Positions 1 to 64,000 of a DNA stretch of 64,000 nt are shown here, in pieces; positions within the stretch are counted from its first letter, which is position 1; each line of letters begins with the position of its first letter. Location: the NCBI RefSeq assembly GCF_007671675.1, contig NZ_VCGW01000002.1, positions 558,001 to 622,000 on the forward strand. Direction: 5' to 3'. Below the pieces are notes generated by a model. It did not search any database, had not been told where the DNA came from, and saw only the letters and a list, made by a program, of their open reading frames with translations. A program made the translations under genes and the position numbers. This DNA comes from Marinobacter maritimus (lineage in GTDB: Bacteria > Pseudomonadota > Gammaproteobacteria > Pseudomonadales > Oleiphilaceae).

Positions 1-429
1 TTTCAGAGTGACCGGAATATCAACGGCATTAACCACTGCTTCCAGTATTTTCCGCACCAGATTCTCATCTTTCATCAGCGCTGAGCCGGCTGCTTTGTTG
101 CACACCTTTTTGGCCGGACAGCCCATATTGATGTCGATAATCTGGGCTCCAGACTCTGCGTTCAGGCGGGCCGCGTTGGCCAGCATTTCCGGGTCACCGC
201 CGGCAATCTGCACGGATCTGGGCTCTGGCTCACCGCTATGATCCATACGGGTTCTGGATTTGCGTGTATGCCAGAGCTTACTGTCAGCGATAACCATTTC
301 AGACACTGCCAAGCCTGCGCCCATTCTGCGGCAAAGCAGCCGGAAGGGGCGGTCTGTTACACCCGCCATGGGTGCAACAATCAGCGGATTGGGCAGGGTG
401 TACGGCCCGATTTTTGCCATTGGCAACAT
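1..429 (-). CDS. dusB: tRNA-dihydrouridine synthase B, partial (3' end outside window)
   Basis: The minus strand reads open from an ATG at 429 to the window edge, giving 143 residues of a TIM-barrel, FMN-dependent enzyme that reduces uridine in the tRNA D-loop. The N-terminus has the Dus flavin-site pattern (APMAGVTDRPFR), and the family signature DINMGCPAKKV follows near residue 105. A second in-frame ATG at 420 is an alternative start; neither has a strong Shine-Dalgarno. It ends the aroQ-accB-accC-prmA-DUF3426 gene line. In related genomes dusB is co-transcribed with fis, which would lie off the left edge (inference). Confidence 0.93.
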   Translation of the reverse strand, partial: MLPMAKIGPYTLPNPLIVAPMAGVTDRPFRLLCRRMGAGLAVSEMVIADSKLWHTRKSRTRMDHSGEPEPRSVQIAGGDPEMLANAARLNAESGAQIIDINMGCPAKKVCNKAAGSALMKDENLVRKILEAVVNAVDIPVTLK

Positions 430-653
430 GGTCTGAATCCGTATCACGGCAGATTGAGCATAAGCCGGAGTGGGGCGGTTGTTTAATAAATAACCGATGC
501 CAGTTCCGAAGGGCGCTAATGATACCGCCGGGGGGGCTGTGATTGAAGGGGCAGTGAGGCGAAAAAACTGATTATTTTTCGCTCTTTCTGGTTGACTTTT
601 GCTCTACTAGGTGGCGACTGGCGTGTCCGCCAGGTCATCATCGCCAAACAGTC
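430..653. promoter_or_regulatory. Intergenic region upstream of dusB with an AT-rich inverted repeat
   Basis: This 224-base gap separates the DUF3426 gene from dusB. It holds an 8-bp perfect inverted repeat, GCGAAAAA (559-566) and TTTTTCGC (575-582), around an 8-base AT-rich loop. The position fits the dusB(-fis) promoter region or a weak terminator for the gene to the right. I could not identify a convincing -35/-10 pair. Confidence 0.3.
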
Positions 654-1964
654 TCAAGGCGCGTAGGGCCGGAAGCTGATGTTGTAATTGACGGCATCCC
701 GGCCAGGGTCGCGAATACTTATCGCAATGCGAACCGGTGTTTGCACCGGCATGATATCGAGCTCTTCGCCCTCGCCCGCAAGGTATTCCGCAGGTGTGAA
801 AACGCTTTGAGCAACCACGTCGCCATTCAGGTTGGAGAAGGTCAGGGCAATGGCCGGGAAGGGTTGCTGAAAGTCCGCCTGGTTGACAATGACTGCATCG
901 ACAATCAGTTGGCTGCGGTTTTCCGGGTCGGTACGTACGACCAGTTTGCGGCTCTGGATGGCGCCAACGTTGATCAAAGGCTTCAGTTCACAGCCAGCCA
1001 GCTCGCAGCCCTTTTCATAAAACGGGCGGAGCTCCGGTACCGCAGATAGCCGATCAAACTGGAACCAGGTTATTTGTGCAATCAGAACTCCCACAAGGCC
1101 AAGCACAATCACTGACCAGACCACTGTGCGCAGCAAGCTTTTATTGTTGCCACCTATCGATACAGGGTCATGCCTGAGGTCGCCAAACTGCCCACTTGCT
1201 GTGAAGGGCTCATCCTGTTGCGTGCTCTCGTAGTCTGATGCACCGCCATGTTCGTTGGCAAAGGACTCAAATGCAGGATCGGGCCGTTCGTTAATATAAA
1301 AGTCTGATGCTTCTTCCCCGGGCTGCTCGTTGGTCGGTTCGCCGCCGCTGGTAGCGCCGGAGCCTGCAGGCTCAGCGAAAGACTTTTGTTTCTGCGGTGG
1401 TTCCGGTTTGGGCTCTGGCTCGGGTGTTGTCTGCGGCTTCTCTGTGTCTGCTTTCGGTATGGGTTGGGCAGGTGTGGTGTCTTCCTGAAGAATCGCTTCG
1501 GCCCAGCTTTCATCAACGTTTTCGGCGAGATCGTCGTCATCTGTATGATCCCGTGCAGACGAATCCCGGTCGTCAAAGCCACGAAAGCTATCACTCAACT
1601 CATCATCGGAAAACGTCAGTCTGGTGCCGGCATAACGGCCCTCTTCGGCATCTTCCTCCGGGTTGTCAGCGAAGATGAAGTTTTCGTCTGTTATATCGCT
1701 TGCGAAGCCAGTGGCGGAGCGCTCGGGCGAAGGCTGGTCTGATGGGGCTCGCGGGGAAGCCTCTGCTGGCGCACGGTTGCTGGTCTCAGAGCTTGCTCCT
1801 GGCGTCTTGGCCGCGGCGTTTGCCACCTGGTGCTCGACCGCATTAAAGACATCCATACAGTGTCCACAGCGCACTTTGCCCTTGGCAATGCCAAGTTGCT
1901 CATCGGTAACCCGGAACCGGGTACGACATTTGGGGCACTGGGTCTGCAGGCTACTCTGGGGCAT
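654..1964 (-). CDS. Zinc-ribbon and DUF3426 domain protein
   Basis: 436 residues. The first ~35 residues form an MJ0042-type zinc ribbon with two CxxC pairs (CPKC near residue 10, CGHC near 33). A long acidic, Pro/Glu/Ser-rich low-complexity stretch (~50-270) follows, then one hydrophobic segment (~278-300, VVWSVIVLGLVGVLIAQITW). The C-terminal DUF3426 domain (~320-436) should therefore be periplasmic. The family lies next to prmA and dusB in many gammaproteobacteria, and its role is unknown. It starts 62 bases after the prmA stop on the same strand, so it probably shares a transcript with the acc genes. The 436-residue length comes mainly from the disordered linker. Confidence 0.85.
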   Translation of the reverse strand: MPQSSLQTQCPKCRTRFRVTDEQLGIAKGKVRCGHCMDVFNAVEHQVANAAAKTPGASSETSNRAPAEASPRAPSDQPSPERSATGFASDITDENFIFADNPEEDAEEGRYAGTRLTFSDDELSDSFRGFDDRDSSARDHTDDDDLAENVDESWAEAILQEDTTPAQPIPKADTEKPQTTPEPEPKPEPPQKQKSFAEPAGSGATSGGEPTNEQPGEEASDFYINERPDPAFESFANEHGGASDYESTQQDEPFTASGQFGDLRHDPVSIGGNNKSLLRTVVWSVIVLGLVGVLIAQITWFQFDRLSAVPELRPFYEKGCELAGCELKPLINVGAIQSRKLVVRTDPENRSQLIVDAVIVNQADFQQPFPAIALTFSNLNGDVVAQSVFTPAEYLAGEGEELDIMPVQTPVRIAISIRDPGRDAVNYNISFRPYAP

Positions 1965-2026
1965 GCTTCGTTCCTGAAAGCGACTGAACTACGAGTCTGG
2001 GAGTTTAGTTGTTAAAACAGCCTTCG

Positions 2027-2923
2027 TCATCTGTCGTTACGTCGTCCTGTGAGGCGTATCCACTCTTCACGCTGTTCTGGCTCATCCATAATAAACCAGG
2101 GTTCATAGGCGGCCATCACCTCGCGGGCCTGATTCGACAGAATGCCTGAAAGCACCAGGTCGCCCCCTGGCTTTGTGAGTGTTGCCAGGTGCGGTGCCAA
2201 GCCGATCAGAGGCTGCGCCAGAATGTTCGCCAGCATTACATCGGATTTGGTATCGGGCTCGTTTTCGGGAAGATAAAGATCCAGCCTGGCTTCGTCTACG
2301 CCGTTACGGTTGGCGTTTTCCCGGCTCGCTTCCAGAGCCTGGTGGTCGGTGTCTACGCCAACCACGTGGTTCGCTCCCAAAAGCAGTGCCGCCAAACCCA
2401 GTATTCCCGAGCCGCAGCCGTAATCGGTAATCTGTTTGCCAGTTACATCCTGCCCGTCCAGCCACTCAAGGCAGAGGGCCGTGGTCGGGTGTGTTCCCGT
2501 CCCGAAGGCGAGGCCGGGATCAAGCATAAGGTTGGCGGCATCAGGATCGGGTGCTTCACGCCAGCTGGGTACGATCCACAGGCGCTTGCCGAACTGCAGT
2601 GGGTGAAAGTCGTCCATGCAGGCTCTTTCCCAGTCCTTGTCTTCGACCAGAGTTACGTCAATGTTGGCGAGGGATTGCTGGGTTTGCTGGTGCCAGGCAT
2701 CGCGCACATCCGTACACAGCTGGTCAATATCCCGGTCTGACTGAAAGAGCCCGGTAACGGTGGTCTGACTCCACAAGGGGGTGGTGCCGTGATCGGGTTC
2801 GTAGAGAGGCTGATCTGCGGCGTCTTCCATGGAGACGGCGTCAGCGCCCATCTCCATAAGCAGATCCTCAAGCTGATCCGCAGTATCGGGATCAGCCGGG
2901 ATCTGAAGTTGTATCCAGGGCAT
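2027..2923 (-). CDS. prmA: Ribosomal protein L11 methyltransferase
   Basis: 298 residues. PrmA uses S-adenosylmethionine to trimethylate the N-terminus and lysines of ribosomal protein L11. An N-terminal substrate-binding domain (~1-110) starts with the usual PWIQLQI. The SAM-binding Rossmann domain carries motif I DYGCGSGILGLAAL near residue 168 and the acidic loop VGVDTD. An ANILAQPL segment corresponds to the family's NPPY-like substrate motif. Length matches the family (~293 residues). It lies 28 bases downstream of accC on the same strand, the conserved accC-prmA arrangement. Confidence 0.96.
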   Translation of the reverse strand: MPWIQLQIPADPDTADQLEDLLMEMGADAVSMEDAADQPLYEPDHGTTPLWSQTTVTGLFQSDRDIDQLCTDVRDAWHQQTQQSLANIDVTLVEDKDWERACMDDFHPLQFGKRLWIVPSWREAPDPDAANLMLDPGLAFGTGTHPTTALCLEWLDGQDVTGKQITDYGCGSGILGLAALLLGANHVVGVDTDHQALEASRENANRNGVDEARLDLYLPENEPDTKSDVMLANILAQPLIGLAPHLATLTKPGGDLVLSGILSNQAREVMAAYEPWFIMDEPEQREEWIRLTGRRNDR

Positions 2924-2951
2924 AGTTTTTCCTGCAATGTGATGCAGAAGG

Positions 2952-4298
2952 CTAGTCCCGCATCAGTTTCTCAAGGTAGTGAATGGTGAAGTCTACCGTT
3001 TTAAAGCCGCCATCGCGCACCAGTTTCCGATGCAAAGGCTGATTGGTTTTAATTCCTTCGATCAAAAGCTCATCAAGGGCGTTCTTCATTCGCCTCCGTG
3101 CTATCTGTCGATCGTCGCCCCAGGTAATCAGCTTGGCAATCAGTGAGTCGTAATACGGCGGAACCGTATAACCGCTGTAGAGGTGTGAATCCACCCGCAC
3201 GCCATAACCGCCAGGGGCATGGAAGTGCTTCACTTTGCCGGGGCTGGGCACAAAGGTATCGGGGTCTTCCGCGTTGATGCGGCATTCCATAGCGTGACCG
3301 CTGATGTGTATATCTTCCTGCTTGTACTGAAGCGGCAGGCCGCTTGCAATGCGCAATTGTTCGCGAACAATATCAACACCGGTAACCATTTCGGAGACCG
3401 GGTGCTCCACCTGCACGCGTGTGTTCATTTCAATGAAGAAGAACTCGCCATCCTGATACAGGAACTCAAAGGTGCCAGCGCCGACATAGCCGATTTCCTT
3501 ACAGGCATCCACGCAGGCCTTGAGTGTGCGCTCGCGGGATTCCGCATTGATGTTCGGAGCGGGCGCTTCTTCTATCACCTTCTGATTGCGACGCTGCATG
3601 GAGCAGTCACGGTCACCCAGGTGGATGCAGTTGCCGTGCATGTCCGCCAGAATCTGAACTTCCACGTGGCGTGGGGTTTCCAGAAACTTTTCCAGATAAA
3701 CCGTGGGGTCGCCAAAGGCATTCCGGGCCTCGGTCTGGGTAATCTGGACGGCCTTGAGCAGCGCAGCTTCGGAATGAACCACCTGCATGCCACGGCCGCC
3801 GCCGCCGGAGGCCGCCTTGATCATAACCGGATAGCCAATTCGGCGAGCAACTTGCAGGGTGCGCTCGTCATCCTCTGTCAGCGGACCGTCTGAGCCCGGG
3901 ACAGTGGGAACTCCGGCGCGAATCATCGCGTTAATGGCCGAAACCTTGTTGCCCATCAGGCGAATGGTTTCGGCTCGGGGACCGATGAAGCGGAAGCCGC
4001 TTTTTTCGACCTGTTCAGCGAAGTCGGCATTCTCGGCAAGAAAGCCGTAGCCCGGGTGGATGCCTACTGAATCCGTCACTTCAGCCGCGCTGATAATGGC
4101 TGGAATGTTGAGGTAGCTTTCCAAAGGGCTGTTGGGGCCGATACAGACGGATTCATCGGCCAGACGCACGTGCATCAGATCACGGTCAACCTGTGAATGA
4201 ACCGCTACGGTTTTGATGCCGAGCTCTTTACAGGCACGCAAGATCCGGAGGGCTATTTCACCCCGGTTTGCGATCAGAACTTTTTCTAACATGGCCAT
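2952..4298 (-). CDS. accC: Acetyl-CoA carboxylase, biotin carboxylase subunit
   Basis: 448 residues. AccC carboxylates the biotin on AccB with ATP and bicarbonate, the first half-reaction of malonyl-CoA synthesis. All three domains are visible: the N-terminal biotin-carboxylase domain ([13 protein letters not shown]), the ATP-grasp core with Gly-rich loop [11 protein letters not shown] (~159-169) and [12 protein letters not shown] (~288-299), and the C-terminal domain with the [12 protein letters not shown] motif. An ATG two codons later (4292) would give the shorter start typical of E. coli AccC. It lies 18 bases after accB, as in most bacteria. Confidence 0.98.
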
Positions 4299-4316
4299 GA
4301 GTAGCTATCACCGGGT

Positions 4317-4784
4317 TCAGGAAATGATTAACAGCGGCTGGTCAAACTCTACAGGTTGACCGTTATCAACCAGAATTTCTGTGACCGTACCGCTCTTGTC
4401 GGCCTCAATCTGGTTCATCATTTTCATGGCCTCTACGATGCAGACAACATCGCCGGCTTTAACCTGTTGGCCGATTTCTGCAAAAGAATCGGCTGTGGGA
4501 GAAGGCGCCCGGTAGAAAGTCCCAACCATGGGAGAACGCAGCGCGTGCCCGCTGTGAACTGTCTGCTGCGAGCTGTCTTCCTGAACTGGTCCCGGGGTTT
4601 CCGGTGCCGGAGCATACTGGGGCTGCGGTGGTGCATAGTGGCTGATGTACTGGCCGCCGGAAACCTGTTCACGACGACGCGAGATGCGAACAGAATCATC
4701 GCCCTCGTGAATCTCAAGCTCTTCGACGTCAGACTCCTCGAGCAGTTCGATCAGTTTCTTGATTTTGCGAATATCCATAGTCAA
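4317..4784 (-). CDS. accB: Acetyl-CoA carboxylase, biotin carboxyl carrier protein
   Basis: 155 residues. AccB carries biotin between the carboxylase and transferase subunits. An N-terminal helical interaction segment (~1-35) is followed by a Pro/Ala/Gln-rich flexible linker (~45-75) and the biotinyl domain (~80-155). The biotinylation motif EAMKMMN puts the modified lysine at about residue 121. The 'thumb' sequence typical of AccB ([11 protein letters not shown]) is present. It is 21 bases downstream of aroQ, the usual aroQ-accB-accC order. Confidence 0.98.
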
Positions 4785-4805
4785 TCCAGTCCCGTGTTGT
4801 CAGGT

Positions 4806-5246
4806 CTATCGGTGAGTTCGTTGCATGGCGGCCTGAAGCGCGAGGTCGTACCCCTGGCTGCCCAGTCCACAGATAACGCCTTCGGCGATATCGGAAAAAT
4901 AGGAGTGATGGCGGAATGTTTCTCGCGCATGCACGTTTGAAAGATGCACTTCTATAAATGGAATTCCTGAAGCCAGTATGGCATCCCGCAAGGCAATGCT
5001 GGTGTGGGTGAAGGCAGCAGGATTGATAATGATGAAATCCACACCTTCTGCCCGCGCCTCGTGAATCCGCTCGATCAGTTCGTATTCAGCGTTGGATTGA
5101 AGATGCAACAAGTGGTGCCCTTGATCTGCTGCCTTATTCCGCAACCGGTCATCGATGTCTGCCAGAGTCTCGTGGCCATAAACCTCAGGCTCGCGGGTTC
5201 CGAGCATGTTCAGGTTTGGACCATGGAGCACGAGAATTGTCGACAT
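4806..5246 (-). CDS. aroQ: Type II 3-dehydroquinate dehydratase
   Basis: 146 residues. It dehydrates 3-dehydroquinate to 3-dehydroshikimate in the shikimate pathway as a dodecamer. The start is the ATG at 5246, giving [16 protein letters not shown], the conserved family N-terminus; an upstream in-frame ATG at 5309 would add 21 unrelated residues. The lid/active-site stretch REPEVYG with the essential Tyr, the [16 protein letters not shown] block and the VHLSN(V)HARE histidine motif are all present. A weak AAAGG Shine-Dalgarno lies about 12 bases upstream. It is the first gene of the acc operon. Confidence 0.97.
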
Positions 5247-5512
5247 GGATGTGTTTGCCTTTGTCTCTTTATTAACAGGATCGCCGAATTTAACGGCATG
5301 TTCCACCAATGGTGTGTGCTTTTATTCTTCAGATCAACATTTTTTGACAATGATCCTTCATGGCCCCGGATCGCACAAAAAAGAACGTGAAAGCCGAACC
5401 GGAACCTATCTAATGATAGCAATCATTGTCGTGAACGGTAGGGAGGACTTCTATACGACGATGGTTTCATACGGGCGACCTGTCACGGCCACCCGACCCG
5501 TTACTTCGTCTT

Positions 5513-7126
5513 TCAATTATCGGCAAGCGTGACGCAGTTGCGGTTATGTTCTTTGGAGGCGTAGAGAGCGCGGTCGGCGCGCTCGCACAGCGTCTGGGAC
5601 GATTCATTATTCCAGGCGGCTATACCGCAACTGAAGGTCACGTTGAATTCCCTGTCACCTGCAGGTTGTTGGAGTTCCGAAAAGCGTTCGCGGATTTCGT
5701 TGAGAACATTGCGGGCATCGCTTGGACGTGTGTCGGGGAGGATAATCGCGAACTCCTCACCGCCATACCGGCCGATATGGTCGGTTTTACGCAGGCGCTG
5801 CTTGAGGAACATCGAGAGACTTCGAAGAACCCGGTCGCCAATGGGGTGGCCGAAGGTATCGTTTACCCGTTTGAAATAGTCGATATCGATCATCGCAAAG
5901 CACAGTGGCTGGTTCTTCTGTCGTGCACGACCGATTTCCTGATCCAGCAGATGCAGCGTGTGGGTGTGGTTGTAAAGGCCGGTGAGGCTGTCACGGATCA
6001 TCAGGGCGAGCAGGGAGCGCGCGCGCCGGCCGCGGTTATGGAGCGTTGCGATAAGGTGCTTGGGATCAATGGGTTTGGTCAGAAAGTCATCGCCGCCCAG
6101 GCTCATGGCGTGCAACTGCTTGGTAACGTCGTCTTCGGCTGAGAGGTAAATAATGGGCACGCTGTGAAGCCGGTCCTGCTGACGGATTACCCGGGCAATC
6201 TCCATGCCGGTGCAGCCAGGCATGTACATGTCGAGAATGATGATTTCCGGGGAGAACATGTCCAGCGCATCAACGATTTCCATGGGGTCGGTAATGATGT
6301 GTGCGGTCATTCCCGCGCGCTTCAAAACAGTTTCCATGAACTTTGCCTGTGCCCTGGAGTCGTCCAGAACCAGTACCCGATAGGGTTCAACGGCGTTGCC
6401 GTGGGTATAGGTTTCGATTTTCTCGATAAGCTGGCCCGGATCAACCGCCGGGTAGAAAAACTCTTCACCGCCACAGCGGGAGGCCCGCAGGCGGGTCTGA
6501 ATGGTGCCGTCTTCGTCGCTCATGAAAATAATCGGGATGGGCGTGTCGTGCCGCTCCTGCAAATGTTCAATCGTGGCGATGCCCGCATTCGGCCTGCCAC
6601 CAAAATTCACGTCCATCAAAATGGTTTCGGGTTTATGGAGCGCGCAGGCCTCGGTCAGTTCCTCGGCAGAATCGAAAGCTGATGCACGGAAGCCGAAAAA
6701 CTCGAGCTGGCGAATTAATCTGATTGCCATCTCGGCGTTTGCTAGCGCGATGTAAACCGGTGTGCGCCGGAACTGGTGAGGGGCTTCGGTGTTGCGTTGA
6801 TCCGTTCGCCGCAAGGTGCTGCGTGCAAGCGCGTCAATGGCATCCTGAAGCTGCCGCTCGGTTGCATCGTCCAGAGCTGTATCGGCAGGCCAGTCGCGGA
6901 GGATCCCGAGAACGGTGTTGCCAGCTTCGGCATGACCTGCCATCTCAAACCGCTGCGCGTAGCGCACAAGCTTGTCGGAGGCAGACTTTAGCTCTTCGCG
7001 GTGGGCGGTAAAGGAACCCTTATTCGTGTGAATTTTTTGCCAGGTGTCCAGCACAACCCGCGCCTGGGTTGTTACGCGGCGTGCAAAATGTTGCCTGAGT
7101 TTTTCTTTCTGGCTTGCGTCGTTCAT
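5513..7126 (-). CDS. Response regulator diguanylate cyclase (REC-REC-GGDEF)
   Basis: 537 residues. An N-terminal helical region (~1-115) of Hpt-like size precedes two receiver domains and a GGDEF domain. The first receiver (~122-240) is degenerate: it keeps an Asp in LMDV but lacks the acidic pair and the signalling lysine. The second (~249-365) looks intact, with LDDS, phospho-acceptor D299 in LDMYMPG, and TKP. The cyclase domain (~375-537) has GGEEF at 455-459 and an intact RxxD product-inhibition site (RKTD, 446-449), so it should make cyclic di-GMP under feedback control. A GGAGC Shine-Dalgarno precedes ATG 7126. It is monocistronic, with no sensor kinase gene nearby. Confidence 0.9.
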   Translation of the reverse strand: MNDASQKEKLRQHFARRVTTQARVVLDTWQKIHTNKGSFTAHREELKSASDKLVRYAQRFEMAGHAEAGNTVLGILRDWPADTALDDATERQLQDAIDALARSTLRRTDQRNTEAPHQFRRTPVYIALANAEMAIRLIRQLEFFGFRASAFDSAEELTEACALHKPETILMDVNFGGRPNAGIATIEHLQERHDTPIPIIFMSDEDGTIQTRLRASRCGGEEFFYPAVDPGQLIEKIETYTHGNAVEPYRVLVLDDSRAQAKFMETVLKRAGMTAHIITDPMEIVDALDMFSPEIIILDMYMPGCTGMEIARVIRQQDRLHSVPIIYLSAEDDVTKQLHAMSLGGDDFLTKPIDPKHLIATLHNRGRRARSLLALMIRDSLTGLYNHTHTLHLLDQEIGRARQKNQPLCFAMIDIDYFKRVNDTFGHPIGDRVLRSLSMFLKQRLRKTDHIGRYGGEEFAIILPDTRPSDARNVLNEIRERFSELQQPAGDREFNVTFSCGIAAWNNESSQTLCERADRALYASKEHNRNCVTLADN

Positions 7127-7348
7127 TGTGCTCCGGCCTGTCTCTTTTCTTTATGGGCCGTCCTTTGCGGTATGGACGATTTTCCCAACCTTAATATGTT
7201 TCCGGAGTCTATAGTGTTTTGAGTTGTCGGCGAAGGTTGCACTGTGTAACTGTTTGTCACTTCTGCGGTGTATATAGAGGGCACCATAGGTTAGGATCGG
7301 TATAGACCGTTTGCACAGCCAATAAACAGACAAGGGGCTCAACGTAAT

Positions 7349-8401
7349 ATGCCAGGCAAAATCAGACAGTATTTCAGAGACAAGAAAGATGATGCTCAGG
7401 ATTACGCTGGCAACAACGGCGTGATTGGCAAATTTTTAGCGGTTGTTCTGCTGGTCTATCTCATAGTGGCGGTAGTGGTGGGAATGTACTGGAGCAGTGA
7501 GCCGGAATCCTTCTCTGTACGCGAACACACCCGTGCCGTCGCCAATGAGATGCAGAGAGAGCCCATAACCGGTTTTGCCACGACTGTTACGATGATCCGC
7601 ATAGCCGAAACCCTTCTGGACAAGCCGGGCGGGTACATCACCAACGATATATTCCCGCCGGGCCTTTGGCTGGATAACATGCCCAACTGGGAATACGGTG
7701 TACTGGTTCAGTTGCGAGATCTGTCCCGCGCCATGCGCAAGGACATCAGCCGCTCCCAGAGCCAGTCGGCGGAAGATCCGGATCTGATCATTGCCGAGCC
7801 GCAATTTCATTTTGACAGCGCAAGCTGGGCCATTCCATCGACAGAGGCCGAGTACCGCCGAGGCATTACCGCGCTGAAGCGCTACCTCAACCGGCTTTCC
7901 AGCCCGGAGCAGGCCAATGCGCAGTTCTATGCAAGAGCCGATAACCTTGGCAACTGGCTGGGTGATCTGGAAACCCGCCTGGGCAGCCTTTCGCGCACTC
8001 TCGGTGAAAGCGTTGGCAAAGCATCGGTGTCAGAAGCCGTCGCCAATGTTGATTCAGACAACCCTCTGAATGAAGAAACAGGTGGCGGGGATATAAAAAC
8101 CGACTGGACCAAAATTGATGATGTGTTTTACGAAGCCCGGGGCAGCTCCTGGGCCTTGCTGCACATCTTCCGCGCGATTGAAGTGGATTTCCGCAAGGTA
8201 CTTCAGGACAAGAACGCTATTTCCAGCGTCAAACAGGTGATCATTGAGCTTGAAGGTGCCCAAGGCGAAATGTGGAGCCCGGTTATTCTGAATGGTAGCG
8301 GTTTTGGTGTTCTGGCGAACCATTCACTGACAATGGCGGCCTACCTGTCCCGCGCCAATGCGGCGATCAGTGACATGAGGGATCTGCTGTCTCGGGGCTA
8401 A
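7349..8401 (+). CDS. DUF2333 family inner-membrane protein
   Basis: 350 residues. A short polar, charged N-terminus is followed by one transmembrane segment at ~29-50 (LAVVLLVYLIVAVVVGMYW). The rest is a large hydrophilic, helix-rich region predicted to be periplasmic. Sequence and size match DUF2333, a family found in Pseudomonas and Marinobacter without known function. It is preceded by ~220 bases of intergenic DNA and followed 20 bases later by a strong hairpin terminator shared with convergent ppa, so it is transcribed alone. Confidence 0.8.
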   Translation: MPGKIRQYFRDKKDDAQDYAGNNGVIGKFLAVVLLVYLIVAVVVGMYWSSEPESFSVREHTRAVANEMQREPITGFATTVTMIRIAETLLDKPGGYITNDIFPPGLWLDNMPNWEYGVLVQLRDLSRAMRKDISRSQSQSAEDPDLIIAEPQFHFDSASWAIPSTEAEYRRGITALKRYLNRLSSPEQANAQFYARADNLGNWLGDLETRLGSLSRTLGESVGKASVSEAVANVDSDNPLNEETGGGDIKTDWTKIDDVFYEARGSSWALLHIFRAIEVDFRKVLQDKNAISSVKQVIIELEGAQGEMWSPVILNGSGFGVLANHSLTMAAYLSRANAAISDMRDLLSRG

Positions 8402-8420
8402 AGGTTCCTGTGCAGGCATA

Positions 8421-8456
8421 AAAAAACCGGGCCGCTATGAGAGGGCCCGGTTTTTT
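8421..8456. terminator. Bidirectional rho-independent terminator between DUF2333 gene and ppa
   Basis: A 13-bp perfect stem (8421-8433 with 8444-8456: six A, CCGGGCC / GGCCCGG, six T) with a 10-base loop. The T runs on both strands mean it can end transcription of the plus-strand DUF2333 gene and of minus-strand ppa. Confidence 0.95.
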
Positions 8457-8473
8457 ATTTGGTGCCGATCGAC

Positions 8474-9001
8474 TCAGCCTTTGTAGGCGTTGATCGACTC
8501 GACGATAGCTTTCCTGGCAGCGTCCGCATTGTCCCAGCCCTGCACCTTGACCCACTTGCCTGGCTCAAGAGTTTTATAGTTTTCAAAGAAGTGTTGGATC
8601 TGGTCGCGCAGCAGCGTTGGCAGATCTTCGACTTCCTTCACATCCTGATAGGCGTTGGTCAGCTTGCTATGGGGCACTGCGACCAGCTTGGCGTCACCAC
8701 CGGCTTCGTCTTCCATGTTCAGGACGCCTACCGGGCGGCAGCGAATCACTGAACCGGCCTGAAGCGGGTAAGGCGTAACAACCAGAACGTCCAGTGGGTC
8801 GCCGTCATCAGCCAGAGTGTGGGGAATAAACCCGTAGTTTGCAGGATAAAACATGGGAGTAGCCATGAATCGATCTACCAGCAAAGCGCCCATGTCCTTG
8901 TCCAGTTCGTACTTGACCGGAGAACTGTTAGCCGGAATCTCGATGGCAACGTAAATATCTTCAGGCGGGTTTTTGCCTGCGGGGATGTTGTCGAATTGCA
9001 T
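8474..9001 (-). CDS. ppa: Inorganic pyrophosphatase (family I)
   Basis: 175 residues, the family's usual size. It hydrolyses cytosolic pyrophosphate to phosphate, pulling biosynthetic reactions forward. The active-site signature [10 protein letters not shown] (~65-74) supplies the metal-binding aspartates, and the N-terminal substrate-site residues [12 protein letters not shown] are conserved. A clear GGAAGGA Shine-Dalgarno precedes ATG 9001. It is a single gene ending at the bidirectional terminator. Confidence 0.98.
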
Positions 9002-9123
9002 GTGCGATCCTTCCTGATATGTGAGGTTCGTTTAACTGTGCTTGAAAAGTGAGCGCAATTATACGGGACTCTACAATCATTCGAAACTAAACCTTCGTCT
9101 GCGGGTTTGGCTTTTTGTGCAGC

Positions 9124-10263
9124 CTACAGTCGGATCTGCTTGGCAATCAGCTCTTTCATGATTTCAGTGGTACCACCGCCAATAGAAAGAATTTTCGCAT
9201 CCCGGTACAGGCGCTCAACTACCGATTCCCGCATATAGCCCATGCCGCCGAAGATCTGTACTGCCTCGCGAGTCACTTTCTCACACACTTCTACTGAAAA
9301 GTTCTTGGCCATGGCCACTTGCGTGATGGGGTTCTTGTCTGCCTGCATGAGGGCCGCGCAGCGGTAGGTATACTCGCGGGCTACATCGATTTGAGTCGCC
9401 ATATCCACAAGCTTATGGCGGGTTACCTGGAAGCCTGCAACGTTGCGCCCGAACGCTTTTCGCTGCTTGGCGTATTCCATTGCGGCTTCGTAGGCAATCT
9501 GGGCCGTCATGTACGCCATTACTGACAGCATCAGGCGTTCCGACAGGAAGTTGCTCATAATGGCGATAAAGCCTGCGTTCTCCGCGCCGATCAGTCGATC
9601 AGCAGGCACTCGGCAATCTTCAAAGAAGAGTTCCGCCGTATCGCTGGCCCACCAGCCCATTTTCCGCAGCTTTTTGCCCGTGGAGAAACCCGGGGTGTCA
9701 CGGTCGATCAACAACAAACTGATGCCGCCGTGGCCTTCGCCGCCAGTGCGCACGGCAACCGTGTAGTGATCCGCGCGGGTACCGCTGGTAATAAACGTTT
9801 TGCTGCCGTTCACAACATAGTGATCGCCATCTTTCACCGCACGGGTTTTCAGGCTGGCTACATCAGAGCCGCCGCCGGGTTCGGTAATGGCCAGTGCGGA
9901 AATTTTCTCACCACTGAGTACCGAGGGGACGATCTGTTCGCGCACTTCTTTCTTTGCCCACTTGGCAACGGGTGGCAGGCCAATATCCAGGGAGCCCAAA
10001 CTGGCAACGAAACCACCGGAGGTGGAGCGCATCAGTTCTTCGGAAACTGCAACTTTCAAAAACACATCGCCGGCCCCCACGCCTCCCAGTGCTTCCGGAA
10101 AGCCGACGGCGAGCAGCCCGGCGTCACCTGCCTTTCTGAAGATTTCACGAGGAAATTCACCGACTTCTTCCCATTCATCGATATGGGGAAGAACGTGCGT
10201 GGTGATGAATTTGCGCGCACTCAAACGTGCCTGTTCATGAGTATCGTTGAAGTAATCGGACAC
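9124..10263 (-). CDS. Acyl-CoA dehydrogenase
   Basis: 379 residues. This FAD enzyme should introduce an alpha-beta double bond into an acyl-CoA. The signature ALAITEPGGGSDVAS (~123-137) and the C-terminal QIFGGMGYMRESVVERLYRD block are present. The usual catalytic Glu of short/medium-chain enzymes is absent (IGGGTTEIM at the expected YEGT position). A Glu at residue 242 in LSERL aligns with the base used by long-chain and isovaleryl-CoA dehydrogenases, so catalysis through that position is likely (inference). No electron-transfer flavoprotein or other beta-oxidation gene is adjacent, so the substrate is unknown. Confidence 0.9.
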   Translation of the reverse strand: MSDYFNDTHEQARLSARKFITTHVLPHIDEWEEVGEFPREIFRKAGDAGLLAVGFPEALGGVGAGDVFLKVAVSEELMRSTSGGFVASLGSLDIGLPPVAKWAKKEVREQIVPSVLSGEKISALAITEPGGGSDVASLKTRAVKDGDHYVVNGSKTFITSGTRADHYTVAVRTGGEGHGGISLLLIDRDTPGFSTGKKLRKMGWWASDTAELFFEDCRVPADRLIGAENAGFIAIMSNFLSERLMLSVMAYMTAQIAYEAAMEYAKQRKAFGRNVAGFQVTRHKLVDMATQIDVAREYTYRCAALMQADKNPITQVAMAKNFSVEVCEKVTREAVQIFGGMGYMRESVVERLYRDAKILSIGGGTTEIMKELIAKQIRL

Positions 10264-10351
10264 GATGAGCCACCCTGTTCAGAATTTATGCGAGGTAGTG
10301 TCGCGCAATTTCGGATACCAAGCAAGCGCTTGGTCAGGGTGTAGGTGGAGA

Positions 10352-10385
10352 CAAAAAAACTGGCCTGAGATGCCAGCTTTTTGTC
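10352..10385 (-). terminator. Rho-independent terminator downstream of rpiA
   Basis: The minus strand shows ACAAAAAGCTGGC, a short loop, then GCCAG followed by a T run. The A run on the other side makes it usable in both directions. It lies 13 bases after the rpiA stop and separates rpiA from the acyl-CoA dehydrogenase gene. Confidence 0.85.
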
Positions 10386-10397
10386 GCGCCGTCGGGA

Positions 10398-11078
10398 TCA
10401 GGTACCGTTTCGGGGAATGCTCTCAACCCCGGTGCTGGTGCCGATCAACAGCAGGTCAGCCGGGCGGCGGGCGAACAGCCCGTTGGTGACCACGCCCACA
10501 ATGCTGTTCAATCGTTCCTCAACCTGAATCGGGCGGGAAATGTCCATGTTGTATATATCCAGAATAATGTTGCCGTTGTCGGTCGTGAAGCCGTCCCGGT
10601 ATACCGGGTCGCCGCCCAACTTGACGATTTCACGGCCAACGTGGCTCCTGGCCATGGGAATAACCTCTACCGGTAAAGGAAAGTCGCCCAGCACGTCCAC
10701 CTTTTTGGACTCGTCAGCTATGCAGATAAAGGTCCTGGCGACCTCCGCAACAATTTTCTCGCGGGTCAGCGCACCACCACCACCTTTGATCAGTTCAAGG
10801 CGCTCGTTGGTTTCATCGGCACCGTCTACGTAGAACTCCAGGTCGCCAACGCTGTTTAAGTCATAAACCGGAATGCCGTGGCTTTTCAGGCGCTCAGCCG
10901 TCGCCTCAGAGCTGGCAACAGCGCCGTCGAACTCGGTTCTCAGATCGGCAAGCATGTCGATAAAAAAGTTGGCCGTGCTTCCTGTGCCAACGCCGATAAC
11001 AGTGTCGCGCTCCAAACGAGGGGCAATGTAATCCACGGCGGCTTTGGCAACGGCTTTCTTGAGTTCGTCCTGGGTCAT
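10398..11078 (-). CDS. rpiA: Ribose-5-phosphate isomerase A
   Basis: 226 residues. It interconverts ribose-5-phosphate and ribulose-5-phosphate in the pentose phosphate pathway. The ATG at 11078 ([18 protein letters not shown]) matches the family N-terminus and has a GGAG Shine-Dalgarno eight bases upstream; the longer frame from 11192 adds 38 unrelated residues. Conserved motifs are [13 protein letters not shown] (substrate loop), DGADETN with the catalytic-site aspartates, and [13 protein letters not shown] with the catalytic Lys/Glu region. It is divergent from ilvA, an arrangement also seen in Pseudomonas. Confidence 0.97.
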
Positions 11079-11115
11079 CGGGCACTCCGGGTAAAAATCT
11101 TGTGAGTTCGGGGCC

Positions 11116-11121
11116 ATTATA
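11116..11121 (-). promoter_or_regulatory. Possible -10 box for rpiA
   Basis: A perfect TATAAT on the minus strand lies 37 bases upstream of the rpiA start in the rpiA-ilvA divergent region. I see no good -35 hexamer at the right spacing, so this is tentative. Confidence 0.35.
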
Positions 11122-11213
11122 GCGCTTAAGGACGCTGGGCTTATAGACGGCTGTGGTGCAAACTTTCTACACTGTCCGTTTTCCCCGACCATCCATCAGC
11201 AACCGGAACCAAC

Positions 11214-12749
11214 ATGCCGCAACGCTACATCAAGAAGATTCTCGATGCGCGCGTCTATGACGTGGCCATTGAAACACCCCTCACTGAAGCCCGCAGCCTG
11301 TCCAAGCGCTTTGGCAACAATATTATGCTCAAGCGGGAAGACCTTCAGCCGGTGTTTTCCTTCAAGATTCGCGGCGCGTACAACCGGATTGTCCAGTTGT
11401 CAGAAGAGCAGAAATCCAAGGGGGTTATCTGTGCCTCTGCCGGTAACCATGCTCAGGGTGTGGCACTGGCGGCTAAAGAGCTGGGAATCAAGGCTGTTAT
11501 TGTTATGCCGCAGACCACGCCGGAGATCAAGGTGCGCTCGGTACGGGACCATGGCGCGCGGGTTGTGCTCAAGGGTGATGCCTTTGATGAAGCCGCTGCT
11601 CACGCCCAAGGGCTGGTTGAGAAGCATGGCTACACCTACATACCACCGTACGACGATCCGGATGTGATCGCCGGGCAGGGCACCGTTGCCATGGAGATGC
11701 TGTGGCAGTTCAGCAAGCCTATTCACGCGGTGTTTATTTGTGTGGGCGGTGGCGGCCTGATCGCCGGCATGGCTGCGTACATCAAGTATCTGCGCCCCGA
11801 AATCAAGGTGATCGGCGTGGAGCCTGACGACTCCAATTGCCTGCAGGCGGCCATGAAAGCAGGCAAGCGCGTGATTCTGGACGAAGTGGGTATTTTTGCG
11901 GACGGAGTGGCGGTAAAGCAGATCGGGAAATATCCCTGGGAGATTTGCAAGGACCACGTGGATGAGGTGATCACCGTCTCCACCGACGAAATTTGCGCCG
12001 CCATCAAGGATATCTTCGAAGACACACGCTCGATCTCAGAGCCTGCCGGTGCGTTGGGTGTTGCTGGCATAAAGAAGTACATCGAGAGGGAAAAGATCGA
12101 GAATGAAAACCTGATCGCCACCCTCAGTGGCGCCAACATGAATTTCGATCGCCTGCGCTACATTTCCGAACGCACGGAAATTGGCGAGAAGCGTGAGGCT
12201 ATTCTTGCGGTGACCATTCCCGAGAAGCCGGGGGCCTTCAAGACCTTTATCAACGGCTTGCATAAACGCAGCATCACCGAATTCAACTATCGTTACGCCG
12301 ATGCAGGTCAGGCGACCATTTTTGTGGGTGTTCAGGTGCAGGCCGGTGGCTTGGGTCGGGACGAACTGGTGCAGGATCTTCGTGAAAACGGCTACTCAGT
12401 TCTCGACCTGACTGACAGCGATATGGCCAAACAGCACATTCGCCACATGGTTGGCGGCCATGCGCTCACGATTGCCAATGAGAAGGTATTCCAGTTTGAG
12501 TTTCCGGAACGCCCGGGAGCCCTGCTGAAATTCCTGATGTCGCTGGGCACGCGCTGGAATATTTCCATGTTCCATTACCGCAATCACGGTGCGGCATACA
12601 GTCGGGTACTGCTGGGTGCACAGGTAGATGATGACGAAGTAAAAGACTTTGAAGCGATGCTTGAAAAAGTGGGTTTCCGTTATGAAAACATGACGGACAA
12701 CGAAGCCTATCAACTGTTCCTTGGAGCTGGGAACGGTAAGCGGCCTTAG
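11214..12749 (+). CDS. ilvA: Threonine dehydratase (biosynthetic)
   Basis: 511 residues. This PLP enzyme deaminates threonine to 2-oxobutanoate, the first step of isoleucine synthesis. The PLP lysine is K51 in the SFKIRGAYN motif and the phosphate-binding loop is GGGGLIAG (~178). Two C-terminal ACT-like regulatory domains (~335-420 and ~430-505) are present, so isoleucine feedback control is expected as in E. coli IlvA (514 residues). It is transcribed divergently from rpiA and followed by a structured terminator. Confidence 0.97.
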   Translation: MPQRYIKKILDARVYDVAIETPLTEARSLSKRFGNNIMLKREDLQPVFSFKIRGAYNRIVQLSEEQKSKGVICASAGNHAQGVALAAKELGIKAVIVMPQTTPEIKVRSVRDHGARVVLKGDAFDEAAAHAQGLVEKHGYTYIPPYDDPDVIAGQGTVAMEMLWQFSKPIHAVFICVGGGGLIAGMAAYIKYLRPEIKVIGVEPDDSNCLQAAMKAGKRVILDEVGIFADGVAVKQIGKYPWEICKDHVDEVITVSTDEICAAIKDIFEDTRSISEPAGALGVAGIKKYIEREKIENENLIATLSGANMNFDRLRYISERTEIGEKREAILAVTIPEKPGAFKTFINGLHKRSITEFNYRYADAGQATIFVGVQVQAGGLGRDELVQDLRENGYSVLDLTDSDMAKQHIRHMVGGHALTIANEKVFQFEFPERPGALLKFLMSLGTRWNISMFHYRNHGAAYSRVLLGAQVDDDEVKDFEAMLEKVGFRYENMTDNEAYQLFLGAGNGKRP

Positions 12750-12760
12750 CCTGCAAATAC

Positions 12761-12807
12761 GGTCTGCCCGGAAGTTCGCTTCCGGGTTGGCCCCTGCGGA
12801 CCATTTT
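12761..12807 (+). terminator. Probable terminator downstream of ilvA
   Basis: An 8-bp hairpin, CCCGGAAG/CTTCCGGG (12767-12774 with 12779-12786), is capped by a TTCG loop. It is enclosed by an outer helix GGTCTG (12761-12766) with CGGACC (12797-12802), and ATTTTT follows directly. It starts 12 bases past the ilvA stop. Confidence 0.75.
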
Positions 12808-12960
12808 TCTGAATGCCCCGCCAGCTTTCTTACTGAACTTTAATCTGTCAAAAATTGTAAAAGTCAGGATGCGTGTTAGTCTTTCGTCAAATTCTTGGAA
12901 ACAAGAATAGCTAACTGATTTCCCGCAGAATTAACCTTATCTGGAACAGGAATACGCGTC

Positions 12961-13134
12961 ATGGGTGGCAAGCCTGATATTATCCGGGCAATTGTGCTGA
13001 TTTTTGCTGTCGGCCTTGTTATCACCGGGTTTACTTCGCTTCAGGCGTCGGAAGACAAGCCCTCCGCGGCCGTGGTGAAAAGTTCTGTTGCTGCAGACTC
13101 CGTACAGATGACCAAATCCCCGCTGGCCCGCTAA
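12961..13134 (+). CDS. Small single-span membrane or exported protein, 57 residues
   Basis: The ATG at 12961 has an AGGAA Shine-Dalgarno eight bases upstream and opens a 57-residue frame ending at TAA 13134. Residues ~8-25 are a hydrophobic helix (IIRAIVLIFAVGLVITGF) followed by LQASEDKPS, so it is either a membrane-anchored peptide or a precursor cleaved near LQA-S. The rest is polar and Ser/Val/Ala rich. I do not recognise the family. It sits alone between the ilvA terminator and convergent ygfA, with 211 bases of upstream DNA of its own. Confidence 0.6.
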   Translation: MGGKPDIIRAIVLIFAVGLVITGFTSLQASEDKPSAAVVKSSVAADSVQMTKSPLAR

Positions 13135-13147
13135 AGCTTCCCCTGAG

Positions 13148-13780
13148 CTATTTGACCCGATAAAGCTGCCTGTCTGTCACCACGCTGTGCAGCGGCACAT
13201 CCCAGGGTTCTACCGGCAGTTTTTTCACTTTCTGAAAATCGTGCGCCAGGCCAATCAGTTTCGGCGCCAGCCTTGGCCGCTGACGGCTGAACGCAAAAGT
13301 TCGATCATAGAATCCGCCTCCCATTCCCAGCCGCCCACCGTTTTCATCAAACCCAACCAGTGGGAACAACACGGCGTCCAGCGCCCAGGCGGGTCGCCTG
13401 AGTCCACTGCTGAATGCGGGTTCGGGAATGCCAAAGCGATTGGCTGTCAATTCAACGCCATCGTAGTAGGGGCTGAAAACCAGTTTGCCCGGATGAATCG
13501 GGTGCAGCACCGGCAGGTAAAGGTGAATACCTTTGCGCCGAGCCATAGCCATATAGGGGTGCGGGTCAATCTCGCCATCGTTGGGCAGGTAGATAGCTAC
13601 GTGTCTGGCTCTGTGTAAGTCCGGATTCTTGATCAGGTTCAGAGCAAGGGAAGCCGAGGCTTGTTCCTGTTCCAGGGGCGACAGCATACGCCGCTGCTGA
13701 CGCAGTTTTTTGCGCAGTTCGTTGCGAGACAAGAGGGGTAAATCGGGTTCAGAAGGGTGTGAGTCGGTAGTCTGGCTCAA
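13148..13780 (-). CDS. ygfA: 5-formyltetrahydrofolate cyclo-ligase
   Basis: It converts 5-formyl-THF to 5,10-methenyl-THF using ATP. Family features are the basic N-terminal RKKLRQQRRMLSP helix, AIYLPNDGEIDP, and the C-terminal LFPLVGFDENGGRLGMGGGFYDRTF nucleotide-loop region. The frame is open to an ATG at 13828, but that codon and the next 13 lie inside the predicted 6S RNA. A TTG at 13780, eight bases past the 6S 3' end and preceded by GGGAAG, is the more likely start (210 residues). The ssrS-ygfA pairing is conserved from E. coli to Pseudomonas. The start choice is inference; the identity is firm. Confidence 0.88.
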   Translation of the reverse strand: MSQTTDSHPSEPDLPLLSRNELRKKLRQQRRMLSPLEQEQASASLALNLIKNPDLHRARHVAIYLPNDGEIDPHPYMAMARRKGIHLYLPVLHPIHPGKLVFSPYYDGVELTANRFGIPEPAFSSGLRRPAWALDAVLFPLVGFDENGGRLGMGGGFYDRTFAFSRQRPRLAPKLIGLAHDFQKVKKLPVEPWDVPLHSVVTDRQLYRVK

Positions 13781-13787
13781 AATGAAG

Positions 13788-13963
13788 CTTCCCGGGCTGC
13801 CGTTATCGGATGTAGCCCTTGAACCCAAAGTTCAAGGTCGGTGGCCGCTGTGACATATTAGGCTTTCCCCTTGCGGGGACGTGCTCACAATGCCCTAGAG
13901 TAGCCACCTGGGTAAAGCGCATCGGCTCGAGGACGAATCCGACCAGCGAACAGCCCAGGAAGT
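13788..13963 (-). ncRNA. ssrS: 6S RNA
   Basis: About 176 bases between zapA and ygfA, the conserved ssrS location. A 12-bp terminal stem pairs CTTCCTGGGCTG (13962-13951) with CAGCCCGGGAAG (13799-13788). The interior has the 6S-typical GAGCCGAT segment and, near the 3' end, ACCTTGAACTTTGGGTTCAAGG, very close to the equivalent part of E. coli 6S RNA. 6S RNA imitates an open promoter and sequesters sigma-70 RNA polymerase in stationary phase. Ends are set from the stem and the -10 box, so they may be off by a few bases. Confidence 0.93.
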
Positions 13964-13969
13964 AGATTC

Positions 13970-14000
13970 ATTATAGGGCCAGACCCGGGGCCGATTGCAA
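13970..14000 (-). promoter_or_regulatory. Sigma-70 promoter of 6S RNA
   Basis: A perfect TATAAT (minus strand, 13975-13970) lies seven bases before the predicted 6S 5' end. A TTGCAA at 14000-13995 could be the -35 element with a long 19-base spacer. The -10 call is good; the -35 is uncertain. Confidence 0.7.
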
Positions 14001-14025
14001 CACCTATCGGGGAATCTCCCTAGGT

Positions 14026-14322
14026 TCAATGGTTTGAGTGTTCCCCGAGAGCGCCTTCCAGCTTGTTGTCCATGGCTTTGAGCAGAGTGCTGGTGGCATC
14101 TGACATGGTATCCCGTTCAAGCAGTTCGTGGGTCATGTTCAGGGCCGCCATCACGGCAATACGTTCAGTTCCGAACACCTTGCCGCCGGTGCGTATTTCA
14201 CGCATTTTGCTGTCCAGATGCCTGGCAGCGCGAATAAGGGCTTCCTGTTCTTCTGCCGGGCAGGCGACCAGGTACTCCTTATCGAGAATTTTCACCTCAA
14301 CAGTAGTGGATTGCTTGGACAT
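14026..14322 (-). CDS. zapA: Cell division protein ZapA
   Basis: 98 residues. ZapA binds and bundles FtsZ filaments at the division ring. The N-terminal globular part (VEVKILDKEYLVACPAEEQEAL) and the start of the C-terminal coiled coil (AVMAALNMTHELLER) match the family in length and pattern. It overlaps the upstream coiled-coil gene by one base (TAATG), implying translational coupling, and lies next to the 6S gene as in Pseudomonas. Confidence 0.95.
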   Translation of the reverse strand: MSKQSTTVEVKILDKEYLVACPAEEQEALIRAARHLDSKMREIRTGGKVFGTERIAVMAALNMTHELLERDTMSDATSTLLKAMDNKLEGALGEHSNH

Positions 14323-14528
14323 TAATGATGCTCCAGCGCCCGAAGGCGGCCGATCATGGCTTCGATCTTGTTTTTTGCAAGATCATTTTTGTGCATAAGC
14401 TGGGACCGTTCCCGGTTCCAGTCATCCTGCAACTGCCTGAAGTTTGCGTTGCTCTGCTCCAGTTTTTGGCAGTGTTCGATCAGCTTGTCCAGCTTGTCCG
14501 CTAATGCTTGTACTTCGGACTGTTCCAT
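14322..14528 (-). CDS. ZapB-like coiled-coil protein (TIGR02449 type)
   Basis: 68 residues, almost entirely heptad-patterned coiled coil (EVQALADKLDKLIEHCQKLEQSN and onwards), acidic and short like ZapB. This family always precedes zapA in Pseudomonas-like genomes and is thought to act with ZapA in division. Family assignment rests on size, coiled-coil pattern and position. Confidence 0.85.
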   Translation of the reverse strand: MEQSEVQALADKLDKLIEHCQKLEQSNANFRQLQDDWNRERSQLMHKNDLAKNKIEAMIGRLRALEHH

Positions 14529-14652
14529 GACGTGCTCAGCATAGGTTGAAGTTATTGCGACTAACTATAAGTGCGCGCGCCATAGCGGTCAATTTACAGG
14601 CATGTCATGAGATGGCTGCTTACTGTTATTTGGCTCTCGGGTGAGACCCGGA

Positions 14653-15927
14653 TCACGCTTCACCGGGGCTCCCAAAACCTTGGTAACGGCTATGTCGCCA
14701 GGCACTGAGTGCCGGCGCCAGAGCCACCAGTACTGCGGCCAGGGGCACGGATATCAACAAAGCCCATTCTTCAATATTCAGTGGGCGCAACTGTATCTGA
14801 ACCCCGTAGTTCGTCAACAGCCAAGGGCCAAGCATTGAAATCGCAAAAGCGCTCAACCCAAGCGACGTCACGCAGGCTACGACGGCAAGGCCCAGACATT
14901 CGATAAGGTAGAGACTTGCGATCAGGCCGGGAGACGCGCCCGTAGCGCGCAGAATCGCTATTTCGTGCGCTCGCTGGGTTTGCAGCGTGAGCAGCACTGC
15001 GACCAGTCCGATCAGGCTGGTAATTACCACAAAGCCGGTAATGCCCAGCAGCGCCCGCTCGAACTGGCTCATCAGGCGCCAAAGCTCGCTTAGCGCGACA
15101 CCTGGCAAAATGGCAGAGAGGGGCTCTCCTGCGTACTGGTTAAGTTCACGTTGCACGCGAAATGTCAGTATTTTGTGATCCAGTCCGGCGAAAACAGCAG
15201 TGATAGCGCTGGGTGAAAAATCCCGGCCCTCTGCCTGCTCGGGCGTCAATGTGCGACCGGGTATGGCAACGCCCGACTCCCAACCTACATGCATGGCCTC
15301 CATGCCCTGCAGGCTGATATAGACAGCCTGGTCCACAGGCGTGCCCGTGGCTTCAAGAGTGCCGGTTACCGTGAAGGGCGTATCCTTGTGGTTCGAGAAG
15401 CTGGTGCGCCCGCCACCATGAGAAAGTATGATTTCATCGCCTATGCGGTGGTTTAGCGTTCTGGCAACACCTGCGCCCAGAACTACATCGAAAACTCCAT
15501 CAAACCATTGGCCGTCAGTCAGATTCAGGGGCTGCCCACGACCAACCCGGAAGTGCTCTCCGAAGTCTTTGCTTGTGCCTACAACCCGGAAACCCTTGTA
15601 ACTGTCACCCAGAGAAATGGGGATCAGCCAATCAATGCGCGTGTCTTGTTCGAGCTCCTGAAAGGTCGACCACCGGATATTGTTGGTGGCGTCCCCAATA
15701 TGGAACACCGTATACAGCAGCAAATTGAGCTGGCCGCTGCGGGCGCCGATGATCAGATCGGTATCGCTGATGGTGCTGGTAAAGGATTGCTTCACCTCTG
15801 TGCGCAGATACTGGATGCCGAGCAGCAAGGTAACGCTCAGGGTGAGAGTCAGGCACACCAGAGCCAACACTTTGCGCCGGTGCCAAAGGCTTGCACCTGC
15901 CAATGAAATTGCCAGGCGAGCCTTCAT
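14653..15927 (-). CDS. ABC transporter permease, FtsX/LolC-like (Zrg-type zinc cluster)
   Basis: 424 residues. An N-terminal transmembrane helix (~20-40, VLALVCLTLTLSVTLLLGI) precedes a large periplasmic domain (~45-275). Three C-terminal helices follow (~285-315, ~335-360, ~385-410), the FtsX/MacB topology. Its start overlaps the ATPase stop by four bases, so the two form one unit. MacB-like systems do mechanical work across the periplasm rather than classical import. With DUF3299 and DUF2796 genes next door it matches the permease of the Vibrio Zrg zinc-acquisition cluster (context-based). Confidence 0.85.
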   Translation of the reverse strand: MKARLAISLAGASLWHRRKVLALVCLTLTLSVTLLLGIQYLRTEVKQSFTSTISDTDLIIGARSGQLNLLLYTVFHIGDATNNIRWSTFQELEQDTRIDWLIPISLGDSYKGFRVVGTSKDFGEHFRVGRGQPLNLTDGQWFDGVFDVVLGAGVARTLNHRIGDEIILSHGGGRTSFSNHKDTPFTVTGTLEATGTPVDQAVYISLQGMEAMHVGWESGVAIPGRTLTPEQAEGRDFSPSAITAVFAGLDHKILTFRVQRELNQYAGEPLSAILPGVALSELWRLMSQFERALLGITGFVVITSLIGLVAVLLTLQTQRAHEIAILRATGASPGLIASLYLIECLGLAVVACVTSLGLSAFAISMLGPWLLTNYGVQIQLRPLNIEEWALLISVPLAAVLVALAPALSAWRHSRYQGFGSPGEA

Positions 15928-16640
15928 GCGGGCACCTGCTCAAGTTGGAGTTGATGGTGAAAGTGCCTGGCCAGGGAACGGTCATGGCTGACAAACAGCA
16001 CGGAGGTATTGCGCTCTTCTGCCATGGTCAGCAGCAGGTTGATGAAGCGGTCGCGGTTGTCGCTGTCCAGTGCGGATGTGGGCTCGTCCGCCAGAATAAT
16101 CTCCGGGGCTCCGATCAATGCCCGTGCTGCAGCGATGCGCTGTTGCTGGCCAATACTGAGCTGGGTGACTTTCCGCTGCCAATGGCTTTGCGGAATGGCC
16201 AGGGCCGTCAGCAATCTCTGAGCTGCCGGCGTGGGAGCTTTGCCGGTGGTAGTTTTTCGGCGTTGCGAGAGCCTGCATGGCAGTGACACATTGGCCTCGG
16301 CTGTGAGGTAGGGCACCAGATTGAACTGCTGGAATATCACACCGATGTGGTCCGCCCGGAAGCGGTCACGTTTACCCGCGTCAAGCTTGTGGATGTCAGC
16401 GCCCAGTAATCTGATTGAGCCCGTCGCTGGCGCGAGCATTCCGGCCAGTAGGCTCAGGAAGGTGCTTTTGCCAGTACCGCTTGGGCCGTGAAGGAACAGA
16501 TGTTCTCCCCGGGGTAGGCTGAGGTCCGGGAACGCGAGTGGCGGGTGCTGGCTGTCCCAGCAAAAGGTGAGATTTTTGACTTCGAGTGCTGCAGGTACAT
16601 ATTCGGAGCTACGCGCACCGGATTCTGGTTGTCTGTTCAT
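15924..16640 (-). CDS. ABC transporter ATP-binding protein (Zrg-type zinc cluster)
   Basis: 238 residues with all ABC ATPase motifs: Walker A GPSGTGKST (~54-62), signature LSIGQQQR (~160), Walker B IILADEPTSALD (~180-191) and H-loop VSHDRS. It is closest in type to the LolD/MacB ATPases. It is coupled to the permease gene downstream by a four-base overlap and is divergent from the DUF3299 gene 87 bases away. The link to zinc is inferred from neighbours and the Zur-like box at 17816. Confidence 0.9.
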   Translation of the reverse strand: MNRQPESGARSSEYVPAALEVKNLTFCWDSQHPPLAFPDLSLPRGEHLFLHGPSGTGKSTFLSLLAGMLAPATGSIRLLGADIHKLDAGKRDRFRADHIGVIFQQFNLVPYLTAEANVSLPCRLSQRRKTTTGKAPTPAAQRLLTALAIPQSHWQRKVTQLSIGQQQRIAAARALIGAPEIILADEPTSALDSDNRDRFINLLLTMAEERNTSVLFVSHDRSLARHFHHQLQLEQVPA

Positions 16641-16727
16641 GTTGATCGTTGTCTGCCCCGTGTATTATGTCTGGCTTACATTCGCCGACGCGTGTCTGGC
16701 TATCTGGCTTTTCGGAGAGCTTTGCTA

Positions 16728-17246
16728 ATGTTCCAATCTTTACGTTGCCCTGCCGGGGCGCTGCTCCTGGCTCTATTGGTTTTCTTGCTGAGCTTTCCCA
16801 TGTCAGCTTACTCGGAACCGCGCGAAATCGACTGGCTGGAGCTGATGCCTGCCGAGGATCTGGCCCTGCTCGAAAATATGCCAGACGTGGTGCATGAGGG
16901 TGACGGCCCACCTTTGCTGCCAGATGAGATCATGACCGGCAGGGTTGTTCCTGAGATGGCTGATATTGAAGGCCGAATCCCCGGATTTGTGGTGCCCCTG
17001 AAGACAACCAAAGACATGCGCATTCTGGAGTTTTTCCTGGTGCCTTATTACGGTGCCTGCATTCATGTGCCGCCTCCGCCGCCCAACCAGATCATCCATA
17101 TCAAGTATAAGCAGGGGTTCAAACTCGATGCCCTGTACGATCCCGTGTGGGTTAAGGGCACGCTTGTCATAGACCGAACGGAAACAGCGGTCGGTACGTC
17201 TTCATATTCCATGGTAGCAAAAGCGGTCGAACCTTATGAGGAATAG
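16728..17246 (+). CDS. DUF3299 periplasmic protein (ZrgE-like)
   Basis: 172 residues. The start at 16728 has a GGAGAG Shine-Dalgarno and gives a signal peptide (RCPAGALLLALLVFLLSFPMSAYS) cut near residue 29; the frame extends upstream but that part is not export-like. The mature domain has the family core VPLKTTKDMRILEFFLVPYYGACIH and a PPPPPNQII stretch. DUF3299 proteins accompany MacB-like ABC transporters and DUF2796 proteins in zinc-regulated clusters. It converges with the DUF2796 gene (two-base gap) and diverges from the ABC genes. Confidence 0.82.
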   Translation: MFQSLRCPAGALLLALLVFLLSFPMSAYSEPREIDWLELMPAEDLALLENMPDVVHEGDGPPLLPDEIMTGRVVPEMADIEGRIPGFVVPLKTTKDMRILEFFLVPYYGACIHVPPPPPNQIIHIKYKQGFKLDALYDPVWVKGTLVIDRTETAVGTSSYSMVAKAVEPYEE

Positions 17247-17248
17247 CT

Positions 17249-17791
17249 TCAGCGCTCAAGTTTGAACGAGCTCTCCCCACGCCCCAGGCGGGTTGCACCT
17301 TGCCCGTTCGGGCCGGCCCAGGCAATGTCGAGTTGTTCCAGAGCCGGAAAGTGTTTGGTGACAGGCGTTGTCAGTGATGCTGGCTTGTCCAGCCCGATGC
17401 AGCTCAGAGTCTGCGTGACAGTGATGTCGGCGTGCTGACCCTGTTCATCGTGGCTGTGCCTGTCATGATCGTGACCGCCTGCAACCTCATGCTGAATGGT
17501 GCTGGCCTGTATCTCACAGGTTGATTTCAGAGTGTTAACCAGCGGATTCTCGCTCAGCCAATGGCTGACGCGCTCTGCAATCTGATGTTGCTCTGGTGTG
17601 CGTGGATGGTGTTCGAACCCAAACATGTTCCCAGCCGGTGACATGAGCAGTATCTCAATCTGACCGTTGCCGATGGCAAGTTGCATTTCGGCATGGCCAT
17701 GTTGGTGTGAACCGGGGTTGTCTGCCGCGATTGACTGTGTGCTGGTCAGCGCTGAGGCGATGGATAAGGCCAGAAATTTTTTGAAGAGCAT
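17249..17791 (-). CDS. DUF2796 zinc-binding periplasmic protein (ZrgA-like)
   Basis: 180 residues. A signal peptide (FLALSIASALTSTQSIAA) is followed by SHQHGHAEMQLAI, the DUF2796 N-terminal histidine motif. A His/Asp-rich loop at ~104-121 (GGHDHDRHSHDEQGQHAD) is a typical divalent-metal-binding segment. ZrgA, the Vibrio homologue of this family, is a periplasmic component needed for zinc uptake. The gene sits 25 bases downstream of a 16-bp perfect palindrome that fits a Zur box, so zinc repression is likely. Confidence 0.85.
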   Translation of the reverse strand: MLFKKFLALSIASALTSTQSIAADNPGSHQHGHAEMQLAIGNGQIEILLMSPAGNMFGFEHHPRTPEQHQIAERVSHWLSENPLVNTLKSTCEIQASTIQHEVAGGHDHDRHSHDEQGQHADITVTQTLSCIGLDKPASLTTPVTKHFPALEQLDIAWAGPNGQGATRLGRGESSFKLER

Positions 17792-17815
17792 ACCTTCGTC
17801 CCTGAGAGTTTATTG

Positions 17816-17831
17816 ATATGTTATAACATAT
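17816..17831. promoter_or_regulatory. Zur-box-like palindrome upstream of the DUF2796 gene
   Basis: ATATGTTATAACATAT is a perfect 16-bp palindrome containing the TGTTATAACA core typical of gammaproteobacterial Zur operators. It lies just upstream of the His-rich DUF2796 gene and between it and divergent ygfB. Repression by zinc-loaded Zur is inferred. Confidence 0.7.
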
Positions 17832-17962
17832 TGTTCTCTTGCTCGCCGAAAATCAACAGGCGTATGCCGCGTGATTGTGTGAGCAGCGCGCGAAGAGTGT
17901 CTTGAAGACACCTGAATGCTAGGATAGAGCCCTAACTTCACAACACAGGATTGTCTTGGTTC

Positions 17963-18562
17963 ATGTCAGAAACCGACACTGCCAGCGCGGCGCATGCCGC
18001 TGAATTCGAGCGCTGGGCGAATGTTTTTACTGCCCACAAAGCGTTCAGCCATCCTTCCGAGCTTCATGGTGCCCTTTGTGGCCGTCTGGCTGCTGGTTCC
18101 CGCATTGAGGAAGACGAATGGCTTGCCATGGTTTGCGAACACATGGGGTTGCCTGAAAGTGCAGCTGCGGAGGCCGATGACCTGTCCGTCTTCATGAACG
18201 AAGCGTACGAACGGGTGCTGGTGTTTTTGAAGTCAGCGGATATGAGCTTTCATCCCCTGTTGCCTGACGATGATTATGCCATCGATCAACGCCTTGAAGC
18301 CCTTGTGGCCTGGGTGCGTGGTTTTCTCGAGGGCATGGCCTTGTCTGCCGGGGAGTCTCTTGGCGAAGCGCCGGATGAGATTCGCGAGCTTATTGAAGAT
18401 ATGGTGGCTATCAGTCAGGTTTCTGAAGAACAGGAATCAGACCAGGAAAGCGAGCAGCAGCTGGTGGAAATAACCGAGTACATCCGGCTCGGGGCTTTGG
18501 CCGTATTCACCGAGTTCAACCCTCCGGAAAAACCGGCGTCGCAAGCACCAACGCTGCACTGA
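17963..18562 (+). CDS. ygfB: UPF0149 family protein
   Basis: 199 residues. The family motif region HPSELHGALCGRLAAG is at ~29-44, followed by an acidic C-terminal half including QEESDQESEQQ-like sequence. The ATG at 17963 is preferred over an in-frame TTG at 17951, which is too close to the AGGA sequence. The gene precedes pepP-ubiH-ubiI, the order seen from E. coli to Pseudomonas. The family's molecular role is poorly defined; in P. aeruginosa YgfB affects beta-lactam resistance regulation. Confidence 0.9.
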   Translation: MSETDTASAAHAAEFERWANVFTAHKAFSHPSELHGALCGRLAAGSRIEEDEWLAMVCEHMGLPESAAAEADDLSVFMNEAYERVLVFLKSADMSFHPLLPDDDYAIDQRLEALVAWVRGFLEGMALSAGESLGEAPDEIRELIEDMVAISQVSEEQESDQESEQQLVEITEYIRLGALAVFTEFNPPEKPASQAPTLH

Positions 18563-18588
18563 TCATGTCAAACAATGCGGGAGAACCT

Positions 18589-19908
18589 ATGCCGTCCATT
18601 ATACCCGTCAAGGAATTCGCCGAGCGCCGTAGCAAACTGATGGAGCGCATGGCGCCGGACAGTATTGCCATTATTCCGGCCGCGCCGGAGCGCGTTCGTA
18701 ACCGCGATGTGCTGCACCCTTTCCGCCAGGACAGCGATTTCCAGTACCTGACCGGTTTTGGTGAGCCTGAGGCGGTACTGGTACTGATCCCTGGCCGTGA
18801 GCACGGAGAGTCGGTGCTGTTCTGCAAAGAGAAAAACCCTGAAAAGGAACTGTGGGATGGTTTTCTGGTGGGGCCTGAGGGCGCGATTGAGCGCTACGGC
18901 CTGGACGATGCTTTCCCGGTGGCGGATATCGACGACATTCTGCCGGGCATGATTGAAGGTCGCAGCCGGGTGTATTACCCGCTGGGCAAGGATCAGGGCT
19001 TCGATACCCGGGTGATGGACTGGGTCAAGGTTATCCGCAGCAAGGTGAAAAGCGGTGCGCATCCTCCGGGTGAATTCGTGGCGTTGGAGCATCTTCTTCA
19101 CGATCTTCGGCTGTACAAAAGCGCCAACGAAATCAAGGCCATGGCCAAAGCAGGTCAGATAAGCTCAGAAGCCCATTGCCGTGCCATGAAGCGTGCCCGC
19201 AAGGGTGGTTACGAATACAACCTTGAGGCCGAGCTGATCCATACGTTTATGGATCACGGCTCCCGCTCCACGGCCTATCCATCCATTGTTGGTGGCGGTG
19301 CCAATGGCTGTATTTTGCACTACATCGAAAACACCGCGCCCCTGAATGACGGTGATCTGGTGCTGATCGATGCGGGCTGTGAGGTAGAATGCTACGCCTC
19401 CGACATTACCCGCACCTTCCCGGTCAACGGCAAATTCAGCCCTGAACAGCGGGCAGTCTACGACGTGGTGTTGGAGGCTCAATACGCGGCCATTGATGCA
19501 GTGCGCCCCGGCAATCACTGGAACCACCCCCATGAGGCAGCGTTGAGAGTGTTGACCGGCGGCCTGATTGACCTGGGCATTTTGTCAGGCACGGTTGACG
19601 ACGCCATTGCCAGCGAAGCCTTCAAGCCGTTCTTTATGCACCGCACGGGTCATTGGCTTGGCCTGGATGTGCACGATGTGGGCGACTATAAAATTGGTGA
19701 CGCATGGCGGCTGCTTGAGCCGGGCATGGCGCTCACGGTTGAGCCCGGCTTGTATATCGCACCGGGCAATACGGATGTCGATGAAAAGTGGCGCGGTATC
19801 GGTATTCGTATTGAAGACGACGTAGTGGTTACCAAAGAGGGGCACCGTGTATTAACCGACGGCGTGCCCAAGACCATTGAAGAGATCGAAGCACTGATGG
19901 CGGGATGA
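18589..19908 (+). CDS. pepP: Xaa-Pro aminopeptidase P
   Basis: 439 residues (E. coli PepP 441). It removes N-terminal residues preceding proline. The pita-bread metallopeptidase fold shows all five metal ligands: two Asp in DAGCEVECYASDITRTF, His in GHWLGLDVHDVG, Glu in TVEPGLY and Glu in RIEDDV. ATG 18589 has a GGGAGAA Shine-Dalgarno; an in-frame ATG at 18565, three bases after ygfB, is an alternative. It is the second gene of the ygfB-pepP-ubiH-ubiI operon. Confidence 0.96.
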   Translation: MPSIIPVKEFAERRSKLMERMAPDSIAIIPAAPERVRNRDVLHPFRQDSDFQYLTGFGEPEAVLVLIPGREHGESVLFCKEKNPEKELWDGFLVGPEGAIERYGLDDAFPVADIDDILPGMIEGRSRVYYPLGKDQGFDTRVMDWVKVIRSKVKSGAHPPGEFVALEHLLHDLRLYKSANEIKAMAKAGQISSEAHCRAMKRARKGGYEYNLEAELIHTFMDHGSRSTAYPSIVGGGANGCILHYIENTAPLNDGDLVLIDAGCEVECYASDITRTFPVNGKFSPEQRAVYDVVLEAQYAAIDAVRPGNHWNHPHEAALRVLTGGLIDLGILSGTVDDAIASEAFKPFFMHRTGHWLGLDVHDVGDYKIGDAWRLLEPGMALTVEPGLYIAPGNTDVDEKWRGIGIRIEDDVVVTKEGHRVLTDGVPKTIEEIEALMAG

Positions 19909-19912
19909 GCCT

Positions 19913-21211
19913 GTGAAACACTCCGATACCGATGTGATCATTGCCGGCGGAGGGCTGGCGGGTGCTACGTTGGCACTGGCGCTTGCCAAGGCTGCTCCTG
20001 CGTTGAGGGTAACCGTGGCTGAGGCATTTCCACTGTCTGCGGATGCCCTGCCGGATGCCTATCAGCCCAGTTATGATGCACGGTCCACTGCGTTAGCCTG
20101 GGGCTCGCGACTGATTTTTGAAGAGCTCGGGCTTTGGCAGCGGATATCGGAACATGCGACGCCCATTCAGCACATTCATGTGTCTGATCGGGGGCGTTTC
20201 GGTGCCACTCGCCTGAATGCCAAAGAGTATGAACAGCAAGCCTTGGGCTATGTGGTGGATAACCGCTGGATGGGCCTTTGCCTGATGCGGGAGTTGCTCG
20301 AAACAAACATCCAGTGGCAGGCGCCCGCTGAAGTCACGGACATGACGCCGTCCGAACAGGGCGTGGGTGTTACCCTGAAGACCGGCGATGCGGTCCGCAC
20401 TGTAACGGCGCAATGCCTGATTGTCGCAGACGGTGGCCGTTCCGGGTTGAGAGAAAAACTCGGCTTCCAGCCAAGCCATCACAACTATGGCCAGAATGCG
20501 CTGATTGCCAACGTGTCCACCAGCGACAGTCATCAGTTCGCTGCATTCGAACGTTTCACCGACGCTGGCCCCATGGCGATGTTGCCACACGGCTCACCCT
20601 CCCGGGCAGGGCATCAATCCGCACTGGTGTGGACGTTGAGCGACCAGGAGCTCGAAGCGGTTCTGGCCATGCCAGATAGCGATAAATGCCAGCGGCTTCA
20701 GGAGCGCTTTGGCTGGCGGCTGGGGCGGTTCACCCGGATAGGCGAGTGCAACTATTATCCCCTGACGCTGACCACAGTCGATGAGCCAGTAAGGCCGGGT
20801 GTCGCGCTTGTAGGCAATGCTGCACACGCCTTGCACCCGGTTGCCGGACAGGGCTTCAATCTCGCACTGCGGGGCTTGATGACGTTGGTAGAGCAGTTCC
20901 GGTTGGCGGCTGAGCAAGGCCAGCCAGCGGGTGACTTTCAGATTTTGCGCCGTTATCACGAGTTGCATCGACCGGATTGGCGGCAGACCGTGCAGTTTTC
21001 GGATTCACTGATCCGTATCTTTGGCCAATCCCCGGCACCAGTGGCGGCAGCAAGGGACGCAGGGCTGATTGGCCTGGATCTTCTGCCCGGAGCCAAACGC
21101 CTGTTTGCGCGCAACGCTATGGGCACCGGCGGGCGCCGTGCCGTCATCAACAAGCCTGGATTCAATGAAAAGCCAATTCGCGATCAGCTCGAGACCTCAG
21201 AACATGAGTGA
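19913..21211 (+). CDS. ubiH: 2-octaprenyl-6-methoxyphenyl hydroxylase (UbiH)
   Basis: 432 residues from a GTG start four bases after pepP. This FAD monooxygenase hydroxylates the ubiquinone ring. The dinucleotide motif IIAGGGLAGATLALAL is at ~10-25, the DGGRSGLR fingerprint at ~172-179, and the second FAD motif GNAAHALHPVAGQGFNLALRG at ~303-323. Paired flavin hydroxylases downstream of pepP are conserved in gammaproteobacteria. Assignment to UbiH rather than UbiI or UbiF follows gene order. Confidence 0.92.
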   Translation: MKHSDTDVIIAGGGLAGATLALALAKAAPALRVTVAEAFPLSADALPDAYQPSYDARSTALAWGSRLIFEELGLWQRISEHATPIQHIHVSDRGRFGATRLNAKEYEQQALGYVVDNRWMGLCLMRELLETNIQWQAPAEVTDMTPSEQGVGVTLKTGDAVRTVTAQCLIVADGGRSGLREKLGFQPSHHNYGQNALIANVSTSDSHQFAAFERFTDAGPMAMLPHGSPSRAGHQSALVWTLSDQELEAVLAMPDSDKCQRLQERFGWRLGRFTRIGECNYYPLTLTTVDEPVRPGVALVGNAAHALHPVAGQGFNLALRGLMTLVEQFRLAAEQGQPAGDFQILRRYHELHRPDWRQTVQFSDSLIRIFGQSPAPVAAARDAGLIGLDLLPGAKRLFARNAMGTGGRRAVINKPGFNEKPIRDQLETSEHE

Positions 21212-22427
21212 TGCCAGAGTGTTCGATATTCTCGTGGTCGGCGGTGGCATGACCGGCACAGCTCTCGCTCTTGGCCTGTCCCGTCAGGGTTGGCAGGTTG
21301 GATTGATCGAAGGCGGAGACCGCGACACTCTGCTGCAGGCTCCATCTCCTGTTGAGCGTGTGGCGGATTTTGAGCCCCGTGTCAGCGCCATCTCCGTAGC
21401 AAGCCAGCAGTTGCTGGAATCCCTGGGTGCCTGGCAGGGTGTCGTGGCCGGTCGCCATTGTCCCTATCAGGGTATGACCGTGTGGGACGGAGACGGCACC
21501 GGGCGTATCCATTTTGATGCGGCCGAATTGCAGGCCCGCGCCTTGGGTACGATTGTTGAAAACCGCAGCCTGGTCCGGGCCTTGTTCGAGGTTGTTGAAA
21601 CCAGCGATGTTGAGCTGATTGATAGTGTGCAGGTTACTAGCTGTGCGCAGGCTGGTGACCATCGCAGTATTGAGCTTGCGGATGGCCGCACACTGATGGC
21701 CTGCCTTGTGATCGCGGCGGATGGCGCCAACTCCCGGTTGCGGCAATGGGCAGGATTGCCTACCCGTGAATGGGATTACGATCAGCAAGCGATTGTGTGC
21801 ACCGTGCGCACGGCCCAAAGTCACCGATACACCGCCTGGCAGCGGTTTTCTCAAACCGGACCGCTGGCGTTTTTGCCGCTGGCAACGGAAAGCGGTGATG
21901 AGCACTTCTGCTCCATCGTTTGGTCGCAGGATACCGAAGAAGCTCGCCGCCTGATGGCTCTGGATGATGCAACCTATGCGGCTGAACTGGAACGGGCGAT
22001 CGAACGAGAACTCGGCGCCGTTGAAGCCGTGTCCCAGCGTTTTGCCTTCCCGCTCAGGCAGCGCCATGCCAAAGATTATATTGCTCCCGGTTTTGCGCTG
22101 GTGGGTGATGCCGCTCATACCATTCACCCGCTTGCGGGCCAGGGCGCTAACCTCGGGTACGGCGATGTCCGGGTTATGCTGGAGGAGTTGGCGAAAGCAA
22201 AAGGCACCGGTTTGAGCCCCGCTCACGAATTGGTGCTGGCGCGCTATCAGCGCCGTCGCAAGGGCGAGAATTTGGCTATGATGGCTGCCATGGAAGGTTT
22301 CAAACAATTGTTTGGGCGTGATGAGCTGCCGCTGAGATGGCTGAGAAATACCGGCATGCGTTGGCTTGACGGGCTTGGCCCGGTTAAAAACCGGATTGCC
22401 GCTGAGGCCATGGGCCTTATTCTTTAA
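21204..22427 (+). CDS. ubiI: 2-octaprenylphenol hydroxylase-type FAD monooxygenase (UbiI/VisC)
   Basis: 407 residues. The ATG at 21204 overlaps the ubiH stop by eight bases (translational coupling) and starts [18 protein letters not shown]; the frame extends upstream into ubiH but without family similarity. FAD motifs are [15 protein letters not shown] (~10-24), ADGANSRLR and [22 protein letters not shown]. The substrate is a prenylated phenol in ubiquinone synthesis. Gene order supports UbiI; exact ring-position specificity cannot be read from sequence. Confidence 0.9.
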
Positions 22428-22456
22428 ACGGCTACCACAATAAAGGATCTGCACTG

Positions 22457-23377
22457 ATGGCAGGAACCAGTCTGCTCATGCTCATCGACGACATTGCGAC
22501 ACTGCTCGATGATGTTTCCCTGATGACCAAAGCCGCAACCAAGAAAACAGCCGGTGTTCTCGGGGACGACCTCGCCCTGAACGCGCAACAGGTAACCGGT
22601 GTAAAGCCGGCCCGGGAGTTGCCTGTCGTCTGGGCAGTTGCCAAAGGCTCGATGGTGAACAAGGTAATTCTTGTGCCGGCCGCCGTCGCGATCAGTTTTT
22701 TTGTGCCCTGGCTGGTTACGCCGTTATTAATGCTCGGCGGTGCCTTCCTGTGCTTTGAAGGGGCAGAAAAACTGGCACATAAATTTCTGCATGCAGAGGA
22801 AAATGAAAAGAACAAAAAGCAGCTGCGCGAGGCTCTGAAGCAGCCTGATGTGGATCTGAAAGTCCTGGAAAAGCGAAAGATAAAAGGCGCTATCCGAACA
22901 GACTTCATTCTGTCCGCAGAGATTATAGCCATCACTCTCGGAGTGGTTGCGGCGGCGAGCATCGGGATGCAGTTTGCGGTGCTCTCGGTGGTGGCAGTGG
23001 GGGTTACGGTATTTGTCTACGGCCTGGTGGCAGGTATCGTGAAGCTGGATGACGTAGGCCTCTACCTGAGCCAGAAAGACAGTGCGCTGGCTCAACGGTT
23101 AGGCAATGGCATTCTCTGGCTTGCCCCCTATCTTATGAAAACCTTATCCATATTTGGCACTCTTGCCATGTTCCTGGTGGGCGGTGGCATCCTTGTGCAC
23201 GGTATCCCGCCGGTTTATGAAGCTATCGAACACTTTGCTGCGGATTTTGGTGGCCTCTCGGCAACACTGATTCCTATGCTGGCCAATGGCTTGTTCGGCC
23301 TGCTGTCGGGTGCGTTGCTGGTGGCGGTGCTTACGCCTGTACTGCGGATTTGGGAAGCGAGGTCAAACGCTTCCTGA
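22457..23377 (+). CDS. DUF808 family membrane protein (YedI-like)
   Basis: 306 residues. The N-terminal [35 protein letters not shown] is the DUF808 hallmark. Several transmembrane segments follow (~75-95, ~155-180, ~225-250, ~280-300), with a polar, Lys-rich cytoplasmic loop (~105-150). The function is unknown. It lies 29 bases downstream of ubiI and ends seven bases from convergent rsmE. Confidence 0.85.
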
Positions 23378-23384
23378 ATTTACA

Positions 23385-24104
23385 TTACAGGCAGGCGTCA
23401 AATAGCCGGCTGACGAGAACGGGCACGGCCGTTTCCACCCGCAGAATGCGTGGCCCCAGATGAACGCTCTGGCATCCAGCTTCTTCCAGCTTACCCACTT
23501 CGTAAGGAGTGAAGCCACCCTCCGGCCCTATGCACAGCGCAGAGGGCGTGTTCAGGTGCGTGGGGCAGGGCATAGCAGTGCCCGGGTGTGCTACCAGGGC
23601 TTGTTTGCCGTTCAGCAGGGCGGGCAGCTCATCTTCCACGAAGGGTTTGAACAGCTTGCGAATGTGCACACTAGGCATGATCGTATCTTTTGCCTGCTCA
23701 AGCCCGAGGGTCAGGTTCTCCCTCAGGTTTTGATCCGACAGCCAAGGCGTCTGCCAGAAGCTCTTTTCCACCTTGTAGCTGTTGATCAGCCAAATGTCCT
23801 TGATACCCAGTGTCGCGCTGGTTTGCAGAATACGGCGGAACATTTTGGGCCGGGGCATGGCCAGGATAAGCGTAAGGGGTAGGAGGGGCGGTGGTTGCTG
23901 ATCAAGCACAACAACCAATTCAGCTTCAGAATCCGTAAGCTTTATCACTTCTCCAAGCCCCATCAGGCCGTTTACTCGGCCAACTGGAAGCTGATCTCCT
24001 GTGGATGCGCCGAGTACAGACCGGATGTGTTCAAGCCGGCGGCCCCGCAGCACCACGCGGTCGGGCGCAACAAAGTCCTCATTAAACAGTAAGGCCAGGT
24101 TCAT
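23385..24104 (-). CDS. rsmE: 16S rRNA m3U1498 methyltransferase
   Basis: 239 residues. This SPOUT-class enzyme methylates U1498 in the decoding centre of the 30S subunit. An N-terminal PUA-like domain (~1-75) is followed by the knotted domain, with ALCIGPEGGFTPYEV (~192) and LGPRILRVETA (~220), the SAM-knot signatures. It overlaps tatC by four bases on the same strand, so it is likely read at the end of the his/tat transcript. Confidence 0.95.
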   Translation of the reverse strand: MNLALLFNEDFVAPDRVVLRGRRLEHIRSVLGASTGDQLPVGRVNGLMGLGEVIKLTDSEAELVVVLDQQPPPLLPLTLILAMPRPKMFRRILQTSATLGIKDIWLINSYKVEKSFWQTPWLSDQNLRENLTLGLEQAKDTIMPSVHIRKLFKPFVEDELPALLNGKQALVAHPGTAMPCPTHLNTPSALCIGPEGGFTPYEVGKLEEAGCQSVHLGPRILRVETAVPVLVSRLFDACL

Positions 24105-24901
24105 TCAGAGGATGGCTCGTCGGCATCCGGCTCCGATACTTCACGCACGGCCAGACGGCCAAATAAAATGCCGAGCTCGAACAGAATCCACATGGGCACA
24201 GCCAGAAGTGTCTGGGAGATGATGTCTGGCGGTGTCAGCATCATGCCGATCACGAAGCACCCCACCACCACGTATGGCCGTTTCGCCGCCAGATCTGCCG
24301 GTGTTGTTGCGCCGCTGAGGATTAGCAGAATGGTGGCAATGGGGATCTCGAAGGCGATCCCGAAGGCGAAAAACATCTTCAACACGAAGTTCAGGTAGCT
24401 GCTGATGTCTGGCAGTTCAACAATACCTTCGGGGCCTATGGCCGTGAAAAAGCCAAACACCAGAGGGAATACCACGTAATACGCAAACGCAGCGCCCAGA
24501 TAGAACAGGATGACGGAGGTAAACAGCAGCGGAAACGCCAGGCGTTTTTCATGGGCATAGAGCCCCGGTGCAACAAAGCTCCAGAGCTGGTAAAGAATGA
24601 TCGGAATAGCTGCAAAAACTGACAAAAACAGCGCCAGTTTAAGAGGCGCAAAAAACGGCGAGGTGATGTCCGTTGCGATCATTGTTTGCCCGATCGGCAG
24701 TAGTGATCGGATAGGCTCAGACAGCCATAGATACAGTTCGTTGGCAAAGGGGTAAATGGCCGCAAAACAGATCACCACAGCCAGAACCATTTTCAGCAAG
24801 CGGTTGCGAAGTTCCAGCAAATGTTCAACCAGAGGCATTTCCGGGTGGCCGGCCGAAGTGTCCTTGTAGTCCGGGCCTTTACCCTCCGTTTTTGCATTCA
24901 T
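24101..24901 (-). CDS. tatC: Sec-independent translocase TatC
   Basis: 266 residues. TatC is the polytopic receptor that recognises twin-arginine signal peptides. Six transmembrane helices are evident, with the family start HLLELRNRLLK, the conserved FEIPI (~182) and the TPPDIISQTLLAVPMWILFELGI block. The start overlaps tatB by four bases (ATGA). Confidence 0.97.
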   Translation of the reverse strand: MNAKTEGKGPDYKDTSAGHPEMPLVEHLLELRNRLLKMVLAVVICFAAIYPFANELYLWLSEPIRSLLPIGQTMIATDITSPFFAPLKLALFLSVFAAIPIILYQLWSFVAPGLYAHEKRLAFPLLFTSVILFYLGAAFAYYVVFPLVFGFFTAIGPEGIVELPDISSYLNFVLKMFFAFGIAFEIPIATILLILSGATTPADLAAKRPYVVVGCFVIGMMLTPPDIISQTLLAVPMWILFELGILFGRLAVREVSEPDADEPSSE

Positions 24902-25320
24902 GAAGACTTGTCCGAGGGTTTTTGCGCGACGTCTGGCTGAGCCAATGGGTTCTCACCGGAGTCTGTTTTTGTCTCACTTTTCGGGCTATCGAAAGTCATA
25001 GCCTGTTTGTCTGTTGTCGGTTTGCTCGCGGGTTTGTCCGACATGATCATGTGTTCGTACTTCTTGGCTTCGTCCAAAGCGCCACGCACGGTTTTCTGAA
25101 CGTCATCCAGGCCAACATCACCCGCGTCGCGAAGTTCCTTTCTGAGCTCATCGGCTTTCAGCTGCCGGTCGAGCTCTGAGGTAAACTGGCTGACCATGCG
25201 CCGGGCACCACCAACCCACCGCCCGGCCGCGCGGGCAGCGGTGGGTAGCCGTTCGGGACCAAGCACCAACAGAGCAATAACGCCGCAGATCAGCAGCTCA
25301 AGAAAGCCGATATCAAACAT
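24898..25320 (-). CDS. tatB: Sec-independent translocase TatB
   Basis: 140 residues. An N-terminal membrane helix (FDIGFLELLICGVIALLVLGPERLP), with the Tat hinge at GPERLP, is followed by an amphipathic helix and a charged tail. It partners TatC in substrate recognition. It begins 11 bases after the tatA stop in tatABC order. Confidence 0.96.
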   Translation of the reverse strand: MFDIGFLELLICGVIALLVLGPERLPTAARAAGRWVGGARRMVSQFTSELDRQLKADELRKELRDAGDVGLDDVQKTVRGALDEAKKYEHMIMSDKPASKPTTDKQAMTFDSPKSETKTDSGENPLAQPDVAQKPSDKSS

Positions 25321-25331
25321 TCTGTCTGGTC

Positions 25332-25565
25332 TCAGCTTTTGGTTTTGTCCCTGGGCTTCTCGTCAGCCGCCTGACGGGTTTGCTCGTCGGCCTGGCCTTC
25401 CAGAGAGTCCGGGTCTTCCGATTTGGTGTCTTCGTCACTCATGGACTTTTTGAAGCCGCGAATGGCTCCGCCCAGGTCGGTACCAATGTTGCGCAGTTTT
25501 TTGGTTCCGAACAGCAGAATGACGATGCCCAGTACAATAAGAAGTTGCCAGATACTGATACCCAT
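25332..25565 (-). CDS. tatA: Sec-independent translocase TatA
   Basis: 77 residues. One transmembrane helix ([22 protein letters not shown]) with the [21 protein letters not shown] amphipathic segment and an acidic tail. TatA polymers form the transport pore. It follows hisE by 91 bases. Confidence 0.97.
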
Positions 25566-25656
25566 TTCGGGGGTCCTCGTTTAAATGTTTCTGTTCGTTG
25601 GTATTGTACGTTACCGGAGGCTGTTGGCGGAAACCCTCCAAAGAGGTATTGCTGCC

Positions 25657-25995
25657 TTACTGGTCTCGGGACGCTTTCTCTTCCAGGCCGGACAGGTCAA
25701 ACCGGCTGTTCAGCTCGTCCAGAATATCCTTCGGGGACAGGCCCAGGCTGGAAAGCATCACCATGCTGTGAAACCAGAGATCCGCAGTTTCGCTGATTAC
25801 CGCACGGGTGTCTCCAGAGTGTTCGGCATCCTTGGCGGCCAGCAATGTCTCTGTGCACTCTTCGCCGACTTTTTCCAATATCTTGTTCAGGCCTTTGGCA
25901 TGGAGACTGGCGACGTAGGATTTTTCGGGGTCGGCTGCTTTGCGGGCTTCCAGAACCCGAGCCAGGTTTTCCAGGACATCACTCAACGCACACAC
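25657..25995 (-). CDS. hisE: Phosphoribosyl-ATP diphosphatase
   Basis: 112 residues, an all-alpha MazG-like pyrophosphohydrolase for the second step of histidine synthesis. The metal-binding helices [14 protein letters not shown] and [14 protein letters not shown] (~72-85) are conserved. It is separate from hisI (three-base gap), as in Pseudomonas, rather than fused as in E. coli. Confidence 0.96.
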
Positions 25996-25998
25996 TCC

Positions 25999-26415
25999 TC
26001 AATTGCTGCCATAGATGGCATCAGGGTCTTTAATAACGGGCTCAACGCTCTCCCATCGGTTGTCCTTCAGGGAGCGGTAAAAACAGCTGCGCCGGCCCGT
26101 ATGACAGGCAATGCCGCCTTTTTGCTCGACCTTCAGCAAGATCACATCTTCATCACAGTCCAGGCGAATATCCCTAACAACCTGCTGATGCCCCGACGTC
26201 TCACCTTTGCGCCAGAGTTTACCTCGTGATCGCGACCAGTACACGGCCTGACCCTCTTCAGCCGTGAGGCGAAGTGATTCCCGGTTCATCCATGCCATCA
26301 TCAGGATGTCGCCGGTGGCCGCATCCTGGGCGATTGCCGGAACCAGGCCGTCTGTCGTCCAGCGAATGGCTTCAAGCCAGTCTGAGTTGTTTACAGTATC
26401 GGGCAAATCTTTCAT
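25999..26415 (-). CDS. hisI: Phosphoribosyl-AMP cyclohydrolase
   Basis: 138 residues. It opens the adenine ring of PR-AMP in histidine synthesis. The zinc and substrate motifs [15 protein letters not shown] and [29 protein letters not shown] are intact, including the metal cysteines. ATG 26415 has an AGGA Shine-Dalgarno; the longer frame from 26499 adds unrelated residues. In relatives it normally follows ubiB directly; here about 3.9 kb of other DNA intervenes. Confidence 0.96.
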
Positions 26416-26606
26416 TTTTATGAATCCTGAGCTCTGAAGCGAAGCCGCCTGTAGTGCTTGAAACCTGGAATTGTGAAGGCTTCCTGTTTGTATGCGCAAT
26501 GCTACCAGAACCGGCCGTCAATGCCTTCGTGATTAACAACAGCTTCTCTTGGTTCAAACGCAGGAGTGCAGTTCGGTGGATGTCAGCATCTGGACATTAC
26601 TCCAAG

Positions 26607-26626
26607 GTCTAACGCGTGAGTTAACC
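26607..26626 (-). repeat. attC-like sequence (integron recombination-site remnant, tentative)
   Basis: The minus strand reads GGTTAACTCACGCGTTAGAC immediately after the ynfA stop. It differs at two positions from the right-hand end of the classic integron attC consensus (GCTTAACTCAAGCGTTAGA, recalled from memory), including the GTTAGAC core. The left arm and central palindrome are missing or not recognisable, so it would be a truncated or degenerate site. Its place just downstream of a small gene is where a cassette attC sits. Confidence 0.4.
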
Positions 26627-26630
26627 AATG

Positions 26631-26966
26631 TTATGTGGTTCGCGGCCCGAACATGATGATAGCCATACCCACTAGCGCAACACCTGAACCAACCAAATCC
26701 CATGCCGTTGGCCTCACGCCATCAACGGCCCACAGCCAAAGTATTGCCGTAAAAATATAAACGCCACCATACGCAGCATAGACCCTGCCAGCAGCGGTGG
26801 GGTGCAGTGACAGTAGCCAGGCAAATGCCATAAGACTCAGCGCGCCCGGCACCAAAAGCCATATAGTTTTGCCCTCGCGAAGCCAGAGGTACGGCAAATA
26901 ACAGCCAACAATTTCCGCCAACGCTGTAACAAGGAAAAGCCCAACCGTTTTCAACTCAGGCAACAA
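26631..26966 (-). CDS. YnfA family (UPF0060) small inner-membrane protein
   Basis: About 111 residues with four transmembrane helices, the small-multidrug-resistance-like UPF0060 fold. Conserved features are [39 protein letters not shown] and the C-terminal [12 protein letters not shown]. Homology begins at LKTVGLFL. The likely start is a TTG (26966, or 26963) behind AAGGGG; an in-frame ATG at 27059 would add a 31-residue, unrelated N-terminus. Possible role in efflux of small cations or antiseptics (weak, family-level). An attC-like sequence lies just downstream, suggesting arrival as a gene cassette. Confidence 0.85.
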
Positions 26967-27067
26967 AACTGACCCCTTGGTAGTAACCTTTGAAAAAATA
27001 GACAAGCCATCCCTGCGCGCATCCGGTGAACCGGAACACAGGGGTGGCGGTTGTAACAAGGCAGGAA

Positions 27068-27379
27068 CTACTGGGCGTTGTTGGAGAGGAAAGCCGAAAG
27101 GTTAGCTATGTCGTCGTCGCTCAGGTTCCGCGCATTGGGAATCATCAGGCTGGAGTTCGCCCCGACTTTCTCGCCCGCGCGATAGGTTTCCAGCCGAGAC
27201 TGGAGGTAGTCTGCATCTTTTCCAGCCAAAGCAGGAAAGCTGGCCATACCCTTGGCGGTCGGCCCGTGGCACTGAGCGCAGTTGCTGGCGTATAGGCTCT
27301 TGCCTGCTGCCGTATCTGCCGCTTGGGCCTGGGCCAGACCTATAGCACAAGCCAACGCAAACAGCATTGTTCGCTTCAT
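27068..27379 (-). CDS. Class I cytochrome c, periplasmic
   Basis: 103 residues. A signal peptide ([20 protein letters not shown]) is followed by one haem site CAQCH (~37-41) and a methionine ligand in [25 protein letters not shown] 27379 has an AGAAGGA Shine-Dalgarno. It resembles the small soluble cytochrome c553/c4-half type. It lies 63 bases downstream of the sugar dehydrogenase gene on the same strand and is a natural electron acceptor for it. Confidence 0.92.
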
Positions 27380-27442
27380 AAAGTGTCCTTCTACTTCTGG
27401 TGGGTACTGCACTGCCCGAGGGAAGTGCAGTCAGTCAGATAA

Positions 27443-28729
27443 TCACTCAACAGTAAACCGGTGAACCTGGCCTTCATCAACGGTAACATAGAGCGCGCCA
27501 TCCGGCCCCATCACCAGGCCGCGGAAACGGGCAGAACCCGCCGGTACCGGCATTTCGGTGATGTCCTGAACGGTTGGCCCATCGGCCCCCAGATCAATCA
27601 CGTTGATACGCTGGCCTACCGGTGTACCACCAAAACCGATCCCCATAAAGCTGACTACCAAGCGGCCGTTCCAGTCACCCCACTGCTCACCGTCCAGAAA
27701 GGCAGCACTGCTTATGCCCTGGGAGTAGCCGTTGTTATTCCACAGCGGCTTCATGGCATCCGGATACGTTTCAAGGTCGGTCATGGGCATGTAGGCCGAG
27801 CGCTCCTCGGGGTCCATTCCCTCGTTTTGGTTCGGCTGGTAACCGCAGTAATCATCCGGGCAATCTCCCCGGCCTGCCATGTTTGGGCGCGGGTCCCAAC
27901 CGCTGTTGCCACCCGGCACCAAGGCGTTTACTTCATCAGAATGCCAGGGACCGTGTTCGGTGACGATCGGCTGGTGGCTTTCCGGGTGAAATGCGATGCC
28001 CTGAACGTTGCGGTGACCGTAGGTGAATATGCGCGGGTCGAAACCCTCCGGTGTGGCATCGGCATTGCCGGGGGCCGCGTCGCCATTGCCGTCAATGCGC
28101 AAGACCTTGGCGCCCAGGTTGTCCCCGAATTGCGGCAGGCTACTGTTGTGGTTGTCGCCCGTTGTAACGTAAAGGAAGCCATCATCCGGGCTGAAGCGAA
28201 TGCGACCCCCGTTGTGGGCGCCGGAGTCACCGAACGGATGATCCGTGGGCGCCTGTTTGTAGGGGATGTCTTTCACTATGTCGGTGCGATCAGACACGGT
28301 GGCCAGGTCACCGCCCACCTTCAGTCGTAACACCCGATTGGAAGCGGGGTTGTCGCCTACGCGATAAGCGGAATAGACGTAGATGGTGTGGTTATCCGCA
28401 AAATCTGGGTCCAGCGTAACGCCGTTCATGCCGGCCTGGCCGGAGCAGAACAGATCGTCAGTGGTCATGGCATAGCCTTCGGAACCGCTCATACCCAACA
28501 GGTTATTCACCGTGCCATCGGGCAACTGAACTGAGAGGCCCTTGCACTTTTCAGTGAAGAACATGGTGCCGTCGGGCATAAAGGCCAGATCCCACGGGCT
28601 TTCCAGTCCGTCCAAATACACATCTTGGCTTACCTCAGGCGCTTTAGCCTGCAGGGCCAGCGGCAAACTCACCAAAACGGCCGAGGCAGCCGCCACGCTG
28701 AGTGAACGAAGGGATGATTTATGACTCAT
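27443..28729 (-). CDS. PQQ-dependent sugar dehydrogenase (soluble glucose/sorbosone dehydrogenase family)
   Basis: 428 residues. A signal peptide (LSVAAASAVLVSLPLALQA) is followed by a six-bladed beta-propeller of the GSDH/sorbosone dehydrogenase family: GLESPWDLAFMPDGTMFFTE, GDSGAHNGGRIRFSPDDGFLYVTTGD, GHRNVQGIAFHPE, TEHGPWHSDEVN and the C-terminal FRGLVMGPDGALYVTVDEG. These include the His and Ca2+/PQQ contact regions. It should oxidise an aldose or similar alcohol in the periplasm, passing electrons to the downstream cytochrome c. The start at 28729 has AAGGGGC nine bases upstream. No PQQ-synthesis genes are in the window. Confidence 0.88.
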   Translation of the reverse strand: MSHKSSLRSLSVAAASAVLVSLPLALQAKAPEVSQDVYLDGLESPWDLAFMPDGTMFFTEKCKGLSVQLPDGTVNNLLGMSGSEGYAMTTDDLFCSGQAGMNGVTLDPDFADNHTIYVYSAYRVGDNPASNRVLRLKVGGDLATVSDRTDIVKDIPYKQAPTDHPFGDSGAHNGGRIRFSPDDGFLYVTTGDNHNSSLPQFGDNLGAKVLRIDGNGDAAPGNADATPEGFDPRIFTYGHRNVQGIAFHPESHQPIVTEHGPWHSDEVNALVPGGNSGWDPRPNMAGRGDCPDDYCGYQPNQNEGMDPEERSAYMPMTDLETYPDAMKPLWNNNGYSQGISSAAFLDGEQWGDWNGRLVVSFMGIGFGGTPVGQRINVIDLGADGPTVQDITEMPVPAGSARFRGLVMGPDGALYVTVDEGQVHRFTVE

Positions 28730-28843
28730 GATGGTTGCCCCTTGATTGTTGTTGTCGTTACATTTTGTTACGCCATGAGATGAGTGTAGATCTACATTGA
28801 GAATGGTCAATTTTTAGTCAGCGCGCACTGTCAAAACTTACGA

Positions 28844-29317
28844 TCAGGAGCCACCCATCTTGACCAACCTTGCCGCGACACCGGTATGTTGCGAGCCAGT
28901 TTCATTTTCGTGATGTGAGCCAAAAAGAGTAACCCATTGGCCCTCCTTCAACGCCAGATTCCCGTAGCCGGAATTGTCACCGCTACTTGCTACATACTCT
29001 CCAGCGTAGTTGAAATTAAATGTTCCGGGCGAGTCTTCGACAGGCCTTAACTCATAGCCCATGGAAAACTCCTGGGACGAAAGGAAACCCTCATCTTTGC
29101 CGGAAACGGAAGCCTGCAAAAGGTTTGAATTTTTGAGAAAATCTGGCAACAGATCTGATGGAGGGCTATCTGGTTTAGTGGCCTGGCACTCGCAGTACCG
29201 GACTTCCAGAAGCAATGGTTTGCTCGCCAAATAATCATCTGCGGTTGGCGGCCCGGCAAGTACGAAACCAGGGAGTGTGGATAGAACGAACAGGCTAGGT
29301 AATGTCATCCTTGGCAT
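28844..29317 (-). CDS. Exported protein of unknown function
   Basis: 157 residues. A strong AAGGAGG Shine-Dalgarno precedes ATG 29317, and residues ~5-21 form a signal peptide (LPSLFVLSTLPGFVLA) cut before GPP. The mature chain contains CEC near residue 43, a hydrophobic beta-strand pattern and a C-terminal GQWVTLFGSHHENETGSQHTG segment. I recognise no family. It is isolated between the sugar dehydrogenase and ccdB, on the same strand. Its likely location is the periplasm. Confidence 0.65.
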   Translation of the reverse strand: MPRMTLPSLFVLSTLPGFVLAGPPTADDYLASKPLLLEVRYCECQATKPDSPPSDLLPDFLKNSNLLQASVSGKDEGFLSSQEFSMGYELRPVEDSPGTFNFNYAGEYVASSGDNSGYGNLALKEGQWVTLFGSHHENETGSQHTGVAARLVKMGGS

Positions 29318-29434
29318 GATGCCTCCTTCTAGAAAGTTTTAGCGCCCGGTTCACGCGGCTTGTTAACTAGACTCCGAACCGGGATACATCTCATAGTCTC
29401 AGTACCGCATGTCCAATTTAAAGAGGGCCTTGTA

Positions 29435-29734
29435 TCAAAAACCTGAAAACAGCATGTCCAACGCTACGGAAATTTCATCCTGTTGTTCAGCAAGGCTACC
29501 AACGCCAGAACGCAATTCACCTTCGGACACAGCAGCCATGTACTGAGTAGCCATGACTACCTCTTGACCCTCAATGCTAAATACAGGATTCAGCCTCTGA
29601 GCAGGGGACGGTGCCGAGGCTTTGGGCAACAGTGGCACGACAACTCGGGTGTTCAAACCACTGAGAAGGTCTGACTGAACGTCCAGTAGAAAGCCAGCCC
29701 CACCGTTATTTTCAAAGACATCGAAACGAGCCAT
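29435..29734 (-). CDS. ccdB: CcdB family toxin
   Basis: 99 residues. CcdB poisons DNA gyrase. The family start MARFDVFEN, the core LLDVQSDLLSGLNTRVVVPLLP and the C-terminal DEISVALDMLFSGF are present. The C-terminal Gly-Phe resembles the gyrase-contacting W-G-I end of F-plasmid CcdB, though Trp is absent. The start overlaps ccdA by one base (TGATG). Confidence 0.92.
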   Translation of the reverse strand: MARFDVFENNGGAGFLLDVQSDLLSGLNTRVVVPLLPKASAPSPAQRLNPVFSIEGQEVVMATQYMAAVSEGELRSGVGSLAEQQDEISVALDMLFSGF

Positions 29735-29979
29735 CAGAGTTGGCGATGCTTTGTGAGAGGCAAGCCGTTAGCCTCGACGTATGCGTTCGAGCTTGCGAGG
29801 GCTTTGGCATTATCTTTCAGCCAGTTCGCCTGCTTATGAAGTTTCACAGCCTCCGCGATCCCAGCTTCTGCTGACCGCGAGACATTAATTCCCAAAACTT
29901 TTGCCTCTTTGAGAAGGGCGCTGTCCAGCGATAGGTTTGTTGGCTTTCGTATGGATTTGGTGGCTTCAGAAGCTTGCAT
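29734..29979 (-). CDS. ccdA: CcdA family antitoxin
   Basis: 81 residues. An N-terminal ribbon-helix-helix DNA-binding part (RKPTNLSLDSALLKEAKVLGINVSRSAEAGIAEAV) is followed by a C-terminal toxin-neutralising tail. It heads the ccdAB pair and should autorepress it with CcdB. A promoter with an overlapping palindrome lies just upstream. Chromosomal copies like this can stabilise the surrounding acquired DNA. Confidence 0.92.
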   Translation of the reverse strand: MQASEATKSIRKPTNLSLDSALLKEAKVLGINVSRSAEAGIAEAVKLHKQANWLKDNAKALASSNAYVEANGLPLTKHRQL

Positions 29980-30009
29980 GGTTCAGTCCTCGGAAGAAAT
30001 GACACACCA

Positions 30010-30038
30010 ATATTATGCGCATATTCTTTGCCCATCAA
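30010..30038 (-). promoter_or_regulatory. ccdAB promoter with palindromic operator
   Basis: Minus strand: TTGATG (30038-30033), a 17-base spacer, TAATAT (30015-30010), predicting a start about 25 bases before the ccdA ATG. The 10-bp palindrome TATGCGCATA (30014-30023) overlaps the spacer and the -10 box, a suitable site for CcdA-CcdB autorepression (inference). Confidence 0.6.
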
Positions 30039-30324
30039 CCCTGCGCGATGGCAAGCTTTGGTGCTGGCGTAAGAGAATTTCCGGGTCAGTGGCTTAGCGT
30101 CGCTATCACCGGTGCCAACCCCTTAGCGCAGATGGGGGGATTACCCGCCCACCTCAGTTGCCACTGCCATGCAACCGTTTGGCCTCTGCGATCCATGCTC
30201 GCAATAACACAGTCGAAAAACAGCGTCAGGCCGGGAGCCAAAATTGTGAGGGGCTAGGAACCTCGGCCAGGCGCCGAGGTTCGCACAAGTATTTTTGCGA
30301 GTTACTGCAGCATCAATGTGTATT
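30039..30324. other. Gene-free stretch between ccdAB and ubiB with a hairpin and a direct repeat
   Basis: No supported gene. It contains a perfect 10-bp hairpin, GAACCTCGGC/GCCGAGGTTC (30258-30267 with 30273-30282, five-base loop), 43 bases past the ubiB stop, without a T run on the ubiB strand. The 13-mer ATTCTTTGCCCAT occurs at 30023-30035 and again at 30391-30403 inside the 3' end of ubiB, bracketing this stretch. Confidence 0.5.
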
Positions 30325-31968
30325 TCAGTGGCTGCCACGCATAACCAGCACTCCTGCACCCGCAAGCAGTGCCCAAGTCCACAGTGGAGCATTCTTTGCC
30401 CATTCATGAGCTTCTGGCTGGGTGCCTATAACGGCTGCAGCAATCAGTGCCACGATGGTAATCCCGCGGCGCCAGCGTCGGTCGGTTCTGCGTTGTTGCT
30501 CCCGAAGCAGTGCCAGGGTGTCCTGGTTCTGTTTCTCTGTGGGGCCGGCGCCGCGCAGCTGCAGCAGGGCATCGTGAATCAGTTGTGGCATTTCAGGAGA
30601 TTGTTCCAGCCATGAGGGCAGGTGGGTTTGCAAGGATTTGATCAGCCCCGCCGGCCCGATTCGCTTGCGCATCCAGCTTTCCAGGAAGGGTTGTGCGGTG
30701 CTCCACAGGTCGAGCTCCGGGTAAAGCTGGCGCCCCAGGCCTTCCACGTTAAGCAGGGTTTTTTGCAGTAAAACCAGCTGCGGCTGCACTTCCATGTTGA
30801 ACCGGCGAGCCGTCTGGAACAGGCGAAGCAGGAAGTGGCCAAAGGAAATGTCTTTCAGGGGCTTTTCAAAAATCGGCTCGCATACCGTTCGGATGGCGGC
30901 TTCAAATTCATTCACCCGGGTATCTGGCGGCACCCAGCCGGACTGAATGTGGAGTTGGGCTACTTGCCGGTAGTCCCGGCGGAAGAAGGCGAGCAGGTTG
31001 CGTGCAAGGTAGCTTTGGTCGTCCGGCGCCAGAGTGCCGACAATGCCGAAATCAATGGCGATGTATTTCGGATCGGCGGGATTGGAAACGTCGACAAAAA
31101 TGTTGCCCGGATGCATGTCTGCGTGGAAGAAGCTGTCGCGGAATACCTGGGTAAAGAAGATTTCAACGCCTTTTTCCGCCAGCACCTTCAGGTTCACGCC
31201 CGCCGCTTTCAGGGCCGGAACATCGGCAATGGGAATGCCGTGGATGCGCTCCATCACCATCACGGATTTGCGTGTGTAATCCCAGTCGATGAAGGGGATA
31301 TAAATCAGCGGGGAATTGTCGAAATTACGGCGCAGCTGGCTGGCATTGGCGGCTTCCCGCTGCAGGTCCAGCTCGTCGTGAATGGTGGAATCGTAGTCTG
31401 CCACCACGTCTACGGGATGCAGGCGTTTGCCTTCCGTCCAGTATTTCTCGAGCAGGTTTGCCATCAGGTACATCAGGGCAAGATCCTGGTGGATCACTTT
31501 CTCGATGCCAGGGCGCAGCACCTTGACCACTACTTCCTGGCCGTTCAGCAGAGTCGCGGCATGGACCTGTGCCACAGAGGCTGAAGCCAAGGGGTCTGCA
31601 CTGAACTCTTTGAACAATTCGGATACCGGCGCGCCAAGGGATTTTTCAATAATGTTGCGTGCGACATCGCTGGGGAACGGTGGTACGCGATCCTGCAGGG
31701 TTTTGAGCGAATCGGCCATGTCGTCGGGCAGCAAGTCACGGCGCGTAGACAGAATCTGGCCAAACTTCACAAACACCGGCCCGAGCTCTTCCAGAGCCAG
31801 GCGCAGGCGATCACCACGATCAAGCTTGGGCTGTGGGAAAAGGTGCCAGGGTGCCAGCAGGAAAAATAGCTTCAATGGCCCGGGAAGCTCCGCTATTGGG
31901 AGAAATATGTCGAGCCGGTAGCGGCAGAATACCCAGGAGATTCGGAACATTCTTTGCAGGCGGGTCAC
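30325..31968 (-). CDS. ubiB: Ubiquinone biosynthesis protein UbiB (ABC1/ADCK family)
   Basis: 547 residues. An atypical protein-kinase-like ATPase needed for ubiquinone synthesis. The diagnostic KxGQ motif is [15 protein letters not shown] (~47-61), followed by the Ala-rich loop region [17 protein letters not shown] (~285) and the metal-binding IDFG. Two C-terminal transmembrane helices (~500-520, ~525-543) anchor it. The start overlaps ubiJ by four bases. In relatives hisI follows; here the accessory segment does. Confidence 0.96.
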
Positions 31969-32606
31969 GGAGTCTCCGGTTTGTCAGTATTGCTGCGGCT
32001 TTCGATCTGGTTCAAGCGTGCTTCCAGGCGTTCTGTGCGCAGGCTGAGGGCATCGATATCCTCGAACGTGGCTTCCAGTTCGCGTCGGCCGGGTAGGGCA
32101 CGGCTTTCTTCATGCACGTATTCTTCGATGTTGGCGTTCAGGGTGCTGAAAGCCTGGCGGCTCCAGCTCACTGAGTTGCGAATGCGCTTGCCGATAAAGT
32201 GGGCGGGTACGTCGCCAATGTGCCTTGCCATGGCAGCTTCCCAGTCCGGGTTGAGCTGGTCCAGCGCTCTTTGGAACTGGTGTGCGAGGGTGGTATCGCC
32301 AACGACTTCGAGGCGGTTGTCTGCGAACACGCGGCTGTCGCCCGTAGCCAGTGCAGCGAAGGCCAACGGTTTGCCGCTGATTTCAAGTGATGGGTGATCT
32401 GCGGGCTGGCTGCGTACCTGCACACTGTCGCCAACCCTGTGTAAAGAGCAGGTAAGGGAGATTGGATCGGTAATGCGGAACTGTACCGGCCCCTCAAGCG
32501 CCTTCAGCAGCGCTTGCTGGCCAGCAGGATCCAGTTCAAGCGCGTGGTTCAGTGCCCGCTCGATTATGGCTGTTATTGCCGTAAGCAGGGTCGGGCCAGG
32601 AAACAT
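31965..32606 (-). CDS. ubiJ: Ubiquinone biosynthesis accessory factor UbiJ (SCP2 domain)
   Basis: 213 residues. An N-terminal SCP2-type lipid-binding domain (~20-120) and a C-terminal coiled coil ([29 protein letters not shown], ~170-200). UbiJ organises the soluble Ubi complex. It is coupled by overlaps to ubiE (one base) and ubiB (four bases). Confidence 0.93.
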
Positions 32607-33388
32607 CAGGGTTTGATTCCCACGTGCAGGGCAACAATGCCGCCGGTCATGTTGTAGTACTTGCAGTTCACCAGGCCCGCGTTTTCCATCATGCCTTTGA
32701 GCGTATCCTGATCCGGGTGCATACGGATGGATTCGGCCAGGTACTTGTAACTCTCACTGTCGCCGGCGATGAGCTGGCCAATCAGCGGCAGAGCAGTGAA
32801 GGAGTAGGTGTCGTAGGCTTTGCTGAGCAGCGGGTTGGAGGGCTTGGAAAACTCCAGCACCATCAGTTTGCCGCCGGGTTTCAATACGCGGGTCATATCC
32901 CGCAGTGCCTGATCCTTGTCGGTCACGTTACGCAAGCCAAAGGCAATGGATACTGCGTTGAAGTTGTTATCCGGAAAAGGCAGGTGTTCGGCATCGGCTT
33001 GCACGTATTCAATGTTGCCGGCATAACCACGATCGGTCAGGCGGCTACGGCCAACCTGCAGCATGGAGGCGTTGATGTCGGCAAGAACCACTTTGCCGTC
33101 ACGCCCAACCAGGTCCGAAAATTTCATGGTCAGGTCGCCGGTGCCGCCAGCGATGTCCAGCACCTGATGGCCGGGGCGCACGCCGGAAAGCTCAATGGTG
33201 AAGCGCTTCCACAACCGGTGGATCCCCATGGACATCAGATCGTTCATGAGGTCATATTTGCCCGCTACGCTATGAAAAACTTCGGCGACCTGGCCTGCCT
33301 TCTGGCTCTTGGGTACATCCCGGAAACCGAAATGTGTGACGTCGTCCTGGCCGTTGCCGGAACTGGCTGGCGTTTGTTGATCGCTCAT
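32606..33388 (-). CDS. ubiE: Demethylmenaquinone/2-polyprenyl-6-methoxybenzoquinol C-methyltransferase
   Basis: 260 residues. This SAM methyltransferase acts in ubiquinone (and menaquinone) synthesis. Motifs: [25 protein letters not shown] (~43), SAM motif [13 protein letters not shown] (~77) and [11 protein letters not shown] (~147). It is first in the ubiE-ubiJ-ubiB operon and divergent from the PHA-system gene, as in Pseudomonas. Confidence 0.97.
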
Positions 33389-33514
33389 GGGGCATGTCCT
33401 GTCAGAATCTGAACCCCGTATTCTAACGCTTGGCGGGGTTGCTACAAGGGTGGCTAGACGTTAAATACCGCCTTACACTGTAAAACCTTTCAATTTTGAA
33501 GAGAAAACTGACTC

Positions 33515-33793
33515 ATGTCCGTAATCGATGTACATCGCGCCCACACCCTTGATAAAGAACATGCCCGCGAAGCGGCAGAAGCGCTTGCCAAGGATCTCTC
33601 CAGCAAGTTCGAGCTCGATTACCAGTGGGAGGGTGATCATCTCAAGTTCAAACGTTCCGGGGTAAAAGGCCACCTCAAGATTACCAGCGACGACCTCAAC
33701 GTGCATCTGGAGCTGGGTATGCTGTTGCGGCCTTTCAAATCGCGGATTGAGCAAGAGATTCACAGTCAGCTGGACCAGATTCTGAAGGCCTGA
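33515..33793 (+). CDS. Polyhydroxyalkanoic acid system family protein
   Basis: 92 residues. The pattern IDVHRAHTLDKEHAREAAEALAKDLSSKFELDYQWEGDHLKFKRSGVKGHLKI matches the PHA granule-associated region family, which lies between pha genes and ubiE in Pseudomonas. Here it stands alone, with no PHA synthase in view. It is cytosolic, and its exact role is unknown. Confidence 0.85.
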   Translation: MSVIDVHRAHTLDKEHAREAAEALAKDLSSKFELDYQWEGDHLKFKRSGVKGHLKITSDDLNVHLELGMLLRPFKSRIEQEIHSQLDQILKA

Positions 33794-33825
33794 TCCTGCT
33801 TTCAAAAAGAAGCGGGAACCCGTTT

Positions 33826-34575
33826 TTAAAGGTCGTCCGGGAGCACAAACGGTTCCGGGTGACCGCTGAGAATGTTGGCCATAACCCGCTGCTCCCGGGT
33901 TACCAGCCGGTCGATCAGCACGTTCACCTTGTCCATCCTGCGAAACGCCGAATACCCTCTGTGAAGAAAATCGTGCAGATCGCTCAGGTCAGCCATTTCT
34001 GCGGGTGTACGGCTCATTGATAGCAGCCAACCCAGGGTGCGGTTGCGCACATAACGGTCGAGCTGCTGCCCCACATCAGCAACCAGCATCACCTGATGTT
34101 TGCGTTGTTCCAGTTTCTGGCTGGCGCGATACACCTCACAGTAGTGCTCAGCGGTGATCACTCTGGCATGCATGCCGCACTCATCAAGCAGTTCAGCCAG
34201 CTCAAGATCCAGTTGCTGGGTAATCAGGTTCAGCTCCACGAGCCCGGCAAGTGTTTCCAGCAGATGGTCTGGCAGCCACTTGACCATCTTCGGGAAGACC
34301 CTGTCTATGTTGTCGTCGCGCCGGGTCATGTTGGCGGGGGCATAAAGATCGGTGAGCAGGAATTCCAACCCATCCCGATAGCCGGGGTGCTGGTACAGGT
34401 CCTGGTGGGTCTGTTTCAGTCGCCTGGCCTGCCAGTCTGCCACGCTGAGTGCGCTGTCGAGCAGCCTGTGGTCCGCTCTGTAATGCCTGAAGTCGTGGTA
34501 GTCCAGTAACAGCTGCTGCAAGCGGCGGGCGCTTTTTGAGCGCACTTCCGTGCCAACAAGGCGCTCACGATACAT
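33826..34575 (-). CDS. FFLEELY-motif-like protein of unknown function
   Basis: 249 residues. ATG 34575 with GGAGC upstream is preferred to the longer frame (34794), which runs into the hydrolase gene. The chain is helix-rich and contains GLEFLLTDLYAPANMTRRDDNIDRVFPKM, which resembles the FFLEELYG motif that names a small uncharacterised family in Pseudomonas and Marinobacter. It lies 88 bases downstream of the alpha/beta hydrolase gene on the same strand, so the two may be co-transcribed. No enzymatic motif is seen. Confidence 0.6.
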   Translation of the reverse strand: MYRERLVGTEVRSKSARRLQQLLLDYHDFRHYRADHRLLDSALSVADWQARRLKQTHQDLYQHPGYRDGLEFLLTDLYAPANMTRRDDNIDRVFPKMVKWLPDHLLETLAGLVELNLITQQLDLELAELLDECGMHARVITAEHYCEVYRASQKLEQRKHQVMLVADVGQQLDRYVRNRTLGWLLSMSRTPAEMADLSDLHDFLHRGYSAFRRMDKVNVLIDRLVTREQRVMANILSGHPEPFVLPDDL

Positions 34576-34663
34576 GGGACCAGCTCCGGTAGATCTGTGT
34601 AGGGATTTGAATTTAGCTGGGTAGTTTACCGGAGGATAAGCGTGGGTGCAGTAACCCTGGGCT

Positions 34664-35587
34664 TCAGCCGTGTGCGGCAACAGGCAGGGATTCAAAGTCG
34701 GGCAGCCATTCCTTGCTGTCGAGCGTAACGAAGTGGCTTGGTGCCTGGGTCTCGATAATGCGCATGCTGGTCGGGCTCCTGCGCGCGCTGGCAAGCATGG
34801 CCGGGCGATCCAGAATACGGTCTACGCCGGCAATCAGGAAGGTGCCATGACGCACATGCCGGTATACGTCAGGATCGGTGCGTTCCATCCAGTCGAGAAT
34901 GTTCTCTATATTGCGAACAATGGTCAGGTGGTCGCGGGTTGCGTAAAACAGCTTGCCGAGTAGCTGTTTCTTGCGCGGGTTCATTTTTCCAAAAAATGTT
35001 TGCCCGTAGGCAGACGCGGGTGCGCTGTTAATCAGGCGGATCACCCACGGCCACATGCCATGGCTGACGGGCTCCAGAATGGCGGACACCAGCGGGTGAA
35101 TCTTGCCCTGTGGCAGTGCCGGCGCTTCAAGCACTACTTCTACGTCTTCGTAGAGTTCTGGCCGTTGTTTAATCGCCTCGAGAATCACGGCGCCACCCCG
35201 TGAATGGCCGTGAATGCGCACATGTCGGGTGCTGGGCAAGTTTGTCAACGCCTGGTTCAGAATGCAGGCATCGTATTCAATGGTGCCTTCCAGGTGTTTG
35301 ATTGGCACTTCCCATTCCGGCGTTTCCGGTGTTACGCCGTTTACCGGTATATGGTAGTTGCTGCAGGTCAGCAGGATCAGTTCTGTGGTTGGGGCGTCGT
35401 AGGTTTGAGTGAAGTAGCAATGGTTTTCCAGAAAGCCATGTACGCCTATAACGGTATGCTCTGCCTCGCCGCTGTGATTGCGAACAGACACTGCGCCTTC
35501 ACCAACACGAAAGACCCGCCCTGAGAACATTTCTGAATAGGCATGGTCGATCGGTTTGATCAGCTTGCGTATATGGCTTGCTTTCAT
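34664..35587 (-). CDS. Alpha/beta hydrolase
   Basis: 307 residues. The nucleophile elbow is GHSRGG (Ser ~129), the oxyanion loop VHGFLENH (~49), and a C-terminal histidine lies in SHFVTLDS (~288). No signal peptide, so it is cytosolic. Possible substrates are lipids or esters; the nearby wax-ester synthase gene (divergent, ~330 bases away) makes a lipid role attractive but unproven. A possible partner is the downstream FFLEELY-like gene. Confidence 0.82.
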   Translation of the reverse strand: MKASHIRKLIKPIDHAYSEMFSGRVFRVGEGAVSVRNHSGEAEHTVIGVHGFLENHCYFTQTYDAPTTELILLTCSNYHIPVNGVTPETPEWEVPIKHLEGTIEYDACILNQALTNLPSTRHVRIHGHSRGGAVILEAIKQRPELYEDVEVVLEAPALPQGKIHPLVSAILEPVSHGMWPWVIRLINSAPASAYGQTFFGKMNPRKKQLLGKLFYATRDHLTIVRNIENILDWMERTDPDVYRHVRHGTFLIAGVDRILDRPAMLASARRSPTSMRIIETQAPSHFVTLDSKEWLPDFESLPVAAHG

Positions 35588-35917
35588 ATTGCCTCCACTC
35601 CCAGCACGGCGATAACTTGTTTTTGGTGTTTGGTCGTTTGACCTGGTTGTGCTGGTAACCCAGTTGTACTCCTGTTCGACCCGATCGGTATTGGCGCTGG
35701 CAACGCATTTACTGCTTTGCTGCGGCCAATCGGTATTCGCCGTGGCGTTTAATAACTATTACACCAAGCCTTATAACCAGTATAGAAGTGAAGGGATGTC
35801 AACGTGTAAATTTTTGTAACATGTCGTTGCCCGTGGCTTTGTGGAGCCGTTAGAGGATGTCTGGCACAATGCCGGGCACTGTGTTTTTTACTCCACCACT
35901 TCCGGGGACGTTCGGGA
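35588..35917. other. 330-base divergent intergenic region between hydrolase and wax synthase genes
   Basis: No gene. An imperfect direct repeat of 21 bases (17 of 21 identical) occurs at 35681-35701 and 35726-35746, sharing ATCGGTATT. The spacing of 45 bases is compatible with regulator sites upstream of the hydrolase, but there is no firm support. I could not identify a promoter with confidence. Confidence 0.35.
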
Positions 35918-37333
35918 TTGAGCCAAGAACAAACGCACCTCATGCTTCCTGCGGATTCAGCCTGGCTGGCTCTGGAGAACGCCCGGAACCCTATGACCAT
36001 TACCGTCATGATGCGGGTGGATGGTCTCACCGCGCCCCGGCTCAGGGAGTTTTTACGGGTTTACTGGATGGCGTGGGAGCGCTTCCGGTACATGCCAGTC
36101 AAGCGTGCGCCAGCGTGGTGGTGGGAGCCGGATCCGGTTTTTGATCTCAGGCATCACCTGGATGTGGTGCTCGACCGCTTCACGGAATCTTCCCTTCAGG
36201 AGTGGGTGTCCGCTCGTCTGAACCAACCCCTGCCTTTTTACCGCCCGCTGTGGAAATTCTGGCTTGCGCCGAACGCCGAGGGTGGCTCGGTATTGCTGTT
36301 GCGGGTGCATCATTGCTATGCCGATGGCGTATCCCTTACGGGTATTTTTGACCGTTTGTGCCCCGCCTCACCACAGCAACATCCAGCGGTTTATGGAGCC
36401 CGGCAAACCGGGGATCTGGCACCCTGGATATCGGCGGCCAAAGGCCGGATTGAACAGTTGGTTGCCAGTGGTTTTGCACCGGAAACGGACACTGAAAAGC
36501 ACCTCCGGAATCCGGTAGGCGAGGGTGAGCAGGCTGGCGGGTTGCTGGACCAAGTGGCCCGCAACGGCTTGAAACTGGTGAATGAATTCAGTGATTTTCT
36601 GGCAGAGCCAGAGGATACGCCGTCTGATCTCAAGCGCCCACTGCTGGGCCGGCGGCATTGCCGGTGGTCTGCGCCGGTTCCTATTGAACGGTTCAGATCA
36701 ATCGCCAAAGCAACAAATGTAACCATCAACGACGTTCTGCTTAGCTGTGTGGCGGCAGCGGTTCGCCCGCGCCTCGGGATTTCCGGGGCGACTCTGGAAG
36801 ATGCGGTAATGCACGCGGCCGTTCCTGTTGATATCCGCAGCCGTTTGCCGGATGACCTGCAGCCCGAGCCGGATTCTCTCGGCAATTACTTCGGTACGGT
36901 GTTTGTACCTTTGCCTGTGGACGGAGAGAGCGCTCTGGAGCGCCTCTACCGAATCAAGCAGGAAACCCGTCGGCTGAAAAAGAGCTGGCAGCCCGGAATT
37001 GCCTGGGGCCTGGCGTGCTGTTCATCCCTCATTCCTGAACCCCTGCGCCAGCCGCTTTCGGATGTTTTTTACCGCAAAGCCAGTGCCGTGGTATCGAACG
37101 TGCCCGGTACACCTGAGGCGCGCTATATCGCCGGTTGCCGAATTGCGGAGCAGATGTTCTGGGTGCCTCAGGCCGGTGATATAGGGCTGGGCGTCAGCAT
37201 TGTCAGTTATGCCGGGCAGGTGCAGTTTGGTGTAGTGGCAGATGAAGCCGTATTGGATGACCCCGAGGCGTTCCTGGAAGATTGTCTGCAGGAGTTGTCA
37301 GAGCTCCCGGGTGGTTCACCTATTGTTGTTTGA
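35918..37333 (+). CDS. Wax ester synthase/diacylglycerol acyltransferase (WS/DGAT), copy 1
   Basis: 471 residues. It esterifies fatty alcohols or diacylglycerol with acyl-CoA to make storage lipid. The catalytic HHxxxDG motif is HHCYADG (~129-135), followed by the C-terminal NVPGTPEARYIAGCRI and the VSIVSYAGQVQFGVVAD block typical of the family. The likely start is TTG 35918 with GGGGA upstream; ATG 35942 is the alternative. Two WS/DGAT copies are characteristic of Marinobacter; the second is at 59907. Confidence 0.93.
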   Translation: MSQEQTHLMLPADSAWLALENARNPMTITVMMRVDGLTAPRLREFLRVYWMAWERFRYMPVKRAPAWWWEPDPVFDLRHHLDVVLDRFTESSLQEWVSARLNQPLPFYRPLWKFWLAPNAEGGSVLLLRVHHCYADGVSLTGIFDRLCPASPQQHPAVYGARQTGDLAPWISAAKGRIEQLVASGFAPETDTEKHLRNPVGEGEQAGGLLDQVARNGLKLVNEFSDFLAEPEDTPSDLKRPLLGRRHCRWSAPVPIERFRSIAKATNVTINDVLLSCVAAAVRPRLGISGATLEDAVMHAAVPVDIRSRLPDDLQPEPDSLGNYFGTVFVPLPVDGESALERLYRIKQETRRLKKSWQPGIAWGLACCSSLIPEPLRQPLSDVFYRKASAVVSNVPGTPEARYIAGCRIAEQMFWVPQAGDIGLGVSIVSYAGQVQFGVVADEAVLDDPEAFLEDCLQELSELPGGSPIVV

Positions 37334-37402
37334 GGTCTACAGTGAATGAGTGAACGCGAATGACCGCGTTGTCATTTACAAATCCAACAAGAGGTGACGA
37401 CC

Positions 37403-38923
37403 ATGATATACGCACAACCTGGAAAAGACGGTTCCGTCGTTTCTTTCAAATCCCGTTACGGAAACTACATCGGCGGCGAGTGGGTTGCACCGGTTAAAGG
37501 CGAGTATTTCGAAAACATAACCCCGGTAACCGGTGCTGTAATCTGCGAGATCCCGCGCTCCTCCGCTGAGGATGTCGATCTGGCTCTTGATGCTGCGCAC
37601 AAGGCTGCACCGGCCTGGGGCAGAACGTCTCCGGCAGAGCGCTCCAACATCATGCTCAAAATTGCCGATCGCATTGAGGCCAACCTTGAAAAGCTGTCGG
37701 TCGCAGAAACCTGGGATAACGGCAAAGCGGTGCGCGAAACCCTGAACGCCGACATTCCGCTGGCGGCAGACCACTTCCGTTATTTTGCCGGCTGCATCCG
37801 GGCCCAGGAAGGGCACATGGGTGAAATTGATCACAACACCGTGGCTTACCACTTCCATGAACCCCTTGGCGTCGTCGGACAGATCATCCCCTGGAACTTC
37901 CCGATACTGATGGCTGCGTGGAAACTTGGCCCCTGCCTGGCGGCTGGTAACTGCAGCGTGCTCAAGCCGGCAGAACAAACGCCTGCCAGTATCCTGGTGC
38001 TGATGGAGGTCATTGGTGACCTGCTGCCACCGGGCGTCATCAACATTGTTAACGGCTACGGCATCGAGGCTGGCGAGGCTCTGGCGACAAGTAAGCGCAT
38101 CGCCAAGATCGCCTTCACGGGCTCTACACCCGTGGGCTCGCACATTCTCAAGTGCGCGGCGGAAAACATCATTCCTTCAACGGTTGAGTTGGGCGGTAAA
38201 TCTCCCAACATTTATTTCTCTGACGTTATGAGAGCGGAGCCGGAGTTCGTGAGCAAGTGTGTCGAAGGTCTGGTTCTGGCGTTCTTCAACCAGGGTGAAG
38301 TATGCACATGCCCATCCCGCGCTCTGGTGCAGGAAGACATGTTTGAGGAATTCATGCAGAAGGTTGTTGAGCGCACCAAGGCCATCAAACGCGGCAATCC
38401 GCTGGACACCGACGTGCAGGTGGGTGCCCAGGCCAGCAAAGAGCAGTACGACAAGATCATGTCCTACCTTGAGATTGGCAAACAGGAAGGGGCTGTTGTT
38501 CTCACCGGCGGCGGCAAGGAAGAAATGGATGTCGAATTCAAAGACGGCTTCTATGTTCAGCCCACCCTGTTCAAGGGTGAGAACGCCATGCGGGTATTCC
38601 AGGAGGAGATCTTTGGCCCGGTTGTAGGTGTGACCACGTTCAAAACCGAAGAAGAGGCGGTGGCGATTGCCAACGATACGGAATTTGGGCTGGGTGCCGG
38701 TGTATGGACCCGCGACACCAATCGTGCCTATCGTGTGGGCCGTAACATTCAGGCGGGCCGGGTGTGGATGAACTGCTATCACGCATACCCGGCACACGCG
38801 GCCTTTGGTGGTTACAAGAAATCCGGCGTGGGCCGTGAAACCCACAAGATGGCGCTGGAGCACTATCAGCAGACCAAGTGTATGCTGACCAGCTATGACA
38901 TCAACCCGCTAGGTTTTTTCTGA
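37403..38923 (+). CDS. exaC: NAD-dependent acetaldehyde dehydrogenase (ExaC/AldB type)
   Basis: 506 residues, nearly co-linear with Pseudomonas ExaC in length and N-terminus ([12 protein letters not shown]). Nucleotide motif [11 protein letters not shown], catalytic Glu in ELGGKSPNI, and catalytic Cys in [13 protein letters not shown]. It oxidises acetaldehyde or other short aldehydes to acids. ATG 37403 with GAGGTG upstream is chosen over GTG 37394. No ethanol dehydrogenase or PQQ genes are adjacent. The symbol follows family resemblance. Confidence 0.9.
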
Positions 38924-38930
38924 CCTGGCT

Positions 38931-38965
38931 GCGACAGGCGGCCTGAGGAAAGGCTGGTCTGTCGC
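38931..38965 (+). terminator. Hairpin downstream of the acetaldehyde dehydrogenase gene (weak terminator)
   Basis: A 7-bp outer stem, GCGACAG with CTGTCGC, and a 4-bp inner stem GCCT/AGGC lie just after the stop. There is no T run, so terminator activity is uncertain. Confidence 0.35.
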
Positions 38966-39018
38966 ACCGTTTGATGCGTAGTAAGCCATCCTGACTCATA
39001 AACAGTACAGGAGGAGCC

Positions 39019-40422
39019 ATGAGCGAAAACAGAGCCATGGGCATAGATGCTCAAACCAGGGTAGAAACCGACAGTCTGGGCGATGTCCACGTACCCGCCG
39101 CCGCACTTTGGGGAGCCCAGACCCAGCGCGCGATTGATAACTTTCCGGTCAGTGGTCAGCCCATGCCGCCGGCTTTCATCTCGGCGGTGGCCCGAGTCAA
39201 ACAGGCGGCGGCAGAGGCCAATGCCAGTCTGGGGCTCCTGGATAACAGCCGCGGCGACGCTATTACGGACGCTTGTCGGGCGCTTATTCGTGGAGAATTT
39301 TCCGATCAGTTCCCGGTTGATCGCTACCAGACGGGCTCTGGTACCAGCACCAACATGAATGTGAACGAGGTGATTGCGGCCATTGCTGCTAACAACGGCG
39401 TTGAGGTGCACCCAAACGATCATGTAAACATGAGCCAGAGCTCCAACGATGTGATTCCTACGGCCATCCACGTGAGTTCAGTCATTGGTGTGACAGAGAG
39501 GCTTATTCCCGCGCTCACGCACCTGCGTGGGGTTATTTACGAACGTGAAGCGCTCTTCTCCACTCAGGTGAAAACCGGCCGCACCCACCTCATGGATGCC
39601 ATGCCGATTACCCTGGGCCAGGAACTGCGCACGTGGCGGGAGCAAGTTCTTGCGGTTGAAAAACGCCTTGAAGCGGCGGCAACTGAACTGCTGGCAGTGC
39701 CCCAGGGCGGCACTGCCGTCGGCACAGGCGTGAATGCGTTGCCTGAGTTTTCCAGCCAGTTTGTGAAGTTCCTGAAGGCAAACACCGGTTACTCGTTCCG
39801 TTCTATGGATCACAAATTTGTAGGGCTGAGTTCGGTGGATGGCCCGGTTGCGCTCTCAGCGCAATTGCGTGGCCTGGGGATTGTGCTCACCAAAATTGCC
39901 AATGATCTGCGCTGGATGAACAGTGGCCCGATTCATGGGCTCGCGGAAATCAGCCTGCCGGCACTGCAGCCGGGCAGCAGTATTATGCCGGGCAAGGTAA
40001 ATCCGGTTGTTCCCGAATCAGTCGCCATGGTAGGCGCGCAGGTAATGGGCCTGGATAGCGCCAATGCCATTGCCGGGCAGTCTGGTAACTTTCAGCTTAA
40101 TGTGATGTTGCCGCTGATCGGCAGCAACCTGCTGGATATGATCGACCTGCTCGCAAACGCAACCGGCATACTGGCAGACAAGGCTATCCGGGGCTTTACC
40201 GTGAATACAGAAACGCTGGATGCCAGCGTAGGCCGCAATCCTGTGCTGGTGACAGCGTTGAATCCGGAAATCGGCTACAGCCTGGCAGCGGACATTGCCA
40301 AGGAAGCCTATAAAACCGGCAGACCGGTAATTGATGTGGCAGAAGAGAGAAGTGGTCTCAGCCGGGAACGGCTGGAGGAACTGATGGATCCGCTCAAGCT
40401 GACTCAAGGCGGGGGCACCTGA
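39019..40422 (+). CDS. fumC: Class II fumarate hydratase
   Basis: 467 residues. It interconverts fumarate and malate in the TCA cycle without an iron-sulfur cluster. Conserved regions: TGSGTSTNMNVNEVIA, HPNDHVNMSQSSNDVIPTA, TGRTHLMDAMP and the superfamily signature GSSIMPGKVNPVVPE (~315). Class II enzymes are stable under oxidative or iron-poor conditions. An AGGAGG Shine-Dalgarno precedes the ATG. Confidence 0.97.
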   Translation: MSENRAMGIDAQTRVETDSLGDVHVPAAALWGAQTQRAIDNFPVSGQPMPPAFISAVARVKQAAAEANASLGLLDNSRGDAITDACRALIRGEFSDQFPVDRYQTGSGTSTNMNVNEVIAAIAANNGVEVHPNDHVNMSQSSNDVIPTAIHVSSVIGVTERLIPALTHLRGVIYEREALFSTQVKTGRTHLMDAMPITLGQELRTWREQVLAVEKRLEAAATELLAVPQGGTAVGTGVNALPEFSSQFVKFLKANTGYSFRSMDHKFVGLSSVDGPVALSAQLRGLGIVLTKIANDLRWMNSGPIHGLAEISLPALQPGSSIMPGKVNPVVPESVAMVGAQVMGLDSANAIAGQSGNFQLNVMLPLIGSNLLDMIDLLANATGILADKAIRGFTVNTETLDASVGRNPVLVTALNPEIGYSLAADIAKEAYKTGRPVIDVAEERSGLSRERLEELMDPLKLTQGGGT

Positions 40423-40448
40423 AATAAACGGATCAGGAGTAGCGGCGA

Positions 40449-40931
40449 TTGCTGATATCCCTGAAATTATTTGTGATGTTGGTCCTGGCCAATGGTGCGC
40501 CAGTGGTTGCCGCAAAGGTTTTACGGCACCGCTGGTCGGCACCGGTGGATGCCGGGCGGACATGGTTTGATGGTCGCCCGCTGCTAGGCAAAAGCAAAAC
40601 CTGGAGGGGGATCGTTTCCGGTGCCCTGTGCTGTGCGCTGTTTGCCTTGGCTGCTGGGCAGGGATTTCTGTTCGGGTTGCTGTTCGGTGTGCTGGCACTC
40701 ATTGGAGACCTGCTCAGCAGTTTCATCAAGCGCCGGTTGGGGCTCACCCCCAGCGAGCGCATGTCGTGGTTGGATCAGGTGCCCGAGGCAGCTTTGCCTG
40801 TGTTATTGGCGATGGGCTGGGGGCTGATAGGAGCCTGGGCTGCGCTGTTGATTGTTGTGCTCTTCACGCTATCCAATATGTGGATATCGCCTCTGCTTTA
40901 TCGTTTGGGGATCCGGCGCCAGCCTCACTGA
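40449..40931 (+). CDS. CDP-archaeol synthase (CarS/DUF46)-family membrane protein
   Basis: 160 residues from a TTG with GGAG upstream, 26 bases after fumC. Several transmembrane helices surround two family motifs: a Lys-Thr-Trp-Arg-Gly motif in PLLGKSKTWRG (~45-55) and GDLLSSFIKRRLGL (~86-99). The archaeal enzyme attaches CTP-derived CMP to an isoprenoid-ether lipid phosphate. In a bacterium the substrate is presumably another lipid phosphate (inference). Confidence 0.85.
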   Translation: MLISLKLFVMLVLANGAPVVAAKVLRHRWSAPVDAGRTWFDGRPLLGKSKTWRGIVSGALCCALFALAAGQGFLFGLLFGVLALIGDLLSSFIKRRLGLTPSERMSWLDQVPEAALPVLLAMGWGLIGAWAALLIVVLFTLSNMWISPLLYRLGIRRQPH

Positions 40932-41902
40932 GACGGGCCTCGTGTGAGGGTATGAATAGTCACCTCCGGCGGGCAATTAAGCCGCACGTTAACCACTGAA
41001 GTACCTGCCCCGGGCGAGGTGTAACCTTGCATGCCGTTCGCTCGCCAATAGCCGCGGCCGAGATGGCGCGGGCAGTCGGCGTCCAGTGTGAGCGGAATGC
41101 GGCCGGGCAGGCAGATCTGGCCGCCATGGGTGTGTCCGCAGAGGAAGATATCGTAGCCGGCGTGGGAGGCTTCCCGCCAGATTTCGGGTGAGTGGCTGAG
41201 TAGAAGGCTGATACCACCCGGGGGAATGTCATCGCCGGCGCGGTGCAGATTGTGAACCTTGTAGAAATGCGGATCATCAACCCCAGCGAGATACAGGTGT
41301 TCACCGCTCCGCTCTATCGGCACCATCTCATTCATCAGCAGAGCGTAGCCCATGTCTTCCAGAGCGGGCACCATACGCACGCTGTCGTGGTTACCAAGTA
41401 CAGCGTAGGCCGGCCCCCGGATTGCGTCTCGCAGCCGTGCCATGCCCTCAAGGGCGGGCTCGGTAGGCCCCCAGGTCTCTTTGCGGTAATCGCCGGTGAG
41501 CACACACAGGTCGTAATCCAGCGAAGAAATCTGTCGTATAACTGCTTGCAGGTTCGCCTCATCCATATCCACATGGAGATCCGTCAGGTGGAGGATGCGG
41601 AAACCCTCAAAGCTCGCGGGCAAGTCTGGCAGAAGAAAGCGATTATGGACCGTGTCCAAGCGCAGGCTATTAGCCTGCCCGCGACCCAGAAGCCCCGAAA
41701 TTCTGAGGCAGAAGCGGATAAACCCGGGTGCGGATGTCAGGTTTTCAAGATGAAACGAGGCGCGATCCCGGCCAAACACTCTGGTTTCGGCTTCGCGCTC
41801 AATGCCCAGCCGCTGGCGAGCATGAACCGGCCCAAGCCTCAGGCTCAGGCGGTACTCCAGAAGTTCATCCTGGTGTTCCGGTTTTCTGGCCGGTGAGGTC
41901 AT
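40925..41902 (-). CDS. Membrane-associated metallophosphoesterase
   Basis: 325 residues. Calcineurin-like motifs in order: DLHVD (~110), GDYRKE (~136), GNHD (~172) and GHTHGGQ (~257). ATG 41902 has an AGAGGACG Shine-Dalgarno; the longer frame from 42034 is not family-like. The YkuE/LpxH-like group hydrolyses phosphodiesters or phosphoryl lipids. It converges with the CarS-like gene, overlapping its 3' end by seven bases. Confidence 0.88.
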   Translation of the reverse strand: MTSPARKPEHQDELLEYRLSLRLGPVHARQRLGIEREAETRVFGRDRASFHLENLTSAPGFIRFCLRISGLLGRGQANSLRLDTVHNRFLLPDLPASFEGFRILHLTDLHVDMDEANLQAVIRQISSLDYDLCVLTGDYRKETWGPTEPALEGMARLRDAIRGPAYAVLGNHDSVRMVPALEDMGYALLMNEMVPIERSGEHLYLAGVDDPHFYKVHNLHRAGDDIPPGGISLLLSHSPEIWREASHAGYDIFLCGHTHGGQICLPGRIPLTLDADCPRHLGRGYWRANGMQGYTSPGAGTSVVNVRLNCPPEVTIHTLTRGPSQ

Positions 41903-42059
41903 CGGTCGTCCTCTGATCTTGCATCGGGTCATTGCATCGTTTTTCAATACATTCTTTCTCATTATGGTAGGCAACAGAAGGGATGCAACCCGGTTGCTAC
42001 ATTGTTCCTGCAGGTGGCCGGGAACTTTTTCCATTTCAGTTTTCTAACAAGGAGGCAGA

Positions 42060-42131
42060 GTGCGCTCCGACTACCATCACAGTTCCAGTTGGAAAAATGG
42101 TGGGTTAGCAGCCACAATCTGTAGCCAGTAG
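42060..42131 (+). CDS. Putative 23-residue leader peptide upstream of msrA
   Basis: A GTG at 42060 stands four bases after a near-perfect AAGGAGG Shine-Dalgarno and opens MRSDYHHSSSWKNGGLAATI plus CSQ, ending at TAG 42131, 27 bases before msrA. The peptide is hydrophilic and unlike known leaders. The very strong ribosome site upstream of a tiny frame suggests it is translated; a regulatory effect on msrA is speculation. Confidence 0.4.
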   Translation: MRSDYHHSSSWKNGGLAATICSQ

Positions 42132-42158
42132 ACATTCACATCCGTAGTAGAGGTCTTT

Positions 42159-42833
42159 ATGCCATCATCTTGCAGTATTCCCGGCTTGAACGTAGCCCGT
42201 AGCCGCTTCCCGGAGCCCGAGCAGGATCTGCCAGCCGAAGAAGGTGAGCAAAGAGTCGTGCTTGCGGGTGGTTGTTTCTGGTGTGTGGAGGCCGTGTTTC
42301 TGGCAATGGATGGCGTAAACCGCGTGGAGTCTGGCTACGCTGGCGGATTGCAGGAAACGGCTAACTACGGAGCCGTGTGCACCGGCACTACCGGCCATGC
42401 GGAGGTGGTGGATGTGCACTACGACCCCGCCCGGGTCAGTTTTGGTGAGCTACTCCGGGTGTTTTTCTCGGTTGCCCATGATCCGACTCAGCTGAACCGG
42501 CAAGGTAATGACCGGGGTACGCAATATCGCTCGGCCGTTTTTTACGAAACCCCCGAGCAAAAACGGGTTGTAGAATCTTATATTCGCCAACTCGATGAGG
42601 CAGGAGTCTATTCCGAGTCTGTAGTAACTACTTTGGAGCCGCTGGAAGCCTTTTACCCGGCCGAGGCGAATCATCAGAATTTCGCCGCCCGGAATCCTTA
42701 CCAGCCATACATCATGGCAGTGGCGGCGCCTAAAATGGAAAAACTTATTGATGGCTTCAGTGACCGGCTCAAACCGGAATACACTGTCGTCAATTCCAAT
42801 GTCGATTCCAACTCCGGGGAAAACCTGGCCTGA
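42159..42833 (+). CDS. msrA: Peptide methionine sulfoxide reductase A
   Basis: 224 residues. It reduces S-methionine sulfoxide in proteins. The catalytic motif GGCFWCVEA has the nucleophilic Cys at ~39, and GHAEVVDVHYDP and HDPTQLNRQGNDRGTQYRS are conserved. No signal peptide. It lies 11 bases upstream of msrB, so the two stereo-specific reductases form one operon. Confidence 0.97.
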   Translation: MPSSCSIPGLNVARSRFPEPEQDLPAEEGEQRVVLAGGCFWCVEAVFLAMDGVNRVESGYAGGLQETANYGAVCTGTTGHAEVVDVHYDPARVSFGELLRVFFSVAHDPTQLNRQGNDRGTQYRSAVFYETPEQKRVVESYIRQLDEAGVYSESVVTTLEPLEAFYPAEANHQNFAARNPYQPYIMAVAAPKMEKLIDGFSDRLKPEYTVVNSNVDSNSGENLA

Positions 42834-42844
42834 GGAGATGAATA

Positions 42845-43270
42845 ATGAGCAGTTCTGCTGCAGGATATGACCTGACGCCACTGACCGAGGCGCAGGTAGA
42901 AGAGAAAGCAGCCAGCCTGACACCTGAAGAGCGCCAGGTGTTGCTGAATCACGGAACAGAACACCCGTTTTGTGGGACTTTGCTGGACAATAAACTTGCC
43001 GGTGTCTATCACTGCAGGCTTTGTGATCTTCCGCTGTTCAGCTCAAACGCGAAATTTGATTCCGGTACCGGCTGGCCCAGTTTTTTCCAGCCGTTCGACA
43101 AGGAACACATCCGCTACATTGAAGATACAAGCCTTGGTATGGCCCGCACAGAGGTGCGTTGCCCTCGCTGTGAAAGCCATCTTGGGCATGTGTTTCCCGA
43201 CGGCCCACCCCCTACGGGGCAGCGCTATTGCCTGAACTCCATTGCGCTGGTGTTCCAGGAAAACAGTTAA
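42845..43270 (+). CDS. msrB: Peptide methionine sulfoxide reductase B
   Basis: 141 residues. It reduces R-methionine sulfoxide. Two CxxC pairs (CRLC 57-60, CPRC 106-109) bind structural zinc, and the catalytic Cys is at ~129 in RYCLNS. The block FDSGTGWPSFFQP is typical. It is co-transcribed with msrA. Confidence 0.97.
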   Translation: MSSSAAGYDLTPLTEAQVEEKAASLTPEERQVLLNHGTEHPFCGTLLDNKLAGVYHCRLCDLPLFSSNAKFDSGTGWPSFFQPFDKEHIRYIEDTSLGMARTEVRCPRCESHLGHVFPDGPPPTGQRYCLNSIALVFQENS

Positions 43271-43275
43271 TGCAG

Positions 43276-43315
43276 ACCGTTGTTGCTGTCAGCTCGTGCT
43301 GGCAGCAACAACGGT
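43276..43315. terminator. 18-bp near-perfect inverted repeat between convergent msrB and antiporter genes
   Basis: Arms 43276-43293 and 43298-43315 pair over 18 positions with only one T-G wobble and a four-base loop. The right arm is the last part of the antiporter coding sequence plus its stop codon; the left arm lies after the msrB stop. There is no T run on either strand. It may serve as a shared transcript end or RNA-stabilising hairpin. Confidence 0.55.
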
Positions 43316-44272
43316 AGAAAGCAGATAGCCTGTGTAGGCAACGTAAACCAATAGCAGAATCGAGCCGTCAAACCGGCTGATGACCTTGCGCCAGCCAGTC
43401 AGCCCGAAACCCATAACCAACAAGCCAAGCGTCAGGGCGAGCATCAAAGACCAATCCCGGTACAACACTTCCGGATCCACCGACAGCGGCTCGATAACAG
43501 CTGCCAACCCGACAACGGCAAGCGTGTTGAAGATGCCCGAGCCGAGGATGTTGCCCAGTATCAGGTCGTGTTCGTTCTTTCGCACGGCGGCGAGAGCTGA
43601 AGCCAGTTCTGGTAGCGACGTGCCAATTGCCACGATGGTCAAGCCGATCACCAGGTCACTGACACCCAGGCTTTGCGCAATAGTGACGGCGCCCCAGACC
43701 AGCAGGCGAGAGCTGACAACAAGCAGAATAAGGCCAATAACCAGCCACATGATGGCTGTTTTCATCGCCATCAGTTCGTCGGTCATCTGGGCATTGGCTT
43801 CTACGGCCATCGCGTCGGCTTTGCCTCGCATGCCCTGGAAGATCGACCAACCCATTACCACGGCAAACACGCCCAGCAATACCCAGCCATCAAATCGTGA
43901 CAGCTCGCCATCCAGTAATTGCGCACCTGCAATCAGGGTCAGCACCACAAGCAGGGGGAGCTCTTTCCTGAGTACCTGGGAATGTACCGCGATGGGTGCT
44001 ATCACCGCAGTCAGGCCCACAATCAGCGCAATGTTGGTAATGTTGGAGCCGTAACCGTTACCCAGTGCAAGCCCCGGGTTGCCATCGGCGGCCGCCATGG
44101 CAGACACAGCCAGTTCCGGAGCCGAGGTGCCGAACCCGATAATCACCATGCCGATAAGCAGCGCGGGCATGCCCAGATGTTTGGCGGTGGCAGCAGCGCC
44201 TTCCACGAATTTGTCTGCGCTCCAGACCAGCAATACAAGGCCGGCGATGATTGCGCCAATAGCCATTCCCAT
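43289..44272 (-). CDS. Calcium/sodium antiporter (CaCA family, YrbG-like)
   Basis: 327 residues with about ten transmembrane helices in two homologous halves. Both alpha repeats carry the ion-binding signature: GFGTSAPELAVS (~46) and AIGTSLPELASA (~215), with GNGYGSNITNIALI and GNILGSGIFNTLAV nearby. It exports Ca2+ in exchange for Na+ or H+. The start could be ATG 44272 or 44266. Confidence 0.92.
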   Translation of the reverse strand: MGMAIGAIIAGLVLLVWSADKFVEGAAATAKHLGMPALLIGMVIIGFGTSAPELAVSAMAAADGNPGLALGNGYGSNITNIALIVGLTAVIAPIAVHSQVLRKELPLLVVLTLIAGAQLLDGELSRFDGWVLLGVFAVVMGWSIFQGMRGKADAMAVEANAQMTDELMAMKTAIMWLVIGLILLVVSSRLLVWGAVTIAQSLGVSDLVIGLTIVAIGTSLPELASALAAVRKNEHDLILGNILGSGIFNTLAVVGLAAVIEPLSVDPEVLYRDWSLMLALTLGLLVMGFGLTGWRKVISRFDGSILLLVYVAYTGYLLSTVVAASTS

Positions 44273-44754
44273 AGATAAGCCTCAGTCAGATACCTTCTGC
44301 AAATAAATCCGGCGCTAACCCTGTGGATCCAAGGGCGTAGGCACCAGGAAGGTGTGCAAGATACCGCATATGGGCGGTTAAGGTCAGCACCTTTCGGCTG
44401 AAGTGTTATGATCCGGGGCGGTCACGGGCATGAGACTAAAGTTGCGGTGATATTGCGGGTCAAAGGCGAGAAAATGCCCCAAAAGCTTGTTGCACAATGT
44501 GTCCGTGTGATTACCTATAAGCTGGCTCAACTCATTGTTCGTAAATAAAGAATGCAGCCTCAAGGTCGTACGCCGACCCGCAACGATTCACAATCGCAAT
44601 TTATTATTTTCGTAAAATCCGGATAATTGCGCGCACATTCAGAACGGACGCACAGGGCATCGCCATTTACCTCGCGACTCGCCCGCATCCGACAACCGCC
44701 TCTGCTGATCGTGGAGGGGTCAAAGGCTCAAAACTAGCTAGGGTGAAAAAACCA
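44273..44754. other. 480-base divergent intergenic region upstream of mqo
   Basis: No firm gene. A 24-residue frame (44474-44548, MPQKLVAQCVRVITYKLAQL and four more residues) follows an AAGGCGAG sequence and would be cationic and amphipathic. A 7-bp inverted repeat CGCAATT/AATTGCG (44595-44601, 44625-44631) encloses ATTTTcgtAAAAT. These may be regulatory for mqo, but I cannot define a promoter. Confidence 0.3.
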
Positions 44755-46236
44755 ATGGCCGTTAAACAGGCAGACGTAGTGCTGGTCGGTGGTGGTGTCA
44801 TGAGCGCCACTCTCGGTGTGATGCTAAGGCAACTCGATCCGTCCATGAAAATCGTCATGTTGGAGCGTCTTGATCACGTTGCTCATGAAAGCACGGATGG
44901 ATGGAACAACGCAGGAACCGGACACGCAGGGTACTGCGAACTGAACTACACGCCCGAGACTGAAGACGGCGATGTGGCCATCGAGCGTGCGCTGCAAATC
45001 AATGCCCAATATGAAGTTTCTCTGCAGTTCTGGTCGCACCTGGTAGAGCAGGGGCTGTTGCCGGAGCCTTCTAAATTCATTAATCGCACACCGCACCAGA
45101 GTTTTGTCTGGGGTGAAAAAGATGTGGCTTTTCTCAAACGTCGTCATGAGCGTTTGAGCGCCCATCACTTGTTCCGCGACATGGAATACACCGAGTCGCC
45201 AAGGGATCTGGAAGATTGGATGCCGCTGGTGGTCCAGGGCCGGGATCCGATGCAACGCGTTGCCGCCACCCGTATCCGCCACGGATCGGATGTGGATTTC
45301 GGTTCGTTGACTCGAAACATGGTCGATTACCTGCAAAGCCAGCCCAACTTTGAGTTGATGCTGGGATGCCCGGTGCATTACATAGATCAGCGCGATAATG
45401 GCCGCTGGAAGATTCGGGTGAAAAACCAGCACACAGGTGAACAGACCAAACTGGAAACCGGTTTTGTGTTCCTCGGCGCTGGCGGCGGTGCACTGCCGCT
45501 GCTGCAGAAATCCGGCATTGACGAGGCGCGTGGCTATGGTGGCTTCCCCGTTAGCGGTCAATGGCTGGTGTGCCGCAAGCCCGAGGTGGTAACTCAGCAT
45601 CACGCCAAGGTATATGGCAAGGCGCCTATTGGTGCGCCTCCCATGTCGGTACCGCATCTGGATACCCGTATTATCAATGGTGAACCGGCTCTGTTGTTTG
45701 GCCCATTTGCCGGCTTTACCACCCGTTTTCTCAAACAGGGCTCCATCTTTGATTTGTTTGGTTCGGTGCGCACAACCAACCTCAAGCCGATGTTGTCGGT
45801 GAGCAAAAGCAACATGGACCTTACTCGCTATCTGATTGGCGAAGTGTTTCAGTCTCACAGTGACCGTGTTGAAGCGCTACGTAACTTTTTCCCGGAAGCG
45901 GAGGAAGCCAACTGGGAACTGCGTAATGCCGGCCAGCGAGTTCAGATTATCAAACAGGCTGAAGGCGGCGGCGGAAAGCTGGAATTTGGTACCGAAATTG
46001 TCGCTTCAAAAGACGGCACCCTGGCGGCCTTGCTAGGGGCGTCTCCTGGTGCTTCTACAGCCGCTAATGCGATGATCAGCGTGATCGAACGTTGCTTCCC
46101 GGATAGTGTCAAAACGGCTGAATGGCAGGCGCGCATGAAGCGGATGGTGCCTTCCTACGGCCAGTCTCTGGTGGACGATGAAGCGCTGCTGACGAAGGTG
46201 CGAGAAAGAACGCTCGCTACCTTGAAGTTGCGCTGA
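44755..46236 (+). CDS. mqo: Malate:quinone oxidoreductase
   Basis: About 493 residues. This FAD enzyme on the inner membrane face oxidises malate to oxaloacetate and reduces quinone. The N-terminal FAD motif is DVVLVGGGVMSATLG, then ERLDHVAHESTDGWNNAGTGHAGYCELNYTP. The ATG at 44755 is favoured by GGTGA seven bases upstream; GTG 44743 would add four residues. Together with fumC it covers the malate end of the TCA cycle. Confidence 0.95.
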   Translation: MAVKQADVVLVGGGVMSATLGVMLRQLDPSMKIVMLERLDHVAHESTDGWNNAGTGHAGYCELNYTPETEDGDVAIERALQINAQYEVSLQFWSHLVEQGLLPEPSKFINRTPHQSFVWGEKDVAFLKRRHERLSAHHLFRDMEYTESPRDLEDWMPLVVQGRDPMQRVAATRIRHGSDVDFGSLTRNMVDYLQSQPNFELMLGCPVHYIDQRDNGRWKIRVKNQHTGEQTKLETGFVFLGAGGGALPLLQKSGIDEARGYGGFPVSGQWLVCRKPEVVTQHHAKVYGKAPIGAPPMSVPHLDTRIINGEPALLFGPFAGFTTRFLKQGSIFDLFGSVRTTNLKPMLSVSKSNMDLTRYLIGEVFQSHSDRVEALRNFFPEAEEANWELRNAGQRVQIIKQAEGGGGKLEFGTEIVASKDGTLAALLGASPGASTAANAMISVIERCFPDSVKTAEWQARMKRMVPSYGQSLVDDEALLTKVRERTLATLKLR

Positions 46237-46309
46237 AGCTGGGCTGACATTTGCGATTTTCACTCATCGGCGTAGGGTAAAGGGACATATTGAGATAAGG
46301 AGATAGCCG

Positions 46310-47542
46310 ATGAGCGAGCAAGAATATGACCCGGAAAAGGGGTATGTCGCACTTCTTGGCTGGAGCCTGAATGCCGTAGAGGCTGCAGACAAATTTGATC
46401 GCCGCTACGTGGTTGTTGCCCCGGATTGGGCAGAGGCGTACTGCGAAGAGCATGACATTCCCTACGTGCCCTGGAACTTTGAGCGCCTCAACGACCGCTC
46501 CGTAGAAATTGCGCAGACCCTCAAGGATATGGGAGTGGATGTTTCCATCCCCCTGTTTGAAGAAACCGTTGAGTGGGCCGGCGCGATTAACTCGGTGTTG
46601 ATGGACAAACCGCGATTGTTTGGCCAAGCCATGCTGTTGCGTGACAAAGCGCTGATGAAGCGCCGTGCCCAGCTTGGCGGTATTCGTGTAGGCATTTTTG
46701 AAGAGGCCCACGACAAAGGCGATGTCATCCGCTTCCTCAAGCGCGTTAACCAGACACTGCTCAAGCTTGATGGCGATCCCAACGACCCGATTCACCTGAA
46801 AGCCTTCGATAAGGCCGGTTGTCTCGGCCACCGGGTAATCCGCACACCGGACGAGGTGGATTCCATTCCGGATGAAGAGTTCCCCGTGCTTATGGAGTCG
46901 CACCTTGATGGCTGGGAGTTTGCCGTAGAGGCCTGGATCCATAATGGCAAAATCGCATTCCTGAACATCTCCGAGTACGTCACTCTGGGCTACTCTGTTT
47001 TCGTGCCCGCCACGCCGGATCTTGAAAAGTACCGTGACCAGATTCGCGGTGAAATCGAAAAACTGATCAAGACCTTCGATATTGATTTCGGCTTTGTTCA
47101 CCCGGAATACTTCGTGACCAGCGACAGCACCATGTACTTTGGTGAAGTGGCTTACCGGCCACCCGGGTTCAAGGTTTTCGAACTGCTTGAAAAGGCCTAT
47201 GGTTTTAACGCATACCAGGGGCTTATTCTGGCTTTCGATCCCAAAACCACGCAGGAAGAAATCCAAGCTTTCTTCCCGAAAGAGGTGGAGGATGCCAAGG
47301 GCTATGCGGGCTGCTTTGGTGTGTACCCACGACGCAGGGTTGTCAGCAAGCTCGAGATTCCCGAAGAGACCGAGAATCATGAGTATTTTGAATCCCATGA
47401 GCTGACGCCGCCGGTTGAAGAAACCGTCACCAAGCGCACAGCATTCGGCACTCACTGGGGCCTGGTGTATTTCTTCGGTGAGGATCCGTACGTTATGCGT
47501 GATCTGCTGAAACATCAGGAAGATCTGGATTTCTATGTATAA
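46310..47542 (+). CDS. ATP-grasp domain protein of unknown substrate
   Basis: 410 residues. ATP-grasp features: a Rossmann-like N-terminus (VALLGWSLNAVEAADKFDRRYVVVAPD), the RLFGQAMLLRDKALMKRRAQLGG region, a central MESHLDGWEFAVEAWIHNG strand pair, and the late metal-binding block FGEVAYRPPGFKVFELL (~281-297). The usual Asn after the Glu is replaced. These enzymes ligate a carboxylate to an amine through an acyl-phosphate. No carboxylase or purine-type signature is seen. AAGGAGA precedes ATG 46310. It lies 54 bases upstream of a gene with a cysteine-hydrolase-like pattern, so the two probably act together. Confidence 0.8.
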   Translation: MSEQEYDPEKGYVALLGWSLNAVEAADKFDRRYVVVAPDWAEAYCEEHDIPYVPWNFERLNDRSVEIAQTLKDMGVDVSIPLFEETVEWAGAINSVLMDKPRLFGQAMLLRDKALMKRRAQLGGIRVGIFEEAHDKGDVIRFLKRVNQTLLKLDGDPNDPIHLKAFDKAGCLGHRVIRTPDEVDSIPDEEFPVLMESHLDGWEFAVEAWIHNGKIAFLNISEYVTLGYSVFVPATPDLEKYRDQIRGEIEKLIKTFDIDFGFVHPEYFVTSDSTMYFGEVAYRPPGFKVFELLEKAYGFNAYQGLILAFDPKTTQEEIQAFFPKEVEDAKGYAGCFGVYPRRRVVSKLEIPEETENHEYFESHELTPPVEETVTKRTAFGTHWGLVYFFGEDPYVMRDLLKHQEDLDFYV

Positions 47543-47596
47543 TCGGGCGATGCATTAACAACTATAGGGCCTGGCTCAGGCCCTGAGGAACATCGT

Positions 47597-49621
47597 TTGA
47601 ACGATCAACAATCGGGCAATGCAGCTCCTGTTGTGAATCTGGAAAAATTGGCGACAAAGCTGGATGATTCGATTCGGGTTCTGGAAGAAAGCCGGTCGTT
47701 CGCCAAGCTTGGAAAGTTGCCGCAGGTATTTGATCTTGTCCGCAGGATACTGCTGCAGCCGGGAGGCTGCGCAATCGTGGAAGCGCGAGCAGAACGCCTG
47801 GAAAACGCCGGGGTTTTTACTGGCACCGACTGGGCGGAGCCGGGGATTCTGCTCCCCTCATTAACGACCTACGCTCTGCAAAGCAAGAATACAGACACGG
47901 TGGTTATTGAAGCGCTCAGTGAGCTTCGCCTGTTGGCGGTTGCTCGCGGCATGTATTCGCACCCCACGGTGTCGGCCGAGCAGGCCCACCACTACCTGAC
48001 TCAGGTTCTCGCAATCAACCTTGGTCTGCTGTTTGGCATGACCGGCGAAGCTGAGCGCGAACAGGGCAAGCTGGCGCTCATCAGCCAACACGCCGTGCAG
48101 CACGTAGCTCGGCACATTGGTTACGAACATGTTATCGATAGCCTGATTGAAGAAATCTGGCGAATTCTGCAGCAGCGGCCAATTCAGGTAGCTGGCGTGC
48201 GCAAGATGATCACTCAGATTGCTATTTGCCGGGCGGAGCCAGAAGCCGATCTCGGCAGTGCGGGGCGCGGAGCAGATCGGCTGATCTCCAGCCTTTACGG
48301 CCCGACTCGAGGCTGCAGTGAGGATCCGGGGACCGTGGTTTACCAGCAGCGTCTGGAAACCATGGATTCCCAAACATTGCAAAATGAAGCCACCGGGTTT
48401 GCACGCTCCATGCATGACACCGGCCTGGTCTCTCCCTACCATGCATCCTTTGTACGCTACATTCTGGAAGGCCAGGATAATCTTCTCAGCGAAGCGCTGG
48501 GGCTTTCCAGTACAGGTCGCGACTGCCTGATGTGTTATCGGGAGCTTGTTTATACCCTGATCACCGAGGGTATTTTTCCCGAAACTGCACAGGGCCTATA
48601 CGGCCTGGCGCTCTTGCTGGAACGGGGCATTCTCTACCAGCCACCCGTAGCGCCTGCGCTCTGGCGTCAGGCCCGGCTGAACCTGTGCCCGCAGGCCCGT
48701 GAGCGCCTGCAGCTTGCCTACGGCTATCAGCCGCAAGCCGGCGCCTGGTTGATTCAGGGCGTGCTGAATATTCTGGGACAGCCGCTGGGCGTTGGCCAGG
48801 GAAACAACCCGACCTGCCAATCCGCCCGGGCGCTTTCCATGTGGGCCTACAACGATCCGGACTATCTGTTGCAGATGGTTGCTTGGGCCGCCCGTGACAA
48901 CGAAATTGTCATGCACTTTGAAGGTCAGCCTGTTTCCTCGGCGCGCAGCCTTGGTGGCGTGGCTTCGGAAGTAACCTTTGATCTGGATCCGGTATCTCTG
49001 GTGGTAGTACCACACCTTGACCGAATATACGGCGAGATGGGCCGCATGTGCATCGGGCGCGAAGGCGATCCACACAGATGGGTGAACCCGGAATTCCATG
49101 GCTGGTCTGCGGGGCGAGGTTTTGCAATCAACGTGGATGTGGCCACCGGTAATCTGGATGACCTGGAAGGGTTTATCCGGCATTTCTACGCCAGCTACCA
49201 CCCCTACTACAACGGTAATCAGCCGCTCATACATCCTCAGCCTGCCGGTATTGCGGTCACGGACAGGGCAGCGCGATTTATCGGCTGGCACGCAATAACG
49301 ATTCTTCGGGTGGCGTTGGACCCGGAAGGCGAGATGCGGGTGTATTTTTACAATCCAAACAACGACAGCGGCCAGAGCTGGGGCGATGATGTACACGTGG
49401 GCACGGAGGGCTGTGGCGAAAGATTCGGTGAGGCGTCTCTGCCGTTAGAACAGTTTGCCTCCCGACTCTACATCTTTCACTACGATCCGCTAGAACGTGG
49501 TGAGCCTGCGGATGTAGGGGAAGAGGAGCTGCAGCGAGTGATGGAGCGAGTCTATCGAAGCTGGGGCGAGAACCGTCTGCCCGCAAAAGAGCTGCAGGCC
49601 GAGCCGCCGCAGGCCGAATAG
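47597..49621 (+). CDS. 674-residue protein of unknown function with papain-like Cys/His/Asn pattern
   Basis: It starts at TTG 47597 behind a GAGGAA Shine-Dalgarno. The N-terminal ~380 residues are helix-rich with no recognised domain. The C-terminal part has GQGNNPTCQSARALSMW with C407 and Q401 six residues earlier, the same spacing as the oxyanion Gln and catalytic Cys of papain. GWHAITILRV with H565 and VYFYNPNNDSGQSWG with Asn 586/588/589 follow. This suggests a cysteine peptidase, amidase or transglutaminase-like enzyme (inference). No signal peptide or membrane helix. It forms a pair with the ATP-grasp gene, and I recognise no named family. Confidence 0.7.
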   Translation: MNDQQSGNAAPVVNLEKLATKLDDSIRVLEESRSFAKLGKLPQVFDLVRRILLQPGGCAIVEARAERLENAGVFTGTDWAEPGILLPSLTTYALQSKNTDTVVIEALSELRLLAVARGMYSHPTVSAEQAHHYLTQVLAINLGLLFGMTGEAEREQGKLALISQHAVQHVARHIGYEHVIDSLIEEIWRILQQRPIQVAGVRKMITQIAICRAEPEADLGSAGRGADRLISSLYGPTRGCSEDPGTVVYQQRLETMDSQTLQNEATGFARSMHDTGLVSPYHASFVRYILEGQDNLLSEALGLSSTGRDCLMCYRELVYTLITEGIFPETAQGLYGLALLLERGILYQPPVAPALWRQARLNLCPQARERLQLAYGYQPQAGAWLIQGVLNILGQPLGVGQGNNPTCQSARALSMWAYNDPDYLLQMVAWAARDNEIVMHFEGQPVSSARSLGGVASEVTFDLDPVSLVVVPHLDRIYGEMGRMCIGREGDPHRWVNPEFHGWSAGRGFAINVDVATGNLDDLEGFIRHFYASYHPYYNGNQPLIHPQPAGIAVTDRAARFIGWHAITILRVALDPEGEMRVYFYNPNNDSGQSWGDDVHVGTEGCGERFGEASLPLEQFASRLYIFHYDPLERGEPADVGEEELQRVMERVYRSWGENRLPAKELQAEPPQAE

Positions 49622-49642
49622 GCTGGCTCGCAAGCCTGTCGG

Positions 49643-50530
49643 TTATCCCGGCTGGCGCGCGCCCCTTAACATGGCATGCAGCAGTTCGTCTGCGTCAAAC
49701 TTGGTGAGCGCCTCATTGGCGCCCACCTGGTTGGCGTAGCTAAGGCTCATCTCACTATTCAGGGACGTGTGCAGAATGACGTAAGGCTGCTTCAGCACGC
49801 CGTTGTCACGCACATCGAACGTCAGCTCATAGCCATCCAGCCCTGGCATCTCGATATCGCTCACCAGAATATCAACCGGCTGGCCGAGCTCGTTGTCCTT
49901 CAGAAGAACTTGCAAGGCTTCGTCACCGTTGGTGGTGACCTGATAGGGGATATCCTTCGCATCCAGCACATCGCACAGCTGCTTACGAGCGATGCGGGAG
50001 TCGTCTACCAGCAGAATATTGAGGGCTCGCAGAGTTTCGCTCTGTACGTCGGTAAGCGCGACATCGCCGGTATTCAGCGAATCGGGGTAGACATTCGCCA
50101 GCAACAGCTCGACATCCAGCAGCTGAATGATGTCGCCCTCCACGTCCAGCAGGCCGGTTATAAACGCTTTTTCGCCCAGTGCTGCCGGTGGCGCCTTTAC
50201 CTTCTTCCAGTCCGTTTCAATGATCTTCTGCACGCCGCGCACGAGAAAGCCGGTTTCCTGACGCTGGACATCGGTGATAATGATTGACGACTTCTGCTGC
50301 TCCTCTTGAGTTAAAGCCGGATAGCCAACGGCAGCGGCCATATCAATCACCGGTACAGCAGAACCGCGAAAACTGGTCGTTCCCACGACAGCGTGGTGGC
50401 TGTGCGGAAGTTTTGTCAGCGGTTTGTAGGGCAGTATTTCACGGATCTTCAGCGTTCCAATCCCGAACAGCCGAGAGCCAGACAGCCTGAACAGCAGCAG
50501 TTTCTGGGATTGCTTCGCTTTGCTGGACAT
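49643..50530 (-). CDS. cheV: Chemotaxis protein CheV
   Basis: 295 residues. A CheW-like coupling domain (~8-155, ILPYKPLTKLPHSHHAVVGTTSFRGSAVPVIDM) is joined to a receiver domain (~168-290) with LLVDDSRIARKQL, phospho-acceptor Asp in LVSDIEMPG, and TKF. CheV links chemoreceptors to CheA and adapts by phosphorylation. It is monocistronic and converges with the 674-residue gene; no other chemotaxis gene is in the window. Confidence 0.95.
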   Translation of the reverse strand: MSSKAKQSQKLLLFRLSGSRLFGIGTLKIREILPYKPLTKLPHSHHAVVGTTSFRGSAVPVIDMAAAVGYPALTQEEQQKSSIIITDVQRQETGFLVRGVQKIIETDWKKVKAPPAALGEKAFITGLLDVEGDIIQLLDVELLLANVYPDSLNTGDVALTDVQSETLRALNILLVDDSRIARKQLCDVLDAKDIPYQVTTNGDEALQVLLKDNELGQPVDILVSDIEMPGLDGYELTFDVRDNGVLKQPYVILHTSLNSEMSLSYANQVGANEALTKFDADELLHAMLRGARQPG

Positions 50531-50547
50531 AACCCGATCCTTTCAGA

Positions 50548-50581
50548 TAAAAGCTCCCCCGAAACCGGCGGGTTTCTGGGG
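50548..50581 (-). terminator. Terminator downstream of the ridA operon
   Basis: On the minus strand, CCCC-A-GAAACC / GGTTTC-G-GGGG (50581-50556) forms an interrupted 11-position stem with a four-base loop. AGCTTTTA follows. It lies between the ridA stop and the cheV start and would end the six-gene operon. Confidence 0.65.
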
Positions 50582-50648
50582 AATCAAAGATGATACGGGC
50601 TAAAGATAGCAAGCTTACGTGCTGTTATCATCCGATAAAGCCGAAATG

Positions 50649-51050
50649 TTAATACGGGTAGCTGTCTTTTGGTGGGGGTACAACCGCATAGGCAAGGATT
50701 TCCACCAGCATTTCTTCCCGGGCAAATCCGGACACAATAATCGCCGCCCGGTTGGGGAAGGGCTGTGATACGAAATCTGCGTATACATGATTGACGATAG
50801 CAAGGTGTTCCCGGTCCGTCACGTAAATAACCACCTGAGTGAGGTCGGATACGCCGCTCCCGGCGCTTTCCAGAGTGTGTTTCAGGTTCGCCAGAGTCTG
50901 GATGATCTGTGGCTCGATGCCACCCTCCACAACCTTGCCTTCAGCATCAATGGGAATCTGTGCCGTAAACAGAATGCCATTGCCCACGGTCGCCCAGGCC
51001 AGGGGTGATTTGGAGGCAGGCAAGTTTGTATTAACCGGATACGGGTTCAT
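50649..51050 (-). CDS. RidA family protein (YjgF/YER057c/UK114)
   Basis: 133 residues. RidA enzymes hydrolyse reactive enamines/imines to keto acids and ammonia. The Arg-containing block FPNRAAIIVSGFAREEMLVEILAYAV (~105-130) contains the catalytic Arg and Glu positions of E. coli RidA. ATG 51050 is the likely start; the longer frame from 51092 runs into the upstream gene. It is last in the minus-strand operon, ten bases after the DUF3726 gene. An imine-handling enzyme suggests that the pathway makes an unstable imine or enamine. Confidence 0.9.
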   Translation of the reverse strand: MNPYPVNTNLPASKSPLAWATVGNGILFTAQIPIDAEGKVVEGGIEPQIIQTLANLKHTLESAGSGVSDLTQVVIYVTDREHLAIVNHVYADFVSQPFPNRAAIIVSGFAREEMLVEILAYAVVPPPKDSYPY

Positions 51051-51060
51051 GTGTGTGTCC

Positions 51061-51828
51061 TCAGTCGGTGTCATTCGTGCCGGCGCCAGCACCCAGGCGT
51101 GAATCGTCGGACGCTTCCACCAGCATTTTTGTTGCCAGTGTTTTCAGTCGTTCCCACAGTGCGGTGTCCACTTCGATTCCTTCAACCAGTGAGCGCTCAT
51201 GCCAGCTCGCCATGGCGTCACGATCCTGGCGTAGAAGGTTGTTCAGCGGCGCGTCAGGTTTCAGGTCTGGCAACAGGTTTACATGGTTCACCATGACCAG
51301 CGTTATGCCATCATTGGGTTCGGTGTCGTCTGGTGTTGATGGCAGGCTGTACATACAGATTTCCGGTTCGGCCTCACCGGATCTAAAACTCACCAGAATT
51401 TCTGTCAGAGGCTCATGGGCATTGCGCCAGAACGCCGTTACGCTCATGTTACGACGGGCAATGCGCGACAGATATCCCACAATCAGCATGCGATTGTGGC
51501 AATGGCGGATTTTGGTGACCGAAAGCCCCCGGGCCCTGCATTTTGCGTAGCCCAGTTCAATCGCCAGGCTGGCATGGCCCAGTATCGTTTTATTGTGAGC
51601 ATCCACAACGCACAAGTCCGCGTCCTGGTAGACCAGCTCAGGGGGCTGTGACTTGTCTTCGTTAAGCAGGAAGTCCAGGCCCTTTTTTAGCGCTGTAATG
51701 CCGCCGAGCCCATGAGCCTCCATCCAGGCGACTACGTCTGCCGCATCGTTGGCATCGCCATCGTCAAATCCAATACCACTGAACGCTTTTCGGGATAGCC
51801 CCTGCAGTTCGTTGAATGAAACTTTCAC
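51061..51828 (-). CDS. DUF3726 protein, related to type 2 malate/lactate dehydrogenase fold
   Basis: 255 residues. The N-terminus (LSRKAFSGIGFDDGDANDAADVVAWMEAHGLGGI) resembles the start of the Ldh2/DpkA oxidoreductase family, in which a conserved 'xxHG' segment follows a helical dimerisation region. Some members of that superfamily reduce cyclic imino acids. The C-terminal part is divergent and short (family usually ~330), so catalytic function is uncertain. It overlaps the 583-residue gene by four bases and precedes ridA closely. DUF3726 assignment is from memory. Confidence 0.6.
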   Translation of the reverse strand: MKVSFNELQGLSRKAFSGIGFDDGDANDAADVVAWMEAHGLGGITALKKGLDFLLNEDKSQPPELVYQDADLCVVDAHNKTILGHASLAIELGYAKCRARGLSVTKIRHCHNRMLIVGYLSRIARRNMSVTAFWRNAHEPLTEILVSFRSGEAEPEICMYSLPSTPDDTEPNDGITLVMVNHVNLLPDLKPDAPLNNLLRQDRDAMASWHERSLVEGIEVDTALWERLKTLATKMLVEASDDSRLGAGAGTNDTD

Positions 51829-53576
51829 AGTGCGCCACCTTGTAAAGTTTGACCGCTTTCGCCGGCTTCGATGACGGGCTCCAGCGGGAAACCCCAGTCA
51901 TCCAGCTTTTCCGGCGACAGTTCGTGGTTGCTCAGCTCGGCAGACAGCGGCGCCCCCTGAAACAGGGTAATACGCACCCAGCGGTCGGATTTCGGATCAA
52001 ACCGGCTGGCGCCAAAGAACGACAGTTTGGTTCTCAGCAGGTGCATCGGTTTCATGTCCCGGTGCCACAGATTCGCGCGAATTTCACCGTAAGGTGTTTC
52101 GCCGAGGGTCTGAATTCGACGCACACACTCCTTCTGCTCCGGATGTGCCATGAGAAACTCCACCACCATGGCGTTTGGGCTGCGCTGCAAAAAACGCTCG
52201 AGCTTGGCGTGGCAGCGGCTGATCCGGGGGCCAACCGCCAGCGCGGTTTCCTTTTCGGCTCCGGATTCGGCTCCGCGAATGCCCAGCCTGGGCTCTTCTT
52301 TTTCAGCGGAGCGATACCAGAACCAGAAATTATCGTCTGGACAGTCTTCGCGGTAACTCAGGGCCCAGTCAAACTTGCGCTCAATCAGGTCTTTCAACTG
52401 CCGGGCTTTCATATCCGGCTGCAGATCCATGGACTCCTGGCATCCGAGTTCGTCTTCAAGGCCGTCCGGTAATTCCGGGTAAAGCTCTATCAGCATGGTG
52501 TTAATGAGTTCCTGGGTTTCCAGGGAACAGTGCGAGTGGGCCCAGGTGATAAGCTCTTCGTATAGCGCATGGTGAGCTGGAGTGCGATCCAGCCAGTCTA
52601 TGACCTCCGCCACAGAACCGACGGTTTCCTGGTTGCGGAGCGTCTGGTCTCTGTCTTCGGTTCTGGTCTGCTGCAGGTGTTTTAGCGCGCGGGCCATCAG
52701 TGCGCGCAGCTTCGTATGAGTTTGCTCGTTGGCAGGTTCTAACCTGGCACTGGCGAGTGCCCGTTCTCTGCCGTAAACCCATTGCTGAATCAGTTGCGGA
52801 TGGTTAATAAGAAAGGGCGCCATACCTAGCCCTGTCGAGTTGCCAACACCGAGATAGCGTTGCAGCTCGGGGTGCAAGGGTACGGCCTGTTCTGGTGACT
52901 GTACCCTTGCAAGGTGATTGAGCTGTTCAATCGAGAACTGACGCAGTACATAGACGGCAAGCATTTGGGCCGCAAACGGGCGGTTAAAGTCCGGATTGCG
53001 CTCAAGCCGGGCAAAGTCGGCGATGCCGAATTTGCCGTTACCGTACACTGCGGTGGTTCTGTAAAGGTAGCCCACTGAGGTCAGCCACGCAGGGTTCGGC
53101 TGTTGGCCGGTCGCCAGCGAGGTTGCAAACTGGCTGAAGTTACGCAGGCTTTTGTTGGCGCGTGAGAGCACGAGAACTCTCGGATGCTGCCGCCCCGCCT
53201 CCTGTAAAGGCACGTTGGCAGCCATCTGCTCCAGTAAAGAGTCTTCTGCTTCACCTTCAACGACGGCAAAGGTGACATCCCAGGCTTCTGCAATCACCCG
53301 GTCGGAGCGTTGCTCCGGTGCCAGGTCCCGCGAAAAAATCACACAGTGGTAGCAGTGGCCTGGTGTTGTGATGCGGTAGACCGCAAGGCCGTGGCCTTTG
53401 GAGTCCAGATCAAACACCGTGTTCGTAATCTGCCATCGTTCTGTGATCATTTTTCGCATCAGCGATCTTACAAAGCTGAGCCTGCTGGCAAACATGCTGC
53501 CAAGTCGTTCCAGCTTCATAACCTCGCTCGCGGGGCGCAGGTTGTTCGGTGCGGATGCAGAGGTTGCTGAAATCAT
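51825..53576 (-). CDS. 583-residue protein of unknown function
   Basis: AAGGGTGA precedes ATG 53576. The protein is soluble, without a signal peptide. It has an alpha/beta N-terminal part (~40-130), a helix-rich middle (~200-370) and a basic C-terminal region (~470-583) with HRDMKPMHLLRTKLSFFGASRFDPKSDRW. Charged surface residues dominate and no catalytic motif stands out. I recognise no family. It is embedded in the BCCT-dipeptidase-ALDH operon and coupled to the DUF3726 gene by a four-base overlap, so a role in that pathway is likely. Confidence 0.7.
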   Translation of the reverse strand: MISATSASAPNNLRPASEVMKLERLGSMFASRLSFVRSLMRKMITERWQITNTVFDLDSKGHGLAVYRITTPGHCYHCVIFSRDLAPEQRSDRVIAEAWDVTFAVVEGEAEDSLLEQMAANVPLQEAGRQHPRVLVLSRANKSLRNFSQFATSLATGQQPNPAWLTSVGYLYRTTAVYGNGKFGIADFARLERNPDFNRPFAAQMLAVYVLRQFSIEQLNHLARVQSPEQAVPLHPELQRYLGVGNSTGLGMAPFLINHPQLIQQWVYGRERALASARLEPANEQTHTKLRALMARALKHLQQTRTEDRDQTLRNQETVGSVAEVIDWLDRTPAHHALYEELITWAHSHCSLETQELINTMLIELYPELPDGLEDELGCQESMDLQPDMKARQLKDLIERKFDWALSYREDCPDDNFWFWYRSAEKEEPRLGIRGAESGAEKETALAVGPRISRCHAKLERFLQRSPNAMVVEFLMAHPEQKECVRRIQTLGETPYGEIRANLWHRDMKPMHLLRTKLSFFGASRFDPKSDRWVRITLFQGAPLSAELSNHELSPEKLDDWGFPLEPVIEAGESGQTLQGGAL

Positions 53577-53630
53577 GATGTCACCCTTGCCTGTTCACTT
53601 TGTTGTTGTCAGGCGAATATTTTCAGGTTG

Positions 53631-55187
53631 CTAGGAGATGAGTTTCTGCTCCCGCGCCATGGCATAAGCCGCTTTGGGGCCAAGCCACAGTGAGGGCAAC
53701 AGAACCAGTGAAACCGGAATCGCCGTTATCACAATGAACTGCTGAAGTACGCTTATCTGGCCCGCTCCCATATACAGGAGGATGGCCGCCATGCCTGCCA
53801 TAGCCAAACCCCAGAACGCCCGTACAAAGGTGTTCGGTTCATCGTGGCCTGAGCTTACCACCGCAATGGAATAGCTCATGGAATCGCCTGTGGTTGCAAC
53901 AAATATCGTGGTCAGTACCAGAATGGCCAGTGCCATGAACGCGCCGCCCGGAAGAGCCTGGGCAACCGTGAGGGTGGCCACATCAAAGCGGAAGTTGTTC
54001 AGGGCTTCAGCAAGGTCGATCACGCCAGTCATCTGATAGTAGATGCCTGAGCCGCCCAACAGGGTGAACCAGATGGTAGTGGCAATGGGTGCCATAACGG
54101 CCACTGCGAGAATCATGTCCCGGATGCTTCTGCCACGGGAGATGCGGGCAACGAAGATCGCCATCAGCGGCGCATAACCGATAAACCAGGCAAAGAAGAA
54201 CACCGTCCACCACTGCATCCACCAGCCGGGGGCGGTTTCAGCGGTCATGGTCGCCATGTCCATAAAGGAGGACATGTACTGCCCGATACTTTGGAAGTAG
54301 GTGTTGGTGAGGAACAGAGTGGGGCCGAAGATGAAAATGATGGCGGCAACTGCCAGCGCCAGGAACACGTTCAACCGGCTCAGGAACTGGATGCCACGGT
54401 GAATGCCGGTAACCGCAGAGGTTACGTAAATAATGGCGAGAACCACCAGAATGGCCATTTGCGTGCCCAGCCCGTCGGTCAGGCCGAAGAGTTCGCTGAG
54501 CCCGAAGCTCATCTGGGTAGCCAGAAAGCCGATAGGACCAACGGTGCCCGCAACCACCGCAATAACGCAGCAGGCATCGACAACACTGCCAAGCCAGCCA
54601 CTCATTACACGCTCACCAAATACCGGGTAAAGCAGGGTTCTTGGCTGTAGTGGTTTGCCCTTTACGTAGTGGGCGTGTGCCAGCACTATGGCAGCCAACG
54701 TGCCCAGAACGGCCCATGCCAGGAAGCCCCAGTGCATGAACGATTGCGCCAGAGCATTAGAAACTGCGGCTGCAGTGCCGGGCTCTGAGGTGAAGGCCGG
54801 TGGTGTCACAACAAAATGATAAATCGGCTCGCCCGCAGCAAAAAACACGCCGCCTCCCGCAAGCAGAGTGCACATGATTATCGAGAGCCAGCGAAACGTG
54901 CTCATTTCCGGTTTGTCCAGATTGCCTATTCTGGCTTTTGCCGCAGGCGTGCAGGCCAGCCCGATCGCAATAAAAAAGGTAGCCAGTAGAAGCATCTGGA
55001 AGTAGGTGCCAAACACTTTGGCGGTCCAGGCAAAGCCGTTGCCAATAAGGTCGGCCACGGCTTTGAGATCGAACAGCGAGAAGCCGACGAACAGAACAAT
55101 GAAACCCACGCTGAGCGCCAGTACCACCGGGTCACCAAGCTGGGCGATGGAGTAGTCACCGCCTGACTTGAGGTTGTTATCCTTCAT
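53631..55187 (-). CDS. BCCT family transporter
   Basis: 518 residues with 12 predicted transmembrane helices. Family features: FFAAGEPIYHFV, LQPRTLLYPVFGERVMSGW, the SRLNVFLALAVAAIIFIFGPTLF segment and the WWMQWWTVFFFAWFIGYAPLMAIFVARISRGRSIRDMI block (helix 8 Trp cluster plus the arm after it). BCCT carriers import betaine, choline, carnitine and other quaternary amines or sulfonium compounds. Here it sits with catabolic enzymes, suggesting nutrient uptake rather than osmoprotection. No long regulatory C-terminal extension is present. Confidence 0.93.
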   Translation of the reverse strand: MKDNNLKSGGDYSIAQLGDPVVLALSVGFIVLFVGFSLFDLKAVADLIGNGFAWTAKVFGTYFQMLLLATFFIAIGLACTPAAKARIGNLDKPEMSTFRWLSIIMCTLLAGGGVFFAAGEPIYHFVVTPPAFTSEPGTAAAVSNALAQSFMHWGFLAWAVLGTLAAIVLAHAHYVKGKPLQPRTLLYPVFGERVMSGWLGSVVDACCVIAVVAGTVGPIGFLATQMSFGLSELFGLTDGLGTQMAILVVLAIIYVTSAVTGIHRGIQFLSRLNVFLALAVAAIIFIFGPTLFLTNTYFQSIGQYMSSFMDMATMTAETAPGWWMQWWTVFFFAWFIGYAPLMAIFVARISRGRSIRDMILAVAVMAPIATTIWFTLLGGSGIYYQMTGVIDLAEALNNFRFDVATLTVAQALPGGAFMALAILVLTTIFVATTGDSMSYSIAVVSSGHDEPNTFVRAFWGLAMAGMAAILLYMGAGQISVLQQFIVITAIPVSLVLLPSLWLGPKAAYAMAREQKLIS

Positions 55188-55262
55188 AACGCTTACCTAT
55201 AAGTTTGGGCCCCGTTGTTTTTCACTGTTGCCAGGCAACTTAAGTGCTGTTGCCACGTGCGC

Positions 55263-56240
55263 TCAGCTCAGTGTCCGGGTGCCGCTTTCTAGTTGATTCA
55301 GCCAGTTCAGGCCCATGATTTTCTCTACCTCTGTTTCGGAAAATCCCTTTGTCCGAAGCCCCTCAATAATTGCCGGGAAGTCGCGATTGTCCTGAAACCA
55401 CGTAAGCGGTTCAGGCCAGCCGGCATTGTTTTTGTCGCCTTCGCCGTAGTCCATTTGCTTCGACCATCGACCGTTACGCATCCACTCCAGCACAGAGCGG
55501 GGCTGACCTTGACACAAATCAGTTCCAATACCAATGTGGTCGATGCCCATAAGGTCGGCGGTATCGGCCACCATGTTGCAGAAACTCTCCAGCGTGCAGT
55601 CTGGTCCGTCTTTGAGGTGGAATGGGTAAACCGAGAACCCCAGCAGCCCGCCGTTTTCGGCTATGGCTTTTAGTACCCTGTCAGACTTGTTACGTTTCGC
55701 CGGATGAAACGAGGCGGGATTTGCGTGAGAAATAATCACCGGCCGATTCGATAGCTCTATCGCATCCAGCGTGGATCTTTCCGAGCTGTGCGACATGTCG
55801 ATGATCATGCCGACCCGGTTCATCTCTTCAATCGCCTGACGCCCGAATCGGGTGATGCCGGTGTCGTCGGATTCGTAACAGCCAGTCGCCAACAGGCTCT
55901 GGTTGTTGTAGGTCAGCTGCATGATCATCAGACCGAGCCGGCGCATCACCGCAATCATGTCGATGTCGTCTTCAATGGGTGAGCAGTTCTGCGCGCCGAA
56001 AAACACTCCCACGCGACCGCTTTCACGGGCGCGCTCAATATCTGCTGCCTCATAGACCGGCATGATCAGATCGCTGTGTTGTTCAAAGCGCCGGTTCCAG
56101 TCGCCAAAGCGTGACAGGGTTTCACGGGTGTTCTCGTGGTACACCAGCGTGGCGTGCACGGCAGATACTCCACCGGAACGCATCTGCTCAAAAATCTCAC
56201 GGGACCAGTTGGAATACTGAAGTCCATCAATAGTCAGCAT
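55263..56240 (-). CDS. Membrane dipeptidase family (renal dipeptidase-like) enzyme
   Basis: 325 residues. An amidohydrolase-fold metalloenzyme: INxT-like metal-site segment near the start (TIDGLQYSNWSRE), FFGAQNCSPIEDD, EEMNRVGMIIDMSHSSERSTLDAI and VIISHANPASFHPAKRNKSDRVLKAI carry the zinc-ligand His positions, and IGIGTDLCQGQ the Asp. It is close in layout to Pseudomonas PA5396, which lies among glycine-betaine catabolism genes (recalled). Whether it cuts a dipeptide or another amide is unknown. ATG 56240 has a GAGGGCGAG Shine-Dalgarno; it is 16 bases after the ALDH stop. Confidence 0.88.
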   Translation of the reverse strand: MLTIDGLQYSNWSREIFEQMRSGGVSAVHATLVYHENTRETLSRFGDWNRRFEQHSDLIMPVYEAADIERARESGRVGVFFGAQNCSPIEDDIDMIAVMRRLGLMIMQLTYNNQSLLATGCYESDDTGITRFGRQAIEEMNRVGMIIDMSHSSERSTLDAIELSNRPVIISHANPASFHPAKRNKSDRVLKAIAENGGLLGFSVYPFHLKDGPDCTLESFCNMVADTADLMGIDHIGIGTDLCQGQPRSVLEWMRNGRWSKQMDYGEGDKNNAGWPEPLTWFQDNRDFPAIIEGLRTKGFSETEVEKIMGLNWLNQLESGTRTLS

Positions 56241-56256
56241 GGAGCTCGCCCTCACA

Positions 56257-57696
56257 TCAGGCCCGCACGTAGCAGGTTTTAACAACAGTGTAGAACTCGC
56301 GGGCGTACTGGCCCTGTTCGCGGGGGCCAAAGCTGGAGTTTTTACGGCCGCCGAAAGGTACGTGGTAATCGGTGCCAGCAGTGGGCAGGTTTACCATCAC
56401 GCAACCGGTTTGAGCCCGCGCTTTGAAATCGGAGGCGAGCTTGAGGGAGTTGGTGATAATCCCCGCTGTAAGCCCGTACTGAGTATCGTTAAGCGTGGCC
56501 AGTGCGGTTTCGTAATCGGCAACCCGGATCACGCAGGCAATAGGGCCGAACACTTCGTCACGGTTTATTGCCATCTCGTTCGTGGTGCCAGTGAATAAGG
56601 CCGGCGCCATGTAATACCCATCAGTTGTGGTTTCAACGCGCGAGCCGCCGAAGGCAAGGGTGGCGCCATCGGCTTTGGCGCGCTCAATCCACGCCAGGTT
56701 GGAATCCAGTTGGCGTTTGTCGGCAATGGGGCCGATCTGTACGCCGGCCTCAAGCGCGTGGCCAACTTTGGCCTGCTCAAGTCTGGCTTTCAGTTTTGCA
56801 ACGAACTCATCATGAACGGCATCGGTCACGATCAGACGAGAGGATGCGGTGCACTTCTGCCCGCTACCGGAATAGGCACCGTTAAACGCGGCTTCTACGG
56901 CAAGATCAAGGTCGGCATCGTCGAGCACGATCAGGGCATTCTTCGAGCCCATTTCAAGCTGGCATTTCACCAGATTGCCCACGGTGGCCGAAGCGACCCT
57001 GCGACCCACTTCAAGAGAGCCGGTAAAGGTAATGGCCTGCACATGCGGGCTGTTGATCAGGGTTTCGCCGGTTTCACCACCAGAGCCCATCACCAGGTTG
57101 AAGGTGCCTGCGGGCAAATCCTGCTTGCTGATGATCTCGGCCAGTGCCCATGCGCTGGCGGGTACAAGGTTGGCCGGCTTGAATACCACTGCGTTGCCAA
57201 ACGCCAGCGCCGGTGCAATCTTCCAGACGGCTGTGGCCATGGGGAAATTCCAGGGGCTGATCACGCCTACGACACCCAGCGGTTCACGCCGTATATCGAT
57301 TTCCACGCCCGGTCGAACCGAATCTGCACGCTCGTCAATCTGGCGCAGCACTTCTGCCGCGTAATAATGGAAAAACTGACCGGAACGGTAGACTTCACCT
57401 TTGCCTTCCGCCAAAGGCTTGCCTTCTTCGCGGGACAGCAGTTCACCCAGCTCCTCCTGACGCGCAATCAGCTGGTCGCCAATCGCCATCAGAATCTTGT
57501 AGCGTTGCTCAAGGCCGCTTTTGCTCCACTGTGCAAAACCCTTTTGTGCTGCGCTGATGGCTTCGTTGGTTTGCTGGGCGCTGGCCTGATCGAACTCACC
57601 AATAACATCGCTGAGGTCTGACGGATTAACGTTAGTGATGCTGGTGTCGCCGGTTACCCATTGGCCATTGATATAAAGCGGGTGAGAATTGGTCAT
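56257..57696 (-). CDS. Aldehyde dehydrogenase, 2-oxoglutarate-semialdehyde dehydrogenase-like
   Basis: 479 residues. NAD(P) motif FTGSLEVGRRVA, catalytic Glu in CQLEMGSKNALI, catalytic Cys in SGSGQKCTASSR. The C-terminal VNLPTAGTDYHVPFGGRKNSSFGPREQG resembles the semialdehyde dehydrogenases of the hydroxyproline, arabinose and glucarate routes, which form 2-oxoglutarate. Exact substrate cannot be read from sequence. First gene of the minus-strand operon and divergent from the LysR gene. Confidence 0.9.
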   Translation of the reverse strand: MTNSHPLYINGQWVTGDTSITNVNPSDLSDVIGEFDQASAQQTNEAISAAQKGFAQWSKSGLEQRYKILMAIGDQLIARQEELGELLSREEGKPLAEGKGEVYRSGQFFHYYAAEVLRQIDERADSVRPGVEIDIRREPLGVVGVISPWNFPMATAVWKIAPALAFGNAVVFKPANLVPASAWALAEIISKQDLPAGTFNLVMGSGGETGETLINSPHVQAITFTGSLEVGRRVASATVGNLVKCQLEMGSKNALIVLDDADLDLAVEAAFNGAYSGSGQKCTASSRLIVTDAVHDEFVAKLKARLEQAKVGHALEAGVQIGPIADKRQLDSNLAWIERAKADGATLAFGGSRVETTTDGYYMAPALFTGTTNEMAINRDEVFGPIACVIRVADYETALATLNDTQYGLTAGIITNSLKLASDFKARAQTGCVMVNLPTAGTDYHVPFGGRKNSSFGPREQGQYAREFYTVVKTCYVRA

Positions 57697-57758
57697 GAAT
57701 GTCTCCTTATTACGATGCCCTCATGGTAACGAAGGTGGCATAATAAGAATAATCAATA

Positions 57759-57787
57759 ATAAAGATTAAACGATAAGCTATCTTTAT
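57759..57787. promoter_or_regulatory. Inverted repeat, likely LysR-regulator operator
   Basis: ATAAAGAT (57759-57766) and ATCTTTAT (57780-57787) form a perfect 8-bp inverted repeat with a 13-base spacer in the AT-rich region between the ALDH gene and the LysR gene. The layout fits LysR-type binding sites that control divergent promoters. Confidence 0.6.
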
Positions 57788-57801
57788 CATCTGGAGGCGT
57801 C

Positions 57802-58683
57802 GTGTCAGACCTGAAAATCCAGCAGTTGCGGTACGTCATCACAGTTGTCGAGGAAGGCAGTTTCCACGGCGCAGCCAGACGACTGCACAGAACGCAGCCA
57901 GCACTTTCCATGGCAGTGCGTGAACTGGAGCAGCGCTTGGGGCAGAACCTCTTTGAGCGGGGTTCAAAAACCAGGCTCACGCCTTTTGGCGAATACTGCA
58001 TGCCCCGGTTTCGTGATCTGGTTGGCGTACACGACCGGATGGTGAAGGATGTGGTTAATCAGGCAGAGGGCACCCAGGGGCATATACACATAGCCACGGT
58101 GCCCTCAGTTGCCAGCCGAATCATGCCGGCTTTGCTGGCAGAGTTCATTGGCCGCTACCCGGATATAAAAATCAGCCTGCACGATGAAAACGCTTACTAC
58201 GTATGCCAGATGGTGGCCCATGGAGAGGTTGATCTTGGTGTTACCAGCCTTTGGCAGCGCGAGGAAGATCTGGAGTATACCCATTTGTTCGAGGACAAAA
58301 TCGGCGTTGTGTGCCGCCAGGATCATCCTCTAGCGGCCCTTGAAACGTTGGGCTGGCAGAGTCTGCAGGGCGAAAAACTGATACGCAACGGCACCTCCAG
58401 GCTGCTGATGAGCACTGCCGCTGCTGAACTGGTCGAAAACAGTGCCTTCTACATATCCAACATGATTTCATTGATCGCAATGCTGGAAGCCGGCGCCGGA
58501 ATTACAACCCTGCCAAGGCTGGCCTTTCCCGAATACAACGCCAATCTGCGCTTTATTCCACTACACGATCCAGAGGTAGTGCGCCGGATAGGTTTGGTGA
58601 AAGCAGCCAACAGAACGCTCGCGCCAGCGGCGCAGGCGATGCAGGCGTTTTTGCTTGAGAAGTTGCAGCAGGGCGCTGACTGA
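57802..58683 (+). CDS. LysR family transcriptional regulator
   Basis: 293 residues from GTG 57802 with a GGAGG Shine-Dalgarno. An N-terminal winged helix-turn-helix (LRYVITVVEEGSFHGAARRLHRTQPALSMAVRELEQRLGQNLFER, ~8-52) is followed by a periplasmic-binding-like effector domain (~92-290). Being divergent from the ALDH-dipeptidase-BCCT operon, it is its likely activator, responding to a pathway metabolite. Confidence 0.95.
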   Translation: MSDLKIQQLRYVITVVEEGSFHGAARRLHRTQPALSMAVRELEQRLGQNLFERGSKTRLTPFGEYCMPRFRDLVGVHDRMVKDVVNQAEGTQGHIHIATVPSVASRIMPALLAEFIGRYPDIKISLHDENAYYVCQMVAHGEVDLGVTSLWQREEDLEYTHLFEDKIGVVCRQDHPLAALETLGWQSLQGEKLIRNGTSRLLMSTAAAELVENSAFYISNMISLIAMLEAGAGITTLPRLAFPEYNANLRFIPLHDPEVVRRIGLVKAANRTLAPAAQAMQAFLLEKLQQGAD

Positions 58684-58700
58684 CTTCGCCTGCGGGGCGC

Positions 58701-59357
58701 TTACAACTCGCAGTTGGTACCGTCCCAGGATTTAAAGCAACCGGTCTCGGATAATCTGAGCTCATCGATCTGTTTCCGCAGCCCTGGTATGGCCTCTTCG
58801 AGGGTCAGCTCCGCTGAGTCGCCTCCCATGTCTGTGGCCACCCATCCCGGATGATAGATGCCGACCGCTATGCCTTCACTTTCAAGACTCACTGCCAGGT
58901 TCCGCCCCAGGTTAATGGCTGCTGCTTTGGATGCGCGGTACATTAGCCGGTCACCGACCGGTGAGTTCTGTGATCCCATCTGGCTGGCAATGATGGCGAT
59001 TTTCGCGACCCCGCTGGCGTCTTGGCTGGCCCGTAGGTTTGGCAGCATCGCCTGAACCATCAGGAAGACACCGGTTACATTAACGGCAAAAGATTGCGCC
59101 CAGTCTTCCGGTGCGTACCCCGTTTCCAGATCGTCGGATTTATCCAGAGAAACGCCGGCATTGCAGACCAGAGTGGAGATTGGGCGCCCATCCAGACGCT
59201 GTGCAAATTGCTTGATGCTGGCGGGATCGGCGACATCGAGCGGCTCCATGCCCGGGGAGTTTCGGGCCGTTTGTATGACCTTTTTTCCTGCCTTTTGCCA
59301 CTCCACTGCTAAGGCGCTGCCTATGCCACGGTTGGCGCCTGTAATGAGTATCGACAT
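58701..59357 (-). CDS. Short-chain dehydrogenase/reductase
   Basis: 218 residues. NAD(P) motif ITGANRGIGSALAVEW (~5), CNAGVS (~66-71) and the catalytic YRASK (Tyr/Lys ~133-137) define a classical SDR. IASQMGS supplies the Ser. The substrate is unknown. It converges with the LysR gene and lies just past the tmRNA terminator. Confidence 0.9.
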   Translation of the reverse strand: MSILITGANRGIGSALAVEWQKAGKKVIQTARNSPGMEPLDVADPASIKQFAQRLDGRPISTLVCNAGVSLDKSDDLETGYAPEDWAQSFAVNVTGVFLMVQAMLPNLRASQDASGVAKIAIIASQMGSQNSPVGDRLMYRASKAAAINLGRNLAVSLESEGIAVGIYHPGWVATDMGGDSAELTLEEAIPGLRKQIDELRLSETGCFKSWDGTNCEL

Positions 59358-59424
59358 TTGAGAATCTCCTTGGCCCTATAGAGCCTAATGAAAGCGCAGC
59401 TTTAGGATACTATTTCAGGCATTA

Positions 59425-59450
59425 AAAAAGCCGCCCGAGGGCGGCTTTTT
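59425..59450 (-). terminator. Rho-independent terminator of tmRNA
   Basis: A GCCGCC/GGCGGC stem with a CGAG loop, flanked by A and T runs so that it works on either strand, starts seven bases after the tmRNA CCA end. Confidence 0.93.
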
Positions 59451-59456
59451 GTCGTT

Positions 59457-59819
59457 TGGTGGAGACGGCGGGAATTGAACCCGCGTCCGCCAGCACTGTG
59501 CCTTGAGATCTACATGCTTGTGTCCTTCTATTGATTTAACCTCTTGCGACCCGAAGGCCAGGGTGCAAAAGGCGAGTTCTTTAAATCTTAGCCGTTAGAC
59601 AGTGAACTCTGTATAACGGAGCATCCCGTAAGCGATGACGTCCTGAGATGTAGCTCTGGGCTACGGGCGACCCAGTCAGGACGACTAGCAGCTTACGCTG
59701 CTAGTGAGTAGTTTTCGTCGTTTGCGACTATTGCGTTGCAGCTTTGGATTAACGAGATTGGCTGCCATCTCGACATGCACCCAAGGGTTCGCCACCAGCG
59801 TCGAAGCCATGTCGTCCCC
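59457..59819 (-). ncRNA. ssrA: Transfer-messenger RNA
   Basis: About 363 bases on the minus strand. The 5' GGGGAC pairs with 3' GTCTCC, including the G3-U pair that marks alanine charging, and the 3' end is the encoded ACCA after a T-arm GGTTCAATTCCC. The resume codon begins the tag ANDENYSLAA, followed by TAA. It differs from E. coli ANDENYALAA by one residue. With SmpB (61465) it rescues stalled ribosomes and marks products for proteolysis. Confidence 0.97.
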
Positions 59820-59827
59820 TTACTCAC

Positions 59828-59857
59828 AGTATATGTGGGCGCCTCGCTTAACTTCAA
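59828..59857 (-). promoter_or_regulatory. tmRNA promoter
   Basis: Minus strand: TTGAAG (59857-59852), an 18-base spacer and TATACT (59833-59828), with the RNA 5' end eight bases further on. Good match to a sigma-70 promoter. Confidence 0.75.
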
Positions 59858-59906
59858 GGCTTCTTTGTTGCTGTTTCTCAAAGGCAAGCATGCAAGGCTC
59901 AGTATT

Positions 59907-61325
59907 TCAGCTTGCCTGGCGCTTTATATTCTCGTGCCGGCCCGCTAATGCCGCATGGCGTAAGGCTTCGAAGCTTTCGCGGAAGTAGCCCATCACGGCA
60001 TTCGGGTCTGCGTGAATGGCTTTGTCTACCGTAATGCCGAATTGCACGGTGCCAGCGTAGCTGAAAATGCTCATGCCAATACCGATATTGCCACTTTGTG
60101 GAACCCAGAACATGGGTTGTATCAGTTTGCTGCCGGCCAGATATACCGGCTCCTTGGGCCCGGGCACGTTGGTGAGTACTGCTGAGGCTTTGTTGCTCAG
60201 TAAATCCAGCGCTCTCCGTTCCAGAATATCCGGGCCCCGCCCAAACAGGTCGAGCAGGCTGTAGGTAACCTGAGCCTGATAGGACTGTTTGAGGCGGGTC
60301 ATGTTTTCCTGAACCTGTCGGAAGCACATTACCGGGTCAGCGATTTCCACGGGCAGGCATACCAGAACCAGGCCAAACTGGTTTCCCAGGGTTTCGATGG
60401 GTTGGTTGAGCGGCCGAAGGTTGAAGGGCACCGCGACGCGGATACCACACTCCGGAATAACTTCCTTGCTCGCTTTGAAGTGCCTGTGCAGCGCACCCGT
60501 CGCCGCGCAGAGCAGTGCGTCGTTGATGGTACCGCCCAGCGCTTTCGCGCAGGCTTTTACTTCCGCCAGGTCCAGCGGTTCCGCCCAGGCAACTTGTTTG
60601 CGCCCTGAGAGCGGGCTTTTCAGGCAGGTTTTCGGCTCGAAAGGTGAGAGCCCCAGTTTGAGCAGGTCCGCAGCAACGCCGCTGGCAGTGCTAATCAGCT
60701 TCAAAGGGTAGTTGGGTTCTTCACGCACGGATTGAATAAACAGCCTGGCCTGGTGCGTTGCAGTCTCAGTAGTATCCAGAGCGCGGTGCAAAAACTTGCT
60801 GATGGTTGAGGATTTGTTTTGCTGCCGAGGCCGGGGCGGAAGCGTAGTTTGCTTGCGGGGCTCCGGCGTCTTGTCGGTCAGGGAGAGAAGTACTCGCACC
60901 AGCGAAATACCATCGGCAATGCAGTGATGGATGCGGATCAGAAGTGCACAGCCGCCATCGTAGTTATCAATATAGTGAACTTGCCAAAGGGGGTGTCGCA
61001 GATCCAGAGATGTGCTGTTGAAATCGCTCGTCAAGGCCTGAAGCTCTGCTTGACCGGCTTTTCCCGGAAGTGCAATCCGGTGCAGGTGGTTGTCGATATT
61101 GAAGAGAGGGTCGTCTTGCCAGTAAACCTTGTCACCTTCATCGACAACCCTCTGGCGGAACCTTTGAAAGCGAAGGAAACGATCATTAAGGAGGTGTCTC
61201 AGCCGGTTGAGGGCAATGGGTTTGTCAAATACCAGAACCGTTGAGATCATCATCGGATTGCTTGGGGTGTCCATACGCAACCACGAGCGATCAACAGCCG
61301 CCATCGGAATCCGCTTGGGTGACAT
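59907..61325 (-). CDS. Wax ester synthase/diacylglycerol acyltransferase (WS/DGAT), copy 2
   Basis: 472 residues. The catalytic motif is HHCIADG (~131-137); the N-terminal LRMDTPSNPMMISTVLVFDKPI and C-terminal NVPGPKEPVYLAGSKLIQPMFWVPQSGNIGIGMSIFSYAG blocks match the family. It is as diverged from copy 1 as Marinobacter WS1 and WS2 paralogues are. The start codon could be 61325 or the inner ATG at 61304 (MAAVDRSWL). Its gene starts upstream of the tmRNA promoter on the same strand. Confidence 0.93.
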   Translation of the reverse strand: MSPKRIPMAAVDRSWLRMDTPSNPMMISTVLVFDKPIALNRLRHLLNDRFLRFQRFRQRVVDEGDKVYWQDDPLFNIDNHLHRIALPGKAGQAELQALTSDFNSTSLDLRHPLWQVHYIDNYDGGCALLIRIHHCIADGISLVRVLLSLTDKTPEPRKQTTLPPRPRQQNKSSTISKFLHRALDTTETATHQARLFIQSVREEPNYPLKLISTASGVAADLLKLGLSPFEPKTCLKSPLSGRKQVAWAEPLDLAEVKACAKALGGTINDALLCAATGALHRHFKASKEVIPECGIRVAVPFNLRPLNQPIETLGNQFGLVLVCLPVEIADPVMCFRQVQENMTRLKQSYQAQVTYSLLDLFGRGPDILERRALDLLSNKASAVLTNVPGPKEPVYLAGSKLIQPMFWVPQSGNIGIGMSIFSYAGTVQFGITVDKAIHADPNAVMGYFRESFEALRHAALAGRHENIKRQAS

Positions 61326-61464
61326 AACCCCTCCCTCTGAGGTGTGCCGTAACCCGGCAGTATAAGCAGGGTAGAAAACGGCGCATAGAGGAAGAGTATG
61401 CTACACAAGGTGAAGTTCGCCCATGACTCGGGTCAGAAAAATTGCCGCTTGTAATGGCTACCGG

Positions 61465-61944
61465 TCAGGCATTTCCTTCACGCAGGATGCGCTGCTTTTG
61501 GCGGTCCCAGTCGCGTTCTTTCTCCGTAGCGCGCTTGTCGAACAGCTTCTTGCCTTTCACCAGGGCGATTTCGCACTTCACTTTGTTCTTTTTCCAGTAC
61601 AACGCCAGAGGTACACAGGTTTGTCCGGCCTGACTCGTTTCCCCGATCAGCTTTGCCAGCTCTTTGGCGTGCAGCAGCAGTTTGCGGGTTCGGGTGGGGT
61701 CAGCAATAACGTGGGTGGACGCCGTGGTAAGTGGCTCAAAGTGCCCGCCCAGCAGGAACGCCTCGCCGCCTTTCAGCAGAACATAGGCGTCGGTGATCTG
61801 TGCTTTGCCAGCTCGCAGTGATTTCACTTCCCAGCCGAGCAAAACCATCCCCGCTTCAAAGCGTTCTTCTATATGGTATTCGTGCTTCGCCTTCTTGTTA
61901 AGGGCGATGGTACCGCTTGGCGTACCGGCTTTTTTCTTGCTCAT
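61465..61944 (-). CDS. smpB: SsrA-binding protein SmpB
   Basis: 159 residues, the family's usual size. SmpB delivers tmRNA to stalled ribosomes. Conserved parts: [41 protein letters not shown], and the basic C-terminal tail ([19 protein letters not shown]) that enters the mRNA channel. It lies near the tmRNA gene and ratA. Confidence 0.97.
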
Positions 61945-61977
61945 GAATCAGTTATCCGGGTTCGGACGAGTGAACGG

Positions 61978-61998
61978 GCCGACCAGACTCAGGTCGGC
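61978..61998. promoter_or_regulatory. Short hairpin upstream of smpB
   Basis: GCCGACC (61978-61984) pairs with GGTCGGC (61992-61998) around a seven-base loop, 34 bases before the smpB ATG. It may be part of the smpB 5' leader. No clear T run. Confidence 0.35.
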
Positions 61999-62122
61999 AA
62001 AACGCGCATTGTAGCCCAGGAGTGCCAGATTGGTCACGAAATGGCCGCCGAAGGCGTTGCAGGTTCGTATGTAATCGAGTCCTTCGGCTACACTATCTGA
62101 CCAGACTCTTTCAGGGGCGCAA

Positions 62123-63748
62123 ATGCCTACGCCGTATCAGACACATATCGGGTCGTTTACCCGAAAATCAACCTTTTTCTGGGCTGCAGTAGGCGCAACT
62201 GTGGGTCTGGCCAATCTTTGGCAGTTTCCCTATCTGGCAAGCCTGCACGGTGGTGGCTTGTTTATTTTGCTTTATCTCGGGTGTCTGTTACTGGTCACTT
62301 TGCCCCTGATGGTTACCGAAGCTTCGATTGGCCGCTACGCTCGCCATGGCATCGTGCTGGCGATGGATGGGTTGATACGCAGTGCGAAAAGCTCAAGAGT
62401 CTGGATGGCAGCGGGCCGGTTAAGCGTGCTGGCTGCCTTTGTTGTGTTGTCGTTTTCTGCGGTATTTGGTGCCATCGCACTGGCTTATGTTTTTTTCGGT
62501 GCTTTAGGCCGGTTTTCGGGCGCGAGCCAAGTAGAGGCCACCGATGTGTTGGCCGGGCTTGTTTCTGACCCGAGAGCGTTTCGCGAGTTTATGGGTTGGC
62601 ATGCGTTTTTTTTGGCCATGGTGCTTTGGGTGTCCGGGCAAGGTGTGGTTGGGGGGCTTGAGCGGGCCTTCAGAATTGTGGTGCCAGGCACGCTTTTACT
62701 TATGCTCGCGTTGTTTGGGCTTGCCGCCTGGCACGGCAGGATTGATGGCGCGATCAGTCAGATTCTTGAGATGCACCCGGAAGATCTCACTTGGGCCTCT
62801 TTAAGAGCCGCGCTATTCCATGCGTTCTTCACGCTTGGTCTTGGAATGGGGGTGTGGGCTGTTCTGGGTGCCTATACCACGCCGGATACACGCCTGAAGC
62901 GATCCATTCTGGCCGCCGTATTGATGGATACATTGGTGGCGATTCTGGCCGGGTTGATGATTTTTTCCATGGCTACGGAAAGCCATATTTTTGATGGCGA
63001 GCGCGGGTTCAGTCTTCTGTTTGTCTCGCTTCCGGTTACGCTTGCGCAGCTCCCTGTAAGCCAGTTCGTTATCGCGACGGTCTTTCTTATGGTGGTAATG
63101 ATCGTATGGTCGACCGCGCTGGCTTTGCTGGAGCCGGTTGTTGGCTGGTTTCGCGAATGGACAGGCGCGCCTAGGGGCTTGTCTGTTGTATTGGTGGGTC
63201 TGGCAGTTTGGCTCGCAGGATTGGCCTCCCTGCTATCGTTCAACGTGTGGGCGGAATACCGGGTGGGTGGGGCGACCGTTTTTCGCTGGCTGGAACTGGC
63301 AACCGGGGGATTGATGATTCCTCTGGTGGCGATTCTCATTGCGCTTTTTACCGGTTGGTGTCTTACACGCAATCTTTCGAGAACCATGCTCGGAACGGCG
63401 CCGAAGCTTTTTGGTACAATCTGGTTCTGGGTGATGCGCCTGGTGTTACCTTTGGTAGTTGTTTATATCGGCATCCATTACACCGCGGCTTCATTGGCAA
63501 ACCTTTGCGACAATGGCAGCAAGGCATTCTGGTGTGAGCAGGCGCCGGGTATGGTTTTTCGGGGTGAGGGGGAGACGCCCGTTGAGGCCGCAGAGGCGGA
63601 CGCAAAAGACGCAATCGAAGACGGAGTTGATGAGCAGCCCGGGGGGTTGCTCCCAGCAGATCAGCCGTCTGAAAGTGAGCCCGATGAACAGCGATCGCTC
63701 CCTGAAAATGCCCCTAAAGACGACGATATCCTTTATCATAGCGTCTGA
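62123..63748 (+). CDS. Sodium-dependent transporter (NSS/SNF family)
   Basis: 541 residues. LeuT-like fold: TM1 FFWAAVGATVGLANLWQFPYLASLHGGG (~20) contains the Na+/substrate unwound segment (usually NLWRFP; here Gln replaces Arg). About 12 membrane helices. The last ~60 residues are acidic and disordered (EGETPVEAAEADAKDAIEDG), longer than in most bacterial members. It probably imports amino acids or small amines with Na+. It stands between smpB and ratA, which are usually adjacent. AGGGGC precedes the ATG. Confidence 0.9.
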   Translation: MPTPYQTHIGSFTRKSTFFWAAVGATVGLANLWQFPYLASLHGGGLFILLYLGCLLLVTLPLMVTEASIGRYARHGIVLAMDGLIRSAKSSRVWMAAGRLSVLAAFVVLSFSAVFGAIALAYVFFGALGRFSGASQVEATDVLAGLVSDPRAFREFMGWHAFFLAMVLWVSGQGVVGGLERAFRIVVPGTLLLMLALFGLAAWHGRIDGAISQILEMHPEDLTWASLRAALFHAFFTLGLGMGVWAVLGAYTTPDTRLKRSILAAVLMDTLVAILAGLMIFSMATESHIFDGERGFSLLFVSLPVTLAQLPVSQFVIATVFLMVVMIVWSTALALLEPVVGWFREWTGAPRGLSVVLVGLAVWLAGLASLLSFNVWAEYRVGGATVFRWLELATGGLMIPLVAILIALFTGWCLTRNLSRTMLGTAPKLFGTIWFWVMRLVLPLVVVYIGIHYTAASLANLCDNGSKAFWCEQAPGMVFRGEGETPVEAAEADAKDAIEDGVDEQPGGLLPADQPSESEPDEQRSLPENAPKDDDILYHSV

Positions 63749-63822
63749 TTGCAGCCTTATTGGCGCTATAAGCGCCTGCAATCATTTTTAAAGCGTGTTT
63801 GTATGCAGGACAACCGGTTCCA

Positions 63823-64000
63823 ATGCCCCATCAGATTGATAAGACAGCCCTGGTTATGCACTCTGCCGAGCGCATGTTTCACCTGGTTAATGACATAGCC
63901 CGTTATCCGGAATTTCTTCCCTGGTGTGCAGGGGCCGAGATTCACCACGATGGCCCGGAACAGATCATGGCGTCGTTGGAAATAGCCAAGGGCGGCGTGC
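63823..64000 (+). CDS. ratA: RatA family START-domain protein, partial (3' end outside window)
   Basis: The first 59 residues (DKTALVMHSAERMFHLVNDIARYPEFLPWCAGAEIHHD) match the RatA/CoQ10-binding START family, which has been described as an anti-association factor or ubiquinone chaperone. It is divergent from smpB, as in E. coli, but with a transporter gene between them. Confidence 0.93.
   Translation, partial: MPHQIDKTALVMHSAERMFHLVNDIARYPEFLPWCAGAEIHHDGPEQIMASLEIAKGGV

Follow-up and report, generated by a model that had tools for sequence, protein, structure and literature searches.

A putative ATP-grasp ligase and a predicted papain-fold enzyme form a conserved gene pair in Marinobacter and Halomonadaceae

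Introduction

Why would a bacterium encode an enzyme that makes amide bonds next to an enzyme of a kind that breaks or transfers them? The question is raised by two adjacent genes, here called p1 and p2, in a 64,000-nucleotide stretch of DNA from Marinobacter maritimus (the window). A first-pass annotation described p1 as an ATP-grasp protein without known substrate motifs and p2 as an enzyme with a papain-type pattern of residues, and likened the two to glutathionylspermidine synthetase/amidase. The pairing of a ligase with a papain-like thiol enzyme is one that has precedents. The p1-p2 pair itself was not described in the literature searched, including PMC10318531, PMC2922099, PMC7824862, and PMC12419801, which is weak evidence of absence because text searches easily miss genes without a name.

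Layout of the locus

The two genes lie on the plus strand with a gap of 54 bases, and both their coordinates and their spacing are as first annotated (Table 1). Upstream of p1, 73 bases away on the same strand, is mqo, the gene for malate:quinone oxidoreductase (914 bits with NCBIfam). Downstream of p2, 21 bases away and convergent, is a gene whose product combines CheW and a response regulator, which is the CheV architecture. Both flanks agree with the first-pass annotation, as does its view that they are unrelated to the pair: in the best 80 of at least 579 named loci, among open reading frames (ORFs) of at least 100 codons, only p1, p2, and the ORFs antisense to them were present in more than half.

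The p2 gene starts with TTG after GAGGAA, and nearer Marinobacter use such a start too. The pairing of the intercistronic hairpin was retained in 99.5% of 182 cells (26 distinct sequences), with only one two-sided change. An ORF antisense to p1 (46217-47515, minus strand, 432 codons) was rejected as a real gene because the p1 frame has a family match and an excess of synonymous codon changes (169 synonymous and 23 non-synonymous between the window and locus L061).

Table 1. Features of the p1-p2 locus, in positions of the window.
Feature	Position	Strand	Basis
p1 gene (410 residues; putative ATP-grasp amide/peptide ligase, remote L-amino-acid-ligase relative)	46310..47542	+	ORF, profiles
p2 gene (674 residues; helical N-terminal half, predicted papain-fold C-terminal half)	47597..49621	+	ORF, AlphaFold2 model
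AAGGAG, ribosome-binding-like, 5' of p1	46297..46302	+	Sequence; putative
GAGGAA, ribosome-binding-like, 5' of the p2 TTG start	47585..47590	+	Sequence; similar in nearer Marinobacter loci
Intercistronic hairpin AGGGCCTG-GCT-CAGGCCCT, abutting the p2 ribosome-binding site	47566..47584	+	Kept in nearer Marinobacter
ATP-grasp core of p1, residues 193-280 (E203, E207, H264, E266, E279)	46886..47149	+	Pfam stretch
p2 N-terminal all-helical domain, residues 13-362, fastest-varying part	47633..48682	+	Predicted secondary structure, identity comparison
p2 C-terminal predicted papain-fold domain, residues 363-636	48683..49504	+	VIA-align on predicted model
Gln401, predicted oxyanion-hole residue	48797..48799	+	127/127 rows; Q-x5-C spacing
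Cys407, predicted nucleophile, opens helix 407-419	48815..48817	+	127/127 rows; model
His565, predicted catalytic histidine, strand 561-574	49289..49291	+	127/127 rows; model
Asn586-Pro-Asn-Asn; Asn586 likely triad Asn, just after strand 580-585	49352..49363	+	N586, P587, N588 in 127/127 rows

The ATP-grasp protein p1

What kind of enzyme does p1 encode? The ATP-grasp_4 profile was found in all 12 p1 members scanned (best E-value 4.3e-06), which places p1 in the ATP-grasp superfamily; the window p1 itself scored 19.8 bits, below the Pfam gathering cut-off of 27. Residues K164, G170, G173, E203, E207, H264, E266, E279, and R283 were identical in all 111 distinct sequences of an alignment from which 4 of 142 loci were left out as too short. 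By the roles known in the family, K164 would be the active-site lysine of an ATP-grasp enzyme, E266 and E279 its acidic metal ligands, and R283 its arginine. Distinct sequences are counted here and below because many loci are overlapping views of one place.

In a profile search against solved structures, the top two of ten matches were BL00235 (3vot, E-value 0.0011) and RizA (4wd3, E-value 0.0038). The same two L-amino-acid ligases ranked first in superposition of the predicted p1 model, a poor one with a mean pLDDT of 53.4: 3vot aligned with a Z of 9.3 (rmsd 3.6, 141 residues) and 4wd3 with a Z of 8.9 (rmsd 3.9, 131 residues), followed by a phosphoribosylglycinamide synthetase entry (Z 8.1). 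By profile, p1 is a distant relative of the L-amino-acid ligases (BL00235, RizA, BacD/YwfE). In other words, the ATP-grasp assignment of the first-pass annotation stands, and its remark about substrate motifs is amended by this remote kinship. Unlike those ligases, p1 is under the Pfam cut-off for ATP-grasp_4, and the LAL_C2 domain (PF18603) gave a weak match in only 1 of 12 members (E-value 0.18). This domain is borne by the two outside proteins most similar to p1 (33% and 36% identity, both partial). In related genomes, p1 is 74-99% identical to the window protein over 45 full-length matches.

Architecture and predicted fold of p2

The AlphaFold2 model of p2 has a mean pLDDT of 84.1 and a pTM of 0.76. 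Its two domains differ in rate of change: across 21 rows, identity to the window was 34-71% in the N-terminal domain and 54-83% in the C-terminal domain. The best VIA-align match of the catalytic half was a calpain-3 core with a Z of 8.4 (rmsd 4.3, 208 residues aligned), a value that barely exceeds the level VIA-align calls unremarkable. Calpain cores as a group gave a Z of 7.1-8.4, and 44 of the 50 listed rows for p2 were of the papain superfamily by title. Foldseek found no match to the p2 model at an E-value of 0.001 or less (best 0.082), and the insignificant matches of the long helical domain (E-values 0.08-1) include HEAT/ARM proteins. This one prediction suggests that the C-terminal half has a papain fold. 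The superpositions that the first-pass annotation had proposed therefore put p2 nearest to calpain and papain, and p1, with its weak model, nearest to L-amino-acid ligases.

Catalytic residues of p2

The papain-type pattern noted at first comprised Gln401-x5-Cys407, His565, and an Asn-rich segment at 586-589. The residues are as described, and relative to the predicted helices and strands they stand where a papain-like enzyme would have them. Q401, C407, H565, N586, P587, and N588 were identical in all 127 distinct full-length rows, window included; in other words, the predicted Cys-His-Asn triad, in its order, and the predicted oxyanion Gln are conserved, and none of these rows is without the Cys. 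The same was true in 49/49 rows from whole-genome searches and in 22/22 rows that are mutually less than 75% identical. The alignment left out 22 of 164 loci as too short. Of its rows, 77 came from a contig scan in which YF[FY]NPN[NR]D was one of two patterns, so that the invariance of N586-N588 is partly selected in this subset, while that of C407 and H565 is unaffected. Copies of p2 without an adjoining p1 also keep the triad and the Gln. The segment that separates the core helix from the His strand contains D475, H493, W495, E499, and Q548, which were invariant in the 127 rows, and H473 and H535, which were nearly so (126/127 each).

Is p2 a member of a known family? Scans of p2 found no Pfam family at cut-off and no NCBIfam family. 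Profiles for C1, C2, CHAP, NlpC/P60, BtrH_N, and DUF3335 matched neither p2 nor 22 C-terminal domains at an E-value of 10 or less with HMMER filters on. A profile search of the catalytic half against solved proteins found no sequence relation, and profile-profile alignment to sparse sets for calpain, C1, and DUF3335 gave nothing significant. In the best stretches of these insignificant alignments, the Gln-Cys of calpain was aligned with Q401 and C407, and the His of C1 with H565, a pairing that is suggestive only; in the DUF3335 alignment the catalytic residues of the two were not paired. Absence of a family from the fold list was not counted as exclusion.

Papain-like peptidases on the calpain/C1 side share with p2 the order Gln-x5-Cys, His, Asn and a Cys that opens the core helix. 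Asn-Pro after a core strand is a further shared feature with the three bacterial calpain-family sequences collected here, which have R-N-P-W-G near the catalytic end. However, the searches showed no sequence-level relation between these peptidases and p2, and p2 has its own set of invariant residues. The p2 proteins appear to constitute a papain-like family that Pfam lacks.

Co-occurrence, linkage, and copy number

The two genes are present or absent together. Among 58 related genomes, the identical 34 have both genes and the remaining 24 have neither. In a class sample of 274 genomes, the 8 with p2 (the window's own genome included) were exactly the 8 with a close p1 (at least 81% identity); 10 further p1 matches were distant, partial ATP-grasp proteins with 24-36% identity. 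The genome samples of 58, 274, and 398 overlap.

Linkage is maintained as well. Of the best 80 of at least 579 named loci, 76 had p1 immediately upstream of p2 in the same orientation; of these, 74 had one full-length p1 match, one (L064) had p1 in two pieces, and one (L134) was cut by a contig end. Of the other four, three had no p1 within 8 kb and one had a 31-residue remnant. In other clades p1 is divergent or convergent to p2, or, in genome G316, 1.4 kb downstream, so that linkage was seen in four different arrangements. The conserved neighborhood that the first-pass annotation had set as a check is thus present, and none of the fusions it had considered was seen: p1 ends with a stop codon after residue 410 in 75 of these best 80 loci, the remaining 5 being without an aligned p1 end.

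Two genomes show losses. Genome G022 has a window-type p2 without p1 within 1.5 kb and, at a second locus, an intact p1 paralogue next to a 44-residue p2 remnant. Genome G026 has a window-type p2 next to a 40-residue p1 remnant; elsewhere it has an intact p1 paralogue next to a truncated p2, and a third p2 at yet another place. In both genomes the losses at two loci are opposite: one locus retains the ligase intact, the other p2. Linkage is not needed for every p2 copy, because p2 paralogues without any p1 within ~5 kb exist. Near-full-length matches in the 34 genomes numbered 69 for p2 (at least 600 residues, some with flagged stop codons) and 46 for p1, and some genomes have several p2 copies alongside one or two p1.

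The hosts of the best 80 of at least 579 loci were 37 Marinobacter, 35 members of genera placed in Halomonadaceae, and 8 others. As this host list is limited to the best 80 and has no named non-halophile control set, we make no claim of salt adaptation.

Does the pair belong to a larger system? ORFs of at least 100 codons from these best 80 loci were compared all against all, and the 40 largest clusters were listed. p2 was found in 80 loci and p1 in 75; apart from their antisense ORFs, which likewise occurred in more than half, mqo and a Ca/Na antiporter-type gene came next with 37 loci each; no third gene other than the antisense ORFs occurred in more than 37. The largest cluster of short ORFs (25-99 codons, no more than 1.5 kb away) covered 36 loci, of which 35 were from Marinobacter; each of the eight largest such clusters listed occurred in at most one non-Marinobacter host. 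Seven additional pair neighborhoods (L186-L192) were inspected by eye only. A larger operon or third partner was thus not found by ORF clustering in the best 80 loci.

A mobile-element, phage, or defence origin is likewise unsupported. The pair was unmatched in 50,697 phage records, 0 of 152 pattern matches in viral contigs were confirmed, PADLOC defence profiles gave no family for p1 or p2 at an E-value of 1 or less, and the PHROG comparison gave weak noise only. One of 72,556 plasmid records matched, a 1.8-Mb Halomonas replicon.

Comparison with known systems

Glutathionylspermidine synthetase/amidase is one fused protein that carries an ATP-grasp ligase and a papain-like thiol amidase (CHAP). 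The parallel drawn in the first-pass annotation holds for this principle but not for the domains. p1 and p2 are separate genes, neither GSP_synth nor CHAP was reported for them by Pfam (E-value of 10 or less), and the proteins closest to p2 in predicted fold are of the calpain/papain kind.

In GNAT-DUF3335 proteins (PF11814), a papain-like domain is fused to a domain that might be a peptide ligase (PMC10318531). Unlike p2, the domain is joined to an acetyltransferase, and it has no significant profile match to p2. The genome that carries the window pair also encodes a GNAT-DUF3335 protein; in the 10-kb stretch that carries it, in which two ORFs were scanned for families, no neighboring gene was recognised as ATP-grasp.

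Possible functions of the pair

The co-occurrence of p1 and p2 in every genome compared points to a chemical partnership, and p1 most probably forms an amide for the p2 thiol to hydrolyse or transfer. The preferred form of this partnership, put forward tentatively, is a self-contained cytosolic two-enzyme system in which p1 forms an amide and p2 hydrolyses the same kind. As expected from its family and its L-amino-acid-ligase kinship, p1 would convert a carboxylate into an acyl phosphate at the expense of ATP and then couple it to an amine. Cys407 of p2 would attack the same kind of amide with the help of His565, Asn586, and the Gln401 oxyanion hole, and the resulting thioester would release the acyl group to water. 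Ligation and cleavage would thus be separately controllable. The variable helical half of p2 may select the partner or substrate; judging from copy numbers and rates, one conserved p1 could serve several p2 versions per cell because this half would decide engagement.

BtrH-type enzymes transfer acyl groups via a thiol. By analogy, p1 and p2 could form a biosynthetic relay. The acyl-amide or peptide formed by p1 would be the substrate of p2, a cysteine acyltransferase like BtrH or phytochelatin synthase, which would pass its acyl group on to another amine. Both enzymes would then contribute to a single product, with neither reversing the other. Such a relay is possible but rather doubtful. The same pairing of enzyme classes appears in predicted operons of BtrH-type papain-fold transacylases that may include ATP-grasp ligases (PMC2922099), and phytochelatin synthase and BtrH sit in one papain-like cluster with papain and calpains (PMC10318531). 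The claim that no known family combines the two enzymes is therefore upheld for these two families and not for their classes. The high conservation of p1 would suit one fixed product. However, BtrH_N was not reported for p2, and no conserved biosynthetic cluster surrounds the pair: no carrier protein, transporter, or tailoring enzyme was present in more than 37 of the best 80 of at least 579 named loci, and the eight largest small-ORF clusters listed supply no candidate shared by two or more non-Marinobacter hosts. The surplus of p2 without a second ligase is also unexpected for a simple two-step relay.

That surplus, with one or two p1 for several p2 in some genomes, would suit protein tagging. 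Here p1 would modify proteins with an amino acid or a small group, and members of the p2 family would take it off or exchange it, with the helical halves choosing the targets. The fast variation of these halves and the HEAT/ARM proteins among their Foldseek matches are consistent with such a role, but the Foldseek matches are insignificant and no conserved tag protein or target gene lies nearby in the best 80 loci. Furthermore, the nearest solved relatives of p1, the L-amino-acid ligases, join free amino acids, not proteins. Tagging is accordingly unlikely.

It is very improbable that p2 is an endopeptidase processing a protein (perhaps p1 or a substrate), with a regulatory link to p1 and no shared amide: the folds closest to its catalytic half are indeed peptidases (calpain, staphopain, cathepsins), but many papain-fold enzymes are non-peptidases (PMC10318531), and in G022 and G026 a p1 paralogue at another locus seems to replace the lost neighbor, which would speak for a small product common to both enzymes more than for a single defined cleavage.

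Whether p2 hydrolyses the amide, as preferred here, or transfers it, p2 seems to represent papain-like proteins that Pfam does not cover as a family, and its partner p1 is strongly conserved in related genomes. Among the best 80 of at least 579 hosts, the pair is frequent in Marinobacter and Halomonadaceae, which are studied in biotechnology and marine chemistry. In a broader version of tagging, for which the chances are similarly slim, the conserved p1 would mark proteins or one abundant metabolite, and an expandable p2 family with its own helical recognition halves would remove or transfer the mark. If true, this would be a new reversible modification pathway in marine and halophilic Gammaproteobacteria.

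The p1/p2 locus

p1 and p2 lie on one strand with a gap of 54 bases between them. The gene mqo adjoins the pair upstream, also on that strand, and a convergent CheW/response-regulator gene, CheV-like, is the downstream neighbour. The first-pass annotation had described this two-gene unit correctly. The start codon of p2 is TTG, preceded by GAGGAA, and similar starts are present in the nearer members of Marinobacter, the genus that gave the best named matches of the window's genome. An antisense ORF of 432 codons (46217-47515, minus strand) covers nearly all of p1; as a gene, it was judged to be a codon-usage artefact.

Features of the p1/p2 locus in window coordinates
Feature	Position	Strand	Description
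p1	46310-47542	+	ORF of 410 aa
Hairpin AGGGCCTG-GCT-CAGGCCCT	47566-47584		Immediately 5' of the p2 ribosome-binding site
p2	47597-49621	+	ORF of 674 aa
p2 segment lying between core helix and His strand	48914-49240		Residues 440-548

The hairpin keeps its pairing in 99.5% of 182 pair cells among 26 distinct sequences from nearer Marinobacter. The changes in these sequences are mostly G-C/G-U, with one two-sided change, and the covariation score was reached by 9 of 500 shuffles. Spacers of a different type separate p1 and p2 in farther Marinobacter (e.g. loci L091, L092, L100, L110, and L119) and in other genera. The hairpin possibly controls p2 translation.

Co-occurrence and linkage of p1 and p2

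The association of p1 with p2 is stronger than could be known from the window. Searches with p1 and with p2 each matched 34 of 58 related genomes, and the 34 were identical. Four genomes of the genus with an estimated completeness of 99-100% (G005, G012, G013, and G031) lack both genes. Among 274 genomes sampled from the class, 8 carry p2, the window's own included, and the identical 8 hold p1 at 81% identity or more; the other p1 matches in that sample were distant, partial ATP-grasp matches in 10 genomes. In a phylum sample, p2 was found in 11 of 398 genomes, and p1 adjoins it in all 7 that lie outside the genus.

p1 is immediately upstream of p2 in 76 of the best 80 named loci, as a single full-length match in 74, in two pieces in one, and cut by a contig end in one. 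Among the remaining loci, p1 is absent within 8 kb in three and is a remnant in one. The survey for fusions that the first-pass annotation called for revealed none in the named loci, because a stop codon ends p1 in 75 of the best 80. Outside these 80, p1 is divergent or convergent to p2, or downstream of it; in genome G316, p1 (3717-4934) lies 1.4 kb beyond p2 (378-2336) in the same orientation. On a p2 tree of 30 thinned rows, in which the G316 row was entered as 'none', a minimum of two changes is required to account for the label 'same strand, upstream'. Thus, the linkage has survived rearrangement. Interrupted copies, each with a putative frameshift or sequencing error, were seen for p1 at locus L064 (6715-7943) and for p2 in genome G035 (C1:3635047-3637058), both in two pieces.

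Predicted activities of p1 and p2

Pfam recognised ATP-grasp_4 in 12 of 12 p1 relatives (best E 4.3e-06), the score of the window's own p1 being below the gathering cut-off. When a profile of 12 relatives was searched against solved proteins, the top matches were two L-amino-acid ligases, BL00235 (E 0.0011) and RizA (E 0.0038). The predicted p1 model is poor (mean pLDDT 53.4), and its top structural alignments were to the same two enzymes (3vot, Z 9.3, rmsd 3.6, 141 residues; 4wd3, Z 8.9, rmsd 3.9, 131 residues). K164, E266, E279, and R283 are unchanged in 111 of 111 distinct rows, and the two best relatives outside the family (36% and 33% identity over partial length) carry a LAL_C2 domain. 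Together, these matches and invariant residues indicate that p1 probably acts as an amide ligase from the neighbourhood of L-amino-acid ligases.

Pfam and NCBIfam scans of p2 gave no Pfam family at cut-off and no NCBIfam match. AlphaFold2 modelled p2 well (mean pLDDT 84.1, pTM 0.76). The model is helical from residue 15 to 394, followed by a second domain in which C407 starts helix 407-419, H565 is within strand 561-574, and N586 directly follows strand 580-585. VIA-align, run on Foldseek candidates, ranked calpain cores at the top (calpain-3, Z 8.4, rmsd 4.3, 208 residues, 12% identity), ahead of staphopains, C1 peptidases, and bleomycin hydrolase. By title, 44 of the 50 rows listed belong to the papain superfamily, and these align inside residues 345-641. 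Foldseek alone gave no match at E 0.001 or better, so the fold call rests on convergence rather than on one strong score. Q401, C407, H565, N586, P587, and N588 are unchanged in all 127 rows, in all 49 that came from whole-genome searches, and in all 22 that are less than 75% mutually identical. The papain pattern first read from residue spacing is backed by the predicted model and by invariance, and fold rank, residue order, and invariance together support the prediction of a papain fold for the catalytic half. In the segment that separates the core helix from the His strand, D475, H493, W495, E499, and Q548 are invariant, and H473 and H535 are each kept in 126 of 127 rows; these residues may line a substrate or metal pocket.

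How might the two proteins work together? On the most likely reading, p1 would form an amide via an acyl phosphate, and p2 would open it by forming a thioester at Cys407 and then hand the acyl group to water. A rival view agrees up to the thioester and has p2 pass the acyl group to another amine instead. A tagging system, as raised in the first-pass annotation, is a further candidate reading. By eye, neither sequence begins with a signal-like hydrophobic stretch, and both proteins therefore look cytosolic.

Comparison with known systems

Related pairings are described in two papers. Operons joining ATP-grasp ligases with papain-fold BtrH-type transacylases have been predicted (PMC2922099), and in a papain-like protein classification from 2023, BtrH and phytochelatin synthase fall within the papain and calpain cluster and DUF3335 fusions to possible peptide-ligase domains are noted (PMC10318531). 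DUF3335 is a different, known papain-like family, and the window's genome also encodes a GNAT-DUF3335 fusion (L183:5926-7161, G000:C10); the p1/p2 pair is therefore a separate system. The GNAT-DUF3335 gene adjoins a 694-codon ORF that by eye resembles uvrB. No published description of the p1/p2 pair was found in the parts searched of literature available without subscription.

Copy number and paralogues

The 34 genomes hold 69 copies of p2 (matches of at least 600 residues, some flagged with stop codons) as against 46 of p1 (at least 390 residues); the window's genome has three and two, respectively. Paralogous p2 copies without an adjoining p1 have varied neighbourhoods by eye, and those in the p2 alignment keep the catalytic residues. 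The most divergent p2, at locus L059, has 34% identity in its helical half and 55% in its catalytic half, whereas p1 there is still 82% identical. This copy pattern, with a conserved p1 and a divergent p2, suggests that the ligase product stays constant and that the p2 partners vary.

The p1 beside the window-type p2 has decayed or been lost in genomes G004, G015, G022, G026, and G030, and a full-length p1 paralogue is kept elsewhere. G022 has one near-full-length p2 at the window-type locus and a single p1 at another, next to a 44-residue p2 remnant. G026 has a p1 remnant at the window-type locus, an intact p1 with a truncated p2 at another, and one additional near-full-length p2. Thus, none of the 34 p2-bearing genomes has fewer than one full-length p1. 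These five genomes are a natural test of whether a p1 paralogue can serve p2.
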